Translations under genes and position numbers: made by a program
Shown here: piece after piece, positions 1 to 64,000 of the stretch
How positions within the stretch are numbered: the first letter of the stretch is position 1
Layout of the letters: every line of letters begins with the position of its first letter
The notes under the pieces: generated by a model
Seen by the model: only the letters and a program-made list of their open reading frames with translations
The model's database searches: none
What the model was told of the DNA's origin: nothing
NCBI RefSeq assembly: GCF_006711645.1
Contig: NZ_CP041247.1
Coordinates: forward strand, 2,604,001-2,668,000
From: Klebsiella electrica
GTDB taxonomy: Bacteria > Pseudomonadota > Gammaproteobacteria > Enterobacterales > Enterobacteriaceae
Length of the DNA stretch: 64,000 nt
Reading direction: 5' to 3'

Positions 1-305
1 CATTTAGCCAGTTCTAATGCAATATCCAGCACCCGATCTCCGCGCAGCATCCCATAATCCAGCATTTCAATAGGATGGACTTTAATTCCATGAACGGCCG
101 CTTTGGAGGATAAATTATTCTGCATATACTTGATTTGTGGTCCAAGCAGTACAACATGGTAGTTGGGCATATTCTCATCAAATTCAGCAACACCAAAAGC
201 CTTGATTTCGACATCCAGGTTCTTCGCTGCTGCAGCTGCTTCCATTTTTTTAACAAGCAAACTGGTGGACATACCTGCAGAGCAGCAAAGCATGATCTTC
301 TTCAT
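1..305 (-). CDS. PTS lactose/cellobiose-family IIB subunit (partial)
   Basis: Cytoplasmic phosphocarrier that passes phosphate from IIA to a sugar bound by a IIC permease; this IIB family serves cellobiose, chitobiose and lactose. The start shows the family signature MLCCSAGMSTSLLV, with the phospho-accepting cysteine at about residue 8, followed by the small alpha/beta fold (VEIKAFG, NYHVVLLGPQI). About 101 of the usual 100-106 codons are present and the frame is still open at the left edge, so the stop and probably the IIC/IIA genes lie outside. It is read away from the porin, and an exact GAAATCGATTTC palindrome sits 56 bp before its start. In this context, import and phosphorylation of cellobiose or a related beta-glucoside is the likely role; the exact sugar is inferred. 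Confidence 0.88.
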   Translation of the reverse strand, partial: MKKIMLCCSAGMSTSLLVKKMEAAAAAKNLDVEIKAFGVAEFDENMPNYHVVLLGPQIKYMQNNLSSKAAVHGIKVHPIEMLDYGMLRGDRVLDIALELAK

Positions 306-360
306 TTTTAAATCTCCATATTGATAGTTCGATGCAATATAAATCCATATCCTTTTCTAG

Positions 361-372
361 GAAATCGATTTC
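361..372. promoter_or_regulatory. LacI-family operator, exact palindrome (PTS side)
   Basis: GAAATCGATTTC is a perfect 12-bp palindrome 56 bp upstream of the PTS IIB start. The same 12-mer recurs at 9014-9025 and 9180-9191 in front of the glycosidase genes. LacI-family proteins bind such palindromes with a central CG, and a LacI-family gene lies at 3961-4974. The assignment to that regulator is inference. Confidence 0.7.
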
Positions 373-728
373 AAGAATAAATGCTATAATCGTGATGACG
401 ATCACTACGCAAATTAAAAAATACAATAAATAACAATGTGTTATAAAATCATGCTTTTCACTTAATCATCATTCCCCTTCTCGAACTGGATAGATACCGG
501 TATCAAACCCTGTTCTGTCTCATACGTAACAGGCATAACCTACTGTGCCAGCCCATCGTTCGTCGTAAAACCGACAGAAATGACAGGGGCTATCATCTGC
601 ATAACTACCTGGGAAACGCCATGAAATCGCACTTTTCATACCCTGTTCCTCGCTGTTTGCCCCGGCAAGACCTTCAGAGGCCGAGCGCTACAATTTGAGA
701 TGTGCATGAGTATCGCCAGAGACATAAT

Positions 729-740
729 GAAACCGATATC
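729..740. promoter_or_regulatory. Degenerate operator-like site
   Basis: GAAACCGATATC differs from the palindrome GAAATCGATTTC at two positions. It lies between the divergent PTS and porin genes, 150 bp from a better copy at 891-902. Weak on its own; supported only by clustering. Confidence 0.35.
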
Positions 741-837
741 TAAAAAATCAGCAACCAAAAATAAATTTCACTGAGTCGTATATTGATTGGATTTAAACAA
801 AAAATACAATAAATTCATAATGTTATTAATTATTAAC

Positions 838-859
838 AAATGTGACGAATCGCACAATT
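838..859. promoter_or_regulatory. CRP (cAMP receptor protein) binding site
   Basis: TGTGA-CGAATC-GCACA (841-856) matches the CRP consensus TGTGA-N6-TCACA with one mismatch and has A-rich and T-rich flanks as the family prefers. It is centred about 50 bp before the operator at 891-902, a usual arrangement for a catabolite-activated, repressor-controlled promoter. It probably drives transcription towards the porin, but use on the PTS side cannot be excluded. Confidence 0.6.
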
Positions 860-890
860 CATAACAAAAGGTTAAAATACAGTTGATCAT

Positions 891-902
891 GAAACCGATT
901 TC
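891..902. promoter_or_regulatory. LacI-family operator (porin side)
   Basis: GAAACCGATTTC differs from the exact palindrome at one position. It follows the CRP-like site by about 40 bp and lies near where a transcript activated by that site would start, a typical place for repression. The distance to the porin start (about 610 bp) is unusually long, so this may serve a promoter with a long leader. Confidence 0.5.
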
Positions 903-1510
903 TTAGAGATTAAATACCAATCGATGTCTAATGCTGGTTTAAGACTGCGTAAAATCCACAAACCGGTTCTAAGGTGGCATAGGCGAAGCAGGGTCACGTG
1001 AATACCCCCCTCTTATCTCATTGTGACTTTGTTAATTATGTAAAACCTCTATGAGGATATGGCTTATGAAATTGATTAATACTGGGTGATATTCATGCCG
1101 GGATATCTTTAATGTGACAACAGTGGAAATCATCAGGAGTATCAAGTCCTGAAATGAACGCTGAAGTAATGTATTGAGATTTCCCCATCGCATGGAATTG
1201 GCTTGTGAGATTGAGATTATAAAATGCGAAGTGCATTGCTGCAGAACGGTTATCGTTAACGCAGATCTCATAATCGGTATAAGTACAGCCATTATTTTTT
1301 CAAAACGATTAACACAAAAACAGTTAATCTCATTATTGATTAACTGCGCCCAGATTTTAATTTTATTTAATAAAGAAAGGACCGGACTTGCACTAACAAT
1401 AAACAAGAGCAAGGGATTAATCATCCATTGTTTAAATAGCACTACCCTATCGATGATTGTTTTTACTTAAAGACTTTTAACATATCAATATACTTTGAAA
1501 AGGGATTACT

Positions 1511-2800
1511 ATGAAAAAGAACTACCTCGCACGTTCAATCATGCTCTGCTTTGGGATCATGCTTTCCTCGCAGGTAACGGCGAGTGAAGCCATCGGTTTC
1601 CACGGATATATAAGAGCCGGGTCCCTTTTTGATGCCAGAGATAACTTTAGCAAAGCGGGTTATGCTGATGAAATTGATAAAAACATGGGCCGTCTTGGGG
1701 CTGAAGTTGACAACAGCTGGGAGGGGCGACTGAATAAACTATGGAATTTAAATGATGGTAAATCTGTCGATATTCATCTGACAATCGAATCTAAAGGTGA
1801 TGGATTACAAACCCGCGCGGCGCCGCGAGAAACGGGTATTTCTGAAAGTTATGTAGAACTCGGCGGCATCACCCCGACGGGGAAAGTATGGGGTGGACTG
1901 AGATACTACGATCGCGAAAACTATGTATTCACAACCGATTATTTCTATACCGATTACTCAGGCACGGGTATTGGGGTTAAAGACCTTGAATTGGGTGGTG
2001 GAAAATGGGATCTGGCTTACATCGTCAGTAATGATACTGACCATACTGAACGCCCGGACGGTAGTTCGGCGATCATGCACACTGTGCACTCCAGCGCAAA
2101 ATATGGCGCATGGGATTTTGAGATCGCCGCTAAACAGATGCCAGATAACTCATTCATTGGTGATGATAAAAAGTATGCAACTAAAGGCATAGAAGGAACA
2201 GTCATCTATTCCCGGGATGATTTCTTTACAGCTACGGGTGGTTTTTCAAAAGTTATTTTTCAGGCAGGTCGTGGACTAGGTTCCGGAGATCTATTGGGAG
2301 CGACCTTAACGAATACATCGATGTATCGTAAAGGCTCTCTCTACCAGAAAACATTGCAAGACGTAAATAGTGGCTACAAACCATATCAAACAAAGGTCCA
2401 GGAGGGCGACCAATCGTATCGCATGTTTGTATGGGGGGGATGGTATGGCGCGAATGTCCATATTTTACCAACCTTCACCTATCAATATAATGATTATGAA
2501 GCGGGCCACCATGACTCATGGTATGCAGCATCATTACGCTCTGTTTTCCCATTCAATGAGTTCTTCTCAATACAGACAGAAGTTGGCTATGCCGATAATA
2601 AACTTGTCGTGAACAATATGGACCAGGGCAGCCGCTCCAGTAAAATTAGTTTTGTTCCGACATTCACCGTAAATACGGGAATGGGGCCATCCCCGGAAAT
2701 TCGACTGCTCGCGACTTATGTTGACCGTAAATACGATGTGAGCTGGATGGACAGTCGCGGCGACTTCCTCGTCGGTGTCCAGGCCGATATGTGGTGGTAA
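1511..2800 (+). CDS. LamB/BglH-type carbohydrate-specific outer-membrane porin
   Basis: A 429-residue outer-membrane beta-barrel that would let oligosaccharides diffuse into the periplasm. A signal peptide (MKKNYLARSIMLCFGIML..VTAS) is cleaved near residue 25; the mature start GFHGYIRAG is typical of the LamB/ScrY/BglH family, as are the many aromatic residues for a greasy slide, the YFYTDYSGTGIG segment and a C-terminal strand ending in tryptophan (QADMWW). Family length is about 420-540. It is followed by a stem-loop and a MalM-like lipoprotein gene, an arrangement recalling lamB-malM. With PTS, GH9 and GH3 genes around it, beta-glucan oligosaccharides are the probable substrate; this is inference. 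Confidence 0.88.
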   Translation: MKKNYLARSIMLCFGIMLSSQVTASEAIGFHGYIRAGSLFDARDNFSKAGYADEIDKNMGRLGAEVDNSWEGRLNKLWNLNDGKSVDIHLTIESKGDGLQTRAAPRETGISESYVELGGITPTGKVWGGLRYYDRENYVFTTDYFYTDYSGTGIGVKDLELGGGKWDLAYIVSNDTDHTERPDGSSAIMHTVHSSAKYGAWDFEIAAKQMPDNSFIGDDKKYATKGIEGTVIYSRDDFFTATGGFSKVIFQAGRGLGSGDLLGATLTNTSMYRKGSLYQKTLQDVNSGYKPYQTKVQEGDQSYRMFVWGGWYGANVHILPTFTYQYNDYEAGHHDSWYAASLRSVFPFNEFFSIQTEVGYADNKLVVNNMDQGSRSSKISFVPTFTVNTGMGPSPEIRLLATYVDRKYDVSWMDSRGDFLVGVQADMWW

Positions 2801-2818
2801 TGACGGCAGGTCGATAGT

Positions 2819-2842
2819 AAAGCGGATCTAAAGATCCGCTTT
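2819..2842 (+). terminator. Stem-loop after porin gene
   Basis: AAAGCGGATC (2819-2828) pairs perfectly with GATCCGCTTT (2833-2842) around a TAAA loop, 18 bp after the porin stop. The T tract is short, so it may be a partial terminator or an mRNA-stabilising hairpin that sets the porin level above that of the downstream lipoprotein, as is known between lamB and malM-type genes. Confidence 0.65.
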
Positions 2843-2951
2843 ACATCTGATGTGACGCTCACCGCACTAGCATAATTAATTTTATAATAAACAGCTCTCG
2901 CTAATACTTACTCGATTTTAAAAAATTACTATCACAGGGGCTTTATTAAGT

Positions 2952-3851
2952 ATGAAAAATAAAAAATCTTCGCTAAATCTGTCTCTATTACTCATCAGCC
3001 TGATGGTGACTGGCTGTAATTCATTTGTAGCATCGACATCAGGTATGAATGCTCATTCATTTCAGGAACAGGTCGCCATCGACCGAAATGCTCTTGAGGC
3101 AAAGACTGCTATCGATAAACTCAGTAATATCAATTATATCCCTGTCCAGGGCTATAGTGTCATAGCCCAAATCAATGAAAACAGCCAGGTTTTTTCTTTT
3201 AACTCAGAGAAAAGTTATGTTGCGGCCTATTCTGTCGAAGGCAAACAGGCAGGTCGCTCTGTAAAACTAAGCTCGCCATTAGATTTTAGCGTGTTCATTC
3301 CATCGGTGATGATTTTAGATGAAAACTTTAACGTTATTAATGTAATAAAAAGTAGCCATTTCCCCTATAGCGAGGATTCATTCGGCGCCAACCTCTACAA
3401 AGGCTCATTCTCATTACCGGATGGTTATACAAAACTGTATTTGTTAATTTTTACAACCACGAAAGACGCTTCCGGAAGTACTGTTGTCAACAATGAATTG
3501 TTACAAAATAGCATGCGTTACGATCGGGTTTCAGATGTTGGTAAATTTTCTAAGCTCGCTGTCCCCCATTCAACCACGGGCCGGATAAAGCTTGAACTTA
3601 TAAAAAGTGCTGATGAGCGTTATGCTCCTGACGAAATCCCGGCAAGGACGCCTGTTTGTCTGCAAAATACACCCAGACCTGTTGCCGGTATTAGCGCGCA
3701 ACAATATTATGAAATGATACGAAAATCTTTATCTTTCAAAGACTATGAACAAGCGATCGGCTATGTTCGTGAAGCTGAATGTTCCGGATTTACAAAAGCC
3801 AGAGATGTTTTCTTTTCTGTGATTGAGGATAATGAAAGGAAAAATTTATAG
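2952..3851 (+). CDS. MalM-like periplasmic lipoprotein
   Basis: A 299-residue lipoprotein of the maltose-operon MalM family. The lipobox LMVTGC places the acylated cysteine at residue 22; a linker is followed by a beta-rich domain (VIAQINENSQVFSF, DFSVFIPSVMILDENFNVI, YLLIFTTTKD) and a C-terminal helical segment (AQQYYEMIRKSLSFKDYEQAIGYVREAECSG is the last recognisable block). MalM is periplasmic and its precise role is unknown. The start has AGGGG upstream at 2936-2940. It lies 151 bp after the porin gene and ahead of the LacI regulator, so it probably belongs to the same regulon. Finding it with a beta-glucoside rather than a maltose system is unusual. Confidence 0.8.
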   Translation: MKNKKSSLNLSLLLISLMVTGCNSFVASTSGMNAHSFQEQVAIDRNALEAKTAIDKLSNINYIPVQGYSVIAQINENSQVFSFNSEKSYVAAYSVEGKQAGRSVKLSSPLDFSVFIPSVMILDENFNVINVIKSSHFPYSEDSFGANLYKGSFSLPDGYTKLYLLIFTTTKDASGSTVVNNELLQNSMRYDRVSDVGKFSKLAVPHSTTGRIKLELIKSADERYAPDEIPARTPVCLQNTPRPVAGISAQQYYEMIRKSLSFKDYEQAIGYVREAECSGFTKARDVFFSVIEDNERKNL

Positions 3852-3960
3852 TTGAGTACTCACCACATCTATCGTACCCTGCTCTATGGGTAACCATGAC
3901 GATTCTATTGAACCATTAAATGTAATAGAGAGCAACGTGAAGAACGTGAAGAAAGCCAGG

Positions 3961-4974
3961 ATGAAAAGCACGACAGTTTATGATATTGCTCGTGTCGCAG
4001 GTGTCTCTGCAAGTACCGTTTCTCGTATATTGACAGGATCGGCTAAAGTTGCTGAAGAGAAGCGTATTGCGGTTGAGCAGGCTATAAAGGAGTTAGATTT
4101 CCGGCCCAATCTCATGGCGCAATCATTAAAGAGCGGCCAGTCAATGACGCTTGGCGTGCTGACACAGCATCTTGATAGTCCATTTTCTAATGAAATGTTG
4201 CGTGGTGTGGAAAAAACCCTTGAAGGAACCGGTTACGTTCCTGTTGTTGTGAGCGGTCACTGGAAATCGCAGCAGGAACTCGAACGTATGCAGTTATTAA
4301 TAGATCGACGCGTGGATGGCATAATTATATTAACCGGGCACGTTAGCCAACAGAGTCTTATCGAATTATCTCTTCAGGTCCCTATCGTAGCAGCAGGCCA
4401 TGATATTAATACAGCGCAGGTCCGTTCGTTTAATGTCAATAATAGCCTCGGCGGTTATATGGCAACGCAATACTTATTAGATCTCGGGCATCGAAAGATT
4501 GCGCATATTGTTGGCAAGACGGATCAAAAGGATGCGATTGATCGTCTCAATGGCTACCGTCAGGCGCTGAGCATTGCCGGTATTGAGTATAATCCCGACC
4601 TCGTTGTGCAAGGTGACTTTAGCGAAGAAGGTGGTCGTCAGGCGATCAAGAATCTGGTCGCCAGTAATATTGATTTCAGCGCCATATTCTGTGCCAATGA
4701 TCAAACTGCATATGGCGCAATACTTGGCCTCAAAGAGGCTGATTTAGATGTGCCTGATGATATTTCCATCATTGGCTTCGATGATTTGCCCTTTTCAACA
4801 TACAGCAACCCTCCCCTCACCACCATTAAGCAGCCAATTTATGAAACCGGGGTTAAGTTAGCGCAGACGCTGCTTAGCTTAATTAACGGTGGTGATGAAG
4901 TAAAAAACGAAAATGAATCCCTGCTTCCTGAGCTACAGATTGTCAACCGGAAAACTGCTCTGGAATTCAAATAA
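3961..4974 (+). CDS. LacI-family transcriptional repressor
   Basis: A 337-residue sugar-responsive DNA-binding regulator. Helix-turn-helix at residues 4-24 (VYDIARVAGVSASTVSRIL), hinge helix around 45-60 (FRPNLMAQSLKSG), then a periplasmic-binding-protein-like ligand domain with typical blocks LGVLTQHLDSPF, DGIIILTG, HRKIAHIVG, AIFCANDQTAYGA and ISIIGFDDLPFS. The frame is open back to an ATG at 3886 and a GTG at 3937; I chose 3961 because the HTH normally begins a few residues after the start and no ribosome site precedes 3886. It lies in the middle of the PTS/porin/GH9/GH3 set, whose promoters share GAAATCGATTTC, so it is the obvious candidate to bind those sites. The inducer is probably a beta-glucoside; not shown. 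Confidence 0.9.
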   Translation: MKSTTVYDIARVAGVSASTVSRILTGSAKVAEEKRIAVEQAIKELDFRPNLMAQSLKSGQSMTLGVLTQHLDSPFSNEMLRGVEKTLEGTGYVPVVVSGHWKSQQELERMQLLIDRRVDGIIILTGHVSQQSLIELSLQVPIVAAGHDINTAQVRSFNVNNSLGGYMATQYLLDLGHRKIAHIVGKTDQKDAIDRLNGYRQALSIAGIEYNPDLVVQGDFSEEGGRQAIKNLVASNIDFSAIFCANDQTAYGAILGLKEADLDVPDDISIIGFDDLPFSTYSNPPLTTIKQPIYETGVKLAQTLLSLINGGDEVKNENESLLPELQIVNRKTALEFK

Positions 4975-5050
4975 GTGACCATTGATGAGTGAGCTTTTTG
5001 GTCAACTCAACTTTAGCGAAAGTTCATGGATGTTTTACATTCTCTAATCA

Positions 5051-5359
5051 TCATCCATATCGAGAAAAACCTTTCCTTGTGAGCCAGGAAGGTTTCATTT
5101 TATGCTGCCAGTCTACTCTCCTTCCGGCCTGAAAATTAATGCGGGCCTTCCTCCTCCAACTGATCTCGGCTAAATAATGGAGTGGTGTTTCCGGGATCTC
5201 ATTGATTGTCGAAGGGAAACGTCCTGTGTTCTGATAAAACTTAAGCTGAACAGCAAATGGCAGGTGATTTCTGGCGGGCTTGGTTTTGAGCCGTCGGTTT
5301 TCTTCAAACCTCAGACTACAGTGTTCTTTCAGCTCATCAATATCCCAGATCCGTTTCAC
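5051..5359 (-). pseudogene. Tn3-family transposase N-terminal fragment (DUF4158)
   Basis: A 102-codon remnant whose middle (PFAVQLKFYQNTGRFPSTIN) carries the N-terminal DUF4158 motif of Tn3-family transposases, which are normally about 950-1000 residues. After about residue 75 the resemblance stops (basic, unrelated tail), consistent with a frameshift or deletion, and no catalytic DDE region is present. It lies just upstream of a DJ-1 gene with a resolvase-like remnant on the other side, so an old Tn3-type transposon probably decayed here. An imperfect stem-loop at about 5068-5095 followed by TTTCATTTT could serve as terminator for the LacI-family gene. Confidence 0.65.
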
Positions 5360-5386
5360 TTTGCTGTCCCGTTATCAGTAACCGCA

Positions 5387-5989
5387 TCAGGCTTCGGGAA
5401 ACATCCCGGATGTAAACGCCGCTTTCATTGCTTCAATTTCCTTTTCCTGAGCAGCATTTAATGCGGCAAGCATATTGCAGGTAAAATCAAGAAAACCGAC
5501 GCCGCTGGCGGTTACCAGATTGCCATCACGAACAGAAGGTGCATTTAGGTACCTTGCTGCTCCGTTATAGGCTGCTCCCGCCTTGTTCTGTAAGTATGTC
5601 AGCCCATTTGAAGTATGGTCGACATCATTGAGAAAACCATTTGCGCCCAGGAACGCTGAAGCATCGCATATTGCACCGACCACAATCTGCCGCTCCATCG
5701 CTCGTTTTACCAGGGGCACAACTCGCTGCGCCTCTTTCCCCCACCAATTCGTACCGCCTACCAGCACCAGAGCGGCATAATCGTCAGGCAAAGTTTGGAA
5801 AGTATAATCCGGCAGAGAGCGAACTCCTCCGATTGACATTACTGGCCCATCGTCGGCAGCAACGGTCCTGACTTCATATTGCGGCTCCCAAATACCGAAT
5901 CCCCGGCGCAGTCCTGGAGCCAGCAGAGCAAACTCCCAGTCGGCATATTCTGGGATTAGCACAAACAGTATTTCGTTATTAGTATTCAT
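5387..5989 (-). CDS. DJ-1/PfpI family protein (class I glutamine amidotransferase-like)
   Basis: About 200 residues with the flavodoxin-like DJ-1/PfpI fold: EILFVLIPEYADWEFALLAPGL at the N terminus, the VRTVAADDGPVMSIGG strand, YAALVLVGG, and the nucleophile elbow VVGAICDASAFLG with the cysteine at about residue 107. Family members include protease/chaperone-like stress proteins and isonitrile hydratases; the substrate cannot be told here. Of two close ATG codons (5995 and 5989) I prefer 5989, because GGGAG lies six bases upstream of it. It sits between Tn3-type remnants inside an otherwise sugar-related locus, so it may be a passenger of the lost transposon; this is inference. Confidence 0.8.
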   Translation of the reverse strand: MNTNNEILFVLIPEYADWEFALLAPGLRRGFGIWEPQYEVRTVAADDGPVMSIGGVRSLPDYTFQTLPDDYAALVLVGGTNWWGKEAQRVVPLVKRAMERQIVVGAICDASAFLGANGFLNDVDHTSNGLTYLQNKAGAAYNGAARYLNAPSVRDGNLVTASGVGFLDFTCNMLAALNAAQEKEIEAMKAAFTSGMFPEA

Positions 5990-6041
5990 GGACATCTCCC
6001 TCTCATTTGTAAGCGAATGCGGCCACTTGTTGTGATAATTT

Positions 6042-6227
6042 TTATGTCTGTCTGATCTCAGTCATCCGGTGTCTGGCGAGAAGACGCACCATGGTGGAAG
6101 GGTAAACCCGGAACAGGCAGGCGGTATCAGCGCCTGTTTTCTGCCCCGACGAGACGAGCAGCTGGCAGATATCGCACCTATACCCGGTCACTACCCCTCG
6201 TTGCCCGCCAACGGCGAATAAGCGAAC
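6042..6227 (-). pseudogene. Resolvase/invertase C-terminal helix-turn-helix remnant
   Basis: An open frame without a good start, ending at 6042. Its translation contains SGQKTGADTACLFRVYPSTM followed by VRLLARHR, which resembles the C-terminal DNA-binding helix-turn-helix of serine resolvases (typically KTGADTARLF.VHP.TVSRLL). The catalytic N-terminal domain is absent. Together with the transposase fragment at 5051-5359 it suggests a decayed Tn3-like element. Recognition is by eye only. Confidence 0.45.
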
Positions 6228-6291
6228 TCAGTGACTGCCCTCACGCATCCCCATTCCATGACCCGTTGAACTCACACTCATTAGCAGCCAT

Positions 6292-6325
6292 AAAAAAAGG
6301 TGCGGCATATCATCATGCCGCACCT
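6292..6325 (-). terminator. Rho-independent terminator of the GH9 gene
   Basis: On the minus strand AGGTGCGGCAT pairs perfectly with ATGCCGCACCT around a six-base loop and is followed by a run of T (A run at 6292-6298 on the plus strand). It lies 18 bp after the GH9 stop codon. Confidence 0.9.
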
Positions 6326-6343
6326 CATATTATATTTTCAATT

Positions 6344-8683
6344 TTACTTATTCAGATAGCCTTCATCAATATAGCTGGTTGTCCAGAAGAAAGGAGCATT
6401 CCAGTTAATCGTCACTTCATTCAGAGTCCATGCGCCAATTTCATCTTTCCAGCACGTTTGCCCGACACAATGTCCTTTGAGACTGGCAGCGATAGGGTCG
6501 CTGAAATTTATCGAGTTTGGCCCGCCGGACATTACGCCTGGCGGCACAAGCGGTGATGACGGATCGATCTGCTGTGCCCAAAATCGATGGTGTGGATTTT
6601 TGAGCGGCCGGCTACCGTAACCGGATACATAGGATTGATCAAGCGGGTTGCGACCGAGAATATAATCCATGGCGTCAGACATCGCCTGGACATATTTGCG
6701 GTCTCCGGTGAAATCATGCGCCAGACCAAGGAAAATACTCCGGTTCATCAGATTCGAGTTAGAACCCCATGGATACTGCTCAGCAGAATAAGGGATCAGA
6801 TATCCTTCGGTCTGAACGCTTTGCGCGTAGGCATTCGCAGTATTAATAATGGTCTGTCTGGCTTTGCTAACTTCTTCAGCTGGAAGATTGTTAGGCACCA
6901 TCGCCAGGGTAATGGTACCGGCAGCAGAGACATCCTGCCAGAAGAGATCGCCCGTCGCCTCTTTATCGCCCTTAGGACTGGCGAGGTAGTAGCGCGAATG
7001 TTTTATCGCATCGAGATATTCCGCTTTACCTGTTGTGGTAAACAGCTCAGCCGCAGCCCAATAGAACTCATCATCCACTTTGGTATCATCATACGGGCCA
7101 GAACCAACAAAGTTATCGTAGGCATAAATATTCGGATGTTTATTAGCCGATTTCCATGCTTTCTCTGCCGCAGTGAGACAGCGTTTCGCATAGGCCGCGT
7201 CCGTATCTTTCCAGACACGTGCACATTGCGCCGCCGTCGCCGCCAGATTTAAGGTCGCTGCAGTACTCGGCTGACTTAAATAACGCGGTTGAGGATCTTT
7301 ATGTGGAGGAAGCGGCATGCCGGTCCAGGCCTCATCGGCCACTTTGTGGAACGCCATCCCTGAAGCATCGATCTCTGTCAGCCTGAGCGCCTCAAGATGC
7401 GCGGATTGATCTCCGACGGGCACCCACGCCTTCTTGCCATCAGGGACCTGCATTGCCAGCATGAAGTCCATCATCCAGCGCGCTTCATCCAGAAGATCGT
7501 TCTTGCTATTGTGATTTTCTGGGATTTTTACCTTACCATCGCGAAATGCACTTTCCTTAATATTGCGAGAGTATTTCTCGTGCTCAAAGAAATTCATTAA
7601 GGTCCATGTGGAAATACCCCCGTTTACCACGTATTTACCCTGGTCCCCCGCATCATACCAGCCACCGGTAACATCCAGTTTATAATCACAGCCAGGCCAT
7701 TTATTACCTTTGGCGTCGGTCTTATTAAAGCAGGTTACTCGCTCTGATGGATGCCCCGCCGGACGAGCAAGATCGGGGCGTTGAACATACTCTTTCTCAA
7801 TAGCAATACCGCTACGCTGCTGGTAGAAGAAAGAGAGCGCATCGTACTTCAGCTGATGATACAGTTTGCTACTGATATTAAATGGATGGCTCTTTTTACC
7901 ATCAACAACCAAAGTTAATTTGTCTGCTTCTTCAGTGTACTGGCTGAAATCGATAATATGCACGTTCTCATTCGAGGCACGATTAATACCGAAAGGTTTA
8001 GTCTGACCTTCTGCGACTTTCGTCCCCACACTATTGAGCAGAGTCCAGTTCAATGGCTGCGTCGAATCACTCACCATGGTTGCTCGTTTCAAGGCATGCG
8101 GCAAGTACCCGACCTGGTTTACCCTAATCGGCGCAAAGTTCGTTGCTAACTTCAGCCGGGGCCCTTTCAAGGAAACGTTGCTAAGACAAACCGTTGTCGG
8201 AGACTGGGTACCCAGCTGTAGCTGGAACTGGGCCTTCTCATCTGCTGATTTCGGCGTGAATTTAAAATTAAAATCTTTTCGCGTTTCGTTTAATTCAACG
8301 TCTTGCACGAAATAGTTGGTATATGGCGCGCCATCTTGTTGAACCAAAATCTTGGCGCTAATCGGCTTCTTCGTGACTGCTGTAAAGCTAAGATTATAAG
8401 ACTGACCTTCGGCCAGCGGGATCCCGGACTGCGCAAAAATGACATCCCAGGGGTTCGCCCCGCCATTCGTGAAGGTGAAACATCCCATACTGTCTACCCG
8501 CTCCAGCTGGCCGCCTGCGCCCCACCAACCATCCGTCCCAGAGGCGAAACTACCATTATTCACTAATTCCTCTGCCGGGCTGGCACTCGGATCATTCGCG
8601 CTGCCATCACCGTTGACACAACCCTGTAAAGCAAAAAGACTTGAGAAAATGAGTGAGAACTTAACTGTTCTGCGTATTTTCAT
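6344..8683 (-). CDS. Glycoside hydrolase family 9 endoglucanase, lipoprotein
   Basis: A 779-residue secreted beta-1,4-glucanase that would cut cellulose or mixed-linkage beta-glucan. A signal peptide ends in the lipobox ALQGC (Cys22; Val at +2 favours the outer membrane). Residues about 38-175 look like a CBM4/9-type carbohydrate-binding domain (NNGSFASGTDGWWGAGG), about 180-270 a CelD_N Ig-like domain (IRVNQVGYLPHALKRA), and 275-770 the GH9 catalytic domain with GWYDAGDQGKY (Asp344/Asp347, base and nucleophile region), the NPHHRFW signature and NEVTINWNAP (Glu756, acid). The start at 8683 is preceded by GGAGAG; the frame extends slightly further without a ribosome site. Divergent from the GH3 gene with shared operators between. 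Membrane-anchored GH9 enzymes are uncommon in Enterobacteriaceae. Confidence 0.92.
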   Translation of the reverse strand: MKIRRTVKFSLIFSSLFALQGCVNGDGSANDPSASPAEELVNNGSFASGTDGWWGAGGQLERVDSMGCFTFTNGGANPWDVIFAQSGIPLAEGQSYNLSFTAVTKKPISAKILVQQDGAPYTNYFVQDVELNETRKDFNFKFTPKSADEKAQFQLQLGTQSPTTVCLSNVSLKGPRLKLATNFAPIRVNQVGYLPHALKRATMVSDSTQPLNWTLLNSVGTKVAEGQTKPFGINRASNENVHIIDFSQYTEEADKLTLVVDGKKSHPFNISSKLYHQLKYDALSFFYQQRSGIAIEKEYVQRPDLARPAGHPSERVTCFNKTDAKGNKWPGCDYKLDVTGGWYDAGDQGKYVVNGGISTWTLMNFFEHEKYSRNIKESAFRDGKVKIPENHNSKNDLLDEARWMMDFMLAMQVPDGKKAWVPVGDQSAHLEALRLTEIDASGMAFHKVADEAWTGMPLPPHKDPQPRYLSQPSTAATLNLAATAAQCARVWKDTDAAYAKRCLTAAEKAWKSANKHPNIYAYDNFVGSGPYDDTKVDDEFYWAAAELFTTTGKAEYLDAIKHSRYYLASPKGDKEATGDLFWQDVSAAGTITLAMVPNNLPAEEVSKARQTIINTANAYAQSVQTEGYLIPYSAEQYPWGSNSNLMNRSIFLGLAHDFTGDRKYVQAMSDAMDYILGRNPLDQSYVSGYGSRPLKNPHHRFWAQQIDPSSPLVPPGVMSGGPNSINFSDPIAASLKGHCVGQTCWKDEIGAWTLNEVTINWNAPFFWTTSYIDEGYLNK

Positions 8684-9013
8684 TGTAAACTCTCCGAATT
8701 GAGGCACCCTAAACCTAATGATTCAACAAAATAGATCACAGAAAAATCAATCAGCAATTAAATAGATTGATGCAACTCCTTTCGCCGCCTTCTGATGAAT
8801 GGAATTGTTTACGTGCTAAATATTTTGTAGTTTTTGTTGATTTACAAATTCATATACACAGCCCATCCCGGAATTACTATCAACGCCAGTCGGCAGTCAT
8901 TAAGCAACCTCAGTAAATATAGCTGACCATATGATTTCCATAAGAAACTACATGTAAAGCACCTTGTGTCATGTACGACTCCATTGCCATCATAGCTACA
9001 TCACCACTCATCT

Positions 9014-9025
9014 GAAATCGATTTC
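9014..9025. promoter_or_regulatory. LacI-family operator, exact palindrome
   Basis: GAAATCGATTTC, identical to 361-372, placed 193 bp before the GH3 start and 331 bp before the GH9 start. Together with the copy at 9180-9191 (166 bp apart) it could allow repression of both directions or looping by a tetrameric repressor. Confidence 0.72.
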
Positions 9026-9179
9026 TAGATATCCGATCGATTTTTGTGATTGCCATCTATGTTTAGAAGATGAGCCTTGCAGTTCCTTCAGCAAGGCATA
9101 GATTGCGAAGGTTGTTCATGCTCTTATAGCTCACGAATGCGTCATGCATAAAACATGAACACGGCATAGACATGCATGT

Positions 9180-9191
9180 GAAATCGATTTC
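9180..9191. promoter_or_regulatory. LacI-family operator, exact palindrome next to GH3 start
   Basis: GAAATCGATTTC, 27 bp before the GH3 ATG, where bound repressor would block the promoter or the transcript start. Third exact copy of this 12-mer in the window. Confidence 0.75.
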
Positions 9192-9217
9192 TATGAAACT
9201 TACTCTGGGGTTAGTGT

Positions 9218-11944
9218 ATGAAAATCATGCTGGGGGCTAACTGCGCGCTGGCTGCCTTATTGACCGCCAATGTCGCGTTGGCATCGAATGAAGTTGCCGT
9301 TGCGCCTTACTTTTCCGACTGGCCTACGATACATAGCGCCATTGCCAAAGATGAAATACTTGAGAATAAAGTCAAAGACATTCTTGCAAAGATGACCCTT
9401 GAAGAAAAAATTGGTCAAATGCTGCAGCCCGACTTTCGGGAAATCACGCCTGAGGAAGTGGTTCAATATAAAATTGGCTCCGTTCTTAACGGCGGCGGAG
9501 GTTGGCCGGATAACAATAAGCATTCCCTGGCCCGTAGCTGGGTCACTGAAGCAGATAAATACTGGAAAGCAACGGATAAGGCTTTTGCTGGCCGTGGTTT
9601 CAGAATCCCCTTTATGTGGGCTACCGATGCTGTTCATGGCCATAACAACGTCTTCCAGGCCACACTCTTCCCACATAATATTGGCTTAGGGGCCGCCCGC
9701 GATCCGGATTTAATTTATAGAATTGGTCAGGCAACGGCACTCGAAGTTGCGGCCACAGGTCTTGACTGGACCTTTGCTCCCACTGTCGCTGTACCACGTG
9801 ACGATCGCTGGGGACGCACTTACGAAGGCTATTCTGAGGACCCGTCGATCGTTTATGCCTATGCAAAAGAGATGGTCAGGGGTCTACAAGGTTCTGCATC
9901 TGACCTGAAGGGACAACATCACGTTATTTCCACCGTCAAGCATTTTGTTGGCGATGGCGGTACCCTGTACGGTGTTGATCGCGGCGATACCCATTATTCA
10001 GAGGATGACCTGCGTAATATACACGCGGTAGGATATTTTTCAGGCCTGGATGCCGGCGCGCAGGCCGTGATGGCCTCGTTTAATAGCTGGAAAAACGATA
10101 AAAATTCCGCGCAGGGAATGAAGGCCGGGAGCGAGTATAACGGTAAACTGCACGGCAGCTATTATATGCTCACCCAGGTACTTAAGGACAAAATGGGTTT
10201 TGATGGCGTAGTCATATCCGACTGGAACGGCCATAGTGAAATATCAGGTTGTAGTATGGGGGCCTGCGAAGCAGCAGTCATGGCTGGAATAGATATTTTC
10301 ATGGTCACGGCAAGAAAGGACTGGATGTCATTTCGGACCAGCTTACTTGATAGTGTAAATAACAAAACTATTCCCGTTTCCAGAATTGACGATGCTGTCA
10401 GTCGCATCCTGAGGGTCAAAATGCGGGCCGGTATGTGGGATAAACCGATGCCGTCTCAGCGCAGTCTTGCAGGAAGTCAGAGCATTCTTGGAAATCCTGA
10501 CCACCGCGCCCTGGCACGGGAAGCGGTACGTAAATCATTAGTTTTACTAAAGAACAAGAATAATATCCTGCCCCTTAGCCGGGATCTTAAAGTCCTGGTG
10601 GCGGGTAGCGCCGCGAATGATATTAGCAAGCAAATTGGCGGCTGGAGCCTCACCTGGCAAGGGACGGAGAATAACTTATCGGATTTTCCTGGCGCCGTTA
10701 CCATCGTGGGGGCAGTGGAGAAATCCATTGGCAAACACAACGTCATGACCCTCTCCTCAAGCGAGTTGGATCTTAAAGAAAGGCCCAACGTGGCGATTGT
10801 TGCCATGGGTGAAGACTCTTATGCAGAGTGGTTAGGTGATATTCCTGATAATAAAACGCTATCTTACTCAGAGCTGAAGGCTGGTTATTCCGGTGATGTC
10901 AAACTATTAAGGCAACTCAATAAAGCCGGCATCCCGACGGTTGTTATTTTGCTCTCTGGCAGACCGCTCTATGTCAACGAAGAGATCAATCTTGCCGATG
11001 CATTCGTTGCCGCCTGGTTACCCGGGACCGAAGCGCAAGGCATTACCGATGTTATTTTCCGTGATGCTAACAACACGATAAATCATGATTTCCAAGGAAC
11101 GTTGTCGTTCTCATGGCCAGCACAAAAATGTGCGACCACCATCAACAGAACGCCAACCAATATCGCTGAATGGCAGCGCCCGGAATTTGAGCAAAAGCCG
11201 GACAAAGAGAATGTATTATTTAATTTCGGTTACGGATTGTCCTACAACTCGCCTTCACGACCGGCGGCGAATTATCAAGATCTGGATCGCTTACCGCTTG
11301 ATAAGCGTCGTCTGGGGTGCCGGGAGTTAAGCATGGAGAAATCGCCAGTCACCACCACCCGACTTGAGCTGTTCGGTGAAAAGGCTTCTGAAGAGCATCG
11401 TTTAAGAATGGGAGATGAGAGTAACTGGACCGGTACTGAGGTATCGGTAAACGGTAAATCCGCAATGCAGTATATTAGCGTGCGCCCTGTCGATTATAAA
11501 AGGCAGCAGGATGCACGTGAGGTCACATTTATGGGGACCAGCGAGAGTACCGGGGCCTCTGTTCAATTACAGACAACCAATGTTAAAGGGATCAACCGGA
11601 ATAATTACCTCAAGGCGAACAGTAACTTGATGGTAACTTTGCGCCTTAAGAAAAACCCCGACCGCAAAATGGAAATCGGTATGCAGTGCGGTTGGCCATG
11701 CGCCTCCTCCATTGCCATCAATGATACCTTAAATACTCTCCCACTAAATAAATGGGTCACGCTAAGCATTCCGTTAACCTGTTTCAAAGAAAATATGGAT
11801 TTTTGTAAAACCAATACGCCATTTATTCTGACGACCACGGCGAATGCCCAACTCGATTTGGGATTAATTAACTGGACGCCTGCGAGCATGAAGCCGGAGA
11901 TGGATAACATCGTCCGGGTCAATTGTGATGGAACCCCAAGGTAA
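9218..11944 (+). CDS. Glycoside hydrolase family 3 beta-glucosidase/exo-glucanase
   Basis: A 908-residue secreted exo-acting beta-glucosidase that would release glucose or cellobiose from beta-glucan oligosaccharides. Signal peptide with cleavage after about residue 23 (ANVALAS). The GH3 N-terminal TIM barrel shows AVHGHNNVFQAT, RDDRWGRTYEGYSEDP, TVKHFVGDGG and the nucleophile motif VVISDWNG (Asp335). The GH3 C-terminal sandwich follows from about 440 (SLVLLKNKNNILPLS, VAWLPGTEAQG-like block as FVAAWLPGTEAQG), then a C-terminal beta-sandwich from about 700 to 908 resembling the ExoP-type galactose-binding-like domain. Domain order matches marine exo-1,3/1,4-beta-glucanases. It is divergent from GH9 and likely shares its regulator; it would act in the periplasm on products entering through the porin. 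Confidence 0.92.
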   Translation: MKIMLGANCALAALLTANVALASNEVAVAPYFSDWPTIHSAIAKDEILENKVKDILAKMTLEEKIGQMLQPDFREITPEEVVQYKIGSVLNGGGGWPDNNKHSLARSWVTEADKYWKATDKAFAGRGFRIPFMWATDAVHGHNNVFQATLFPHNIGLGAARDPDLIYRIGQATALEVAATGLDWTFAPTVAVPRDDRWGRTYEGYSEDPSIVYAYAKEMVRGLQGSASDLKGQHHVISTVKHFVGDGGTLYGVDRGDTHYSEDDLRNIHAVGYFSGLDAGAQAVMASFNSWKNDKNSAQGMKAGSEYNGKLHGSYYMLTQVLKDKMGFDGVVISDWNGHSEISGCSMGACEAAVMAGIDIFMVTARKDWMSFRTSLLDSVNNKTIPVSRIDDAVSRILRVKMRAGMWDKPMPSQRSLAGSQSILGNPDHRALAREAVRKSLVLLKNKNNILPLSRDLKVLVAGSAANDISKQIGGWSLTWQGTENNLSDFPGAVTIVGAVEKSIGKHNVMTLSSSELDLKERPNVAIVAMGEDSYAEWLGDIPDNKTLSYSELKAGYSGDVKLLRQLNKAGIPTVVILLSGRPLYVNEEINLADAFVAAWLPGTEAQGITDVIFRDANNTINHDFQGTLSFSWPAQKCATTINRTPTNIAEWQRPEFEQKPDKENVLFNFGYGLSYNSPSRPAANYQDLDRLPLDKRRLGCRELSMEKSPVTTTRLELFGEKASEEHRLRMGDESNWTGTEVSVNGKSAMQYISVRPVDYKRQQDAREVTFMGTSESTGASVQLQTTNVKGINRNNYLKANSNLMVTLRLKKNPDRKMEIGMQCGWPCASSIAINDTLNTLPLNKWVTLSIPLTCFKENMDFCKTNTPFILTTTANAQLDLGLINWTPASMKPEMDNIVRVNCDGTPR

Positions 11945-11972
11945 ATCCTGATGTAAGTCTCTATGGCTAACG

Positions 11973-12007
11973 CTATCCGACAGTTTCAGTCTATGGCTGT
12001 CGGATAG
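11973..12007 (+). terminator. Stem-loop after the GH3 gene
   Basis: CTATCCGACAG (11973-11983) pairs exactly with CTGTCGGATAG (11997-12007), 29 bp after the GH3 stop. There is no T run, so it may need Rho or act as an end-protecting hairpin. It also marks the change from AT-rich to GC-rich sequence. Confidence 0.55.
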
Positions 12008-12200
12008 GGTGTTAAGCCTGGTGAAATAGCCAGCCCGCCATACTTTGTCGGCGTAGCGGTGCCCAAAACGGGAATCGCTACGCATGACATTATGATTTAT
12101 AACGATTTAATGAAAAATGCGTGCGCTACGTGAATTCCAGGCTGTTAGCACTCCGGGAATGCACAACAATTCACGCAGGCACCCTGCTTTTTTTGGCATA

Positions 12201-13079
12201 TTACTGTCCGCCAGTCGGTCTTCCCGCCAGCCAGGCATAGACCGACGCCAGGTCACGCCCGGCAAATCCCTCGGCGGCGGCTTCATCCCAACAGTCGGCA
12301 ATGGCGGCCAGAATCGGCAGCTGGGTCTCTTCCGCCGCGTCAAGCGCCAGCCGCGCATCTTTCAGCGCATGACTGAGCTGCATCTGCGGAGCAAAATCAT
12401 TCGCCGCGATCATCTCCAGCTTGGCTTTCACATACGGTGCCGCCAGCGGGCCGCCGTCAAGCGCGCCCCACAACGCTTCGGGAGTAAAACCTAATTTCGC
12501 CGCCAGTAACGTACTTTCAGCCACCCCTTCCATCATGGTGATCAGCCAGGCGTTCAGTACCAGCTTCATTTTCTGACTGTTGCCGGCGTCGCCAAACCAT
12601 TGTGTGCCGCGCGCTATTGCGGCAAAGACGCTCTCGGCCTTCGCCCCTCGCTGACGATCCCCGCTGGCCAGCACCAGAATTTGCGCATTCTCCGCCGGTT
12701 TTTTGGTTCCCGACACCGGCGCATCGAGGTAGACCATCGATGGGCGAAGCGACGCCAGCAGATCCACAGCCTCCTGCGTTTCTTCCACGCCAATCGTCCC
12801 CATCTGGCAAAAAACGGCATCTGGCTGGCAAACCGGAGCTATTTCGCGAATCGCATTCAGGGTCGCTTCGCCATCGGTCAGAACCGACAGAATCACCTCC
12901 GCCGCTGCCGCGGCTTGTTGCGGCGTCGCATGAAGAGTTAATCCGCTGGCTATCAAATCCTCACCCCGCTCAGGGGTACGGTTCCAGCCATGAACAGTGA
13001 AACCTTTTTTTAACAGATTGCTGGCAAAAGCATGCCCCATGGCACCGAGCCCAATAACGGCAACTACCGGTAAGTTCAT
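12201..13079 (-). CDS. NAD(P)-dependent beta-hydroxyacid dehydrogenase family oxidoreductase
   Basis: A 292-residue cytoplasmic oxidoreductase of the 3-hydroxyisobutyrate dehydrogenase / tartronate semialdehyde reductase family. The N-terminal Rossmann motif is VAVIGLGAMGHAFASNLLKKGF; the substrate-binding signature appears as YLDAPVSGTKKPAENA; the catalytic lysine region is QKMKLVLNAW, with Lys at about residue 171. Start 13079 is chosen because GGGAGAAATGG precedes it, and upstream in-frame codons fall outside the Rossmann fold. It lies downstream of the Liv-type ABC operon on the same strand with a 243-bp gap, so co-transcription is possible. The substrate cannot be told; a branched-chain or hydroxyacid would fit. 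Confidence 0.87.
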   Translation of the reverse strand: MNLPVVAVIGLGAMGHAFASNLLKKGFTVHGWNRTPERGEDLIASGLTLHATPQQAAAAAEVILSVLTDGEATLNAIREIAPVCQPDAVFCQMGTIGVEETQEAVDLLASLRPSMVYLDAPVSGTKKPAENAQILVLASGDRQRGAKAESVFAAIARGTQWFGDAGNSQKMKLVLNAWLITMMEGVAESTLLAAKLGFTPEALWGALDGGPLAAPYVKAKLEMIAANDFAPQMQLSHALKDARLALDAAEETQLPILAAIADCWDEAAAEGFAGRDLASVYAWLAGRPTGGQ

Positions 13080-13322
13080 TCCATTTCTCCCGCGTGAATT
13101 TCGCACCTGCATTGCGTCCCGCTGACGTCGGTAGCGCGCTGAGCAGATAAAGGTCATTCAGTATGCCCGCATCCGCGGAATAAAGGCCAGCACGTTTATC
13201 GCCTTTATCCTGCACAAATCAGCAGCTTGCCCTGGCGAGAAAGGCAAACGCCGGCAGAAAATCGTCGGCGGAGGGGGATAGTTTTACGCTTGAATTACGC
13301 GAAATAGTGACACCGTCACTTA

Positions 13323-14039
13323 TCAGGCCACGCCGAGATAGGCATTCCTCACTTGCGGATTGTTCAACAGCTCCCTGCCCGTTCCGGTTAATTGAATCTG
13401 ACCATTCACCATAACGTAGGCGCGGTCGGAAAGCTTCAGCGCATGATGCGCATTCTGTTCCACCAGAAACAGCGTCATACCCTGCTGCGTCAGCTCACGC
13501 AGGATCTGGAATATCTGTTTGACCACCAGCGGCGCCAGGCCAAGACTGGGCTCATCCAGCAGTAACAGTTTTGGCCGGCTCATCAATGCCCTGGCAATCG
13601 CCAGCATCTGCTGCTCGCCTCCCGATAGCGTCATGGCGCGCTGCGCCCGTCGCTCTTCCAGACGAGGAAAAAGCTGATACATTCGCGCCTTGTCTTCATT
13701 CTGATAGCGGCTGCCCACGGGAATTGTCCCCATCAGCAGGTTTTCTTCCACCGTCATATCGGCAAAAATCCGCCGCCCTTCCGGCGCCTGGGCGATACCG
13801 TTACTGGCAATAAAATGGGTGGACCGTCGGCTGATATCCTCGCCGCGATAGCGAATCTCTCCTTCGGCGATGCGCGGCTGACCAAAAATGGACATTAACA
13901 GCGTCGATTTCCCGGCACCGTTGGCGCCGATTAGCGCCACCGTCTCTCCTTCCTTTACCGTTAAGGAGACCTGCTTCAACGCCTGAATCTGACCATAGAA
14001 CACATCAACCTGACGAAATTCCAGCAACGGTTGGCTCAT
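13323..14039 (-). CDS. livF: Branched-chain amino acid-type ABC transporter ATPase (LivF family)
   Basis: A 238-residue ATPase, the second nucleotide-binding subunit of a HAAT-family importer. Walker A is GANGAGKST, the ABC signature LSGGEQQ and Walker B LLLLDEPSLGLAPL; the family-typical ending is NPQVRNAYLGVA. The start overlaps the livG stop by 4 bp (ATGA), implying translational coupling. The operon order is SBP-livH-livM-livG-livF. This is probably a paralogue of the main liv system, so the substrate may be another amino acid, amide or short-chain compound. Confidence 0.92.
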   Translation of the reverse strand: MSQPLLEFRQVDVFYGQIQALKQVSLTVKEGETVALIGANGAGKSTLLMSIFGQPRIAEGEIRYRGEDISRRSTHFIASNGIAQAPEGRRIFADMTVEENLLMGTIPVGSRYQNEDKARMYQLFPRLEERRAQRAMTLSGGEQQMLAIARALMSRPKLLLLDEPSLGLAPLVVKQIFQILRELTQQGMTLFLVEQNAHHALKLSDRAYVMVNGQIQLTGTGRELLNNPQVRNAYLGVA

Positions 14040-14911
14040 TCGGCAAGCTCCTCTTCATCGGTTCCCAGATAGGCCGCGATCACGCTGATATTCGACTGAA
14101 TCTCCTTCGGTTCGCCACGGGCGATAACATCGCCATGATCGAGCACGATCACGTGATCGGAAATCGCCATCACCATCCCCATATCATGTTCAATCAATAA
14201 TACCGTCACGCCGTGATACTGGCGCAGGAAGCGGATAATCTGACTTAGCGCCTGAGTCTCAACGGGATTCAGCCCCGCCGCCGGCTCATCGAGACAGATA
14301 ATCTCGGGCCCGGTACACATCGTGCGGGCAATCTCCAGCCGCCGCTGCTGCCCGTAGGAGAGCGTTCCCGCCAGCAGATTAGCGCAATCCGCCATCCCGA
14401 CCACCTCCAGCCAGTAGAAGGCCCGATCCAGCGCCCGGCTTTCGGCATTGCGATACCCACGGGTATTGAAGATCCCGGCGAGTAAATGACGATTTACCTG
14501 CATATGCTGGGCCACCAGCAGATTTTCAATCACCGACATCTCACGAAACAGCCGGATATTCTGGAAGGTCCGCGCCAGCCCCGCCCGGTTAACCAGATGG
14601 GCCCCACCGAACATTTTGTAATACAGCCGCGATCCCAGCGCGGCAGGATGGAGAAAATCCGTCGGATGAAGCTTTTGTCCCAGTACCTGAATCACGTCGG
14701 TCATCCGCGAACGGGCATGCAGCCTGATCGTCCCGCCGGTCGCGCGATAAAACCCGGTCAGACAGTTAAATACCGTGGTTTTTCCCGCGCCATTAGGGCC
14801 AATCAGCGCGGTAATCGACCCTCTTTTGACCTCAAGATTGACATCATTGAGCGCTTTAATACCGCCAAAATGCATCATCAGATGCTCGACCTGCAAAATA
14901 TGGTCATTCAT
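14036..14911 (-). CDS. livG: Branched-chain amino acid-type ABC transporter ATPase (LivG family)
   Basis: A 291-residue ATPase. Walker [10 protein letters not shown] at about 39-47, the LivG-type insertion (about 65-110, including [23 protein letters not shown]), signature [13 protein letters not shown], Walker [14 protein letters not shown], and a switch histidine in [11 protein letters not shown]. Starts at an ATGA overlap with livM and overlaps livF in the same way. The insertion with [26 protein letters not shown] is longer than in the standard E. coli LivG, as I recall it. Confidence 0.92.
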
Positions 14912-16194
14912 GGCGCCACTCCCTTGCGTACCGCCACCCCGGTACGACTGGTACGTACCAGCCCACGCGGCCGCCAGATCATCATCAGCACCATCAAGAC
15001 ACCAAACAGCAGCACCCGATATTCGTCGAACCCGCGGAGCAGTTCCGGGGCCACCGTCAGGACAAATGCGGCCAGCACCACGCCCAGCGTCGAGCCCATA
15101 CCGCCCAGTACAACGATGGCCAGAATCAGCGCCGACTCAAAAAAGGTAAACGAGGTCGGGTTAACAAACCCCTGATAGGTGGCAAAAAAGACCCCGGCAA
15201 TCCCCGCCGTAGACGCCCCCAGCATAAACGCCGAGAGTTTCACCAGCACATGATTCAGTCCCATGGCCCGACAGGCTATCTCATCTTCACGCAGCGCCTC
15301 CCATGCGCGTCCGACAGGCATCCGCGCCAGTCGGTGCTTAATAAACAGCACCAGCAGGACCACCAGGCAAAGCACGGCGTAGATAAAGATAAATTTGAGG
15401 TTGGGGTTATAGCTGATGTGCAGAAACTCGTGGATGGGCACCCCGCCGTCTTTGGCCCGCCGGCCAAACTCAAGACCGAACAGCGTCGGCGCCGGGACGG
15501 AAACCCCATTCGGTCCGCCGGTAAAACTGACCCAGTTGTTCAGCACCAGGCGGATAATTTCACCAAACCCAAGGGTAACAATCGCCAGATAATCGCCATG
15601 CATGCGCAGCACCGGAAATCCCAGCAGCGCGCCGGCCAGCGCCGCCATAATGGCGCCTGTCGGCAGCATTGCCCAGAAACCCAGCCCCAGATACTGATAA
15701 CCCAGCGCCAGCCCGTAGGCGCCAATGGCATAAAAGGCCACATAGCCCAGGTCGAGCAGACCCGCCAGACCGACCACAATATTCAGCCCCAGTCCCAGCA
15801 GGACATAAATCAGCCCGAGAATGGCCACCGTCAGCAGATATTTCGTGGCGATAATCGGGAACAGGATGGCGAGGACCACCAGCAGCGGAATCACCCAGCG
15901 CAGCCGCGAACGATAGCCCGCGGGTCTCACATATACGCCATCATGCGTTCCTTCAAAGCGGGCGAGGAACTGGCGACCGCTGCGACTTTGCAACAGCAGA
16001 CTGAGCAGCAGCCGCCCGAGCATCACGATGCCAACCAGTATCAACACCCGCTGCGTTGACAGATTGTAACTGTAACCTTTAAGCACAATGCCCACGATCG
16101 GGCCAAATACGATCAGCGCGCACAATCCGGCCAGGATGCTGTCGATCAGGCAGCGCCTGATATCCAGCCCCGGCTTACGGGACACTTCAGCCAT
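14908..16194 (-). CDS. livM: Branched-chain amino acid-type ABC permease (LivM family)
   Basis: A 428-residue inner-membrane permease with about ten hydrophobic segments. The N-terminal part carries extra membrane segments before the conserved core [51 protein letters not shown] and [12 protein letters not shown], which contacts the ATPases. Start 16194 is supported by AAGGGGGCG ahead of it; an earlier in-frame codon overlaps livH. The livH stop is 10 bp upstream. Pairs with LivH to form the translocation channel. Confidence 0.92.
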
Positions 16195-16204
16195 GTTCGC
16201 CCCC

Positions 16205-17119
16205 TTAAACCTTGGCAACCATCGGACGACCCAGCAACCCTTGCGGACGGAAAATCAGGATCGCCACCAGCAGCGCGAAGGAAAAAACATCTTTGTAATC
16301 CGAGTTCACCAGCCCGGCGAACTGCGCTTCGGCCACTCCCAGCAGTAAACCGCCGAGCATCGCGCCAGGTAGCGAGCCAATCCCCCCCAGCACGGCGGCG
16401 GTAAAGGCTTTGATACCGATAATAAAACCGATATAGAAATCAAAGGTGCCGTAGTTCATGGTCACCAGCACGCCAGCCAGACCGGCCATCGCCGCGCCAA
16501 TGACAAAAACCAGCGAGATAACCCTGTCGGTATTAATCCCAAGGATGGCGGCCATGCGCCGATCCTGCTGCGTCGCCCGACAGATACGCCCGAGCCGGGT
16601 ATGCTGGATTATCCACGTCAGGACAATCATGCCCACCAGCGCCGCGACGAGGATAAATATTTTGGTCCAGGTGATTTGCACGATGCCGTCGCCAACCTCA
16701 AAACGCAGTACCCCGGAGAGCAGCGTCGGGATCCCCTGTTGATTGGGTCCCTGGCTGATTTGGACATAGTTCTGCAGGATAAGCGACATGCCGATAGCTG
16801 AGATCAGCGGCGCCAGGCGGGTGGAGTTGCGCAATGGCCGGTAGGCGATACGTTCGATAGTCCAGCCGTAGACGCCGGTCACCACAATAGTGAAGATCAG
16901 CGTGGCAAAGATCAGCAAAGGAAAAGAGTGAATCCCAAACCCGGAGAGCAACGCCAGCCCGATAGCGCACAGATAGGCCGAAATCATATACACCTCGCCG
17001 TGAGCGAAGTTAATCATGCCGATGATGCCGTACACCATGGTATAGCCGATGGCGATTAATCCATATACGGCGCCCAGCGTCAGCCCATTGATCAATTGTT
17101 GTAAAAAGAACGCTTCCAT
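16205..17119 (-). CDS. livH: Branched-chain amino acid-type ABC permease (LivH family)
   Basis: A 304-residue permease with about eight membrane segments; typical blocks are [51 protein letters not shown] and [20 protein letters not shown]. The ATG at 17119 has AGGA eight bases upstream; an ATG at 17128 overlaps that box and is less likely. Lies 81 bp after the binding-protein gene and runs into livM. Confidence 0.92.
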
Positions 17120-17209
17120 AGACACCATCCTGCCGGTAAACGGGCAGCAAACAGCCTGGCCTGCCTTTTCGCGAATAGCCCCTTGCTCAGGGGCGGAGAG
17201 TTATGGCGG

Positions 17210-18325
17210 TTAAAGCTGGTGATATTTGCCTTTATCATCCCACTTATAAACCACGTAATCCGATACCTTCAGGTCGCCCTTGCCATCCCAGGCCTTTTTG
17301 CCCATGACGGTATCAACGCTGTGGTTTTTCAGCCATTCGCTGGCTTTGGTGTTATCGGTTCCGACGGCATTATAGGCGGCGGCGATCGCCTGGATCGACG
17401 CGTAGGCATACAGGGTATAACCTTCCGGTTCGAAACCGCTGGCGCGGAATTTTTCAATCACCGCTTTCCCTTCCGCAATGGTTCGCGGATCCTGACCGAA
17501 GGTCATCAGCACGCCGTCAGTGAACTGTGGGCCACCGGCGGCGGTCACCAGCTCCTGCGTCACGATGCAATCGCCGGAGAAGAATTTCGCCTGTACCCCC
17601 TGTTCTCTCATCTGCCGAACCAGCGGACCGGCTTCCGGATGACAGCCGCCGAAATAGACGACGTCAGGCTTCAGCGCGCCAATTTTGGTGACCAGCGCAT
17701 TGAAATCCTTCTCACCACGGGACAGCCCCTCGTACAGCACCTCTTTCGTCCCGCGTTTCGCCAGCGCGGCGCGGGTGGCATCCGCCAGTCCCTGACCATA
17801 GGTATCTTTATCGTGGATCACGGCGATTTTTTTCGCCTTCAGCACATCCAGTATATAGTTCGCCGCAATCGCCCCTTGCTGGTCGTCGCGACCGCACATA
17901 CGGAACATATCTTTCATACCGCGTTCGGTGATTTGCGGGTTCGTCGAGCCCGGGGTGATGGTCAGAATACCGGCCTCGTCATAGACCTCGGAGGCCGGCA
18001 TGGTGGATGACGAACAGAAATGCCCCACCACGGCGGAGACGCCGGACTCATCGACCAGGCGGTTCGCCACCGCTACCGCCTGTTTGGGTTCGCAGGCATC
18101 GTCACCCTGAACCAGCACAATTTTTTCGCCTTTAATTCCTCCCGCCGCATTAATATCCGCCGCCGCCTGCGAAGCCCCTTTCCAGTACTGGGCGCCGTAA
18201 GTCGCATTCGGCCCGGTAAACGGTCCGGCAACACCAATCTTCACATCCGCCTGCGCGTAAAATGCCACGCTCATACAACCCGCAATCGCAACATGAAGCA
18301 TCAACTTTTTCAGTTTCAGAGACAT
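17210..18325 (-). CDS. Branched-chain amino acid-type ABC substrate-binding protein (LivK/LivJ family)
   Basis: A 371-residue periplasmic binding protein; signal peptide MSLKLKKLMLHVAIAGCMSVAFYAQA cleaved after about residue 26, then DVKIGVAGPFTGPNATYGAQ, the family start. VVGHFCSSSTMPASEVY and the later GYTLYAYASIQAIAAAYN are conserved blocks. It is the first gene of the five-gene operon and is transcribed from a region with a sigma-54-type promoter and an NtrC-type site, suggesting nitrogen-limitation control. The ligand is not predictable; leucine-type or other amino acids are the family default. Confidence 0.9.
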   Translation of the reverse strand: MSLKLKKLMLHVAIAGCMSVAFYAQADVKIGVAGPFTGPNATYGAQYWKGASQAAADINAAGGIKGEKIVLVQGDDACEPKQAVAVANRLVDESGVSAVVGHFCSSSTMPASEVYDEAGILTITPGSTNPQITERGMKDMFRMCGRDDQQGAIAANYILDVLKAKKIAVIHDKDTYGQGLADATRAALAKRGTKEVLYEGLSRGEKDFNALVTKIGALKPDVVYFGGCHPEAGPLVRQMREQGVQAKFFSGDCIVTQELVTAAGGPQFTDGVLMTFGQDPRTIAEGKAVIEKFRASGFEPEGYTLYAYASIQAIAAAYNAVGTDNTKASEWLKNHSVDTVMGKKAWDGKGDLKVSDYVVYKWDDKGKYHQL

Positions 18326-18437
18326 TCGATATTCCTCAGCGATTTATAGCCTTGCGCCCGGTTATGGCGCGGAAAATATCAATTACTGTTTGGTTTGCCG
18401 AAGGCTGACAATGTGCCGTCACGGCCAGAGTGGAAGA

Positions 18438-18453
18438 AGCAAAAATCCCGCCA
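18438..18453 (-). promoter_or_regulatory. Sigma-54 promoter of the Liv-type operon
   Basis: On the minus strand TGGCGGGATTTTTGCT matches TGGCACG-N4-TTGCW at all but two positions and has the essential GG-N10-GC spacing. A transcript would begin near 18427, about 100 bases before the binding-protein start. A weaker GG-N10-GC element is at 18403-18417. Confidence 0.6.
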
Positions 18454-18640
18454 GGGAGAGATGGCGCGTCAGACAGCCGGGTAATGGATGGCAATAACGC
18501 GTGATAACACCGTCATCGCCTGCGGCTGACGCGCATTTCAGCACCAGTCAGGAGGTCGGTTGCCATCACGTGGCGAGTCGGGAACTGCAGCGTCCATATC
18601 GACCAGCGAGCTAAACATAGTTGCTCTTTTCACTCGTTGC

Positions 18641-18656
18641 GCACTGCCCTGGTGCA
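18641..18656. promoter_or_regulatory. NtrC-type enhancer site
   Basis: GCACTGCCCTGGTGCA fits the NtrC consensus (GCACY-N4-TGGTGCA) exactly. It is about 220 bp upstream of the inferred sigma-54 start, within the range for enhancers acting by looping. The remaining part of 18326-18963 shows no gene. Confidence 0.6.
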
Positions 18657-18963
18657 AAAGTGCGAAAATGATCATGAGTATGAATAATTTTGTTGCGGTA
18701 TTGTGAACAATATAACAAGACGCATGACAAGCGGCGCGTTAACAGCGGATTCCACGCTACGCACTCATAACCCACTCTTATTATTTCCATTGTGAAAGCG
18801 GGCCTCCTCTGACAGGAAAAGGGGCGATAACAACCCGCCGCTGTGGCGGCGCAAGCAACCGCCGGGGCCCACTCTGCCCAGGAAACAGCGGGAGAATACA
18901 CACACTGATTGACTTGAATTCGAATCGTAGGAAAATGCCTCTTCAACGCAACGACCTATAACG

Positions 18964-20379
18964 ATGACGAATATGATTTTCTGCTCTCGTAGCGTCCCTG
19001 TTTTCTCTAAAGTGACTCTGTCCGCCGCGGCTGTGGCTGCCGCGCTGCTGTTGGTGAGCTGTTCCGGCAAACCGCCCGGCTCTCTGGTGACTCCGTTCCC
19101 CCCAGCGCAGAAACAGCCCCATGCCCCCAAAACCCATGAGCCGGTACGCGGCGTCTGGCTGACAACGGTATCTCGTCTTGACTGGCCGCCGGTCGCCTCG
19201 GTGACGACTGGCGACCCTGCGCTGCGTATCCGCCAGCAGCAGAAAGCGTTGACCGATAAACTGGATAAGCTGCAAAGCCTCGGTATCAATACCGTCTTCT
19301 TTCAGGTCAAACCGGATGGCACCGCGCTATGGCCGTCAAAAATTTTGCCGTGGTCCGATATGCTGACCGGCCACATCGGCCAGGATCCGGGCTACGACCC
19401 GCTGCAGTTTATGCTCGATGAAGCCCACAAACGCGGTATGCGGGTCCATGCCTGGTTTAACCCCTATCGCGTCTCCGTGAACACCCGGCCCAAAACCGTC
19501 AGCGAACTCAACGGGACGCTGTCGCAAGTCCCCTCCAGCGTCTTCGTGCTGCATCGCGACTGGATTCGTACCGCCGGCGACCGCTTTGTTCTCGACCCGG
19601 GGATTCCGCAAGTGCGCGACTGGATAACCAGCATCGTTGCCGAAGTGGTGGAACACTACCCGGTTGACGGCGTGCAGTTTGACGATTACTTCTACACCGA
19701 GTCGCCGGGTTCGGCGCTGAACGACTCGCAGACCTACCAGCAGTACGGGCAGGGATATGCTTCCAAAGCGGACTGGCGGCGACACAATACCCAGCAGCTG
19801 ATAGCCCAGGTATCACGCACCATCAAGCAGCTCAATCCCGATGTGGAGTTTGGCGTCAGTCCGGCGGGCGTCTGGCGTAACCGCTCCCACGATCCGGCGG
19901 GCTCTGATACCCGCGGCGCGGCGGCGTATGATGAGTCTTACGCCGATACCCGCAGCTGGGTTCAGCAGGGTCTGCTCGACTACATCGCCCCCCAGCTGTA
20001 CTGGCCCTTTGCCCGTGATGCGGCCCGCTATGATGTGCTGGCGAAATGGTGGGCCGACGTGGTGAAACCGACCGGCACCCGGCTGTATATCGGCGTGGCG
20101 CTGTATAAAATTGGCGAACCGTCGAAGAATGAGCCCGACTGGATGGTCAACGGCGGCGTGCCGGAGCTGAAGAAACAGCTGGATTTGAACGAGTCGATGC
20201 CGCAAATCCAGGGGACTATCCTGTTCCGGGAAAACTATCTCAACCAGCCGCAGACCCAGCAGGCGGTGAACTACCTGAAAAGCCGCTGGGGAAGTTACGC
20301 CGGGCCTGCACTCAGCCCGCCGGCGACGCCGCCATTGCGTTCTGCAAGCGTGAATGGACCCACAGTAAGCGATCGGTGA
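18964..20379 (+). CDS. digH: DigH (YddW) divisome-associated glycoside hydrolase lipoprotein
   Basis: A 471-residue outer-membrane lipoprotein of the GHL10 (DUF187) family. In E. coli, DigH cuts denuded peptidoglycan glycans during septation and binds SPOR-protein targets. Lipobox LLLVSC with Cys at about 33, then RGVWLTTVSRLDWPP and the barrel blocks INTVFFQVKPDGTALWPS, HAWFNPYRVS, VDGVQFDDYFY (acidic active-site region) and GVSPAGVWRNRS. E. coli DigH, from memory, ends at the equivalent of SRWGS; here about 26 extra residues rich in Pro and Ser follow and run 68 bp into the 3' end of convergent hipA. Confidence 0.93.
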   Translation: MTNMIFCSRSVPVFSKVTLSAAAVAAALLLVSCSGKPPGSLVTPFPPAQKQPHAPKTHEPVRGVWLTTVSRLDWPPVASVTTGDPALRIRQQQKALTDKLDKLQSLGINTVFFQVKPDGTALWPSKILPWSDMLTGHIGQDPGYDPLQFMLDEAHKRGMRVHAWFNPYRVSVNTRPKTVSELNGTLSQVPSSVFVLHRDWIRTAGDRFVLDPGIPQVRDWITSIVAEVVEHYPVDGVQFDDYFYTESPGSALNDSQTYQQYGQGYASKADWRRHNTQQLIAQVSRTIKQLNPDVEFGVSPAGVWRNRSHDPAGSDTRGAAAYDESYADTRSWVQQGLLDYIAPQLYWPFARDAARYDVLAKWWADVVKPTGTRLYIGVALYKIGEPSKNEPDWMVNGGVPELKKQLDLNESMPQIQGTILFRENYLNQPQTQQAVNYLKSRWGSYAGPALSPPATPPLRSASVNGPTVSDR

Positions 20380-21643
20380 TCGCCTCATACATCGGTTGTG
20401 AAAAGTCAGGCGGTAAAGTCCCCTTTACCGCCTCAACCGCGCGGGGAACGTTATCGACAAAATAGCGCAGAATCTCCAGCATCTGCTGCCGGGCAAACCC
20501 GACCTCTTTAGCCGTGGCGAGAAAGTGACGCGGATAGAGCGTCTGGATCTCCGTTTTACGTCCTTTACTGGCCTTCAGACTCATTGACAGCTTGAGATCG
20601 CTCAGGTGCAGCCCCTTCCCGCCAAGCAGCGGAAACGCGGAGATAATGTCGTAGAACGGGGTTAAGCGGTAGCTGCCGCCCGGCTGGAGGTAAATCGAGA
20701 AGTTTTTCGCGTGGCCATCGGTTGCGCCAATCAGCCACTGAAACACCATAAACTTCATAAAGTTATAGCGATCCTCGAGTGCCTCGCTGGAGCCAACCAG
20801 AAAAGCCATAATTGCCCGAATGCCCGGCCCGCCGTCGGACTCATACTTAACCGATGACGGAATGCCGAAGGCCTGACACAGGTCTTCCTGCGGCAAACGC
20901 AGCAGCACCGTCTTCTCCTGCGCCCAGCGGCGATCGAAACGTTCAACCGCCAGCGCCCTGGTGCTGGCGGTCTGAATAATACTGGCCTGCGGAACGGCAA
21001 AACCCAGCGCGCGAGCCAGAGCTAAACACAAATATTCGTTATCGACGCTTTCGCTGAGATCCAGCACCGCATCCGGCTGTTTGATTTCGCCAATGGGCAG
21101 CTTAATGATGTGGGTGGTCGGCGTGGTACCCGTCGGGATACACCACTGCTCGCCGATTTTCAGCAGCGCGGTTTTCTCCTGGGCCCCGGCCACCGAGATC
21201 CTGAAATCATCATGTTCGTTGACCATCCCGAGCGGTATATCCGACCGGTAGGCCGTCAGCAGCGCGTCCAGGGCGTGGTTATCCAGCGGCTCCCAGCTTA
21301 GCGCTCCCCGGGGCGCATTTTCTCCTGGCGGGAGTAATGTCACCGCGCCGACGCTGTCCCGGCCGATCTCGGCCAGCAGATCAAACGGCTGCTTTGAACG
21401 CGCCCGATAGCGCTTAACAATGCGGTCCCGTACCCGCGGACTGTCTGGCAGCAGATTGTCAAAGTAATTAAACACCGCCTCATCGGTAATGTTACCGTAC
21501 TGCAGCGGGAGCGACAGTGAGAGCGGCCTGGCGCGAGGATTGCGCATCCACGCCTCTTCATAGCGGAAAAGATGCGCGCCGTTGGCCTGCTTGATAAGCT
21601 CGCCGACCCGCTCATTGTTCATCCATGTCACGAGAGTGGCCAT
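20312..21643 (-). CDS. hipA: HipA serine/threonine kinase toxin
   Basis: A 443-residue kinase toxin; E. coli HipA phosphorylates glutamyl-tRNA synthetase, halting translation and promoting persistence. Sequence and numbering run colinear with E. coli HipA through the catalytic core: Ser150 (autophosphorylation) in DFRISVAGAQEKTAL, catalytic Asp309 in GATDGHAKNF, and the DIISAF metal segment. Gly22 and Asp291, the positions mutated in the high-persistence hipA7 allele, are both wild type. It overlaps the hipB stop by one base (TAATG) and is convergent with digH, overlapping its 3' end by 68 bp. Confidence 0.95.
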   Translation of the reverse strand: MATLVTWMNNERVGELIKQANGAHLFRYEEAWMRNPRARPLSLSLPLQYGNITDEAVFNYFDNLLPDSPRVRDRIVKRYRARSKQPFDLLAEIGRDSVGAVTLLPPGENAPRGALSWEPLDNHALDALLTAYRSDIPLGMVNEHDDFRISVAGAQEKTALLKIGEQWCIPTGTTPTTHIIKLPIGEIKQPDAVLDLSESVDNEYLCLALARALGFAVPQASIIQTASTRALAVERFDRRWAQEKTVLLRLPQEDLCQAFGIPSSVKYESDGGPGIRAIMAFLVGSSEALEDRYNFMKFMVFQWLIGATDGHAKNFSIYLQPGGSYRLTPFYDIISAFPLLGGKGLHLSDLKLSMSLKASKGRKTEIQTLYPRHFLATAKEVGFARQQMLEILRYFVDNVPRAVEAVKGTLPPDFSQPMYEAITDRLLWVHSRLQNAMAASPAG

Positions 21644-21915
21644 TACCAGTCCAGATCCTGTGGGTTATCACGGTTATTGCCGCTATCCGGCGCATTTTTT
21701 TCGCAAATCGCCATCGACAGTTCCAGCGACTGTAAAATTTTAAACACCGTGGTTAACGTCGTTTTCTCGGGATGATTTTCAAAGTTAGAGACGGTGGCCT
21801 GTTTAATCCCCATTCGCTGCGCGAGGTCGCTCTGCGTCCACTGGTTTTTCTGGCGTACCAGCTTGAGATAGTTTGCCAGCTGAACCGGGCTGTATATCGT
21901 TGGTGAAGGGCTCAT
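21643..21915 (-). CDS. hipB: HipB antitoxin and autorepressor
   Basis: A 90-residue Xre-type DNA-binding antitoxin; dimers bind TATCC-N8-GGATA operators and hold two HipA molecules. The HTH is at about 27-60 (WTQSDLAQRMGIKQATVSNF), followed by the beta strand TVFKILQSLELSMAIC that forms the dimer lid, and a flexible C-tail ending in Trp (DLDW), as in E. coli HipB, whose terminal tryptophan contacts HipA. Four operators lie immediately upstream. Confidence 0.95.
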   Translation of the reverse strand: MSPSPTIYSPVQLANYLKLVRQKNQWTQSDLAQRMGIKQATVSNFENHPEKTTLTTVFKILQSLELSMAICEKNAPDSGNNRDNPQDLDW

Positions 21916-21925
21916 CGTGTCTCCT

Positions 21926-22053
21926 TATCCTCTTCTGCGGATAAAGCACTATTTATACCCTACCGGGGATAATGTCAACCGGAGCGGTTCCGCACCACTC
22001 CCCTTAATATCCCCACTAGGGGATAAATATAAAAATATCCCCCAGTGGGGATA
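21926..22053. promoter_or_regulatory. Four HipB operators
   Basis: TATCC-N8-GGATA occurs exactly at 21926-21943, 22008-22025 and 22036-22053, and with one mismatch (TATAC-N8-GGATA) at 21954-21971. Spacings are 28, 54 and 28 bp start to start, giving two closely spaced pairs. The E. coli hip operators use the same consensus. The farthest pair is 93-138 bp from the hipB start, towards the ECF sigma gene. Confidence 0.9.
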
Positions 22054-22120
22054 TTTTGGTGGTATTCAGGCTTTTGTCAGGCGCGCAGCGCAAGGGGAAA
22101 GCGTGGGCCGGGCGGCGGAC

Positions 22121-22684
22121 TCAGCCGCCGACCAGCTCATCGTAGAAGGTTCGCAAACGGGTACGAAGATAGAGCACGGCTTTATGTTTGCGCGAGAGCA
22201 GCGCCTGCTCGCTGGCACCGCACTCTTCAGCCAGCGCCTTATAGCTGTATCCCTGCAGTTCGGTCTTCTCAAAGACCTCGCGCTGGGCGGCCGGCAGTTC
22301 GGACAGTGCCTGATTCAACGCCTCCCACAGCAACGCTTTCAGATACTCTTCTTCCGGCGTCTGCGGTACGCCAAACAGCGTCTCTGCAAGCTCATCCTCC
22401 GGCAGAAAGTCATCCGGGTTCACATAGCCCGCTAAGGGCAGCTCGCGTTTTTTGCGCGCCCGGTCGGTCATCTCGTTGCGCGCCGCGCGAAACAGCCATG
22501 CCGCCACGTTCTCCACCGGCTGTTCCACGGTCATCAGCTGACAGGTGACTTCCTGCAGGATATCATCCGCATCGTCGCGTACCGGCGTCCGGCCGCGAAT
22601 AAACGCGCTCAGCCGTGAGCGACAGGCGTTGATTGCCGATAGCAACAGCGACTCCCCGGCGCCCCCTGTTTTCATCTGACTCAC
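22121..22684 (-). CDS. ECF-type RNA polymerase sigma factor
   Basis: A 187-residue sigma-70 family factor with only regions 2 and 4. Region 2 includes RDDADDILQEVTCQL and VAAWLFRAARNEMTDRARKKR; region 4 is ALNQALSELPAAQREVFEKTELQGYSYKALAEECG as a helix-turn-helix (quoted in parts: LSELPAAQREVFEKTEL, SYKALAEECGASEQALLS). The start overlaps the upstream membrane-protein stop by 4 bp (ATGA). No classical anti-sigma factor (zinc-binding HxxxCxxC) is adjacent, so the co-transcribed membrane protein is the candidate regulator. Not one of the standard E. coli sigma factors. Confidence 0.88.
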   Translation of the reverse strand: MSQMKTGGAGESLLLSAINACRSRLSAFIRGRTPVRDDADDILQEVTCQLMTVEQPVENVAAWLFRAARNEMTDRARKKRELPLAGYVNPDDFLPEDELAETLFGVPQTPEEEYLKALLWEALNQALSELPAAQREVFEKTELQGYSYKALAEECGASEQALLSRKHKAVLYLRTRLRTFYDELVGG

Positions 22685-23097
22685 TCGTCTGGCGTCGTTT
22701 TGACCGCATCGTTCTGCGGCGGGGCTTTTTCCTCCCGGCGTTCACGCCAGCCGCAGTGCCCACGCGGGTTGCGATGGTGGAAGCGCTGAACAAACTCTTC
22801 GCGCTGTTCCGGGCTCATCTTCATCCAGCGTTCGTGCATCCGGCGCCGCATCCCGAACATACCGGGATGCAAGCCCAGACCGCCAAACAGAATACGCGAC
22901 AGCGCCAGGAGACCTAACGCCTGCCAGAAACCAATGCTCTTGACGCCAAGAATGGCCGGCAGCAGCGCATTCCACAGCGACATCACCAGCAGCCCAAGAA
23001 TTGCGATCAGTACCACGCCGATAATCAGCGGCTTAGCCATGCGATGATGACCGAAGCGGCGATCGCGCTCATATCCGTGCATTCCAAAACCTCTCAT
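22681..23097 (-). CDS. Small His/Arg-rich membrane protein, putative partner of ECF sigma
   Basis: A 138-residue protein of unknown function. A His- and Arg-rich N-terminal segment (about 1-20) precedes two hydrophobic segments at about 22-46 (LIIGVVLIAILGLLVMSLW) and 55-75 (IGFWQALGLLALSRILFGGL). The C-terminal 60 residues are charged, with MSPEQREEFVQRFHHR, which resembles the LTxxQ-type motif of Cpx/Zra-family metal or stress sensors, and a single Cys. It is translationally coupled to the sigma factor gene, so it may sense a signal and hold or release the sigma factor. That role is inference. Confidence 0.75.
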   Translation of the reverse strand: MRGFGMHGYERDRRFGHHRMAKPLIIGVVLIAILGLLVMSLWNALLPAILGVKSIGFWQALGLLALSRILFGGLGLHPGMFGMRRRMHERWMKMSPEQREEFVQRFHHRNPRGHCGWRERREEKAPPQNDAVKTTPDE

Positions 23098-23216
23098 CAG
23101 TATGACCTCATTAACGTAGTGAAAAGTAACCTTGTGCTGAGGTAGACGAATGAGCTGCGGAAATATTGCTAAAAAAATAAAAAAGATGTTCGGCAGACCA
23201 GTCTTGCTCCCGATTT

Positions 23217-24458
23217 TTAATATTTTTCGACCAGATACAGCTTCACTTGATTGCGCCCTTCTTTCTTCGCCGCATACAGCGCTTTATCGACGCGATTAAA
23301 CAGCTGATTGATCTCTTCCCCCTCTTGATGTTCAGCGACGCCAATGCTGACCGTCACCGTACCGGTATACTCAGGGGTATGGTAACAGCTGACCGCGTGG
23401 CGAATCGCTTCCGCCATCGCCAGCGCCGGCGCGATTGACGCTCCGGGGAGAAATAATAAAAACTCCTCTCCGCCCCAGCGATAGATTTTGTCCTCAATTT
23501 TGGCGGTGGACTCAAGTATTCGGGAAATCGCCTGCAGCACCTCATCGCCTTTTTGATGTCCGTAGTTATCATTAATCGCTTTAAAATTATCGACATCAAC
23601 CAGCAGCAGACAAAAACCTTCAGCGTGAGATAACGAGGAATCCACAATGCGATAAAACTCACGTCGATTGAGTAATCCGGTTAAAGGATCGTGAGTGGCC
23701 GCAAATTCAAGTTCTGCCTTCAGATGCACCTCTTCCGTAACGTCATGAATAATACACAGCATCAACCGGGTATGATTCAGCACCACCGGCCCGGCATAAG
23801 TCTGAACATAGCGGATAGAGCCATCGGACAGAATATGGGTAAAGTTAAGCGGCTTGTGGCCACCGGGCAAGCTTGCCACGCCGTGCATAACGGGAAGCAC
23901 GTCCTTTCCCAGGATATTGATTTGCCAGGTATGGCGGGTGCGCATCTCATCGGCGGTGTAGTTATAAAACCGCAGCGCGGCGATATTGGCATCAACAATT
24001 CGGCCGTCCTGTTCAGGGTCGATAAGCAGCATCGGGGCGGAACTGGTCATAAAAAATCGCGCGAAGAAACGATTACTGCGCCGTTTGTAATGATGTGCGG
24101 GGTGCGCCTTAACCGCGTCATTTTGCTGCAGGATTTTGACGGCTTCGAAAAGAATTAAAGTGTCATATTCTGCTGATTTAATCAGGGTGGTTTTACAATA
24201 AACCGGACGCGGACCCTCCGTCGTTTGAATGGTCCATACTTCGAATACTTCAGCAATGTTTTTGAAGTAGTACAGATAATTCTGCAGGCTGCGCTCTGGA
24301 CAGGTGGAGAGCGGGCCTTTGCGCATGTCATCCAGCGACATCTCTCCGCTAAGAGTTCTGGAGGCCTGATTACAATAGACGACGGCTTCTTTGAAAGGAT
24401 GAACCACCCAGACAGGCGTAGTGAGTAAATCAAAAATCATTAACTCTTTTAATAACAT
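23217..24458 (-). CDS. PAS-GGDEF diguanylate cyclase
   Basis: A 413-residue cytoplasmic enzyme that would make cyclic di-GMP from GTP. The N-terminal part (about 5-110) looks PAS-like, a PAS domain follows at about 140-250 (APMLLIDPEQDGRIVDANIAAL) and a GGDEF domain at about 255-410. It has DPLTGLLNRREF, the intact active-site loop WGGEEF and SIGVAEH. No membrane segments or EAL domain. The frame extends to a TTG at 24521, but the ATG at 24458 follows GGAGG at a five-base spacing, so it is chosen. An RxxD inhibitory site is not evident before GGEEF (the residues are KIEDKIY). The signal is unknown. Confidence 0.9.
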   Translation of the reverse strand: MLLKELMIFDLLTTPVWVVHPFKEAVVYCNQASRTLSGEMSLDDMRKGPLSTCPERSLQNYLYYFKNIAEVFEVWTIQTTEGPRPVYCKTTLIKSAEYDTLILFEAVKILQQNDAVKAHPAHHYKRRSNRFFARFFMTSSAPMLLIDPEQDGRIVDANIAALRFYNYTADEMRTRHTWQINILGKDVLPVMHGVASLPGGHKPLNFTHILSDGSIRYVQTYAGPVVLNHTRLMLCIIHDVTEEVHLKAELEFAATHDPLTGLLNRREFYRIVDSSLSHAEGFCLLLVDVDNFKAINDNYGHQKGDEVLQAISRILESTAKIEDKIYRWGGEEFLLFLPGASIAPALAMAEAIRHAVSCYHTPEYTGTVTVSIGVAEHQEGEEINQLFNRVDKALYAAKKEGRNQVKLYLVEKY

Positions 24459-24811
24459 GCAGCCCTCCAGCAAGCAGGCATCACGTCCCTGAACGACGCG
24501 CTTATCGTCAATATAGTCCAACGGCGTAAGCTAATGAAATGATGTCGAAAGTTCAGAACCGAGATGCAGACGCCGGAAGTATAGTTCCTTTTTGCTTACG
24601 GGAAGGATATCGGGAAAGCAAAACGGCGCTGTCGATGACAGAAGCCGGGCCCGGCATGGTGCCCGCCGTTGCTGAGTGATTTGCCGATAGGCTTAATTTC
24701 GCACAAACAGCCAGCTAAAAACGCATCGAAAGCCAGCCGCCGTTGAGCATTTAAGCACCATAAAACGTGACAGTGTCACATAAACCGGCGCAAAATCACC
24801 CGCGGCCGGGA

Positions 24812-24840
24812 TTGTAATCAAAAAGTGAATGCCGTATAAC
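24812..24840 (+). promoter_or_regulatory. Sigma-70 promoter of the thiamin-salvage operon
   Basis: TTGTAA (24812-24817), a 17-bp spacer and TATAAC (24835-24840) place the transcript start at about 24847, just before the TPP riboswitch aptamer. Confidence 0.6.
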
Positions 24841-24847
24841 ATGGCGC

Positions 24848-24932
24848 AACCGAGGGGTGTCCCGTGAGGGCTGAGATGGCGTAAGCCGAACCCTTTGAAC
24901 CTGATCTGGGTCATGCCAGCGAAGGGACGGGT
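24848..24932 (+). ncRNA. TPP (THI-box) riboswitch
   Basis: Contains the conserved aptamer segments GGGTGTCCC, CTGAGATGG, CCCTTTGAACCTGATCTGG and the TGCCAGCGAAGGGA closing strand, in the expected order and spacing. Thiamin pyrophosphate binding lowers expression of the downstream tenA-thiZXY genes. An expression platform is visible at 24984-25008. Confidence 0.95.
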
Positions 24933-24983
24933 CGGCAATTTTGCCAGTTTACCGCCATTGCCTGTTCATACTTCCGCACACCC

Positions 24984-25008
24984 GGATCTCCCCGCTATCA
25001 GGAGGTCC
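24984..25008 (+). promoter_or_regulatory. Hairpin hiding the tenA ribosome-binding site
   Basis: GGATCTCC (24984-24991) can pair with GGAGGTCC (25001-25008) over all eight positions (one G-U pair), burying the AGGAGG that precedes the GTG start at 25010. No T-run terminator was found, so the TPP riboswitch probably works at translation initiation. Confidence 0.6.
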
Positions 25009-25009
25009 T

Positions 25010-25702
25010 GTGATTCTGCCGATCTTTACCCAGGGTATTTATGGTCGTCTGCGCCAGCAGGCGGGATGCGACTGGGAACAGTACGTCGCCCATCCCTTTC
25101 TCCGCCAGCTTGCCGAGGGAACCCTGCCCGAACGCGCTTTCCGACGCTATCTGACGCAGGACTACCTGTTCCTGATCCACTTTGCCCGGTGCTATGCCCT
25201 GTTGGTCAGCAAACTGCGCACGCTCCCGGAGATGCGCGCCGCGGCCGCCTCAATGAACGCGATCCTTGGCGAACTGCCGCTGCACGTCGGCTATTGCGCG
25301 AGCTGGGGGCTGGATGAAGCCACAATGGCCGCCGAAAGCGAAGCGCCGGAAACGGTGAACTACACCCGCTACGTGCTGGATATCGGTCATGCCGGCGATG
25401 CGCTCGATCTGCTGGCGGCGCTGATGCCCTGCGTGGCTGGCTATGCGGAAATCGGCCTTGGATTGCTCCACGACCCGGCCACCCGACTCACCGACAACCC
25501 CTATGCTTCCTGGATCCGTAACTACGGCGATGCGGGCTATCTCGACGGCGTCACCGCGGCCATCGGCCTGCTGGAAAGCGTCTGGCAGCAGCGCGGCGGC
25601 GAGTCGCGCCTCGCAGAGCTGAGCGTCATCTTCACCACCGCCACCCGTCTGGAAGCCAACTTCTGGCAGATGGGGCTGAATGCCGCGGCGGTTGGCCGGT
25701 GA
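25010..25702 (+). CDS. tenA: TenA aminopyrimidine aminohydrolase/thiaminase II
   Basis: A 230-residue cytoplasmic enzyme that hydrolyses aminomethylpyrimidine (base-degraded thiamin) to HMP for reuse. Helical TenA fold with FRRYLTQDYLFLIHFARCYALL, YCASWGLDEATMAAESEAP, YTRYVLDIGHAGDALDLLAALMPCVAGYAEIG (quoted in part as MPCVAGYAEIG, which carries the catalytic Cys near 136) and the Glu-rich C-terminal region. Starts at GTG 25010, directly after AGGAGG; a longer frame upstream overlaps the riboswitch. Overlaps thiZ by one base (TGATG). Confidence 0.93.
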   Translation: MILPIFTQGIYGRLRQQAGCDWEQYVAHPFLRQLAEGTLPERAFRRYLTQDYLFLIHFARCYALLVSKLRTLPEMRAAAASMNAILGELPLHVGYCASWGLDEATMAAESEAPETVNYTRYVLDIGHAGDALDLLAALMPCVAGYAEIGLGLLHDPATRLTDNPYASWIRNYGDAGYLDGVTAAIGLLESVWQQRGGESRLAELSVIFTTATRLEANFWQMGLNAAAVGR

Positions 25703-26427
25703 TGGCTCCGACCATTGCCGTGCGGGAATTAAGCCTGCGCTTCGGCTCGCGGGTCATTTTTGACAAGCTGTCGTTCGATATTCCCGCTGGACAGTGGGTT
25801 TCGCTGCTGGGCGCCAGCGGCGCCGGAAAAACCAGTCTGCTGCGAATTATCGCCGGACTGGCCGCCCCCACCCACGGTCAGGTTCAGGCCAGCGACGGGC
25901 GGCCGCTGGGCCCTCGTCTGGCCTGGATGGGGCAAAAAGATCTGCTCTATCCGTGGCTGAGCGTGCGCGACAACGTTGCGCTTGGCGCCCGCCTGCGCGG
26001 GGAGCGCGTCGATCGCCAGCGGGTCGCAACCTTATTGGAGCAGGTGGGGCTCAGCCACTGCGCCAACGATCGTCCGGCCTCGCTCTCCGGCGGCATGCGT
26101 CAGCGGGCGGCGCTGGCGCGCACGCTGTATGAAGATCGGCCGATCGTGTTAATGGATGAGCCTTTTTCGGCGCTGGACACCCTTACCCGCACGCGTATCC
26201 AGACGCTGGCGGCGGAACTGCTGACTCAGCGTACCGTGGTGTTGATTACCCACGACCCGATGGAAGCCTGCCGGCTCAGCCATCGCCTGCTGGTGCTCGC
26301 GCCGCCGCCCGGCGGCATCGATGATTCCCATCACCTGGCGGGGATACCGCCGCGGGCGCCTGACGATCCGGCGCTGTTGCTGGGCCAGGCAGAGCTGCTG
26401 CAACAGTTGATGAGGGCCAACAGATGA
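25702..26427 (+). CDS. thiZ: ThiZ-type ABC transporter ATPase (HMP precursor)
   Basis: A 241-residue ATPase powering pyrimidine import. Walker A GASGAGKTS, Q-loop WMGQKDLLYPWLSVRDNV, signature LSGGMRQRAALAR, Walker B IVLMDEPFSALD and switch His in LITHDPMEA. TGATG coupling with tenA and a 4-bp overlap (ATGA) with the permease gene. Confidence 0.92.
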   Translation: MAPTIAVRELSLRFGSRVIFDKLSFDIPAGQWVSLLGASGAGKTSLLRIIAGLAAPTHGQVQASDGRPLGPRLAWMGQKDLLYPWLSVRDNVALGARLRGERVDRQRVATLLEQVGLSHCANDRPASLSGGMRQRAALARTLYEDRPIVLMDEPFSALDTLTRTRIQTLAAELLTQRTVVLITHDPMEACRLSHRLLVLAPPPGGIDDSHHLAGIPPRAPDDPALLLGQAELLQQLMRANR

Positions 26428-27164
26428 GAGGGAAACTCTGTCGCGGCGGCGTGGTGTTCTGCGGCCTGCTGGTGTTCTGGTGGCTGCTCAGTCGCAGCGG
26501 CATCCCGGCGTTCCTGCTGCCGTCTCCATCGGCGGTGGCTGTCGCCCTGTGGGACAACCGCAGCTGGCTGGGCTGGCACGCGCTGGTTACCTTGAGCGAG
26601 ATCCTCAGTGGTCTGGCGCTCGGGGTGCTGCTCGGGGTGGTATTGGCCCTGTGCATGATGATATCGCCGCGCTTACAGCGCTGGCTGATGCCGCTGGTGC
26701 TGACCAGTCAGGCGATTCCGGTCTTCGCCCTCGCCCCGCTGCTGGTGCTGTGGTTTGGCTTCGGGATGAGCGCCAAAGTGATGATGGCGGTTCTGGTGAT
26801 TTTCTTCCCCGTGACGTCGGCATTTTTTGACGGTCTGCGGCGGGTTAATCACGACTACCTCGATCTGGCTCGAACAATGGGCGCCTCCTCAGGGGCGCAG
26901 CTCCGCCATGTCCGCCTGATGGCCGCCCTGCCGGCGCTGGGCTCCGGTCTGCGCATGGCCGCTGCCGTCGCGCCAATCGGCGCGATCATCGGCGAATGGG
27001 TCGGGTCCGCCGAAGGACTGGGCTATGTGATGCTCAATGCCAATGCGCGCATGCAAACCGATGTCTGCTTTGCGGCGTTGTTTATTTTAGTGCTGCTGAC
27101 CATTGTGCTATGGCTGGCAGTGGATGCTCTGTTACACCGGCTGATCAACTGGACGCCGGAATAA
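26424..27164 (+). CDS. thiX: ThiX-type ABC transporter permease
   Basis: A 246-residue inner-membrane permease with about six membrane segments. Typical of the nitrate/taurine/thiamin-precursor group: ILSGLALGVLLGVVLA, SQAIPVFALAPLLVLWFGFG, and the coupling motif DLARTMGASSGAQLRHVRL. Forms the importer with ThiZ and the ThiY-type binding protein. Confidence 0.92.
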   Translation: MRGKLCRGGVVFCGLLVFWWLLSRSGIPAFLLPSPSAVAVALWDNRSWLGWHALVTLSEILSGLALGVLLGVVLALCMMISPRLQRWLMPLVLTSQAIPVFALAPLLVLWFGFGMSAKVMMAVLVIFFPVTSAFFDGLRRVNHDYLDLARTMGASSGAQLRHVRLMAALPALGSGLRMAAAVAPIGAIIGEWVGSAEGLGYVMLNANARMQTDVCFAALFILVLLTIVLWLAVDALLHRLINWTPE

Positions 27165-27173
27165 GGAATAATC

Positions 27174-28109
27174 ATGCGTAAACCCGTTTTCACCGCTGTC
27201 GCATTAACCGCGTTTATCAGCGGACAGGCGATGGCCAACGAAAAGCTGACCCTGGTGCTGGACTGGTACATTAACCCGGACCACGCGCCGATTATGGTGG
27301 CGGAACAGATTGGTGCCTTTAAAGCGCAAGGGCTGGACGTTAAGATAGTACCGCCGTCTGACCCGGCCCTGCCGCCGCGTCTGGTGGCCGCCGGCCAGGC
27401 GGATCTGGCTATCACCTATCAGCCGCAGGTGCACTTTTTTGCTGATGAGGGGCTACCGCTGGTGCGGGTCGGTACATTGATTAACTCGCCGTTGAACACG
27501 GTGATCGCCCTGGATAAACGCATCAAAACCCCCGCCGACCTAAAAGGGAAAAAAGTCGGCTACTCGGTCAGCGGTATCGAGCAGGCTACGCTGGCGACGA
27601 TGGCGCAACATGCCCATATCGATCCGCAAAGCATCAAGCTGATTAACGTCAATTTCCAGCTGACCAGCGCCCTGCTGGCCGGTCAGGTTGATGCGGTGAT
27701 TGGCGGCTATCGTAATATTGAAGCGCTGGAGCTTAAACTGCAGGGTAAAGACCCGCAGGTGATGAACGTCGAAGATTTCGGCGTGCCGGCCTACGATGAG
27801 CTGGTGATTGTCGCGCGGCGCGATGAAATTCATGCGGCCAAAATCAAAAAATTCCTCGCCGCGCTGCAGGAAGGTGTCGCCTATCTGCGCGCACATCCGC
27901 AGGAAACCTGGCAGGCGTTTGCCGCCGCCCATCCGGAGCTGAATAGCGAACTGAACAAGCAGGCCTGGCAGCAGACGGCCCCCCTGTTTGCCGCCAGGCC
28001 TGCGGCGCTGGATAAGGCCCGCTACGAGGCTTATGAACAGTTTTTATATAACAACAAGTTGGTTAAAAAAATCACACCTTTAACGCAATATGCGGTCGAA
28101 CTGGATTGA
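27174..28109 (+). CDS. thiY: ThiY-type periplasmic pyrimidine-binding protein (NMT1/THI5-like)
   Basis: A 311-residue binding protein with a signal peptide cleaved after about residue 21 (SGQAMA). The mature start KLTLVLDWYINPDHAPIMVA is the NMT1/THI5-like signature, followed by GYSVSGIEQATLATM and NVNFQLTSALLAGQVDAVIGG. ThiY binds formyl-aminomethylpyrimidine, the precursor that TenA-linked pathways convert to HMP. Nine bp after thiX. Confidence 0.92.
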   Translation: MRKPVFTAVALTAFISGQAMANEKLTLVLDWYINPDHAPIMVAEQIGAFKAQGLDVKIVPPSDPALPPRLVAAGQADLAITYQPQVHFFADEGLPLVRVGTLINSPLNTVIALDKRIKTPADLKGKKVGYSVSGIEQATLATMAQHAHIDPQSIKLINVNFQLTSALLAGQVDAVIGGYRNIEALELKLQGKDPQVMNVEDFGVPAYDELVIVARRDEIHAAKIKKFLAALQEGVAYLRAHPQETWQAFAAAHPELNSELNKQAWQQTAPLFAARPAALDKARYEAYEQFLYNNKLVKKITPLTQYAVELD

Positions 28110-28120
28110 GTAACCTTACT

Positions 28121-28144
28121 GCTGACGGAAGAATTTCCGTCAGC
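28121..28144 (+). terminator. Stem-loop ending the thiamin-salvage operon
   Basis: GCTGACGGAA (28121-28130) pairs with TTCCGTCAGC (28135-28144) around a four-base loop, 12 bp after the thiY stop; followed by TCATTTAG rather than a clean T run. Confidence 0.65.
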
Positions 28145-28233
28145 TCATTTAGCGAAGCGGTAATAAACCCCGGCGCTTTCCCTCACTAAGAATTACACTT
28201 TTAATGGTTTTATAACACTTTGTATAATCCATT

Positions 28234-28260
28234 AAAATCAATGCATTAGCATTGATTTTT
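28234..28260. repeat. Perfect inverted repeat before dat
   Basis: AAAATCAATGC (28234-28244) and GCATTGATTTT (28249-28259) form an 11-bp stem with an ATTA loop. It could be a bidirectional terminator (T run within the right arm) or an operator for a regulator of the dat-ddc operon, which begins about 157 bp downstream. The rest of 28145-28415 is AT-rich without a gene. Confidence 0.55.
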
Positions 28261-28415
28261 GCGGTGTAAAAATAACGTAAAAATACCTCAATAAATAAAA
28301 CATTGAATGACGATTTAAAAAGCCATATATTGTGCGCGCTTTATGAATGGCGATTCATTTTCTTAAACCAATTATTCAACCAGAGTTCAACCGTAACGCT
28401 GGTTGTGGGAGTGAT

Positions 28416-29801
28416 ATGATGACGGATAAAGTCCGTATTGATACTTTAAGTGCAGATTTATTGGACGCTAACAACGAAACCTTTTTGGCCCGTCAGGCTG
28501 AATTCGAATCGAACGTCAGGAGTTACCCGCGCAAGCTGCCGCTGGCTATCACAAAAGCGGAAGGCGTGTGGTTAACCGATGCGGATAACAAACAGTATCT
28601 GGATTGCCTTGCCGGTGCTGGTACCCTCGCTCTTGGCCATAACCACCCTGATGTGCTGCAAAGCATCCAAAGTGTCATTACCAGCGGCTTGCCGTTACAT
28701 ACGCTCGATCTGACTACCCCGTTAAAAGATCGCTTCTCCGAATACCTGCTCTCCCTGTTACCGGGTGAAGGTAAAGAATACTGCCTGCAGTTCACCGGCC
28801 CGTCCGGCGCTGACGCCGTGGAAGCGGCCCTGAAACTGGCGAAAAAATACACCGGCCGTTCTTCGGTCATCAGCTTCTCCGGCGGCTACCACGGGATGAC
28901 CCACGGCGCGCTGTCGGTGACCGGCAACCTGTCGCCGAAAGAAGCGGTCAACGGCATGATGCCGGAAGTACAGTTTATGCCGTATCCGCATCAGTACCGC
29001 TGCCCGCTGGGTATCGGCGGCGAAGCGGGCGTGAAAGCGCTGACTTACTACTTCGAAAACCTGATCAACGATGTGGAAAGCGGCGTGCGTAAACCGGCGG
29101 CGGTGATTCTCGAAGCCGTTCAGGGCGAAGGCGGCGTGAACCCGGCTCCGGTCGAGTGGCTGCAGCGCATCCGCAAAGTGACTCAGGAACACGGCATTCT
29201 GCTGATCATCGACGAAGTTCAGGCTGGCTTTGCCCGTACCGGTAAACTGTTTGCCTTCGAACACGCCGGTATTGAGCCGGACATCATCGTGATGTCGAAA
29301 GCTGTAGGCGGCGGTCTGCCGCTGGCCGTACTGGGTATCAAAAAGCAGTTTGACGCCTGGGAACCGGGTCACCATACCGGTACCTTCCGCGGTAACCAGC
29401 TGGCAATGGCCACCGGGTTGACCACTCTGCGTCATCTGAAAGATAACGGCATTGCTGACAAAGTGGCCGCCCAGGGCGAGTGGCTGAAAGGCAAACTGGC
29501 CGACATGCAGAAACGCTTCCCGGTCATGGGTCACATTCGCGGTCTGGGTCTGATGATCGGTATCGAGATAGTCAACCCGAACGGCGAGCAGGATCATATG
29601 GGCTGCTACCCGGCTGACGGCGCGCTGTCCGCCCTGCTGCAGAAGAAATGTTTCGAAGCGGGCCTGATCCTCGAACGCGGCGGCCGTGGCGGCTGCGTCC
29701 TGCGCCTGCTGCCGTCGCTGCTGATCAGCAACGCCGAGCTGGAAATTTTCCTCGACAAATTTGAACAGGCCATGCTGGCCGCCGGTGTGCAACCGGTCTG
29801 A
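28416..29801 (+). CDS. dat: Diaminobutyrate-2-oxoglutarate aminotransferase
   Basis: A 461-residue PLP-dependent class III aminotransferase making L-2,4-diaminobutyrate from aspartate semialdehyde and glutamate. Conserved blocks [35 protein letters not shown] (in part), [26 protein letters not shown] and the PLP lysine in [14 protein letters not shown]. Two ATG codons (28416, 28419) follow GGGAGTGAT; I use the first. The next gene, ddc, completes the pathway to 1,3-diaminopropane. Confidence 0.95.
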
Positions 29802-29819
29802 GTGGAGCGAGTGACCGCA

Positions 29820-31292
29820 ATGTCCAAATTGAATCCGATTCTTGCTGGTTCGCCGCAAAGTATTGAGGCTTATCAGCAGGCGATCGCCCAGACCAGCCAG
29901 GCCGTCGCGCAATGGCTGCAGCAGCCTGAGATGTATCAGGGTAAGAGCGTCAGCGAACTGCGCGAGCGCATTACTCTTGAGTTCACCGAGCAGGGTCTGG
30001 GTAACCAGGCGGCGATTGAACGGGCTATCGAGTACTTCCTGAAAGACAGCCTGTCGGTGCATCACCCGCAGTGCGTGGCGCATCTGCATTGTCCGAGCCT
30101 GGTGGTAAGCCAGGCGGCGGAAGTGCTGATTAACGCCACCAACCAGAGCATGGACTCCTGGGACCAAAGCCCGTCGGCGACTATCATCGAGATGAAGCTG
30201 ATCGAATGGCTGCGCGCGCAGGTCGGCTACCCGGCCGGCGACGCTGGCGTCTTCACCAGCGGCGGTACCCAAAGCAACCTGATGGGGCTGATGCTGGCGC
30301 GCGATGCCTTCTTCGCTCGTCGGGGGCACTCCATCCAGCAGGACGGTCTGCCGGGTGACGTGCGTCAGTATAAAGTGCTGTGCTCTGAAAACGCCCACTT
30401 CTCGGTGCAGAAGAACATGGCGCTGATGGGTCTCGGCTACCGCGCCGTAACGCCGGTGAAAAGCGACGAATTTGCGCGGATGGACGTGGCTGACCTGAAA
30501 GCGAAAATTGCCGATGCGCAGGCAAACGGCGAGCAGATTATGGCGATCGTCGCCACCGCTGGTACCACCGACGCGGGGGCTATCGACCCGCTGCGTGCTA
30601 TCGCTGGCGTGGCGGCGGAACATCAGATCTGGCTGCACGTGGATGCGGCATGGGGCGGCGCGTTGCTGCTCTCTGAGCAGTACCGCGACTATCTGGACGG
30701 CATTGAGTGCGTGGACTCCATTACCCTGGACTTCCACAAGCAGTTCTTCCAGACCATCAGCTGCGGCGCGTTCCTGTTAAAAGATGCGCGCCACTACGAG
30801 CTGATGCGCTATCAGGCGGCCTATCTGAACTCCGAGTTCGATGAAGAACACGGCGTGCCGAATCTGGTCGCCAAATCGCTGCAGACCACCCGTCGCTTCG
30901 ATGCGCTGAAGCTGTGGATGGGTCTGGAAGCGCTGGGGCAGAAGCAGTACGCAGAGATCATCGATCACGGCGTCACCATGGCGAAAAACGTGGCGGAGTA
31001 TGTTAAATCTCAGCCAACGCTGGAGCTGGTCATGCAGCCGCAGCTGGCGAGCGTGCTGTTCCGCTCTCGCCCGGCGCAGATGGCCGGCAGCGATGATGCC
31101 GCTATCGCCCTGCTCAACCAACGTGTCGGGGATGCGCTGCTCGACTCCGGGCGAGCCAACGTCGGCGTGACCGAGCACAACGGCATGACCTGCCTGAAGC
31201 TGACGCTGCTGAACCCGATCGTGACGCTTGAGGACGTGAAGGTGCTGCTGAATCTGGTGGAACGCACCGCGCAGGAACTGCTGGCGAAGTAA
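29820..31292 (+). CDS. ddc: L-2,4-diaminobutyrate decarboxylase
   Basis: A 490-residue PLP-dependent group II decarboxylase converting diaminobutyrate to 1,3-diaminopropane. Conserved GGTQSNLMGL, AGTTDAGAIDPL, WLHVDAAWGGALL and the PLP-binding lysine in TLDFHKQFFQ. It begins 18 bp after dat; the ATG lacks an ideal ribosome site, and an in-frame GTG at 29811 is an alternative. Pair dat-ddc is as in Acinetobacter and Klebsiella. Confidence 0.95.
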   Translation: MSKLNPILAGSPQSIEAYQQAIAQTSQAVAQWLQQPEMYQGKSVSELRERITLEFTEQGLGNQAAIERAIEYFLKDSLSVHHPQCVAHLHCPSLVVSQAAEVLINATNQSMDSWDQSPSATIIEMKLIEWLRAQVGYPAGDAGVFTSGGTQSNLMGLMLARDAFFARRGHSIQQDGLPGDVRQYKVLCSENAHFSVQKNMALMGLGYRAVTPVKSDEFARMDVADLKAKIADAQANGEQIMAIVATAGTTDAGAIDPLRAIAGVAAEHQIWLHVDAAWGGALLLSEQYRDYLDGIECVDSITLDFHKQFFQTISCGAFLLKDARHYELMRYQAAYLNSEFDEEHGVPNLVAKSLQTTRRFDALKLWMGLEALGQKQYAEIIDHGVTMAKNVAEYVKSQPTLELVMQPQLASVLFRSRPAQMAGSDDAAIALLNQRVGDALLDSGRANVGVTEHNGMTCLKLTLLNPIVTLEDVKVLLNLVERTAQELLAK

Positions 31293-31297
31293 CATCA

Positions 31298-31327
31298 AGC
31301 GGGGCGGCAGTAACAGGCCGCCCCGCT
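31298..31327 (+). terminator. Stem-loop after ddc
   Basis: AGCGGGGCGGC (31298-31308) pairs exactly with GCCGCCCCGCT (31317-31327), five bp after the ddc stop. No T run follows; a second, canonical terminator is downstream. Confidence 0.7.
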
Positions 31328-31360
31328 CAATAATCCCCGCCGGGAAACTTGCCTGATAAC

Positions 31361-31390
31361 AGCCGATAACTCACCTTATCGGCTTTTTTA
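31361..31390 (+). terminator. Rho-independent terminator of dat-ddc
   Basis: AGCCGATAA (31361-31369) pairs with TTATCGGCT (31376-31384), followed immediately by TTTTTA. Together with the preceding hairpin it ends the dat-ddc transcript ahead of the convergent GATase gene. Confidence 0.8.
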
Positions 31391-31455
31391 CGTCGGTTTG
31401 CCGCCTGAAACAAGTGACACTGTCACCTAAGCATGGGCGCGCGGTCAGCGGCGTA

Positions 31456-32196
31456 TTACGGATGCGAGATATCCGGCTCCAGATAGTTGGCCACGAAGCG
31501 GGTTAATATTCCTGCGGCAACGGGACACGGCTCCACCTTATCCAGCAGTTGCTGCGGGTCGATCCCCTCTGTCCGCAGCACGTCGTCGCGATAGCGGATT
31601 AATGAACGCGCAATCTCAGGGGTAAATTCCGGATGGAACTGCGTTGACAACGCATGGCGGGCATAGCGCACTATCTGGTGGGGATCGTGCTCAGAAGCGC
31701 CCAGCACCGTCGCCTCCGGCGGCAGCCTGACGACCGTTTGCAGATGGCTGAGGTGCGCAGGGAAATGTGCCGGACGGTCGCTTAACAGCGGGTCCGTTCG
31801 TCCGGCGGCGGAAAGCGTAATCGCCTTGCATCCCGTTTCGCGCCCTGCCGGATGATATGCCACCTCGCCGCCCAGCGCATCGGCCATCAGCTGATGACCA
31901 TAGCAGATGCCAAATAATGGCATCTCCACCGCCATCGCTGAACGGATCCATGCCGCGGTTTTCTCGCTCCACGCCAGCCGATCGGTGACCATCGCCCATG
32001 AGCCGGTCAACACCGCCACGGTCTGACTATCCGGAGCCGGCAGCGCTTCCCCCGCATAGACACGCACGGTAGCTATCTGCCGCTGCCAGGGCGCAAGCAG
32101 CCGACCAAACCACAGTGGAAGATCGCCTTGTTCAGCCTCAATTTCCGCCGGCGGCGCCCCGGTCTGCACAATAAGAAGTTTGTTTCTCAACGCCAT
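31456..32196 (-). CDS. Class I glutamine amidotransferase domain protein
   Basis: A 246-residue stand-alone GATase of the GuaA-like type. Nucleophile elbow PLFGICYGHQLMADALGG with catalytic Cys at about 98, and the His/Glu pair in STQFHPEFTP. Some family members hydrolyse gamma-glutamyl compounds; the physiological substrate here is unknown. It is convergent with dat-ddc and 166 bp downstream of the PBP2-like gene on the same strand. Confidence 0.85.
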   Translation of the reverse strand: MALRNKLLIVQTGAPPAEIEAEQGDLPLWFGRLLAPWQRQIATVRVYAGEALPAPDSQTVAVLTGSWAMVTDRLAWSEKTAAWIRSAMAVEMPLFGICYGHQLMADALGGEVAYHPAGRETGCKAITLSAAGRTDPLLSDRPAHFPAHLSHLQTVVRLPPEATVLGASEHDPHQIVRYARHALSTQFHPEFTPEIARSLIRYRDDVLRTEGIDPQQLLDKVEPCPVAAGILTRFVANYLEPDISHP

Positions 32197-32362
32197 ACCC
32201 CGTTACCCTTCGATGCTTTCCTCAGTTCTTTCACTATGGAGAAAAGCGGCTGTTTCGACAAATAACCAATCTCTATGAATGACCGCCGTGCGGGAATAAG
32301 CGCGGCGCCGGCAAGGTGAAGCCATGCCCGCGCCGGGCGATACTCTCCGCCACGACTCGCCA

Positions 32363-34285
32363 CTACTGCGCGTCGGCGCTGTCTATCTGCGGAACGCCGG
32401 TTTCAGCCCCTTGCGCCACATCCGGGGCGTTGGCTGGATCAAAGATGTGGTCAAGAATAGCACGCGCCGTCGGCCCGGCGACAACGCCATCGCCGCCGCC
32501 GTTTTCCAGAATCAGCGCCATCGCCACCTTTGGATGCTGATACGGGGCAAACAAGGTATAGAAAATATGGTCGCGTAATCTGACCGGGATCATCTTCGCA
32601 TTGTAGGTCTGATTCTCTTTCAGGCTGAAGACCTGCGAGGTACCGGATTTTGCGGCAATCTGATACGGCGCGGTATGGAACAGTTTATAACCGGTGCCGT
32701 TTGGCAAATTAGCCATACCGTACATCCCGTTGCGCACGATACCCCAGTACGGCGATTTCGGGTCGCCCACCTGCGGCGTATTATCCGGCGGCTGATAGCG
32801 TTCAACTTTATTGCCGCGCTTCATGGAATAGAGCAGATGAGGATTTTTTACCTTGCCGTTGTTGATAAGCGTCGTCAGGGCCTTGACCATCTGGACCGGT
32901 GTGGCGATCCAGTAGCCCTGGCCGATGCCGACCGAAATCGTATCCCCCTGATACCACGGTTTTTTGTGCACCTTCTGCTTCCACTCGCGGCTCGGCAACA
33001 CTCCGGCATACTCTTCATTCAAATCAATCCCCGTCAACTGCCCGTAGCCAAACTTGCTCAGCCAGCTGTGAATGCGGTCAATGCCCATTTCAAAGGCCAC
33101 CTGATAGAAGAAGGTGTCCGCCGACTCCTCAATCGCCTTGGTCACATTCAACATCCCGTGGCCGGTTTTCAGCCAGTCGCGGTAGCGGCGCTGGGTACCG
33201 GGCAGCGTCCAGGTCGGCGCGCCGAAAAAGGTGGTGGTGGGCGTAATCACGCCAGCGGAAAGCGCCGACAGCGCCATATAGGGTTTTACCGTCGATGCCG
33301 GCGGATAGAGCCCCTGGGTCACGCGGTTAATCAGCGGGCGGTCCGGATTATCAAGCAGAGAACGGTAGGCCTTATAGCCAATTCCCTTCACGAAGGGATT
33401 CGGGTCATAGCTAGGACTGGAGACCATCGCCAGCACGCCGCCATCGCGCGGATCAACCACCACCACCGCCGCCCGCTGCCCCTTCAGTACCCCTTCAATA
33501 TACTGCTGTAAATGCAGATCCAGCGTCAGGTAGATATTCTTCCCGGCGACCGGCGGCACCTCTTTGAGCAGACGCACCACGCGCCCGTGGTTATCGACTT
33601 CCACCTCCTGATAACCGGTAATACCGTGCAGCTCTTTTTCGTAATAGCCTTCGATACCCTGCTTGCCGATATTATGGTCCGCGGCATAGTTCTCCGACTC
33701 GCCGTTTTTAGCCAGTCGTTGCAGATCGCTATCGTTGATTTTCGACACATAGCCGACCACGTGCGCCAGCTGGGCGCCATAGGGGTAGTCACGCTGCTGG
33801 TAGTTCTCCACGGTGACGCCAGGAAAACGAAACTCGTTCACCGCAAACCGCGCCACTTCAACATCGCTCAGGGCCGACTTCAGCGTCACCTGCTTGTAAC
33901 GACTGTTGTGATGCATATCGTCGCGGAAGCTGGCGATATCATCGGGGGTCAAATCGACGATCGGCGTCAACGCGTTCAGCAACGCGGTCATATCGGTAAT
34001 TTTGCTCGGGATCACCTGCAGGCGGTACAGGGTGATGTTCTGTACCAGCGGGATACCGTTGCGATCGAAAATAAGCCCACGACTTGGCGCGATAGGCAGC
34101 ATTTTAATGTCATTCTGATTCGATCGGGTCTGATAGAAATCGTGCTGCTCAACCTGTAAACGATAGAGGTTAAAAACCAGCACGCCAAAGCAGACCACCA
34201 CCAGTAGAAACGCGATCGCGGCACGACGAATAAACAGCATCTCTTCCGCTGAGTGATCGCGAATTTCATCTCTCAATAGGGTCAT
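32363..34285 (-). CDS. mrdA: Penicillin-binding protein 2 (MrdA-like peptidoglycan transpeptidase), probable paralogue
   Basis: A 640-residue bitopic inner-membrane DD-transpeptidase of the elongation machinery type. One membrane segment near residues 20-42, the pedestal domain with IAPSRGLIFDRNGIPL, then the transpeptidase domain with SxxK in YPPASTVKPY, SxN-type ESADTFFYQV and KSGT in AKSGTSQVF. Length and motif order match E. coli MrdA (633 residues) but with many substitutions. The usual neighbours (rodA, rlpA, dacA) are absent, so this is probably a second PBP2 copy. The ATG at 34285 is used; the frame extends to a TTG nine bases earlier. Confidence 0.9.
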   Translation of the reverse strand: MTLLRDEIRDHSAEEMLFIRRAAIAFLLVVVCFGVLVFNLYRLQVEQHDFYQTRSNQNDIKMLPIAPSRGLIFDRNGIPLVQNITLYRLQVIPSKITDMTALLNALTPIVDLTPDDIASFRDDMHHNSRYKQVTLKSALSDVEVARFAVNEFRFPGVTVENYQQRDYPYGAQLAHVVGYVSKINDSDLQRLAKNGESENYAADHNIGKQGIEGYYEKELHGITGYQEVEVDNHGRVVRLLKEVPPVAGKNIYLTLDLHLQQYIEGVLKGQRAAVVVVDPRDGGVLAMVSSPSYDPNPFVKGIGYKAYRSLLDNPDRPLINRVTQGLYPPASTVKPYMALSALSAGVITPTTTFFGAPTWTLPGTQRRYRDWLKTGHGMLNVTKAIEESADTFFYQVAFEMGIDRIHSWLSKFGYGQLTGIDLNEEYAGVLPSREWKQKVHKKPWYQGDTISVGIGQGYWIATPVQMVKALTTLINNGKVKNPHLLYSMKRGNKVERYQPPDNTPQVGDPKSPYWGIVRNGMYGMANLPNGTGYKLFHTAPYQIAAKSGTSQVFSLKENQTYNAKMIPVRLRDHIFYTLFAPYQHPKVAMALILENGGGDGVVAGPTARAILDHIFDPANAPDVAQGAETGVPQIDSADAQ

Positions 34286-34474
34286 TAGCGGCAATTCACT
34301 TGAGTTTGCATAAAAAGCGAAAAAAATAAAAAGCGGGGCAGAATAGCGTTATCGACGCGCCAACCCTACAGAAAGGTTGCTAATGATTTAGCAGAAATGT
34401 TTCAGCATGTTAGATGCCTGACAGACCATCGCAGAAACCAGGGGATGAAAATGGATGTGACGTTGTCATAAATC

Positions 34475-34501
34475 GGCCTCTGCCCGGTTAAGACAGAGGC
34501 C
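34475..34501 (-). terminator. Terminator-like hairpin after the guanidine operon
   Basis: GGCCTCTG and CAGAGGCC (34475-34482 and 34494-34501) form a stem just after the allophanate hydrolase stop, followed on the minus strand by GATTTATG. Weak T tract. The stretch 34286-34507 holds no gene. Confidence 0.55.
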
Positions 34502-34507
34502 CAGGGG

Positions 34508-36307
34508 TCAGCCGCGGGTCAGCCAGGCCCGCCAGCCTCCGTAGCCGGTAATGTCGGTGGCGCCCTGCAGACCATATCCTTCGCAGATAAAACCGCTCAG
34601 CCAGCGCCCGTCAGACAGTTCGACCTTGCCAAGTCCCAACGGGGCGGGAATAGCCGCCAGCAGCGAGCCCAGCTCGGACGAAGGCAGCTCCCAGACCTCC
34701 ACGGCGATGGCCGTGCCGTCGTTTTCGTCACGCACCATCCCCGGACGGCGCCCGTCGGCCAGCGCATACAGCCGATAATGCGGGGCGCTGTGCATGGCCG
34801 CCAGCAAATGCCCGCCCCGCTCCCGCAGCTGCCCGTTCAGTGCCAGGCCGTCAAGATGGGCACCGCAGACTACCAGCGCCATGCGATCGTGACTGCCGGT
34901 GGCGGCAGGCAAAGATGCGGCCAGCAGGCTCCCGCCGACCAGCGGTAGTGGCTGTACGCGCTGGAAAGCATCGGCCACACCGAGAAGGTACTGGTCGGTG
35001 AAAACCCGGCCAAACAAGGTGACGCCGGAGGGCAATCCGTTTGCCAGAAAACCGACCGGCACATTCACCGCCGCATAATCCAGTAGGTTCATAAAGTTGG
35101 TGTAGTAGCCCAGATCGGCATTGCGCTGCACCGGCTCTGCCGCCAGTTCAGCCAGCGTCACCGGGCGCGGACAGGTCGGCGTCAGCACACAGTCCAGTGT
35201 CTCCAGCAACGCATCACACTGCGCCTTGTACTCTTGTAGTTGGTACATTGCCCGGAATGTGGCCACGGCATCGGTATCCGGCGCTTTCGCCAGAACGTCG
35301 CGAATCACCGGCAGCACCGCGTCAGGCTGCTGCGCAATCAACGGCCCCACCACCGCATAACGTTCTGCGACCCACGGGCCGTCGTACAGCAGGCGTGCGG
35401 CGGCGAGAAACGGCGTCATATCGAGATTGACAGGGACGCCGCCAAGATCCATCAAACGTGCTTTCGCCTGCATAAACAGTGACTCGCTCTGCGCACAACC
35501 AAGGAAGTTCAACGTCTGCGGCACGCCGAAGCGAAAACCCGGCGCCGGGGCGCCAAACGCCTGACGACCGTTCCACAGCGGGTTACGGCGACTGTAGACA
35601 TCTCGCGGATCGGGCCTGGCGGTCAGGGCCAACAGCTGGCTGGCCTCGTCGGCCGTGGCGGTAAAAAACGTCGTACAGTCGAGGGTCCGACAGGCTGGCA
35701 CTACTCCAGCGGTAGAGATAAGCCCCTTGCTGGCCTTCAGCCCCGTCAGGTTATTGAGCGAAGCCGGTACCCGCCCGCTGCCGGCGGTGTCGGTTCCGAG
35801 GGCGAAGCTGGCAACCCCGAGCGCCACCGCCAGCGCGGAACCGGCGCTGGATCCGCCGGAGGGATAGTCCGCGTGATAAGCGTTACGACAGCGGCCATAG
35901 GGCGAACGCGTCCCGTTCAGGCCGGTGGCAAACTGATCGAGATTGGTTTTGCCGACCGGGATGGCGCCAAGGGCGATCAACTGGGCCACGATAGTGGCAT
36001 CCTCAGTCGCGGTGCGGGCGAAAGCCGGACAGGCAGCGGTGGAGGTAATTCCCGCAAGATCGATATTATCTTTGATGGCAAACGGCACGCCGTACAGTGG
36101 TAGCGACTCCGGTGCAACCGTATCCAGCGCCGCCAGCCAGGGCTCCTGCTCTTCCGCCGTCAGGATATGAATAAACAGCTGATATTCCGGATTCAACACC
36201 TGCGCCTTCTGGCGGAGTTCGGCCAGCAGCGTGCGCGGGGTCAATTCGTCGCGTCGGTAAGCCTCTGCGAGGGTCGCAAGGCGTAAATCAAAGGTTGGCT
36301 GACTCAT
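34508..36307 (-). CDS. atzF: Allophanate hydrolase
   Basis: A 599-residue amidase-signature enzyme splitting allophanate into two ammonia and two CO2. The Ser-cisSer-Lys triad is visible: Lys in PFAIKDNIDLAG, the serines in PSGGSSAGSALAV and GTDTAGSGRVPAS. The C-terminal 150 residues form the allophanate hydrolase-specific domain (DRMALVVCGAHLDGLALNGQ in part). Start 36307 overlaps the carboxylase stop by 4 bp and has GGAGGAGAACGT ahead of it; a longer frame upstream lies entirely in the carboxylase gene. Last gene of the guanidine operon and its final catabolic step. Confidence 0.94.
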   Translation of the reverse strand: MSQPTFDLRLATLAEAYRRDELTPRTLLAELRQKAQVLNPEYQLFIHILTAEEQEPWLAALDTVAPESLPLYGVPFAIKDNIDLAGITSTAACPAFARTATEDATIVAQLIALGAIPVGKTNLDQFATGLNGTRSPYGRCRNAYHADYPSGGSSAGSALAVALGVASFALGTDTAGSGRVPASLNNLTGLKASKGLISTAGVVPACRTLDCTTFFTATADEASQLLALTARPDPRDVYSRRNPLWNGRQAFGAPAPGFRFGVPQTLNFLGCAQSESLFMQAKARLMDLGGVPVNLDMTPFLAAARLLYDGPWVAERYAVVGPLIAQQPDAVLPVIRDVLAKAPDTDAVATFRAMYQLQEYKAQCDALLETLDCVLTPTCPRPVTLAELAAEPVQRNADLGYYTNFMNLLDYAAVNVPVGFLANGLPSGVTLFGRVFTDQYLLGVADAFQRVQPLPLVGGSLLAASLPAATGSHDRMALVVCGAHLDGLALNGQLRERGGHLLAAMHSAPHYRLYALADGRRPGMVRDENDGTAIAVEVWELPSSELGSLLAAIPAPLGLGKVELSDGRWLSGFICEGYGLQGATDITGYGGWRAWLTRG

Positions 36308-39300
36308 ACGTTCTCCTCCATGATCACCGCCACACGTTGCCCGGCGCGTACCGATGCCCCAGGCTGAAAATTCATCTGTTGCACCACGCCGTCGCACGGC
36401 GCCAGTAGCGGGATCTCCATTTTCATTGACTCCAGCACCACCAGAACGTCGCCAGCGCGAACATGACTCCCCACGGCGGCCTGCACCTGCCACAGGTTGC
36501 CGGAGATCGGACTCTCCACGCCCTGCTGCCCGCGCTGCAGAGGTGCTTCGTCATCCACTTCAGCCGCCACCTCCTGGCTATCGAAATGCGCCTGGCCGCT
36601 GGCTATCCAGCGCTCGCGTTCCTCATTGAAGGCCCGCTGCTGATGTTGGCGAAATGCGTTGATGCTTACGGCTTCCCGCTGCAGAAACTGTTGATACTCC
36701 GCCAGCCGCAGGGTGCTGTGCTCAATGCGCAGCGGATAGCGGCCAAGCGGAAAATCGCGGCGGATCTGCAGCAGTTCCTCGGCAGAAACCGGGTAAAAAC
36801 GCAGCTGGTCGAAAACGCGCAGCAACCAGGGTTTACCGGCGAAGTCGGCAACCTCATGATAGCGATTCCACATCTGCAGCGTACGACCAACAAACTGGTA
36901 GCCCCCAGGTCCTTCCATACCGTAGACGCACAGATAGGCGCCGCCGATCCCCACCGAGTTTTCCGCCGTCCAGGTCCGTGCCGGATTGTATTTAGTGGTC
37001 ACCAGACGATGACGCGGATCGAGCGGCGTCGCCACCGGCGCGCCGAGATAGACATCGCCCAGCCCCATCACCAGATAGCTGGCGTCAAACACCGTCTGCC
37101 ATACCGCCTGTTCGTCCGGTAAGTCGTTAATCCGGCGGATAAATTCGAGGTTGCTCGGGCACCATGGCGCGTCACGCCGCACGGTGGTCATATATTTATC
37201 GATAGCGGTGCGACAGGCAGGGTCGTCCCACGACAGCGGCAGATGCACCACCCGGGTCGGTACCTGCAGATCGTCGCTGACGCACACCGCCGCCCACTCT
37301 GCGCTCACCCAGCTTAACAGCGCGTCAGGCGTCAGGGTTTCCGGCTGGAAATGAATTTGCAGAGAGCGAATACCCGGCGTCAGGTCAATCACCCCCGGTC
37401 GGGCCTGGCTCTCCAGCGCCTGCATCAGGGCATGAATGCGAAAGCGCAGCACCAGATCGAGCTCCGCCTCGCCCGCTTCCAGTAGCAGATGGGTATCACC
37501 GGAAAGACGGGCCACCAGACGCTTATCCGCCTCTCCGCAGCTCATCACCACTGGGGAAGTTAACCGCGCGGGTTGCCACGCCACGGGCATTGCCTCCAGC
37601 GTCGCCAGCTCCTCCCGGTAGCCTGCCGCCAGTCGACGGGCCGTGGACAGATCCACGGCGACAAACCGCACCTTGTCGCCGGCTTTCAGCTGCCCCAGTT
37701 GCCAGAGATCGGCCTCAATCACCGTCACAGGGCAGACGAAACCGCCGAGACTCGGGCCATCCGGGCCTAGAATAACCGGCATATCGCCAGTAAAATCGAC
37801 CGCGCCGACGGCGTAAGGGTTATCGTGAATGTTTGACGGATGTAGCCCTGCGTCGCCACCGCTGTCGCGGGCCCACAGCGGTTTAGGGCCGATCAGCCGC
37901 ACGCCGGTACGGCTGGAGTTAAAATGCACCTCCCAGTCGGTGGCAAAAAAGGTGTCGATGTAGTCTGCGGCAAAAAATTCCGGCGCACCGTGCGGACCGT
38001 AAATCACCCGCAGGGTACGCACCGTTGCCAGCGGTGGCACTAGCGCAACAGGTAGCGCGGCGCCGGTTTCCTCCTCGCCATCGGGCGCCAGATGCAGAAC
38101 ATCTCCGCTGCGCAGCGCACGTCCGCCATGGCCGCCAAACTGCCCAAGAGTAAAGGTGCTTTTGCTGCCCAGATATTCCGGCACCTGGATACCGCCGCGC
38201 AGACAGAGGTAGCTCCTGACTCCCGCCCCTTCGATGGCACCGATTTTCAGCGTCGCCCCGGCTGGGATACGGAATACGCGGTTCATCTCTTGCGCTCTAC
38301 CGTCAACGGTGAGCGAAACGCAGGCACCGCTCACCACCGCCCGGGCTGCGCAATGAAACTTTAGCGTGGGTCCGCTGAGGGTGATTTCCAGCGCCGCTGC
38401 GCCCGGAAGGTTACCCAGCAGCCGGTTGCCGAGACGCAGCGCGCGATCGTCCATCGGTCCCGACGGCGGTACGCCCACAGCCCAGTAGCCCAGTCGTCCA
38501 GGATAATCCTGGACACTGGTCTGCGTCCCGGCACTGAGCACCTCGACGGTCGCGGTCCGATAGCTCAACTGTTCCAGGCAACGGGTCCAGGGCTCGCCCA
38601 GCGTAAAGGGATCAAAGGTCAGAATCTGCTGGAGATAGATGCGGTTGGTTTCCACACCATACAGGCGGGTGTTCGCCAGCGCCCGGTCCAGTTCGGCGAT
38701 AGCCTCATCGCGGGTAGGCCGCCAGGCGATCATTTTGGCCAGCAGTGGATCAAAAAATGGCGGTACATCGCAGCCGGCCTCTACCCAACGATCGACACGG
38801 AGCGTCTCGCCATCCGCAGGCGGAAAAACCACCTCAGTCAGCAGCCCCGGAGATGGCTGAAACTGTCGACCCGGATCCTCGGCATAAATACGCGCCTGGA
38901 TGGCGTGCCCCTGTGGTTTCAGGTCGGCCAGCAGCGTGGTGAGCGGCGGTAAATCACCGGCCGCCAACGCCACCATCCAATGAACCAGATCGACGCCCCA
39001 CACCTGCTCGGTAACACCGTGTTCCACCTGGAGCCGGGTATTCACCTCGAGAAAATAGAAGCGCCGCGCGGCGCTGTCATAGACAAATTCGACTGTCCCG
39101 GCGCTGCGGTAGCTGACCGCTTTGCCCAGCGCGACTGCCGCCGCACACAAGGCCTCTGCCGTTGCGACGGGTAAATTGGGCGCCGGCGTCTCTTCAATCA
39201 CTTTCTGATTGCGACGCTGTATCGAGCAGTCGCGCACCCCAAGCGCGATGACTTCGCCCTGCCCGTCGCCAAATATCTGCACTTCCAGATGGCGCGCGCG

Positions 39301-39909
39301 CTCAATGTATTTCTCAACAAACACGCCCGCGTCGCTAAAGTTGTTCCGCCCCAGTCGCTGGACGACGTCAAAAGCATCCGCCAGCTCGCGGGCGTCGCGA
39401 CAGACGCGCATCCCGATGCCGCCGCCCCCGGCGGTGCTTTTTAACATGACCGGATAGCCGATGGTGTCCGCCGCCCGGCATGCCTCGGCACTATCGGCCA
39501 GCAGACCGGTACCTTCCAGCAGCGGTACGCCCTGTGCTTTTGCCAGCGACCGGGCGGTGTGTTTCAGGCCAAACGTGCGCAGTTGCTCTGGCGTCGGGCC
39601 AACAAACGTCAGCCCGGCGGCTTCGCAGGCCTCGGCGAAGGCGGCGTTTTCCGCTAAAAAACCGTAGCCGGGGTGGATAGCCTCAGCTCCGCTGTATATG
39701 GCGGCGGCGATGATTTTTTCTGTCATCAGATAGGTTTGCGCCGCCGGACCGTCGCCGAGGCCGACAGCCTCATCGGCTTCACGAATATGCAGGCTGCTGA
39801 GATCCGCGGCGGAATAGACCGCCACGCCCTTCACCTGCATCGCGCGCAGGGTGCGCAGAATTCGACAGGCGATGGCACCGCGGTTAGCAATCAGTAAGGT
39901 TTTGAACAT
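36304..39909 (-). CDS. uca: Urea carboxylase-family enzyme, probably guanidine carboxylase
   Basis: A 1201-residue biotin- and ATP-dependent carboxylase. Domains in order: biotin carboxylase (about 1-450; FKTLLIANRGAIACRIL, STAGGGGIGMRVC, FLEVNTRLQVEHGVTEQ), KipA/AHS2 region (about 465-760; VQDYPGRLGYWAVGVPPSGP), KipI/AHS1 region (about 780-1050; NSVGIGGAYLCVYGMEGPGG), and a biotinyl domain with VLESMKMEIPL near the C terminus. Urea carboxylase and guanidine carboxylase share this layout. Because the operon begins with a guanidine-I riboswitch and includes both deiminase subunits, guanidine to carboxyguanidine is the better call. I cannot decide this from residues alone. Confidence 0.93.
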   Translation of the reverse strand: MFKTLLIANRGAIACRILRTLRAMQVKGVAVYSAADLSSLHIREADEAVGLGDGPAAQTYLMTEKIIAAAIYSGAEAIHPGYGFLAENAAFAEACEAAGLTFVGPTPEQLRTFGLKHTARSLAKAQGVPLLEGTGLLADSAEACRAADTIGYPVMLKSTAGGGGIGMRVCRDARELADAFDVVQRLGRNNFSDAGVFVEKYIERARHLEVQIFGDGQGEVIALGVRDCSIQRRNQKVIEETPAPNLPVATAEALCAAAVALGKAVSYRSAGTVEFVYDSAARRFYFLEVNTRLQVEHGVTEQVWGVDLVHWMVALAAGDLPPLTTLLADLKPQGHAIQARIYAEDPGRQFQPSPGLLTEVVFPPADGETLRVDRWVEAGCDVPPFFDPLLAKMIAWRPTRDEAIAELDRALANTRLYGVETNRIYLQQILTFDPFTLGEPWTRCLEQLSYRTATVEVLSAGTQTSVQDYPGRLGYWAVGVPPSGPMDDRALRLGNRLLGNLPGAAALEITLSGPTLKFHCAARAVVSGACVSLTVDGRAQEMNRVFRIPAGATLKIGAIEGAGVRSYLCLRGGIQVPEYLGSKSTFTLGQFGGHGGRALRSGDVLHLAPDGEEETGAALPVALVPPLATVRTLRVIYGPHGAPEFFAADYIDTFFATDWEVHFNSSRTGVRLIGPKPLWARDSGGDAGLHPSNIHDNPYAVGAVDFTGDMPVILGPDGPSLGGFVCPVTVIEADLWQLGQLKAGDKVRFVAVDLSTARRLAAGYREELATLEAMPVAWQPARLTSPVVMSCGEADKRLVARLSGDTHLLLEAGEAELDLVLRFRIHALMQALESQARPGVIDLTPGIRSLQIHFQPETLTPDALLSWVSAEWAAVCVSDDLQVPTRVVHLPLSWDDPACRTAIDKYMTTVRRDAPWCPSNLEFIRRINDLPDEQAVWQTVFDASYLVMGLGDVYLGAPVATPLDPRHRLVTTKYNPARTWTAENSVGIGGAYLCVYGMEGPGGYQFVGRTLQMWNRYHEVADFAGKPWLLRVFDQLRFYPVSAEELLQIRRDFPLGRYPLRIEHSTLRLAEYQQFLQREAVSINAFRQHQQRAFNEERERWIASGQAHFDSQEVAAEVDDEAPLQRGQQGVESPISGNLWQVQAAVGSHVRAGDVLVVLESMKMEIPLLAPCDGVVQQMNFQPGASVRAGQRVAVIMEENV

Positions 39910-39988
39910 ACAAGGGACTCACGTCGTGGCGGGTCGTCCCGCAAAAAAATTCGACGTCCCCGGGGTCGTCCCCGAGGCGCGCAGGCGT

Positions 39989-40087
39989 TCAGGGCTTGCG
40001 CGATGGTGTGCTTAACAGGCGGTCGGCACGAACGGCAAACAGACGCCAGGCCAGCAGACGCCAGCGCTGCCAGCGGGTCAGTTCCAT
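39989..40087 (-). CDS. Possible 32-residue Arg/Trp-rich small protein
   Basis: An ATG inside the last codons of the preceding deiminase gene (ATGGAACTGA spans both) opens a 32-codon frame, beginning [17 protein letters not shown] and ending SRKP. It is strongly basic and amphipathic, with four Trp and eight Arg. The gap from the deiminase stop to the carboxylase start (40077 to 39910) is otherwise unexplained in a tightly packed operon. Coupled translation from the overlap is plausible, but there is no strong ribosome site and no recognised family, so expression is unproven. Confidence 0.35.
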
Positions 40088-40713
40088 ACCAGCACCTCCG
40101 CCGGCGTCGGATTCCAGCCGTTGCAGGGGTTATTCAGCTGCGGGCAGTTGGAAATCAGCACGATAACGTTGCGCTCCGCGTGCAGCTCGACGTACTTCCC
40201 GGCGCCAGAAATCCCGTCTTCAAAGGTCAGGCCGCCAGCTTCCGTCACCGGAACGTTCATAAAGAAGTTGATATTGGCGGCGATATCGCGCTTATGCAGC
40301 CGGCCATCATGCAGGCAGGCACAGAGAAAATTATCCCGGCAGCTGTGCATGTAGCGCTTATCCAGCGCATAGCGCACGGTATTGCTCTCCTGCGCGCAGG
40401 CCCCGCCGAGGGTATCGTGCCGCCCGCAGGTATCAGCCACGATAGTCAACAGCGGATTCCCGAGGTTGGAGTACAGTACGCTGCCGGTTGTCAGGTAAGC
40501 ATTGCCCTGGCGACGCAGCGTGCGCTGCGCATCGTAACGCTCGCGCGGGCTGTCAGCGCAATAAAACAAGGTGTCGATCGCCTGATTGCCTTCAAGGTCG
40601 TGCAGACGCAGGGTCTGCCCCGCTTTGATTTCAAACAACCAGGGTTCGCCCGCAGGAATCACGTGGCGATAGACGGCATCGGCGGGGTTACGGGTACTGG
40701 TTACAAGGCTCAT
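40078..40713 (-). CDS. DUF1989 protein, urea-carboxylase-associated protein 2 / carboxyguanidine deiminase subunit
   Basis: A 211-residue cytoplasmic protein of the DUF1989 family. Conserved metal-binding blocks include [20 protein letters not shown] and [33 protein letters not shown] is the family N-terminal motif. These proteins, long annotated as urea-amidolyase-associated, are now known as the two subunits of carboxyguanidine deiminase, which turns carboxyguanidine into allophanate plus ammonia. Start 40713 has GAGGAG upstream; an upstream extension lies in the neighbouring gene. Lies 10 bp after its partner gene. Confidence 0.88.
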
Positions 40714-40723
40714 CGCGGGCTCC

Positions 40724-41452
40724 TCAATGGGTAAACAGTTGGGTGTTGGTGAAGGCGCGCTGGTTTTCATCGCGGGTAAACAGCGATTCAATCGCCGCCT
40801 GTTCATCGTCGGCCTGATACCAGCTCAGTTGAACCGGGCGCGGAGCATATTCGGCCGACGGATCCATCGGGTGCGGCAGCGCGGTCAGGACCATCAGCAC
40901 GTCCATCGGCGCGAACAGTTCGACGTAGCTACCTGGGGTGGAATGGCCCGCACAAAACTGAAAGCGTCCTTCGCCATCGACGGTGACTTTGCTGAAGAAG
41001 TTGACCACCATCAGCAGATCCTCGAGGCCGAGATCCCATTTGCCCATTTCGACCAGCAGATTATCGCTGCCGTTACGATGGAAGGCGTTGCGCAGCTCCT
41101 GGTAGCGGCCCGTGCCATATTTTTCCTCCGTCTCTTGCGCATTGAGTACGCCGCCGAACGGATCGTGCCAGCCGCAGCTATCGGCGATGATGCCCGCCAG
41201 CACTCGTCCCATATCGGAATAGAAGCAGTGTCCGGCACTTAGCCGCGCGGTATGCTGCCCTTTAAGGGTATCAGGCAGGTTCAGACGTTCGCTTTTCTCG
41301 TGCGGGTTGAGCATCATCATGCTGACGTTCGCTCCGCCGTCGATATCGCTCAGACGCAGGATCTGACCACGGCGCAGAACAAACGAGGTATGCCCCCCGC
41401 CCGGTAGAAGTTCTTCACGCAGACTCGGTGAGGTATGAAAAAGCGCTGTCAT
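40724..41452 (-). CDS. DUF1989 protein, urea-carboxylase-associated protein 1 / carboxyguanidine deiminase subunit
   Basis: A 242-residue DUF1989 protein paired with the next gene. Conserved blocks: [58 protein letters not shown] and [17 protein letters not shown]. As established for this family in guanidine-assimilation clusters, both subunits together deiminate carboxyguanidine. AAGGAG lies ahead of the start at 41452. Only 4 bp separate it from the transporter ATPase gene, so transport and catabolism are co-transcribed. Confidence 0.88.
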
Positions 41453-41456
41453 CGGA

Positions 41457-42239
41457 CTATCTCCTTAAGGCGTAGACATTGTTATCGGTATTATCGGTAC
41501 CGGTCATCTGCGACATCCGGGTCTCATTAAGCGGAATATCGTAGGTAATACGCGCGCCGTAGGCGTTAGGGGCCTGCGGGTCGTGGCGTACCTTATCGAA
41601 GACCAGCAGACGGGTGCCGAGGTTGAATCCTTCGGCCAGATCGTGGGTGACCATGAAAACCGTCATTCGCGTCTCGCCCCACAACTGGAGCAGCAGCGCG
41701 TGCATATCTTTACGGATACCGGGGTCGAGCGCACCGAAAGGCTCGTCGAGCAGCAGAACCCGCGGCTGCATCACAAAGGCCTGGGCGATCGCCAGCCGCT
41801 GCTGCATGCCGCCGGACAACTGCGCCGGATAGCGATCAAGGACGTGGGAGAGCCCGACTTTGTCCAGCATCTGCGCCGCCTGGTCGCGAGCAGCGCGTTT
41901 ACCGGCGCCGAACAGGCGACCGAGGCACGGCGAAGACGGCAGCTCCAGACCGACGGTCACGTTATCCAACACGCTGAGGTGCGGAAAGACCGAATAACGT
42001 TGAAACACCACGCCACGACAGCGATCCGGCTCAGGAGCCAGCGGCTGACCGTCGAGCGTAATCGCGCCCCGGGTCGGTTGCTCCTGCCCCAGCAGCAGAC
42101 GCAAAAAGGTGGATTTTCCGCAGCCGGAGGCTCCGACCAGCGAACAGAACTCCCCTTCTTTGACCTCTACGTTGATACGTTCCAGCACCACATGATCGCC
42201 ATACTCCTGCCAGATATTGTTGATACGGATAAAACTCAT
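41457..42239 (-). CDS. ABC transporter ATPase of the guanidine operon
   Basis: A 260-residue ATPase of the nitrate/taurine-type importer class. Walker A GASGCGKST, Q-loop VVFQRYSVFPHLSVLDNV, signature LSGGMQQRLAIAQ, Walker B VLLLDEPFGALDP and His switch MVTHDLAEG. A C-terminal tail of about 40 residues follows the core. Overlaps the permease stop by 4 bp (ATGA). Probably powers uptake of guanidine or a urea-like compound. Confidence 0.9.
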   Translation of the reverse strand: MSFIRINNIWQEYGDHVVLERINVEVKEGEFCSLVGASGCGKSTFLRLLLGQEQPTRGAITLDGQPLAPEPDRCRGVVFQRYSVFPHLSVLDNVTVGLELPSSPCLGRLFGAGKRAARDQAAQMLDKVGLSHVLDRYPAQLSGGMQQRLAIAQAFVMQPRVLLLDEPFGALDPGIRKDMHALLLQLWGETRMTVFMVTHDLAEGFNLGTRLLVFDKVRHDPQAPNAYGARITYDIPLNETRMSQMTGTDNTDNNVYALRR

Positions 42240-43051
42240 GTCCGGCCTCCTTCAGCCCACGGGAAGCAGAATTTATGCAGTTGGCGCAGCCCCAGATCCA
42301 TCAGCCAGGCCAGCAGGGTTATCCAGATGACGTAGGGGATGATGACGTCCATCGCCATATAGCGCCGTACGAGGAAGATGCGGTAGCCTAGTCCGGCGGT
42401 GGCGGAAATGGCCTCCGCCGAAATCAGAAACAGCCACGCCGATCCCAGCAATAAACGCAGCGAGGTAATCAGGCGAGAGAGCAACTGAGGCAGCACCACC
42501 CGCAGGACCACCGTCCAGCTGTTGGCGCCGAGGGTTTGGGCTTTGATAAACAGCTCCGCCGGGATTTCCCGCGCCCGCTGTTCAAGGTCACGTGCCAGCA
42601 TCGGCGTGATGCCAATCACAATCAGCATCACCTTAGAGAGCTCATCGAGACCGAAGACGATAAACAGCACCGGCAGGATCGCCAGCGGCGGCACCATTGA
42701 GACCACGGTCATCAACGGCGACAGCGCCGCGCGATAAAGCGGAAACACCCCGGCAACGATCCCGATGCTCAGGCCAAGCAGCGCCGACACCGCCAGCCCG
42801 ATGAGCAGGCGGGTCAGGCTGATCAGCGTATCGCCCCACAGCAGGTATTCGCCGCTGCGTTTATCCGGCGTAAACGCCATCCGTTCGACGGCCGCCGCCA
42901 TCTGCGACAGGCCGGGCAACAGCTTGTCCTGCGGGTTAGCTTCAAGGCGAATAGCGGAGCCAATAAACCAGGCGGCGATCAGCAACACAAAGGGCAATAG
43001 CAATAGCATCAGCCGCATGCCCTGCTGTGGATGGCGGTTAATTTGGCGCAT
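42236..43051 (-). CDS. ABC transporter permease of the guanidine operon
   Basis: A 271-residue inner-membrane permease with about six membrane segments; the ATPase-coupling loop is EIPAELFIKAQTLGANSWTV and the motif VVSMVPPLAILPVLFIVFG is typical of the SsuC/TauC class. The ATG at 43051 is chosen because GGGAG lies eight bases upstream; an ATG at 43069 has no such site. Follows the binding-protein gene by 24 bp. Confidence 0.9.
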   Translation of the reverse strand: MRQINRHPQQGMRLMLLLLPFVLLIAAWFIGSAIRLEANPQDKLLPGLSQMAAAVERMAFTPDKRSGEYLLWGDTLISLTRLLIGLAVSALLGLSIGIVAGVFPLYRAALSPLMTVVSMVPPLAILPVLFIVFGLDELSKVMLIVIGITPMLARDLEQRAREIPAELFIKAQTLGANSWTVVLRVVLPQLLSRLITSLRLLLGSAWLFLISAEAISATAGLGYRIFLVRRYMAMDVIIPYVIWITLLAWLMDLGLRQLHKFCFPWAEGGRT

Positions 43052-43075
43052 GGCGTTCACTCCCGTCATCGATGA

Positions 43076-44134
43076 TTACAGCTGGCCAGCAGCGGCCATT
43101 TTCAGGTAGCTATCGTCGAAGCGCAGTCGGGTATTCGCGCTATCGCCGACGGTGACGTTACCGGGGAAGCGCATGCCAATAAAGTCGGCGCTTTGTGCCC
43201 CTTCACCCAACAGCCCTTTATCAAACGAAAACTGCGCCACCCGCTGCATAGTTTTTGCCAGCTCCGGGCTGGAGATGAACGTCAGGGTTTCGCCTGGGGT
43301 CCAGAACAGGTGGGTCGTTTTCAACTGCGCCTGGTAGCCCGCCAGATCGGTGCCGGAATCTGCCGCCATCGCGTTCAACACCTGGACGTCTCCGGCATGC
43401 ATTTTGTCCATCATTTCAAACCAGGCTCCGGTCAGGGCTTTGCCCAGCGCGGGGTTATCTTTTAGGGTTTGCGTGTTGACCACCATCATGTCGATAAGCT
43501 CACCGGGAACCTGCGCCGAGCTAAAGACTTCGCTGGTCTGCGGCGTCTTTTTAATCGCCGACAGCTGCGGGTTCCACGCTACCGCAGCGCGGACGCTGCG
43601 GGTGCCAAAAGCGGAGACAATATCAGCATCGGAGGTATTCACCACTTTGACATCTTTCTCCTGCAGACCAGCCTTCTCCAGACCGCGAACCAGCAGATAG
43701 TGAGAAACCGACAGCTCAGGGAGATAGACCTGCATGCCTTTCAGATCGGCCAACGTTTTACCGGTACCTTTGAGTACTACGCCGTCATTGCCGTCGGAAT
43801 AGCTGCCGGTAATGAGTGCGGTGGTATCGACGCCACCCGCTGCGGGGATCGTCAGCGCGTCCATGTTGGTCATGGTGCAGCCATCAAACTGGCCGGCGGT
43901 GTACTGATTGATTGACTCGATATAGTCGTTGAGCTGGACGATATTGATTTTGATGCCGTATTTCGCGGCCCATTTATCAATGATTTTTTCATTGCTGATG
44001 GCGCCCCAGGGCATCCAGCCGGCATAGATAGTCCAGCAGACGTTGAACTCTTTTTTTACGGCGGCAAAGGAAGGGAAACTGGCCAGTAGCGCCAGCGACA
44101 GCATGAAAGAGCGGATTACGCGGGATGTCTTCAT
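43076..44134 (-). CDS. ABC transporter periplasmic binding protein of the guanidine operon
   Basis: A 352-residue periplasmic protein with a signal peptide ending near residue 24 (ASFPSFAA). The mature sequence KKEFNVCWTIYAGWMPWGAI, CTMTNMDALTIPAAGGVDTTA and DIVSAFGTRSVRAAVAWNP belongs to the nitrate/sulfonate/taurine-like group often annotated as urea-carboxylase-linked. ATG 44134 is preceded by AGAGG; the longer frame upstream overlaps the riboswitch and is not translated. First gene of the operon behind the guanidine-I riboswitch, so guanidine is the likely ligand (inference). Confidence 0.9.
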   Translation of the reverse strand: MKTSRVIRSFMLSLALLASFPSFAAVKKEFNVCWTIYAGWMPWGAISNEKIIDKWAAKYGIKINIVQLNDYIESINQYTAGQFDGCTMTNMDALTIPAAGGVDTTALITGSYSDGNDGVVLKGTGKTLADLKGMQVYLPELSVSHYLLVRGLEKAGLQEKDVKVVNTSDADIVSAFGTRSVRAAVAWNPQLSAIKKTPQTSEVFSSAQVPGELIDMMVVNTQTLKDNPALGKALTGAWFEMMDKMHAGDVQVLNAMAADSGTDLAGYQAQLKTTHLFWTPGETLTFISSPELAKTMQRVAQFSFDKGLLGEGAQSADFIGMRFPGNVTVGDSANTRLRFDDSYLKMAAAGQL

Positions 44135-44154
44135 TATGAACCTCTGGTTGGCAC

Positions 44155-44190
44155 AAAAACAGGAGCAGCGCGACACCTGACGGTGCTGCT
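44155..44190 (-). terminator. Riboswitch expression-platform terminator
   Basis: On the minus strand AGCAGC (44190-44185) pairs with GCTGCT (44169-44164), with an internal ACC/GGT helix, and is followed by CCTGTTTTTG (T run at 44159-44155). It directly follows the guanidine aptamer and precedes the first gene. Guanidine-I riboswitches typically prevent such terminators when ligand is bound, switching expression on. Confidence 0.75.
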
Positions 44191-44284
44191 GTCTCCCGGG
44201 CTTTTGTCCCGCCGTGTAACCTCGCAGAGGTCGCCAGCTCTCGGACCAGACATTCACCTGCGTGAACCGGAACCCTAGCCAGCT
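44186..44284 (-). ncRNA. Guanidine-I (ykkC) riboswitch
   Basis: Minus-strand sequence contains, in order, the hallmark segments CTAGGGTTCCGG (44278-44267), TCTGGTCCGAGAGCTGG, and ACACGGCGGGACAAAAGCCC followed by GGGAGA (ending at 44192). These are the conserved ykkC class-I elements. It senses guanidinium and controls the operon 44134-34508. Confidence 0.95.
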
Positions 44285-44330
44285 ATTGGATCATCTTGAT
44301 TGTCTGTTGCGCTGCCTTCTTGCTTGTCTT

Positions 44331-44346
44331 TGCAAAGTGCATGCCA
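44331..44346 (-). promoter_or_regulatory. Sigma-54 promoter of the guanidine operon
   Basis: Minus-strand TGGCATGCACTTTGCA matches TGGCACG-N4-TTGCA at every position but one, with GG-N10-GC spacing. Predicted start is near 44319, about 35 bases before the riboswitch. I did not find a clear NtrC site upstream, although nitrogen control is expected. Confidence 0.8.
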
Positions 44347-44452
44347 GGAAATTATTATCTTTAATTCAGTAAGATAGCTGGATGCGGCGTGACATCACAC
44401 CATAATGGGGAGTGGTTTTAGGGCAATGCGTAGATTTAGTGCAGGCAACCTG

Positions 44453-44473
44453 TGCGGCGGACAAGCCGCCGCA
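44453..44473. repeat. GC-rich stem-loop between guanidine operon and katG
   Basis: TGCGGCGG (44453-44460) pairs with CCGCCGCA (44466-44473) around ACAAG. No T run follows on either strand. It lies about 110 bp upstream of the sigma-54 promoter; function unknown. The remainder of 44347-44855 shows no gene. Confidence 0.5.
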
Positions 44474-44825
44474 GGCAATAAAGCGAAAACTGGAGCCGGG
44501 CACATTTTGCAACCCACCGCCGGGTGACAGAAACGCAGGCGATCAACCGCGATAACCTTATTTATCGCGGTAACGACAGCGGCCAGTAAATGACCAGAAT
44601 TCACCCGCTTAGCATTTTTTCAACCGCTGATTTTATCGTCAGACGCCTCGCGACAGTGTCCTATACTGATTAGCAAACGGCAGCCTACGTAAGCGGCTTT
44701 ACGTATTTTGGCTTTAATCCACAAATATTTCATGGATTTCTTTATTGCCTGTTGTTAAAAGGATATAACTATTAATTCCGTAGATTCTTTCAAGTATCAC
44801 TTATTGGTTGCAGTGTATATCGTAA

Positions 44826-47033
<2,208 letters not shown>

Positions 47034-47040
47034 TCTCCCT

Positions 47041-47071
47041 CCCCGGCTGGCGCTACGCCCGCCGGGGCTTT
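47041..47071 (+). terminator. Terminator after katG
   Basis: CCCCGGC (47041-47047) pairs with GCCGGGG (47061-47067), with inner GGCG/CGCC pairing, followed by CTTTTCCCC. It separates katG from the convergent ATPase gene. Confidence 0.65.
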
Positions 47072-47084
47072 TCCCCTTCCCCTC

Positions 47085-48110
47085 TTATGTTTTCCCCAGC
47101 TGCAATAACCGGCTGTAGGTACGCTGAATATCTTCCTGTTCGACATCCGCCACCAGTTCGCTCAGTCCGCAGGCAGCCACCACGATCAGCTGACACTGCT
47201 TTTCATAGAGCACATCCACCAGATTAATAAAACGCTGCTGCGCCGCCGGGCCTGCCTGACGCAAAGGCGGAACCGCATCCAGCAGCCAGCGCTCATGCCG
47301 TTTACAGAGCGCCAGATAATCCATCACCGATGTTGCCGCCATGCACAGTTGGTTGAAGGTGAAATGCAGAAAATGCGCCGGCGCAGAGGCGGCGTGCAGC
47401 GTACGATAGCCCACCTGCAGCGGCTGCGCGCTGACGCAGGGATCCGGTAGTTCAAGTCGCTGGCGGGTTTGTGCAGAGGGCTGCACCAGAAACCTCCCGC
47501 GGCAGAATGGATTTTCCGCCGGCGCATGGCGCGCCCGGTAATCCTCTTCACCATTGAGCGCGGCTATCGTCATGTGCTGTTTGATAAGCGCAATCGACGG
47601 CACAAAACGTTCGTGATACAGCGGGTTAGCCAGTAATTGATCCGGGGGGTAGTTGGAGGTAACCAGCAGAATGATGCCGCGTTGGAACAGCAGCGTAAGC
47701 AGCGCTTTCACCAACATGGCGTCGCCCGGATCGTGCAGATGGAACTCATCAAAACACAGGAGTCGACAGCCGTCGGTCATCTGTGCCAGCACCTCAGGCA
47801 GGGTTAGCGCGGGCTGCGCGTTCAGCCGCTGGTGCAGTTCGCGAAAGAAATAGTGGAAATGCACCCGGCGCTTTTCCGCCAGCGGCAGGCTGGTAAAGAA
47901 ATGATCGATAATAAAACTTTTGCCGCGCCCGGTACGCCCCCAGACGTACAGCCCTTTGGCGCCGGCGGCCTTGCCTGAGGTCAGTCCGCGCCCCAGCGTG
48001 TCCAGTTGATTAACCAGCGCCTGCTGATCTGCATCAAGGGCCAACGCCAGCTCCTGAGCCCGCTGCGCCATAAACGAAGTAAACCTGAATTCAGTCATTC
48101 CTTGCGTCAT
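47085..48110 (-). CDS. ZapE/AFG1-like ATPase, probable paralogue
   Basis: A 341-residue P-loop ATPase. Walker A GRTGRGKSF, Walker B LLCFDEFHLHD, sensor region LLVTSNYPPDQLL and the AFG1 C-terminal block INLVDVLYEKQCQLIV. E. coli ZapE (375 residues) modulates the Z-ring during stress; this sequence is shorter and clearly divergent, and it is next to katG rather than at the usual zapE locus near rplM, so it is probably a second copy. Two close ATG codons (48110, 48098) exist; CGAAGAG ahead of 48110 favours it. Confidence 0.85.
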   Translation of the reverse strand: MTQGMTEFRFTSFMAQRAQELALALDADQQALVNQLDTLGRGLTSGKAAGAKGLYVWGRTGRGKSFIIDHFFTSLPLAEKRRVHFHYFFRELHQRLNAQPALTLPEVLAQMTDGCRLLCFDEFHLHDPGDAMLVKALLTLLFQRGIILLVTSNYPPDQLLANPLYHERFVPSIALIKQHMTIAALNGEEDYRARHAPAENPFCRGRFLVQPSAQTRQRLELPDPCVSAQPLQVGYRTLHAASAPAHFLHFTFNQLCMAATSVMDYLALCKRHERWLLDAVPPLRQAGPAAQQRFINLVDVLYEKQCQLIVVAACGLSELVADVEQEDIQRTYSRLLQLGKT

Positions 48111-48356
48111 TTTCGCTCTTCGTGGTGTTACCGGCGCATCTGCCCCGGAAAAAGATGAGGAATCCTCATCGATTACACCTTCCCTGAACGACAATAACAA
48201 GCTTATCTGCAGCACAACGGTTTTATACCTCTCGCGGACCTGAAAAAAATCCATCGCTCTCTTCAGGGGCACATCAGCAGACTAAAACCTGCAAAAACAG
48301 ATAAATAGCATTGTTTATTCAGTAGCAGGTTGACTGTGCCGACCTACAAAAACCAA

Positions 48357-48380
48357 CGTTATATATTGACATATACAGCG
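48357..48380. promoter_or_regulatory. Candidate ModE (molybdate regulator) operator
   Basis: Half-sites CGTTATATA (48357-48365) and TATACAGCG (48372-48380) flank the six bases TTGACA; eight of the first ten positions are palindromic. Length (24 bp) and half-sites agree with ModE sites as I remember them (CGnTATATA..TATATAnCG). It overlaps the -35 element of the TonB receptor promoter, where binding would repress when molybdate is plentiful. Confidence 0.45.
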
Positions 48381-48394
48381 ATGTTTTTTATCTT
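48366..48394 (+). promoter_or_regulatory. Sigma-70 promoter of the TonB-receptor gene
   Basis: TTGACA (48366-48371), a 17-bp spacer and TATCTT (48389-48394). Transcript start near 48401, giving an 80-base leader. No classical Fur box was seen around it. Confidence 0.6.
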
Positions 48395-48483
48395 TTTGTC
48401 ATACAAATAAAAACCGTACCCTTCAGGCAGAGACGAGATTTTACCCGCCTCATTCCGCTTTCATTTGTCTGAACTCAAAATTA

Positions 48484-50607
48484 ATGCGCTCATATAAACT
48501 CGTTTTATTTACCGGGATGATTCCCTGTTCTCTCATTATGCCGGCAATGCCCGTATATGCGGCAGAAACCCTGGTTGTCACCGCAGAACCGCTTACGCAA
48601 TCCCTTGATGATGTTACGCCTGCCGCTGAACAGCAGGCTACGGTAGGCAACCTCGGCAAGCAGAAGTTGATTAACGTTCCGTGGTCCGTGCAGACGCTCT
48701 CCGACTCTCTGACCCGCCAGGTGCAGGCCAGCAGCGTCAAAGATATCTACCGTTATCTGCCCTCCGTCCAGGGCGACGGCGTTCGTCCGCAAACCCGCGG
48801 TATGCAGGGCAGCGTGGTCCAGAACAGCATGATTGATGGCCTGAACGTGGTGTCGACCACCGAGTACCCCGCTGAACAGTTTCAACGCATTGAGGTACTG
48901 AACGGTATGGCCGGCGCGTTATATGGCCCGGCGAACCCGGCAGGCATGTTTAACCTGGTCTCGAAACGGCCTACCGATGTGCCGCTGCGCAGGGTAACCG
49001 TTGGCGGTGGGACCGCCTCCGGCGCGAATGCCGCGTTGGACCTGAGTGGGCCGGTTGACGCGGCCGACAGAGTAAAATATCGCCTCAATCTGCGGGATCA
49101 GGACGGCAGCAGCTATACCCACGGTAGCCGTCAGCGCAACCAGTATGCGGGTCTGGCGCTCGACTTCCAGCTGACCGACCAGACGGTGCTGGAGAGCAAT
49201 TTCAGCTACTACCACTTCTATCAAAAAGGTCTTCCCGGCACTTTTGCCCTCGCAAAAGGCACCCGTTTCCCGTCACCGCTGGATCCGACCAAAAGCCAAT
49301 ATGGGCAGTACTACGCCGGCAACGACAACACCACCACAACCGGAAGCCTGCATATTAAGCATGATTTTGACGGTAACTGGCTGCTGGACATTGGCGTACT
49401 GCGCCAGATTGCCGACCGCGAATCCACCGCCGTGACCAATACGCTCACCGACAATCGCGGCCATTACACCACCACAACCGCCAACTCTGCCGCCAGCCGT
49501 TTTACCATCAACAGCTATCTTGCCAATCTTACCGGCAGCGTCGAGACGGGCTGGCTGCAGCATGATCTGGCGGTCGGCATGCGCGGTTTCGTGTGGAAAA
49601 ACGACAATCCACGCAAAGGCGGGACGCAAACGCTGGGACACGCCTCGCTGGCGGAAAATCCTGATTACGCCCGCCCTGCTTACCCGGACTTCACCGATCG
49701 CTATCATTCGGCCACCACCACGCAGCACGTTTTTTTACTGAGCGATACGCTGACTTTCACCCCGCAGTGGAGCCTGCTGCTCTCGGGTAGCGAAAACCTG
49801 TTCACCGTCGACAATTACAACAAAAGCGGAAATCGCAGCAGCAATCATGATGACCGGGGTTCCAGCGGCTCAGCCAGTCTGATGTATAAACCGGTGGAGA
49901 ATGTAACGCTCTACACGACCTGGGCAAACAGCATGCAACAGGGCGACACGGCGCCGGCCGGAGCCAGTAATGCCGGAGATGTTCTCGACCCTTATCGTAG
50001 CCATCAGCTGGAAGTCGGCGCGAAATATGCCCCGCACCGCGACCTGCTCTTAACCGCGGCGCTATTCCAGGCCGAACGTCCGTTCGCCTACACCAACGAT
50101 AGCGGCGATTTTGCCGAAGACGGTACGCAAAAAAACCGCGGGCTGGAGCTGATGGCCGACGGACACGTCACCTCTAACCTGCGACTGTTCGGCGGCGCTA
50201 CCTGGCTCGACCCGCGTCTGCATAATACCTCGAGCGCGGATGCCGATGATAAGCAGGTTGTCGGCCTGCCGCGCTTCACCGCCAACCTGCTGGCCATTTA
50301 CAGCATCGACCCGGTTCCTGGACTCGACGTCAACGGCAATATTCACTACGTCGGGCGCCGGGCGACGGATAATGCCAATGACAGCTGGGTCGCCAGCTAT
50401 ACCACCGTGGATATCGGCAGCAACTACCGCACCCGACTGTTTGGCACCGACACCACCTTCAGGTTAGCAATTACTAACATTACTAATCGCCACTACTGGA
50501 CCAACATCGTGCCCGGCGCGCTGACAGGCTATACCGGCGCAGGTTACGCCAGCGCTCAGCCCGGCGCACCGCGCGAAGCGACGGCGTCAGTACAGTTTGA
50601 TTTCTGA
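48484..50607 (+). CDS. TonB-dependent outer-membrane receptor
   Basis: A 707-residue siderophore-receptor-type barrel. Signal peptide to about residue 27 (MPVYAAE), then a TonB-box-like ETLVVTAEP, a plug domain (RYLPSVQGDGVRPQTRGMQG, IEVLNGMAGALYGPANPAGMFNLV split over the plug) and a 22-strand barrel ending in VQFDF with terminal Phe. The FhuA/FepA-like family usually imports ferric siderophores, but the promoter lacks a Fur box and carries a ModE-like site. The next gene encodes a periplasmic binding protein 9 bp downstream. Substrate unknown. Confidence 0.92.
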   Translation: MRSYKLVLFTGMIPCSLIMPAMPVYAAETLVVTAEPLTQSLDDVTPAAEQQATVGNLGKQKLINVPWSVQTLSDSLTRQVQASSVKDIYRYLPSVQGDGVRPQTRGMQGSVVQNSMIDGLNVVSTTEYPAEQFQRIEVLNGMAGALYGPANPAGMFNLVSKRPTDVPLRRVTVGGGTASGANAALDLSGPVDAADRVKYRLNLRDQDGSSYTHGSRQRNQYAGLALDFQLTDQTVLESNFSYYHFYQKGLPGTFALAKGTRFPSPLDPTKSQYGQYYAGNDNTTTTGSLHIKHDFDGNWLLDIGVLRQIADRESTAVTNTLTDNRGHYTTTTANSAASRFTINSYLANLTGSVETGWLQHDLAVGMRGFVWKNDNPRKGGTQTLGHASLAENPDYARPAYPDFTDRYHSATTTQHVFLLSDTLTFTPQWSLLLSGSENLFTVDNYNKSGNRSSNHDDRGSSGSASLMYKPVENVTLYTTWANSMQQGDTAPAGASNAGDVLDPYRSHQLEVGAKYAPHRDLLLTAALFQAERPFAYTNDSGDFAEDGTQKNRGLELMADGHVTSNLRLFGGATWLDPRLHNTSSADADDKQVVGLPRFTANLLAIYSIDPVPGLDVNGNIHYVGRRATDNANDSWVASYTTVDIGSNYRTRLFGTDTTFRLAITNITNRHYWTNIVPGALTGYTGAGYASAQPGAPREATASVQFDF

Positions 50608-50615
50608 GGAACAAC

Positions 50616-51638
50616 ATGAAAAAGATAGCCGCTGGTCTGCTTTCGCTGCTACTCGCTTTCCCGGTGCTGGCCGACCGTCAGGTGACGGACGATGCCGGGC
50701 ACCCGGTGATATTGCCCGATCGGGTGACTCAGGTGGCAGAGGGGTGGTTCGCGCACCACTCGCTGCTGATGACGCTCGGCGTCGGCGACCGTATCGTCGC
50801 CACGGTTAACCGTCCGGATAGCCGCCCGTGGATGTTTCATATCGCTCCCCGGCTCAATCAGGTGCTGATAAGTCGCGGCCCCCACTTCACCAGCGAAGCG
50901 CTGCTGACGCGCGATGCTCAGGTGGTCTTTGTGGCGCAGGGCAATGGCGATGCGGACGCCTATCGCCAGGCGGGATTAGCCGTGATGGAAATGCACTTTA
51001 CCGACTACCCGTCGCTGGCCCACGCCGTAGAGACCACTGCAGCGGTCTTCGATACGCCCCAGGTTCGGGCCAGGGCCCAGGCGTACAACCGGTATCTGCA
51101 ACAGGTTATCGCCGTTACCGCTCAGCGCAACCGGGGTCTGACGGACGGCGAGCGGCCGCGGGTGCTGCATATCCAGTCGCTGAAGCCTCTTAAGGTTGAC
51201 GGCAGCCATACGCTAATCGATACCTGGATTCACCTGGCCGGTGGGCGAAACGCCGCGGCGGAAATCTCCGGCAATATGCAGGAAATTTCCCCGGAGAAAG
51301 TGCTCGCCTGGCAGCCAGATATCATCATCCTCGGCGCCGGGTGCGGCGATTTACAGCACTCGGCTTATGGCAAGCTGTTCGCGCCGCTACGGGCGGTAAA
51401 AAACGGCAAGGTCTGGCAGAATCCGGCAGGCGTGTTCCCGTGGGATCGCTACGGCACGGAAAGTGCGCTGCAGATCCAATGGGCGGCGAAACGGTTGCAA
51501 CCACAGCGTTTTAACGATCTGGATATGATCGCCATCACCCGCGATTTTTATCAGCGCTTTTTCGATTATTCGCTGACCGGGTCGGAAGCAGAACGGATAT
51601 TACAGGCGCTGCCGCCGCAGGTAAAAGTGGGCCAGTAA
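50616..51638 (+). CDS. Periplasmic metal/siderophore-type binding protein
   Basis: A 340-residue BtuF/FecB-class (PBP class III) binding protein. Signal peptide cleaved after about residue 19 (AFPVLA), followed by DRQVTDDAGHPVILPDRVTQ, the family start, EALLTRDAQVVFVAQG in the first lobe, a long central helix and PEKVLAWQPDIIILGAG in the second. Nine bp after the TonB receptor gene, hence one uptake unit. No permease or ATPase follows, so the pair must share an importer encoded elsewhere. Confidence 0.88.
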   Translation: MKKIAAGLLSLLLAFPVLADRQVTDDAGHPVILPDRVTQVAEGWFAHHSLLMTLGVGDRIVATVNRPDSRPWMFHIAPRLNQVLISRGPHFTSEALLTRDAQVVFVAQGNGDADAYRQAGLAVMEMHFTDYPSLAHAVETTAAVFDTPQVRARAQAYNRYLQQVIAVTAQRNRGLTDGERPRVLHIQSLKPLKVDGSHTLIDTWIHLAGGRNAAAEISGNMQEISPEKVLAWQPDIIILGAGCGDLQHSAYGKLFAPLRAVKNGKVWQNPAGVFPWDRYGTESALQIQWAAKRLQPQRFNDLDMIAITRDFYQRFFDYSLTGSEAERILQALPPQVKVGQ

Positions 51639-51857
51639 GCAGCGGCTCAGCGCATCATGCTGGCCGCCGGTGTCATGGTCATTTACTTCAAATCTGTCGG
51701 CCACCCTGCGAAGAAACCAGCGTATCCAGTAGACATTTTGCATATCGGCGAGATTTTTTGCTGTGGAAGTCCCATGGGAAGAGGAATTAAAAATTTAAAA
51801 CCATTAACAATCTAATAACATTAGCAGGCAAACATTTTATCTGAGGAAAATAATAAT

Positions 51858-53267
51858 ATGTCTACCACCCAGGTTCTGGGGGATGCGCCTTTTGCACCCG
51901 CAGAACACCCCCACTCCAGCTTAACCCGCCGCATTGATGCCCTGCCTGCCTCTGTCGGCCTGTGGTCGTTTATTACTCTGCTGGCGCTGGGCGGCTTCTT
52001 TGAGCTCTACGATCTTTTTCAGACCGGGTATATCAGTACCGGACTGCTGGCAGAACATATTTTTCATACCGACCAACAGGGCATTTTTGGCATCTCCGAT
52101 CAGGCCTCATTTGCCTCGGCCACCTTCTTCGGATTATTTATCGGCGCCAGTCTGCTGGCGCCGCTGGCGGACAAGCTGGGCCGCCGATTGACCTTTATGT
52201 TTGCGCTGGCCTGGTACGGCGCGTTTTCACTGCTGATGGCTTTCCAGAACAGCGCCGAAGGGGTCATCTTGTGCCGCTTCCTGGTTGGTATTGGGCTGGG
52301 AATTGAACTGGTGACCATCGACACCTACCTGAGCGAATGGGTCCCGACCCATCTGCGCAACAAAGCGTTTGCCTTTGCCTTTTTTATCCAGTTTCTCTCG
52401 GTTCCCGCCGTCGCGCTGATGTCATGGATGCTGGTCCCGACGACGCTGTTCGGCCTGACCGGCTGGCGCTGGGTGATCATCTTTGGCGCACTGTGTTCGC
52501 TGATCATTTGGGTCATCCGCAAAAAATTGCCGGAGTCGGCCCGCTGGCTGGAGGTGAAAGGTCGCCATGCGGATGCGCACGCGGTGATGTGTCAGATGGA
52601 GCGGCGCTGTGGCGTCACGCCTTCGCCGCAGCATATCCCGGACACCCGGGAAGCGCAGCGCAAAAGTGGAACCTTTAAAGAGATCTGGGCGCCGGAATAC
52701 CGTAGACGAACCCTCATGCTGATGGTGATGAATTTCTTTCAGGCGATCGGCTTTTTTGGCTTCGGCAACTGGCTGCCGGCGCTGCTTTCCGGCCAGGGGG
52801 CGAGCATTACCCACAGCCTGCTGTACGCCTTTTTTATCACTCTCGCCTACCCGCTGGGCTGCTTGTTCTGCACCCGCTTTGTCCACCGGTTTGAGAATAA
52901 GTGGCAGATCGTTCTTTCCGCGCTGATGACGGTGGTGTTCGGTACCCTGTTTGCGCTGCAGAATAACCCGGTGATGCTGGTTGTCTGCGGGTTTATGATT
53001 ACCTGGTCCAACGCCTGGCTGACCATCAGCTATCATGCCTACCAGGCGGAAATCTTCCCGACGCGGATTCGCGCCAGAGCCGTGGGCTTTTGCTACTCGT
53101 TCAGCCGCCTGTCAACGGCGCTCACCAGCCTTCTGATCGGCCTGATTTTACAATACTCCGGCACCCCGGGGGTGATTAGCTTCATCGTGGCCAGCATGCT
53201 GATGGTGATGCTCTCGGTGGGTATTTACGGCCCGAAAACCCGCGGTATCGAGCTGGAAAATATCTGA
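51858..53267 (+). CDS. MFS transporter, sugar/organic-acid porter type
   Basis: A 469-residue inner-membrane carrier with 12 predicted membrane segments. N-half motif ADKLGRRLTFMFAL (the GxxxDxxGRR-type loop), DTYLSEWVPTHLRNKA after segment 4, and PESARWLEVKGRHADA in the central loop (the PESPRWL sugar-porter motif). The C-half has AYQAEIFPTRIRARAVGF. A proton-coupled aromatic acid or sugar carrier is likely, substrate unknown. It has its own 219-bp upstream region and is convergent with the LysR gene. Confidence 0.87.
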   Translation: MSTTQVLGDAPFAPAEHPHSSLTRRIDALPASVGLWSFITLLALGGFFELYDLFQTGYISTGLLAEHIFHTDQQGIFGISDQASFASATFFGLFIGASLLAPLADKLGRRLTFMFALAWYGAFSLLMAFQNSAEGVILCRFLVGIGLGIELVTIDTYLSEWVPTHLRNKAFAFAFFIQFLSVPAVALMSWMLVPTTLFGLTGWRWVIIFGALCSLIIWVIRKKLPESARWLEVKGRHADAHAVMCQMERRCGVTPSPQHIPDTREAQRKSGTFKEIWAPEYRRRTLMLMVMNFFQAIGFFGFGNWLPALLSGQGASITHSLLYAFFITLAYPLGCLFCTRFVHRFENKWQIVLSALMTVVFGTLFALQNNPVMLVVCGFMITWSNAWLTISYHAYQAEIFPTRIRARAVGFCYSFSRLSTALTSLLIGLILQYSGTPGVISFIVASMLMVMLSVGIYGPKTRGIELENI

Positions 53268-53402
53268 CTGTCCGCTGCGCCGCCGGGTGATTATCGGCGG
53301 CGCAGTCGGCTCATGGCGGGCAATCGTCAGCGCACTAAGCCGTAGTCTGCCAAATGAATATGCCATTGAGCCCCAGGGACGGCCTCCCATACCCCGTCCA
53401 TG

Positions 53403-54284
53403 TTAATTAAAAATGACCTGCGCATCGGCAAAACATTTTTCCGCCAGCGACGAGACCGGCTGCTGGCTGCGCATAATCAGCGCCAGCTTTGAATCCACTT
53501 CGGTGTCGGCGATGGGCATAATCTCCAGATTATCGCTTAACGCCTCCAGACCATTGTTGAGCGGCATAATGGCGCAGCAAATTCCCGCCTGTACCGCCTG
53601 GATAATCTGGAAGGTAGAATCGCTCTCAAAGACATATTTCGGCGTTAACCCTTTACTCTTAAAGCTCATCTCAATGGATTCACGGTAATACATCCCTTTG
53701 CTGAGAAAACCCAGCGGTAATGCGGCCAGCGTTTCCCAGTCCGGCGCACCTTCGGCAAACTGAAAATGGCGTTTATCATGCAGCAGCCCCATTCGCGTTG
53801 CGGGCAGCCATTTGACGTTGAAAAGCAGGCTATCGACGTGCTGGAGGTAGCAGATGCCCAGATCGAGCTGATTACGGCTGACGCCATCGATTATCTGTTC
53901 CGAGGTAAGAGACAGCAGGCTGAACTGCAGCTCCGGATACTTCCCGGCCAGCGGTTTAATCAGCTGCATCGGATTAAGGCTCGCCAGCGGCACCATGCCG
54001 ACCCGCAGTTGCCCCACCATCTGGCCGCGACAAATCGCCGCTTCCGCCTCCAGCCCGTCATGGGCCGCCAGCAGCGCCCGCGCCCAGGCCAGAATACGCT
54101 CGCCTTCCGCGGTAAACCCCTCAAACCGCTGGCCGCGCTGAATCAGAACCAGATTGAGTTCCTCTTCCAGATTGCGAATGCGCATCGAAAGCGTCGGCTG
54201 CGTGATATGACACAGCGCCGCGGCCTGGCCAAAATGACGCGTTTGATCGAGTGCGATCAGGTATTTGAGCTGTTTAATATCCAT
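53403..54284 (-). CDS. LysR-family transcriptional regulator
   Basis: A 293-residue regulator. N-terminal winged HTH at residues 1-60 (KQLKYLIALDQTRHFGQAAA, ITQPTLSMRIRNLEEEL), then the effector-binding domain with two Rossmann-like lobes (LRVGMVPLASLNP, LDLGICYLQHVDSL, GICCAIMPLNNGLEAL). It is 273 bp downstream of the molybdoenzyme gene on the same strand and convergent with the MFS gene, so either could be its target. CbbR/CysB-like members of this group control formate dehydrogenase genes in some bacteria; application here is inference. Confidence 0.88.
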   Translation of the reverse strand: MDIKQLKYLIALDQTRHFGQAAALCHITQPTLSMRIRNLEEELNLVLIQRGQRFEGFTAEGERILAWARALLAAHDGLEAEAAICRGQMVGQLRVGMVPLASLNPMQLIKPLAGKYPELQFSLLSLTSEQIIDGVSRNQLDLGICYLQHVDSLLFNVKWLPATRMGLLHDKRHFQFAEGAPDWETLAALPLGFLSKGMYYRESIEMSFKSKGLTPKYVFESDSTFQIIQAVQAGICCAIMPLNNGLEALSDNLEIMPIADTEVDSKLALIMRSQQPVSSLAEKCFADAQVIFN

Positions 54285-54557
54285 GGTTAATCCAGTGGGT
54301 GATACGCGAACGCCGGCGCGATGCAGACTCCCCTCGCCCGGTCAAAAATATGTTATTTAAATGTTACGTTCAGCATCCGCCAAATACAAGCCGCTCAGGC
54401 GCTTGCGGAAGCGACGATTTATCGCGGCCAGGTGCAGAGCCGTCAGGGGGGGGACAGGGGCTACGGGGTTGCGTCGGCCCTGGCATCAAGCTGATGCTGG
54501 CGCCAGAATAGCGAGAGTTCGCTGCCGACTCTGCGGTCGGCAGCGGTCGCGGACAGA

Positions 54558-56858
54558 TTAGCCCAGGCCAGGGACCGGCAGTATCTCTTTCGAGCGCAGG
54601 GTCAGACGAATCGGCACGGATTTATAAGAAGGTGTGCCGCTCTCTTCATCAAGATAGTCCAGCGGAACCAGGACGTTGGCTTCCGGATAATAGGCGGCAA
54701 CGGTGCCTGGCGCGATGTTGTAGGCTACCAGCGTAATATCCTGCAATCGTAGGTCGCTGCCCGGCAACGCGGTGGTGATATCCACCCGGTCACCGTGCTC
54801 GAATCCCTGACTGGCCATATCCTGCTCGTTCATAAACAGCACGTCGCGGCGGCCAAAAATACCGCGATAGCGGTCATCCATGGCGTAGATGGTGGTGTTG
54901 TACTGATCGTGACTACGCAGCGTGACCAGCCGCAGCACCTCCTCGCCGGCAACATGAACGTTCTCATGTACACCGCGGAATACCGAGAACATGGCTTTAC
55001 CGCCTGGCGTTGGCCAGATGCGCTCGGTTGGCGGCAGCGGCATGCGAAAACCGCCCGGGTGACGAATGCGCTCGTTGTAGTTGTCAAAGCCGGGAATGGT
55101 GCGCTCAATCAGATCGCGGATTCGGTCGTAATTCGCCACCAGGGAGAGCCAGTCGACCTTGGTGTTCGCCAGGGTCGCCATCGCCATTCCGGCGACAATC
55201 GCCGGTTCTGAACGCAGCAGCGGCGAGGCCGGCTTTAGTTTTCCCGACGAGGCGTGCACCATCGACATGGAATCTTCCACGGTAATTGACTGACGCCCGG
55301 TCTCTTGCATATCCAGCTCGGTGCGGCCCAGACACGGCAGAATGAACGTCTCTTTCGCCACCAGCAGATGCGAACGGTTCAGTTTCGTCCCGACGTGCAC
55401 GCTGAGATCCAGCCCGCGCATGGCCGGAAACGCACGTTCGTGGTCGGGCATCGCCACCGCAAAGTTACCGCCAAGACACAGCAGAACCTTCGATTTGCCC
55501 TCGATCATCGCCTGCAGCGCTTTCACCGCGTCATGACCATGTTCCTGCGGCGGTACGAAACCAAACACCTCTTCCAGCTTCGCCAGGAAGGCGGCGCCCG
55601 GCTTTTCGGTAATCCCCACGGTGCGGTTGCCCTGGACATTGGAGTGTCCGCGCAGCGGACAGATCCCGGCGCCGGGTTTGCCGATATTCCCGCGCATCAG
55701 CAGCAGGTCGGCGATCAGCCGCACATTTGACGTGCCCTTATTATGCTGGGTGATCCCCATACCATAGGTCACGATCGTGGCGTTCGATTTGGCGTAAGCG
55801 TCGGCAACCCGCTGCAGGTCAGCGCGGGTGAGGCCCGATTCACGTTCGATATCTTGCCAGGCGGTCTTCAGTAAATCATCGGCAAACGCCGGGAAATTCT
55901 GCGTATGCTCGGTGATAAAGGCGCGATCGAGAACATTACCCTGCTCTTCTTCCATCTGCAGCAGCGCTTTAGCAATGCCTTTCAGCGCCGCGGCATCGCC
56001 CCCCGCCTTCACCTGAAAATAGGTTGAGGCGATATTTGTCGAGCCCAGGGTCGCCATCTCGATAACATTCTGCGGGTCGGCGAAACGCTCCAGAGCACGT
56101 TCTTTCAAAGGGTTAAACACGATAATCGGTACGCCGCGACGGGCCAGTTCGTGCAGCGTCCCCATCATACGCGGGTGGTTGGTTCCCGGATTATGGCCGA
56201 TGGAAATCACCAGTTCGGTTTTGTCAAAATCATCCAGCGACACGGTTCCCTTTCCGATGCCGATCGACTGCGGCAGCCCGACACTGGTCGATTCATGGCA
56301 CATATTCGAACAGTCCGGGAAGTTGTTGGTACCCAGTTCACGGGCAAACAGCTGGAACAGCCAGGCCGCTTCGTTGGAGGCGCGACCGGAAGTATAGAAC
56401 TCGACGGCGTCCGGCTGCATGCCGCTGACCACCTCGCCGATACGCGCAAAGGCGCTTTCCCAGCTGGTCGGGCGCAGCGTGTCGCTGGCGCGATCGTAGA
56501 CCAGCGGATGGGTTAAGCGCCCGTAACCTTCGAGTTCAAAATCGCTTTTAGCCAGTAACGAGGTAACCGTATTCGCCGCCAGAAATTCCGCCGTGACGCG
56601 CTTACTGGTCGCTTCCCAGGTCACCGCTTTGGCGCCATTTTCGCAAAACTGGAAGGTGGACTTGTGTTCTTTATCCGGCCATGCGCAGCCGGGGCAATCA
56701 AAGCCGTCAGGCTGGTTGGTGCGCAGCAGAGTGGCGGGCGCCTCCAGAGCATCCATTTGTGTGCGCACGGCGATGGCCGTTGCTTTCAACGCGCCCCAGC
56801 CGCCAGCCGGGCCATCATAAGGATGCACGCCAGGTACTGAACGTCTTTTCATATTCAT
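54558..56858 (-). CDS. FdhF/YdeP family molybdopterin oxidoreductase
   Basis: A 766-residue molybdopterin-dependent oxidoreductase related to formate dehydrogenase H. A CPGC pair (Cys55/Cys58) plus Cys72 in the N-terminal segment may ligate an iron-sulfur cluster. The metal-ligand region NFPDCSNMCHESTSVGL has Cys where FdhF has selenocysteine. Molybdopterin-binding blocks YTSGRASNEAAWLFQLFAREL (in part), SIGHNPGTNHPRMMGTLHE and GMGITQHNKGTSNVRLIADLL lie in the core, and a C-terminal beta-barrel is present. E. coli YdeP is linked to acid resistance. ATG 56858 has GGAG five bases upstream. Confidence 0.92.
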   Translation of the reverse strand: MNMKRRSVPGVHPYDGPAGGWGALKATAIAVRTQMDALEAPATLLRTNQPDGFDCPGCAWPDKEHKSTFQFCENGAKAVTWEATSKRVTAEFLAANTVTSLLAKSDFELEGYGRLTHPLVYDRASDTLRPTSWESAFARIGEVVSGMQPDAVEFYTSGRASNEAAWLFQLFARELGTNNFPDCSNMCHESTSVGLPQSIGIGKGTVSLDDFDKTELVISIGHNPGTNHPRMMGTLHELARRGVPIIVFNPLKERALERFADPQNVIEMATLGSTNIASTYFQVKAGGDAAALKGIAKALLQMEEEQGNVLDRAFITEHTQNFPAFADDLLKTAWQDIERESGLTRADLQRVADAYAKSNATIVTYGMGITQHNKGTSNVRLIADLLLMRGNIGKPGAGICPLRGHSNVQGNRTVGITEKPGAAFLAKLEEVFGFVPPQEHGHDAVKALQAMIEGKSKVLLCLGGNFAVAMPDHERAFPAMRGLDLSVHVGTKLNRSHLLVAKETFILPCLGRTELDMQETGRQSITVEDSMSMVHASSGKLKPASPLLRSEPAIVAGMAMATLANTKVDWLSLVANYDRIRDLIERTIPGFDNYNERIRHPGGFRMPLPPTERIWPTPGGKAMFSVFRGVHENVHVAGEEVLRLVTLRSHDQYNTTIYAMDDRYRGIFGRRDVLFMNEQDMASQGFEHGDRVDITTALPGSDLRLQDITLVAYNIAPGTVAAYYPEANVLVPLDYLDEESGTPSYKSVPIRLTLRSKEILPVPGLG

Positions 56859-56940
56859 ATCTACTCCAGAATGCGCCGTCGATAAGCGAGAACAACGTGC
56901 AAATCGCCCTGAAGGAGCAATTTGCAACGTGAAAACAGTT

Positions 56941-56974
56941 CGTCCGCCGGAGAACACCGCGGCGGACGTTTTTT
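56941..56974 (+). terminator. Plus-strand terminator-like hairpin in the molybdoenzyme leader
   Basis: CGTCCGCCG (56941-56949) pairs exactly with CGGCGGACG (56960-56968), followed by six T. It reads on the plus strand although the flanking genes are on the minus strand. A second stem (GCAAAT 56899-56904 with ATTTGC 56920-56925) lies just before it, so a short antisense transcript is conceivable. Confidence 0.55.
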
Positions 56975-57072
56975 GTTAACGAAAGCATAACAATCAGGAT
57001 CGTAACTGTATAATCAATGTTATCTATCACGCGTTAGATTTAACTTATTTAACAGTTACGCCGGGGGAAAGT

Positions 57073-57990
57073 TCAGGTCAGATTGTAGTAGCGGTCGGGC
57101 TGCAGCGTTTCCGGCAGCGGGTGCTGCCCGGTCATATCCAGCAGGTTGCGTTCGATGGTGTTGCACATGGCGTTGAGGGGCAAATCGTTCGCCGCGGTGC
57201 CAAACGGATCTTCCAGCTCTTCCGCCAGCGAATCCCAGGACAAGAAGGTGTAGGAGATAAAGACCGACACAAACGGCGTCATGTAGTGCAGATCGCCGAC
57301 CAGCGCAAAGGGCAGCAGGGTGCAGAACAGATAGACCGTACGCTGCAGAATCAGGGTATACGCAAAGGGCACCGGCGTGCTGGCCAGGCGTTCGCATCCG
57401 CCCAGCACGTGGGCCAGCTCATCGAGCTTATTGTCCATCAGACCATAGGTGATATCGCTCACCTTCCCCGCTTCGCGCAGCTGGCCCAGCTCATGGCCGA
57501 CCAGCAACAGGATACGGTTGGTCGGCATCGAGCTGCCGAGGATCTCCGCGACGGTATCAGGAGGCAGCAGCCGGTTAAGGTCGGCCCCGGGGTGGGTTTT
57601 ACGTAACTGGTGTTTCAGACTCCAGCTAAAAGCGATCAGATAGCTGGCGATTTTTCGATGCGTTGCGTGCTCCGTCGGAAGAATATTTTTCAGCTGACGC
57701 ATCAGGGTTCGTTCGGCAATCAGTACCGTCCCCCAAAGATTGCGCGCTTCAACAAAGCGGTTGTAGCTGGCGCTGTTGCGAAAACCGAGGAAAATCGCGA
57801 TGGCTATCCCCAGCAAACTAAAGGGCGCCACGGTCAGATGGATACCCAGCTGTTCGTACCACTGATAGCTGATGATGGCGACAACCGACATCAGAACGTT
57901 AAGCAGCAGGCGGAAAATGATTTTTGACAGCACGGAGCCGTGCCAGTCAAACAGACGAAGGAACCAGTGTTGTTCTGGTCGGATGATCAT
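57073..57990 (-). CDS. yneE: Bestrophin-family ion channel
   Basis: A 305-residue inner-membrane channel protein. It is very close, from memory, to the crystallised K. pneumoniae bestrophin: MIIRPEQHWFLRLFDWHGSV, LLGIAIAIFLGFRNSASYNRF, SSMPTNRILLLVGHELGQLREAG in the middle, and the C-terminal SVFISYTFLSWDSLAEELEDPFGTAANDLPL block with the acidic cluster that matches the calcium clasp region of animal bestrophins. About four membrane segments; bacterial bestrophins form sodium-permeable pentamers. Transcribed alone. Confidence 0.95.
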   Translation of the reverse strand: MIIRPEQHWFLRLFDWHGSVLSKIIFRLLLNVLMSVVAIISYQWYEQLGIHLTVAPFSLLGIAIAIFLGFRNSASYNRFVEARNLWGTVLIAERTLMRQLKNILPTEHATHRKIASYLIAFSWSLKHQLRKTHPGADLNRLLPPDTVAEILGSSMPTNRILLLVGHELGQLREAGKVSDITYGLMDNKLDELAHVLGGCERLASTPVPFAYTLILQRTVYLFCTLLPFALVGDLHYMTPFVSVFISYTFLSWDSLAEELEDPFGTAANDLPLNAMCNTIERNLLDMTGQHPLPETLQPDRYYNLT

Positions 57991-58390
57991 TGTATGACTT
58001 CCTGAATGCCCAGCCTGGCTATAGATAATATCTATTAACCGATTGGATTATTTTATTGAACATAAACACGACAGTGCGTTTGTTATTGGCCATTAATATG
58101 CGATGGAATAATGGCTGAAGAATTATGGTCCCTTTTTATTTATCGGGCAATATGAAAACCACTGTGGGGATGCGGGGTATAACGTCGGTAAATCACCCCT
58201 GCCATTAATGTGGCTACATAACGTCTGCCATCATCCGCATCCTGCAGGGCGTTGACGCGCCCGCGATGCCAGGGGCAGATATTGTCGATAATTTAATTCA
58301 CGCAGGGTAGATAACGCGCATAAAATATAAATCCCGCCGACTTTTACTTCCTGAAATAATAGCCGACGCGCGATATCCCCGGTGAAAACG
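57991..58390. other. Intergenic stretch without recognised gene
   Basis: About 400 bp between the bestrophin gene and the MpaB-like gene. Its first 150 bp are AT-rich and presumably contain the bestrophin promoter; no reading frame, RNA motif or clear repeat was recognised. Confidence 0.4.
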
Positions 58391-59260
58391 TTAATTCACC
58401 GCCATTCTGCGCATCGCGCAATGATAGGCGCCGTTGCGTACCGATGCGCGAAGCACTCTGGCAATACCGTGCACCGCGATCCGGGCGCTATGCCGCTGCC
58501 AGGGGGTCAGCGTCAGGGAGAGCATCTCCTGCGCCCAGGGCGGGAGCAGATCAATCCCGGCGCGCATCATCAACTGACCAGGTAACTGGCTCAGGCGGCC
58601 GGGTAACCGGGTGGTCAGCAGCACATTCGCCACCTCCCGCGTACGTTCATCGCAGCGCAGACGCGGGCGCATATCCTGCAGATATTCCGCCACCTGCTGC
58701 GGTGTCAGCGGGATATCGCGGGCACCCAGACGGCGGGCAATGTCTGCCGCTTCGTGGAAATATTGCGTCTGGCGGTCCTGGCTTACCACCGTGCGCTTAT
58801 AGCGCAAATGCGATGCCATAAAGCTGCTGCATTCGGCCACGTGTACCCAGGTCAACAGCGCCGGATCGCTGGCCTCATAAGGCGTCCCGTCTTTATCCTG
58901 ACCGCTGACCCGCAGGTGAATCCTCTGCACTTTGGCAATCAGCCTTTGCGCATCGACGGTGGTGCCAAAGGTGGTGGCCGAGATAAACTGGCTGGTGCGC
59001 CGCAGGCGGCCGAAGATATCGTCACGGAAATTTGAGTGATCCCAGACGCCGGCCAGCGCCAGCGGATGCAGCATCTGCAGCAATAGTGCGCTCACGCCTC
59101 CGCAAAGCATCGACGTAAAGTCGCCGTGTACCTGCCAGATAGCAGATTGGGGGCCAAACAGCCCCGGCTCCCCTTTCGGGTGCTCAAAATCAATCTCTTT
59201 CAGCGCCATGCCGGTTAAGCCCAGAACCTGAGCCTCTATCATTCCGCGTATACTGGTCAT
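58391..59260 (-). CDS. Oxygenase MpaB family (DUF2236) protein
   Basis: A 289-residue protein of the DUF2236 family, which includes the heme-dependent latex-clearing and mycophenolic acid MpaB oxygenases. Family blocks: ALLLQMLHPLALAGVWDHSNF, TTFGTTVDAQRLIAKVQRIHLRV, LTWVHVAECSSFMASH, and a C-terminal PPWAQEMLSLTLTPW. The His residues in QMLHP, KVQRIH and WVHV are the family's putative heme/metal residues. ATG 59260 is taken (frame extends ten codons further). Function in enterobacteria is unknown. Confidence 0.82.
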   Translation of the reverse strand: MTSIRGMIEAQVLGLTGMALKEIDFEHPKGEPGLFGPQSAIWQVHGDFTSMLCGGVSALLLQMLHPLALAGVWDHSNFRDDIFGRLRRTSQFISATTFGTTVDAQRLIAKVQRIHLRVSGQDKDGTPYEASDPALLTWVHVAECSSFMASHLRYKRTVVSQDRQTQYFHEAADIARRLGARDIPLTPQQVAEYLQDMRPRLRCDERTREVANVLLTTRLPGRLSQLPGQLMMRAGIDLLPPWAQEMLSLTLTPWQRHSARIAVHGIARVLRASVRNGAYHCAMRRMAVN

Positions 59261-59388
59261 TGTTTTGCCTGATGTTCTCCGTGACAGCAAAACATACCAC
59301 TATTCGGCGCGAGACTCATGCGCAGGCCGTGACGTTATCCACTGCGGACAGACGCAGGGCGTGCCCGTTACAAACGGGCAGCAAAGAG

Positions 59389-59820
59389 TCAAGGATTCAG
59401 CTGGTAGTCGAGGCTAATCTCGGCGTTTAACACCTGTGATACCGGGCAGCCAGCTTTCGCTTTCTGGATAATGCCGTCAAAAACATCGGCTTCAATACCC
59501 GGCAGGACAATCTGACTCTGCAACGCGACCTCGGTAATCGCAAAACCGCCGCCGGATTTATCCAGCGTCACCACCGCCACCGTATCAATCGTCGTGGCCG
59601 TGTAGCCTGCTTCACTGAGCATCAGCGACAGCGCCATGGAGAAGCAAGCCGCGTGCGCAGCGCCGATCAGCTCTTCCGGATTGGTCCCTTTCACCCCCTC
59701 AAAACGGGTGTTGAAACCATACGGCTGCTGGCTCAACGCCCCGCTTTCTGTCGAAACGGTCCCCTTGCCGCTTTTTAAATCGCCTTCCCAGTGCGCCTGA
59801 CCTTTCTTATGGATTGCCAT
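59389..59820 (-). CDS. osmC: OsmC peroxiredoxin
   Basis: A 143-residue cytoplasmic organic hydroperoxide reductase. Both redox cysteines are visible: Cys59 in GAAHAACFSMALSLML and Cys125 in KAGCPVSQVLNAEISL. N-terminal MAIHKKGQAHWEGDLKSGKG agrees with E. coli OsmC. In E. coli it neighbours bdm, sra and maeA and is induced by osmotic stress via RcsB and RpoS; here a LysR and an MBL-fold gene are inserted between osmC and sra. Confidence 0.95.
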   Translation of the reverse strand: MAIHKKGQAHWEGDLKSGKGTVSTESGALSQQPYGFNTRFEGVKGTNPEELIGAAHAACFSMALSLMLSEAGYTATTIDTVAVVTLDKSGGGFAITEVALQSQIVLPGIEADVFDGIIQKAKAGCPVSQVLNAEISLDYQLNP

Positions 59821-59995
59821 GAATTCGCTCCTGTTGCTATGTCGAACCCACAGTATAGACGGTGAGACGGATCATGGATGTGGATTAAGACAATTCCTTA
59901 TAAAACAAAAAATTATCAAGTGACGCAGTGAGTCGTTATTTTTTACACCATCATAACCATAATTCATGGCCGCCGGGGGGACAGACGCGCGTGGA

Positions 59996-60880
59996 CTAGC
60001 TAAGCTGCGTCAGTTGCTGTTGAATCTCATCGAGAAACAGCGGTAGCGCGCTGGGCTGGTAGTCACGCGATAAATAGATGCCGTAGACGCTGAGGGCTTT
60101 CGGCGTCCAGGCCGGCAACACCGGTTTCAGCGCCCCGCTGTTAAGGGCGCGCTGGGCTTCCAGTTCCGGCAGCATCGCGATGCCGCATCCGGCTACCGCC
60201 GCTTCCAGCAATAATGAGGAGATCCCGGCGCTGAGGTTCCCGGAAACCGCCACGGCAACGGCCTCGCCCTGCGGGTCGGTAAGCTGCCAGGTCGGCGCGA
60301 CAAAATGGCTGTAGTGCAGGCAGTTATGTTCGCTGAGTTCGGCCGGCGTCTGCGGCTGGCCATGGAGCTGTAGCCAACGCGGCGACGCGCACAGCACCGA
60401 ACGACAGACCCCCAGCCGCCGGGCAATCGCGCCAGGCTCCGGGTTATCGGTTATCCGAATCGCCACGTCAATGCGCTCGCCAATCAGACTCACCGGATGG
60501 TTATTGATATCCAGTTCGAGGCGTAACTGGGGGTAACGGGCGAGAAAATCGGGTAACAACGGCGAAATTAAGTGCATCGCCGTAAAGTGGGCGCAGGCGA
60601 CGCGCAGCGTTCCGCTGGGTACCGCCCGCTCGGTCTGCCCGGCAATTTCGTCCGACAGCTGCGTCAGACTGCGGGTTTTTTGCAGCACCTTCTCCCCGGC
60701 GGTGGTTAAGGTTAATTTGCGCGTCGAACGGTGGATCAGGCGGGTGCCCGCCCAGTGCTCCATCTGTTCCAGATAGCGACTGACCATCGGACGCGACATT
60801 CCCAGCGCGCGGGCTGCGGCGCTCAGGCTCCCCAGTTCGCAGATCCGCATATAGACCTGCGCGGCAATAATTCTGTCCAT
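59996..60880 (-). CDS. LysR-family transcriptional regulator
   Basis: A 294-residue regulator. HTH at about 17-40 (LSAAARALGMSRPMVSRYLE), effector domain from about 90 (GTLRVACAHFTAMHLISPLL, IDVAIRITDNPEPGAIARRL). The Leu-Ser-Ala-Ala-Ala form is typical of the DmlR/PecT-like group that often controls a divergent gene. It is divergent from the MBL-fold gene with a 113-bp intergenic region, so that gene is the likely target. Confidence 0.9.
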   Translation of the reverse strand: MDRIIAAQVYMRICELGSLSAAARALGMSRPMVSRYLEQMEHWAGTRLIHRSTRKLTLTTAGEKVLQKTRSLTQLSDEIAGQTERAVPSGTLRVACAHFTAMHLISPLLPDFLARYPQLRLELDINNHPVSLIGERIDVAIRITDNPEPGAIARRLGVCRSVLCASPRWLQLHGQPQTPAELSEHNCLHYSHFVAPTWQLTDPQGEAVAVAVSGNLSAGISSLLLEAAVAGCGIAMLPELEAQRALNSGALKPVLPAWTPKALSVYGIYLSRDYQPSALPLFLDEIQQQLTQLS

Positions 60881-60993
60881 CTTTCACTTCCATCTGCACG
60901 TTTTATGAAACTCAGCATCTCTTTTTTCAGGAATTTTCGCAAATCAGGAAATCCGTAAAATAGCGTTATTCACCTGACACAGAGAAAACCGAC

Positions 60994-61845
60994 ATGAAAT
61001 TATCCGCCCTTGCCGTTGCCGCCGCACTGTTCAGCTCCGCTGCGTTCGCCGCGCCTTTAACCTTGCAGACCTATAACCCGCAGGATAAAGGCATCTTCGC
61101 CGTGAACTCGACGCTGGTTTCCGGCCCGCATGAAGCGGTGCTGTTTGATGCGCAATTTAGCGTTAAAGATGGCGAAAAGCTGGTTGATATGATCCGTCAA
61201 AGCGGCAAGAAACTGAGCCGTATTGTTATCACCTCCGGCGACCCGGATTTCTATTTCGGCCTCGAACCGCTGGTGAAGGCGTTCCCTGAGGCAAAAGTTG
61301 TCGCCACGGCCGAGGTGGTTAAGCACATCGAAGCGACCCACTCCGCGAAGCTGGCATTCTGGGGCCCACAGATGAAAGACGGCGCGCCAAAGCAGTTGTA
61401 CGTACCGCAGCAGATTGAAGCCAGCTCGTTCACCATTGACGGTGAAAAAGTGGAGATTCGGCAACCCCAGAACTATGCGGCGTTCGTCTGGATCCCGGCG
61501 AACAAGACCATCCTCGGGGGTACCGGCGTCGCCTGGGGTATGCACGTATGGACCGCCGATACCCAGAGCGCCGAAAGCCGCTTGCAGTGGCGTAAAACGC
61601 TCGACGATATGGCCGCGCTCCACCCGCAGCATGCCATTCCCGGTCACTATCTCGGGACTCCGCCAGCCGCAGATCGCGCGATCGTCTTTACCCGCGACTA
61701 TCTGCAGCAGTTTGAGCAGGCGCTGAAAACGCACAAAGATTCCGCTGGCGTGATCGCCGACATGAAGCAGCGCTGGCCGCAGCTGGCGGAAGTCAGTTCG
61801 CTGGAGCTGAGTGCGAAAGTGAACACCGGCGAGATGAAGTGGTAA
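60994..61845 (+). CDS. Secreted MBL-fold hydrolase with degenerate metal site
   Basis: A 283-residue periplasmic protein; signal peptide to about residue 20 (SSAAFA). The metallo-beta-lactamase fold is recognisable from VNSTLVSGPHEAVLFDAQFS, IVITSGDPDFYFGLEPLV and AIPGHYLG. The metal motif HxHxDH is replaced by a Ser-Gly-Asp-Pro-Asp-Phe series; only Asp residues and the later His (PGHY) remain, so classical dinuclear zinc binding is doubtful. Members of this Vmh-like group are known in proteobacteria, with little functional evidence. Divergent from the LysR gene. Confidence 0.85.
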   Translation: MKLSALAVAAALFSSAAFAAPLTLQTYNPQDKGIFAVNSTLVSGPHEAVLFDAQFSVKDGEKLVDMIRQSGKKLSRIVITSGDPDFYFGLEPLVKAFPEAKVVATAEVVKHIEATHSAKLAFWGPQMKDGAPKQLYVPQQIEASSFTIDGEKVEIRQPQNYAAFVWIPANKTILGGTGVAWGMHVWTADTQSAESRLQWRKTLDDMAALHPQHAIPGHYLGTPPAADRAIVFTRDYLQQFEQALKTHKDSAGVIADMKQRWPQLAEVSSLELSAKVNTGEMKW

Positions 61846-62006
61846 GCGCAGATTATTCCTGATTCCAGGCGATGAAGTTGCCAGGGGCGAAAAAATAGAC
61901 CACGATAGATAGCGCGGTCGCGTTAGCAGCGCGCCGTTCTTAGGGTTACATTTCGTCCGGCCATGCCGGGCTTGTCCTTGAAACAGAACTGGATTAAGGA
62001 GTAAGA

Positions 62007-62147
62007 ATGAAATCGAACCATCAGGCACGTCATCTTCTCGGTCTGAACTATAAACTGTCCCAGCAGAAAAAAGTGGTGCTGGACGGCGATGTAGAAACGA
62101 CAATTAACCACGCTCATGCCACCGGGCGTAAGCGCCGCGCGGGTTAA
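62007..62147 (+). CDS. sra: Sra, stationary-phase ribosome-associated protein (S22)
   Basis: A 46-residue basic protein, MKSNHQARHLLGLNYKLSQQ at the N terminus and ATGRKRRAG at the C terminus, clearly similar to E. coli Sra (MKSNRQARHILGL...GRKRPAEK). It binds 30S subunits in stationary phase. AAGGAG precedes the ATG by nine bases. It lies upstream of maeA as in E. coli. Confidence 0.95.
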   Translation: MKSNHQARHLLGLNYKLSQQKKVVLDGDVETTINHAHATGRKRRAG

Positions 62148-62169
62148 TTTCTCAGCGGAGAGATGATAA

Positions 62170-62203
62170 AAACACCGTCCTTTGGTCAGGATGGTGTTTT
62201 TTT
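62170..62203 (+). terminator. Rho-independent terminator of sra
   Basis: ACACCGTCC and GGATGGTGT form a stem with one G-T pair and a TTTGGTCA loop, followed by seven T residues, about 25 bp after the sra stop. It separates sra from maeA. Confidence 0.85.
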
Positions 62204-62319
62204 AATTCAATTTCCCCTCTTTGATAACATCTGCTCTATACTGCTTGCGCTGCTTTCCCTGCCAGCCCGCACGCTTATCGCCGCGCACGGTCTGAAGTGA
62301 ACATCAAGGAGTTAGTGCG

Positions 62320-64000
62320 ATGCAATTCACCCATAAGAAAAACCGTTCTCTGTATATCCCCTACGCTGGCCCCGTTCTGCTCGAATTCCCCCTTCTCAAC
62401 AAAGGTAGCGCCTTCAGCATGGAAGAGCGCAGCAGCTTTAACCTGCTCGGCCTGCTGCCGGAAGTTGTTGAAACAATCGAGGAACAAGCGGAACGCGCAT
62501 GGATCCAGTACCAGGGGTTTAAAACCGAGATCGACAAACACATTTACCTGCGCAACATTCAGGACACCAACGAAACCCTCTTCTATCGCCTGATTGGCAA
62601 CCATCTCGATGAGATGATGCCGGTCATTTATACGCCGACCGTCGGCGCCGCCTGCGAACGCTTCTCTGAGATCTACCGCCGCTCACGCGGGGTGTTTATC
62701 TCCTACCAGAACCGGCACAACCTCGACGACATCCTGCAAAACGTGCCGAACCACAACGTCAAAGTGATCGTCGTGACCGACGGGGAACGTATTCTCGGTC
62801 TCGGCGATCAGGGCATCGGCGGGATGGGGATCCCTATCGGTAAACTCTCGCTGTACACCACCTGCGGCGGTATCAGCCCGGCCTACACGCTGCCTATCGT
62901 GCTGGACGTGGGGACCAACAACCAGCAGTTGCTCGACGATCCGCTGTATATGGGCTGGCGCCATCCGCGTATTACCGACGATGAGTATTATCAGTTTGTC
63001 GATGACGTTATTCAGGCGATTAAGCACCGCTGGCCGGACGTTCTGCTGCAGTTCGAAGACTTCGCGCAGAAAAACGCCATGCCGTTGCTCAACCGCTATC
63101 GCAATGAGATTTGCTCCTTCAATGACGACATCCAGGGCACCGCCTCGGTGACCGTAGGTACGCTGATTGCCGCCAGCCGCGGTGCGGGCAGCCAGCTGAG
63201 CGAGCAGAAAATCGTCTTCCTCGGCGCCGGTTCCGCCGGTTGCGGGATTGCCGAGCAGATTATCGCCCAGATCCAGCGTGAAGGATTAAGCGAACAAGAA
63301 GCGCGTCAGCGCGTGTTTATGGTTGACCGCTTCGGCCTGCTGACCGACGCCATGCCGAACCTGCTGCCGTTCCAGAACAAACTGGTGCAAAAACGCGAGA
63401 ATCTGCAGCAGTGGGATACCACCAACGAAGTGCTTTCTCTGCTCGATGTGGTGCGCAACGTTAAACCGAATATTCTGATCGGCGTTTCCGGCCAGCCGGG
63501 TCTGTTCACCGAAGAGATTATTCGTGAGATGCATAAGCACTGCCCGCGGCCGATCGTCATGCCGCTGTCGAACCCGACTTCTCGCGTGGAAGCCACGCCG
63601 CAGAATATCCTCAGCTGGACCGACGGCGAAGCGCTGGTTGCCACCGGCAGCCCGTTCGCGCCGGTCACGCTGAAAGGTAAGCAGTATGTCATTGCCCAGT
63701 GCAACAACTCCTATATCTTCCCCGGTATTGGTCTTGGCGTCATCGCCTCTGGCGCATCGCGGGTCACCGACGACATGCTGATGGCGGCCAGTGAGACGCT
63801 GGCGAAGCACTCGCCGCTGGTCAACAACGGCGAGGGTCCGGTTCTGCCGGAGCTAAAAGATATCCAGACCGTATCGCGCGCAATCGCCTTTGCCGTCGGT
63901 AAAACGGCTCAGGAGCAAGGGGTGGCGGTGAAGACCTCTGCCGAAGCGCTGTTGCAGGCGATTAGCGATAACTTCTGGCTGCCGGAGTATCGCAACTATC
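62320..64000 (+). CDS. maeA: NAD-dependent malic enzyme (partial)
   Basis: The first 560 codons of a protein that in E. coli has 565 residues; the right edge cuts it a few codons before the stop. It converts malate to pyruvate and CO2 with NAD. Conserved blocks: [20 protein letters not shown], the tyrosine/lysine region, [56 protein letters not shown] (catalytic and metal Asp), and the NAD-binding [18 protein letters not shown] 62320 follows AAGGAG. Confidence 0.96.

Follow-up and report, generated by a model that had tools for sequence, protein, structure and literature searches.

A mobile candidate regulon for beta-glucan utilisation in Klebsiella electrica, predicted to be controlled by its own LacI-family protein through a 12-bp palindrome

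Introduction

To our knowledge, E. coli and Klebsiella are usually held to be unable to attack beta-glucan polymers. A 64,000-nucleotide stretch of the Klebsiella electrica genome (the window) raises the question of whether a set of glycoside hydrolase, porin and PTS genes at its left end forms a single regulon, read by one LacI-family protein from the palindrome GAAATCGATTTC, as a preliminary description had proposed. Judging from sequence comparison, we put at roughly 0.8 the probability that this is a mobile, self-contained regulon for beta-glucan utilisation under its LacI-family protein via GAAATCGATTTC.

Results

Gene content of the locus

The identities first proposed for the PTS IIB, LamB-type porin, LacI, GH9 and GH3 genes were all confirmed by Pfam families. 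The PTS IIB gene, of lactose/cellobiose type (1-305, minus strand; PF02302), opens a unit which extends left of the window with IIC (PF02378), GH1 (PF00232) and IIA (PF02255). The PTS components IIA, IIB and IIC stand side by side with all three families over cut-off, and IIC also scored above the TIGR00410 cut-off, its best score being shared equally by the cellobiose and lactose/cellobiose models. Comparison of GH1 with solved structures gave 4b3k, named a beta-glucosidase (1.5e-148), and 5foo, named a 6-phospho-beta-D-glycosidase (7.6e-148), and the segment AYKNRYG is found in GH1 as in both of these. The plain GH1 beta-glucosidase model of NCBIfam was best (408 bits) and the 6-phospho-beta-galactosidase model second (336 bits), neither at cut-off. 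GH1 is probably a 6-phospho-beta-glycosidase.

The plus strand carries the LamB-type outer-membrane porin (1511-2800; PF02264, 2.8e-57), a MalM-family protein with an apparent lipobox, VTGC, seen by eye (2952-3851; PF07148, 8.3e-18) and the LacI-family regulator of 337 aa (3961-4974), whose N-terminal HTH (PF00356) and periplasmic-binding-like domain (PF00532) were both over cut-off. The MalM-like protein is absent from the preliminary description.

GH9 (6344-8683, minus strand; PF00759, PF02927, PF02018) has CBM4_9 and Ig-like domains and an apparent lipobox, LQGC, seen by eye. Its closest solved relatives, 1rq5 and 1ut9, point to a CbhA-like cellobiohydrolase type. When GH9 was aligned with 1rq5, which we take to be a Glu-to-Gln mutant, the segment DVTGGWYDAGD was aligned and NEVTINWN stood where 1rq5 has NQITVNWN; these segments presumably hold the catalytic Asp pair and Glu. 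The protein thus appears to have the CbhA-type features, namely Ig-like and GH9 domains with the probable catalytic residues, and it scored below the CelK model cut-off (690.5 of 1700 bits). GH3 (9218-11944, plus strand; PF00933, PF01915, PF18559) is ExoP-like, with an Exop_C domain and a signal peptide apparent by eye. It is close to 3usz and to 3rrx (1.3e-182), with VISDWNG and GEDSYAE aligned, and we take these segments to hold the catalytic Asp and Glu, so that GH3 would share the ExoP-type features of GH3 and Exop_C domains with both probable catalytic residues. Eight of the nine locus proteins did not reach an NCBIfam cut-off.

Distribution of the palindrome

All five sites reported in the preliminary description were found at their coordinates: three exact, one with one mismatch and one with two. 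The exact copies are predicted operators 1 (361-372, 56 bp upstream of the PTS IIB start), 3 (9014-9025, upstream of the GH9 start) and 4 (9180-9191, 27 bp upstream of the GH3 start); predicted operator 2, GAAACCGATTTC, with one mismatch (891-902), lies upstream of porin-malM-lacI. The units so marked are the PTS operon (IIB-IIC-GH1-IIA), porin-MalM-LacI, GH9 and GH3. For the porin (609 bp) and GH9 (331 bp) the predicted operators are far upstream, which counts against our preferred explanation. Across eight aligned loci operators 2 and 4 fall within invariant runs (890-904 and 9179-9192), and operators 1 and 3 are unchanged in seven, each having a single change in locus L040.

A weak possible secondary site, GAAACCGATATC (729-740, two mismatches), is identical in five of the eight aligned loci, further changed in two and absent from L040. 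This site carries no meaning by itself because sites with up to two mismatches are ordinary in both window and genome: the window holds five compared with a shuffle mean of 3.05, a number reached by 22 of 100 shuffles, and there are 407 such places genome-wide versus 127 for the backwards control of GAAATCGATTTC. Looping between operator pairs was also considered; the spacings here are 162 and 166 bp, but the GH9-GH3 pair is 142 bp apart in L040 and we therefore make no claim of looping.

Equal abundance of the 12-mer elsewhere in the genome, named in the preliminary description as evidence against a regulon, was checked for exact sites and was not found. All three exact copies in the 5,785,203-base genome lie within the locus, and the backwards control has none genome-wide. 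Fourteen one-mismatch places lie outside the locus among the matches listed; 13 fall within mechanically called ORFs (at least 100 aa) and the other is intergenic, its neighbours having no evident sugar role by eye. A wider regulon beyond the locus was rejected on these grounds.

For comparison, exact sites numbered 72 in 148 further genomes of the family (467.5 Mb, summing printed sizes), and 54 of the 148 had at least one. The background rate was taken from the 92 genomes of at least 3 Mb (68 exact sites in 416 Mb); at that rate the K. electrica genome would have about 0.95 exact sites and the 15.1 kb locus 0.0025. The Poisson probability of at least three in the locus is about 2.5e-9, a descriptive value since the sites were the reason for choosing the locus. 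Two of the 148 genomes likewise had three exact sites each, but scattered, the nearest pair being 51 kb apart.

Conservation of the palindrome with the regulator

We compared 22 loci, of which 13 have a LacI at least 70% identical, one is a contig fragment without lacI (L042) and eight have no such LacI. A site with at most one mismatch was present in all 13 (mostly close relatives and hence non-independent) and also in L042, and in none of the eight, a weak control as most target genes are absent from these too: seven share GH9 only, and the other has a weakly similar LacI and GH1 and no porin, MalM or GH3. Aeromonas loci have a rearranged gene order, but sites still precede IIB, GH9 and GH3 in L043 and the porin side in L075. 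When all 12-bp palindromes were ranked in five diverged loci, GAAATCGATTTC came top in each, with 13 exact copies in total, and none of the others among the 37 listed exceeded one exact copy; with one mismatch allowed it had 25 copies and the next best palindrome five. Ten further genomes or records held 29 exact sites, 26 of them in the locus, two on locus contigs and one elsewhere, by fragments of another PTS IIC.

The proposal of one regulon with one regulator is supported: the site stays with the LacI ortholog even where loci have diverged or been rearranged, it is the top palindrome in five of these loci, and this genome has no exact copy outside the locus. Site positions, this confinement, the co-conservation with the LacI ortholog, the protein families and the conserved segments, probably catalytic, are the part of the argument read from sequence. 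GAAATCGATTTC is very probably where the locus's own repressor would bind.

CRP-like sites and the porin leader

Using the CRP consensus, we found a match with two mismatches beside operator 1 (391-406) and one with a single mismatch, TGTGACGAATCGCACA, beside operator 2 (841-856), each retained at that quality in all eight aligned loci. The former is weak alone, given seven matches with up to two mismatches in window positions 1-12000, and the latter is the only match that good in the same interval. Only three invariant runs of at least nine bases occur in the two aligned intergenic regions, namely two operators and one CRP-like site. Promoter-like matches were about as common as in shuffles.

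Between operator 2 and the porin is a 0.6 kb gap (903-1510, plus strand, 35.5% GC). In three Aeromonadaceae/Tolumonas loci a lipoprotein gene occupies this position. A remnant of that gene was sought by tblastn in the enterobacterial gap of four loci, with no match beyond chance, and a search of the present genome, run with no positive control, was empty. Short ORFs of 40-59 aa recur in the gap in close relatives and are absent from the window. A structured RNA was rejected, the single sub-threshold Rfam match (E 0.46, snoRNA family) being taken as chance.

The regulator and a possible paralog

The DNA-binding region of the LacI-family protein is conserved among orthologs. The best solved relatives by score only were an RbsR (194.6 bits) and a CcpA-type protein (179.9 bits), with the AscG ligand domain at 124 bits. 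The genome has 28 LacI-family HTH matches. One such regulator, beside a likely second cellobiose-type IIC, has the sites GAAACCGGTTTC and AAAATCGGTTTC, and cross-binding is therefore possible. The 14-mer TGAAACCGGTTTCA, which we take to be AscG-like, has no copies in the genome, but its 12-bp core is found next to another PTS-like gene. The neighbourhoods of five LacI proteins of the order that are 42-48% identical (L101-L105) were scanned for 14-bp palindromes with a CG centre lying outside long ORFs; L101 had two, in positions other than upstream of its regulator, and L102-L105 had none. The locus palindrome is even, has a central CG and lies upstream of the target units and of the regulator's own unit; CG-centred palindromes and autoregulation are described as typical of LacI-family regulators (PMC4052901).

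Discussion

We propose that the LacI-family protein most likely binds GAAATCGATTTC before the PTS operon, porin-malM-lacI, GH9 and GH3 and acts as their repressor, while CRP would be the activator of the first two units at least. The inducer would be a cello-oligosaccharide, the most plausible being cellobiose-6-phosphate produced by the PTS. GH9, an apparent CbhA-type lipoprotein, would free short oligomers, the LamB-type porin would let them in, the periplasmic ExoP-like GH3 would trim longer ones, and the PTS would import and phosphorylate the disaccharide for cleavage by GH1 inside the cell. Binding, repression, inducer, substrate, the phospho-specificity of GH1 and the cell location of GH9 are what we infer here. 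The pathway sketched in the preliminary description holds insofar as the enzymes fit their closest solved relatives; the order of its steps is our reconstruction, as it was there, and the cytoplasmic step falls to GH1, outside the window.

Chance repetition of the palindrome in AT-rich DNA has a negligible probability and was rejected on the counts of exact sites in this genome and in the family: the two-mismatch counts alone would be compatible with chance, but not three of three exact genomic sites where 0.0025 were expected, nor conservation across diverged loci. It is improbable that another host LacI-family regulator, such as that by the second cellobiose-like PTS gene, mainly reads the sites and leaves the locus LacI a minor role. 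The paralog's site GAAACCGGTTTC differs from GAAATCGATTTC in the base on either side of the central CG, and operator 2 is half-way between them. Against this, the site accompanies the locus LacI in Aeromonadaceae, Klebsiella, Raoultella and E. coli, seven Vibrio loci with GH9 and without that LacI have no site (other targets being missing too), and a private regulator is expected on plasmids and islands.

A real regulon directed at beta-1,3 or mixed-linkage glucan, not at cellulose and cello-oligomers, is a more serious contender which we still regard as unlikely; it would alter the substrate and leave the mechanism as it is. The closest solved GH3 relatives (3rrx, 3usz) are named exo-1,3/1,4-beta-glucanase, an Aeromonadaceae relative has added GH16 and GH10 genes, and the N-terminus of GH9 has a laminarinase CBM (1gui) among its matches. 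GH9, however, is closest to a cellobiohydrolase (1rq5/1ut9), and IIC scores best with cellobiose and lactose/cellobiose models.

In the maltose regulon lamB is followed by malM, and the locus likewise has a LamB-type porin followed by a MalM-family protein; these two proteins, however, score well short of the cut-offs of the maltose models, and their neighbours are beta-glucan genes. Polysaccharide utilisation loci of Bacteroidetes combine exported hydrolases, outer-membrane entry, periplasmic trimming and sugar-controlled transcription, an outline that the proposed scheme would resemble. Here there are instead a porin with a PTS and a LacI regulator, and no SusC/SusD-type gene among the scanned locus proteins. 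CelR/AscG-type LacI regulons for gamma-proteobacterial cellobiose use, with cellobiose-6P as effector, share with the locus the LacI family, an even CG-centred palindrome and, in the scheme proposed here, autoregulation and a cellobiose pathway, as far as the consulted part of PMC4052901 goes. Unlike the regulons presented there, that of the locus would take in exported hydrolases and an outer-membrane porin. The best solved relatives of its LacI are an RbsR and CcpA.

The hydrolases themselves are not new. Plasmid pKP187 of Klebsiella 342 was described in 2008 as carrying celK, celD and a GH1 gene as cellulose genes, probably laterally acquired (PMC2453333). A stretch of pKP187 matches 91% of window positions 1-12007 at 86.3% identity, and its cellulosic genes are the same locus as here; from names and adjacency, celK and celD would be GH9 and GH3 of that locus (L004). 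A regulator, operator, porin, MalM-like protein or PTS coupling does not figure in the consulted part of PMC2453333. The literature searched, with most subscription journals outside it, yielded no account of this regulon, so that the earlier statement that no such system was described stands within that literature for the assembled, regulated system and fails for the hydrolases.

The locus is a mobile island of low GC content. It is chromosomal in this genome and on plasmids in Klebsiella, and in E. coli it lies beside tRNA-Phe in two of three regions examined. The gene cluster moves between gut and plant-associated bacteria, and its parts look fit for plant beta-glucan use. Somewhat short of an even chance, in our estimate, is a more specific history in which a self-regulated cellulose/beta-glucan island (cellobiohydrolase-type lipoprotein, porin and PTS) reached Enterobacteriaceae from an Aeromonadales-like source with its private operator aboard, the enterobacterial form being without the glycan-binding Exop_C lipoprotein gene. 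If this is true, loss of that gene left the long porin leader, and the island would work in any host having CRP and PTS.

The regulon hypothesis is precise, with one protein, one 12-mer and four promoters, and GAAATCGATTTC is a marker for locating the regulon in other genomes. A mobile, self-regulated locus in a few E. coli and Klebsiella could allow a strain to use plant glucans as food.

Gene content of the locus and proposed pathway

The 15.1 kb beta-glucan locus comprises window positions 1-12007 and genes to the left of the window, the edge of which interrupted an operon-like run in which IIB comes first and IIC, GH1 and IIA come after it on the same strand (own genome, L008). Family matches bore out the identities given to the porin, LacI, GH9 and GH3 in the preliminary description, and the rightward order in the window was LamB-type porin, MalM-family protein, LacI, GH9 (opposite strand) and GH3. 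By eye, lipoprotein-type signal sequences were present on GH9 and the MalM-like protein and an ordinary type on GH3. The GC content was 45.6% in positions 1-12007 versus 57.8% in the remaining window. Since the window sits on a 5.27 Mb contig, the locus is chromosomal in K. electrica. A Mig-14 family gene adjoined the PTS genes (L008 13658-14551); the neighbour at the equivalent position was annotated as GNAT on plasmid pKP187 (L004) and as Mig-14 on a further stretch, L006. The lacI-GH9 gap (5149-6159) was approximately 0.6 kb longer than on pKP187 and contained a DJ-1/PfpI-family gene (5387-5995) and stretches resembling a Tn3-family transposase region and a plasmid recombinase region; the extra DNA is probably a small mobile-DNA insert.

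The alignment of GH9 with CbhA (1rq5/1ut9) spanned the Ig-like and catalytic domains with DVTGGWYDAGD and NEVTINWN kept, while GH3 aligned to ExoP (3rrx/3usz) with VISDWNG and GEDSYAE kept. The nearest structures to GH1 were 4b3k and 5foo, with which it had AYKNRYG in common; 5foo is named 6-phospho-beta-D-glycosidase. The top NCBIfam model for GH1 was plain beta-glucosidase, scoring below the cut-off. IIB contained CSAGMST and IIA contained HAQDHL, segments which we take to have catalytic roles. On the basis of these family and segment resemblances we propose a stepwise pathway, in which glucan would be cleaved outside the cell or at its surface, enter through the porin, be trimmed within the periplasm, be imported and phosphorylated, and be split in the cytoplasm.

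Frequency and conservation of the putative operator

The five sites of the palindrome GAAATCGATTTC claimed previously, exact at 361-372, 9014-9025 and 9180-9191, with one mismatch at 891-902 and two at 729-740, were all found, and the genome scan suggested at that time returned three exact sites, all inside the locus. The expected numbers were 0.95 for the K. electrica genome and 0.0025 for the 15.1 kb locus (Poisson P approximately 2.5e-9 for the locus, descriptive only because the locus was picked for its sites). Counted with up to two mismatches in the window, the 12-mer showed no significance. Among the matches listed, 13 of 14 one-mismatch places outside the locus fell within mechanical ORFs. 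The 148 other family genomes (467.5 Mb) contained 72 exact sites in total, with at least one site in 54.

Relatives were drawn from a plasmid collection, where 6 of 72,556 records, Klebsiella plasmids, covered at least 80% of the query; from E. coli, where 7 of 5,426 genomes reached at least 80% and one more 70% (two further matches had only a portion of GH3, seven only a short unrelated stretch); from a LacI search of plasmids; and from 34 genome-contig loci obtained via GH9, the first 13 of which (L039-L051) were examined. A LacI at least 70% identical to that of the locus (3961-4974), here called an ortholog, was present in 13 of the 22 loci examined (broken in L007), and all 13 had a 12-mer site with at most one mismatch. 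Sites were also present in L042, a fragment without lacI. None of the eight examined loci lacking an ortholog (LacI at most 44% identical, or absent) had a site, a weak control because seven have only GH9 in common, barring weak LacI/GH1 similarity. Because many of the 13 were closely related, five diverged loci were compared: GAAATCGATTTC was present in all five, with 13 exact copies, and among the 37 palindromes listed in order of count no other exceeded one copy. With one mismatch allowed there were 25 copies, and five of the runner-up.

Six additional genomes and four additional records of the plasmid collection together contained 29 exact sites, 26 within the locus, two on contigs that carry the locus and one in Raoultella terrigena adjoining fragments of another IIC. 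The R. terrigena region (L081 5001-5622) had a second operator pair, one exact and one single-mismatch, ahead of broken IIC-like fragments, possibly a lost target. On K. pneumoniae plasmid pBM337-1 (L007 8921-23171) the locus was annotated as many short ORFs, reflecting decay or sequencing errors, and three exact operators were kept.

CRP-like sites and proposed regulation

An alignment of eight loci, with intergenic regions 50-80% identical to the window, contained three invariant runs of at least 9 bases, two at putative operators (890-904 and 9179-9192) and one at a CRP-like site (387-395). CRP-like sites at 391-406 (two mismatches) and 841-856 (one mismatch) were each found in 8/8 aligned loci; the latter is the better, since two-mismatch matches are common (seven with up to two mismatches in 1-12000). 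Promoter scans were uninformative. Judged from sequence, a putative operator next to a CRP-like site before both IIB and the porin would fit repression of CRP-activated promoters. As lacI lies downstream of the porin and malM, it would be autoregulated, and the inducer is proposed following the precedent of CelR in PMC4052901.

Additional genes in Aeromonadaceae and Tolumonas

In all three loci inspected, from an Aeromonadaceae MAG (L041), Aeromonas caviae (L075) and a Tolumonas MAG (L078), the operator-porin interval was occupied by an ORF that begins like a lipoprotein gene and encodes 417-482 aa. Both ORFs scanned (L041 9034-10287, L078 3358-4740) contained Exop_C, also the terminal domain of GH3; the product is a candidate glycan-binding protein. 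This ORF was not found in the enterobacterial loci; the seven checked had instead a gap of approximately 0.6 kb (0.48 kb in L040), with no ORF of at least 60 aa in relatives and none in common with the window, and ORFs of 40-59 aa recurred in the gap of five relatives. Loss of the lipoprotein gene in the enterobacterial form would explain the long leader; the alternative is that the gene was gained in the Aeromonadaceae/Tolumonas lineage rather than lost in enterobacteria. In Aeromonas (L043 3207-6600) the genes immediately beyond GH3, on the same strand, encoded a chemoreceptor and a solute-binding protein, which suggests chemotaxis toward digestion products controlled by the same operator. 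GH10 and GH16 genes and an ABC transporter of the sugar type were present in the Aeromonadaceae MAG (L041, L080), and three 12-mer sites lay between the transporter and the porin unit.

Mobility, rarity and relation to known systems

Three Klebsiella species, K. variicola, K. oxytoca and K. pneumoniae, carried the locus on plasmids. In E. coli FG92-1 and P276M its vicinity included an integrase located at a tRNA-Phe gene; the sequence retrieved from E. coli 205 contained no tRNA. Orthologs of the regulator are rare: a LacI search at E 1e-60 matched 3 of 295 family genomes, the two besides the own genome at only 39-40% identity. At 1e-75, 31 of the 394 genomes of the order matched; besides the own genome a single one, 70% identical, had an ortholog, the remainder being 42-48% identical.

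Cellulosic genes of pKP187, namely celK, celD and a GH1 gene, were noted by Fouts et al. 2008 (PMC2453333), who suspected that they had been transferred laterally. The earlier statement that no such system had been described thus holds for the operator, the regulator and the whole system, none of which was found in a search of open-licence papers, but not for the hydrolases. The K. electrica chromosome had a second cellobiose-like IIC gene (by eye), on stretch L027 (3-2551), divergent from a neighbouring LacI-family gene with GAAACCGGTTTC and AAAATCGGTTTC in between, a putative sister system with an operator two bases different. The locus is probably a LacI-controlled sugar regulon, an already known kind.
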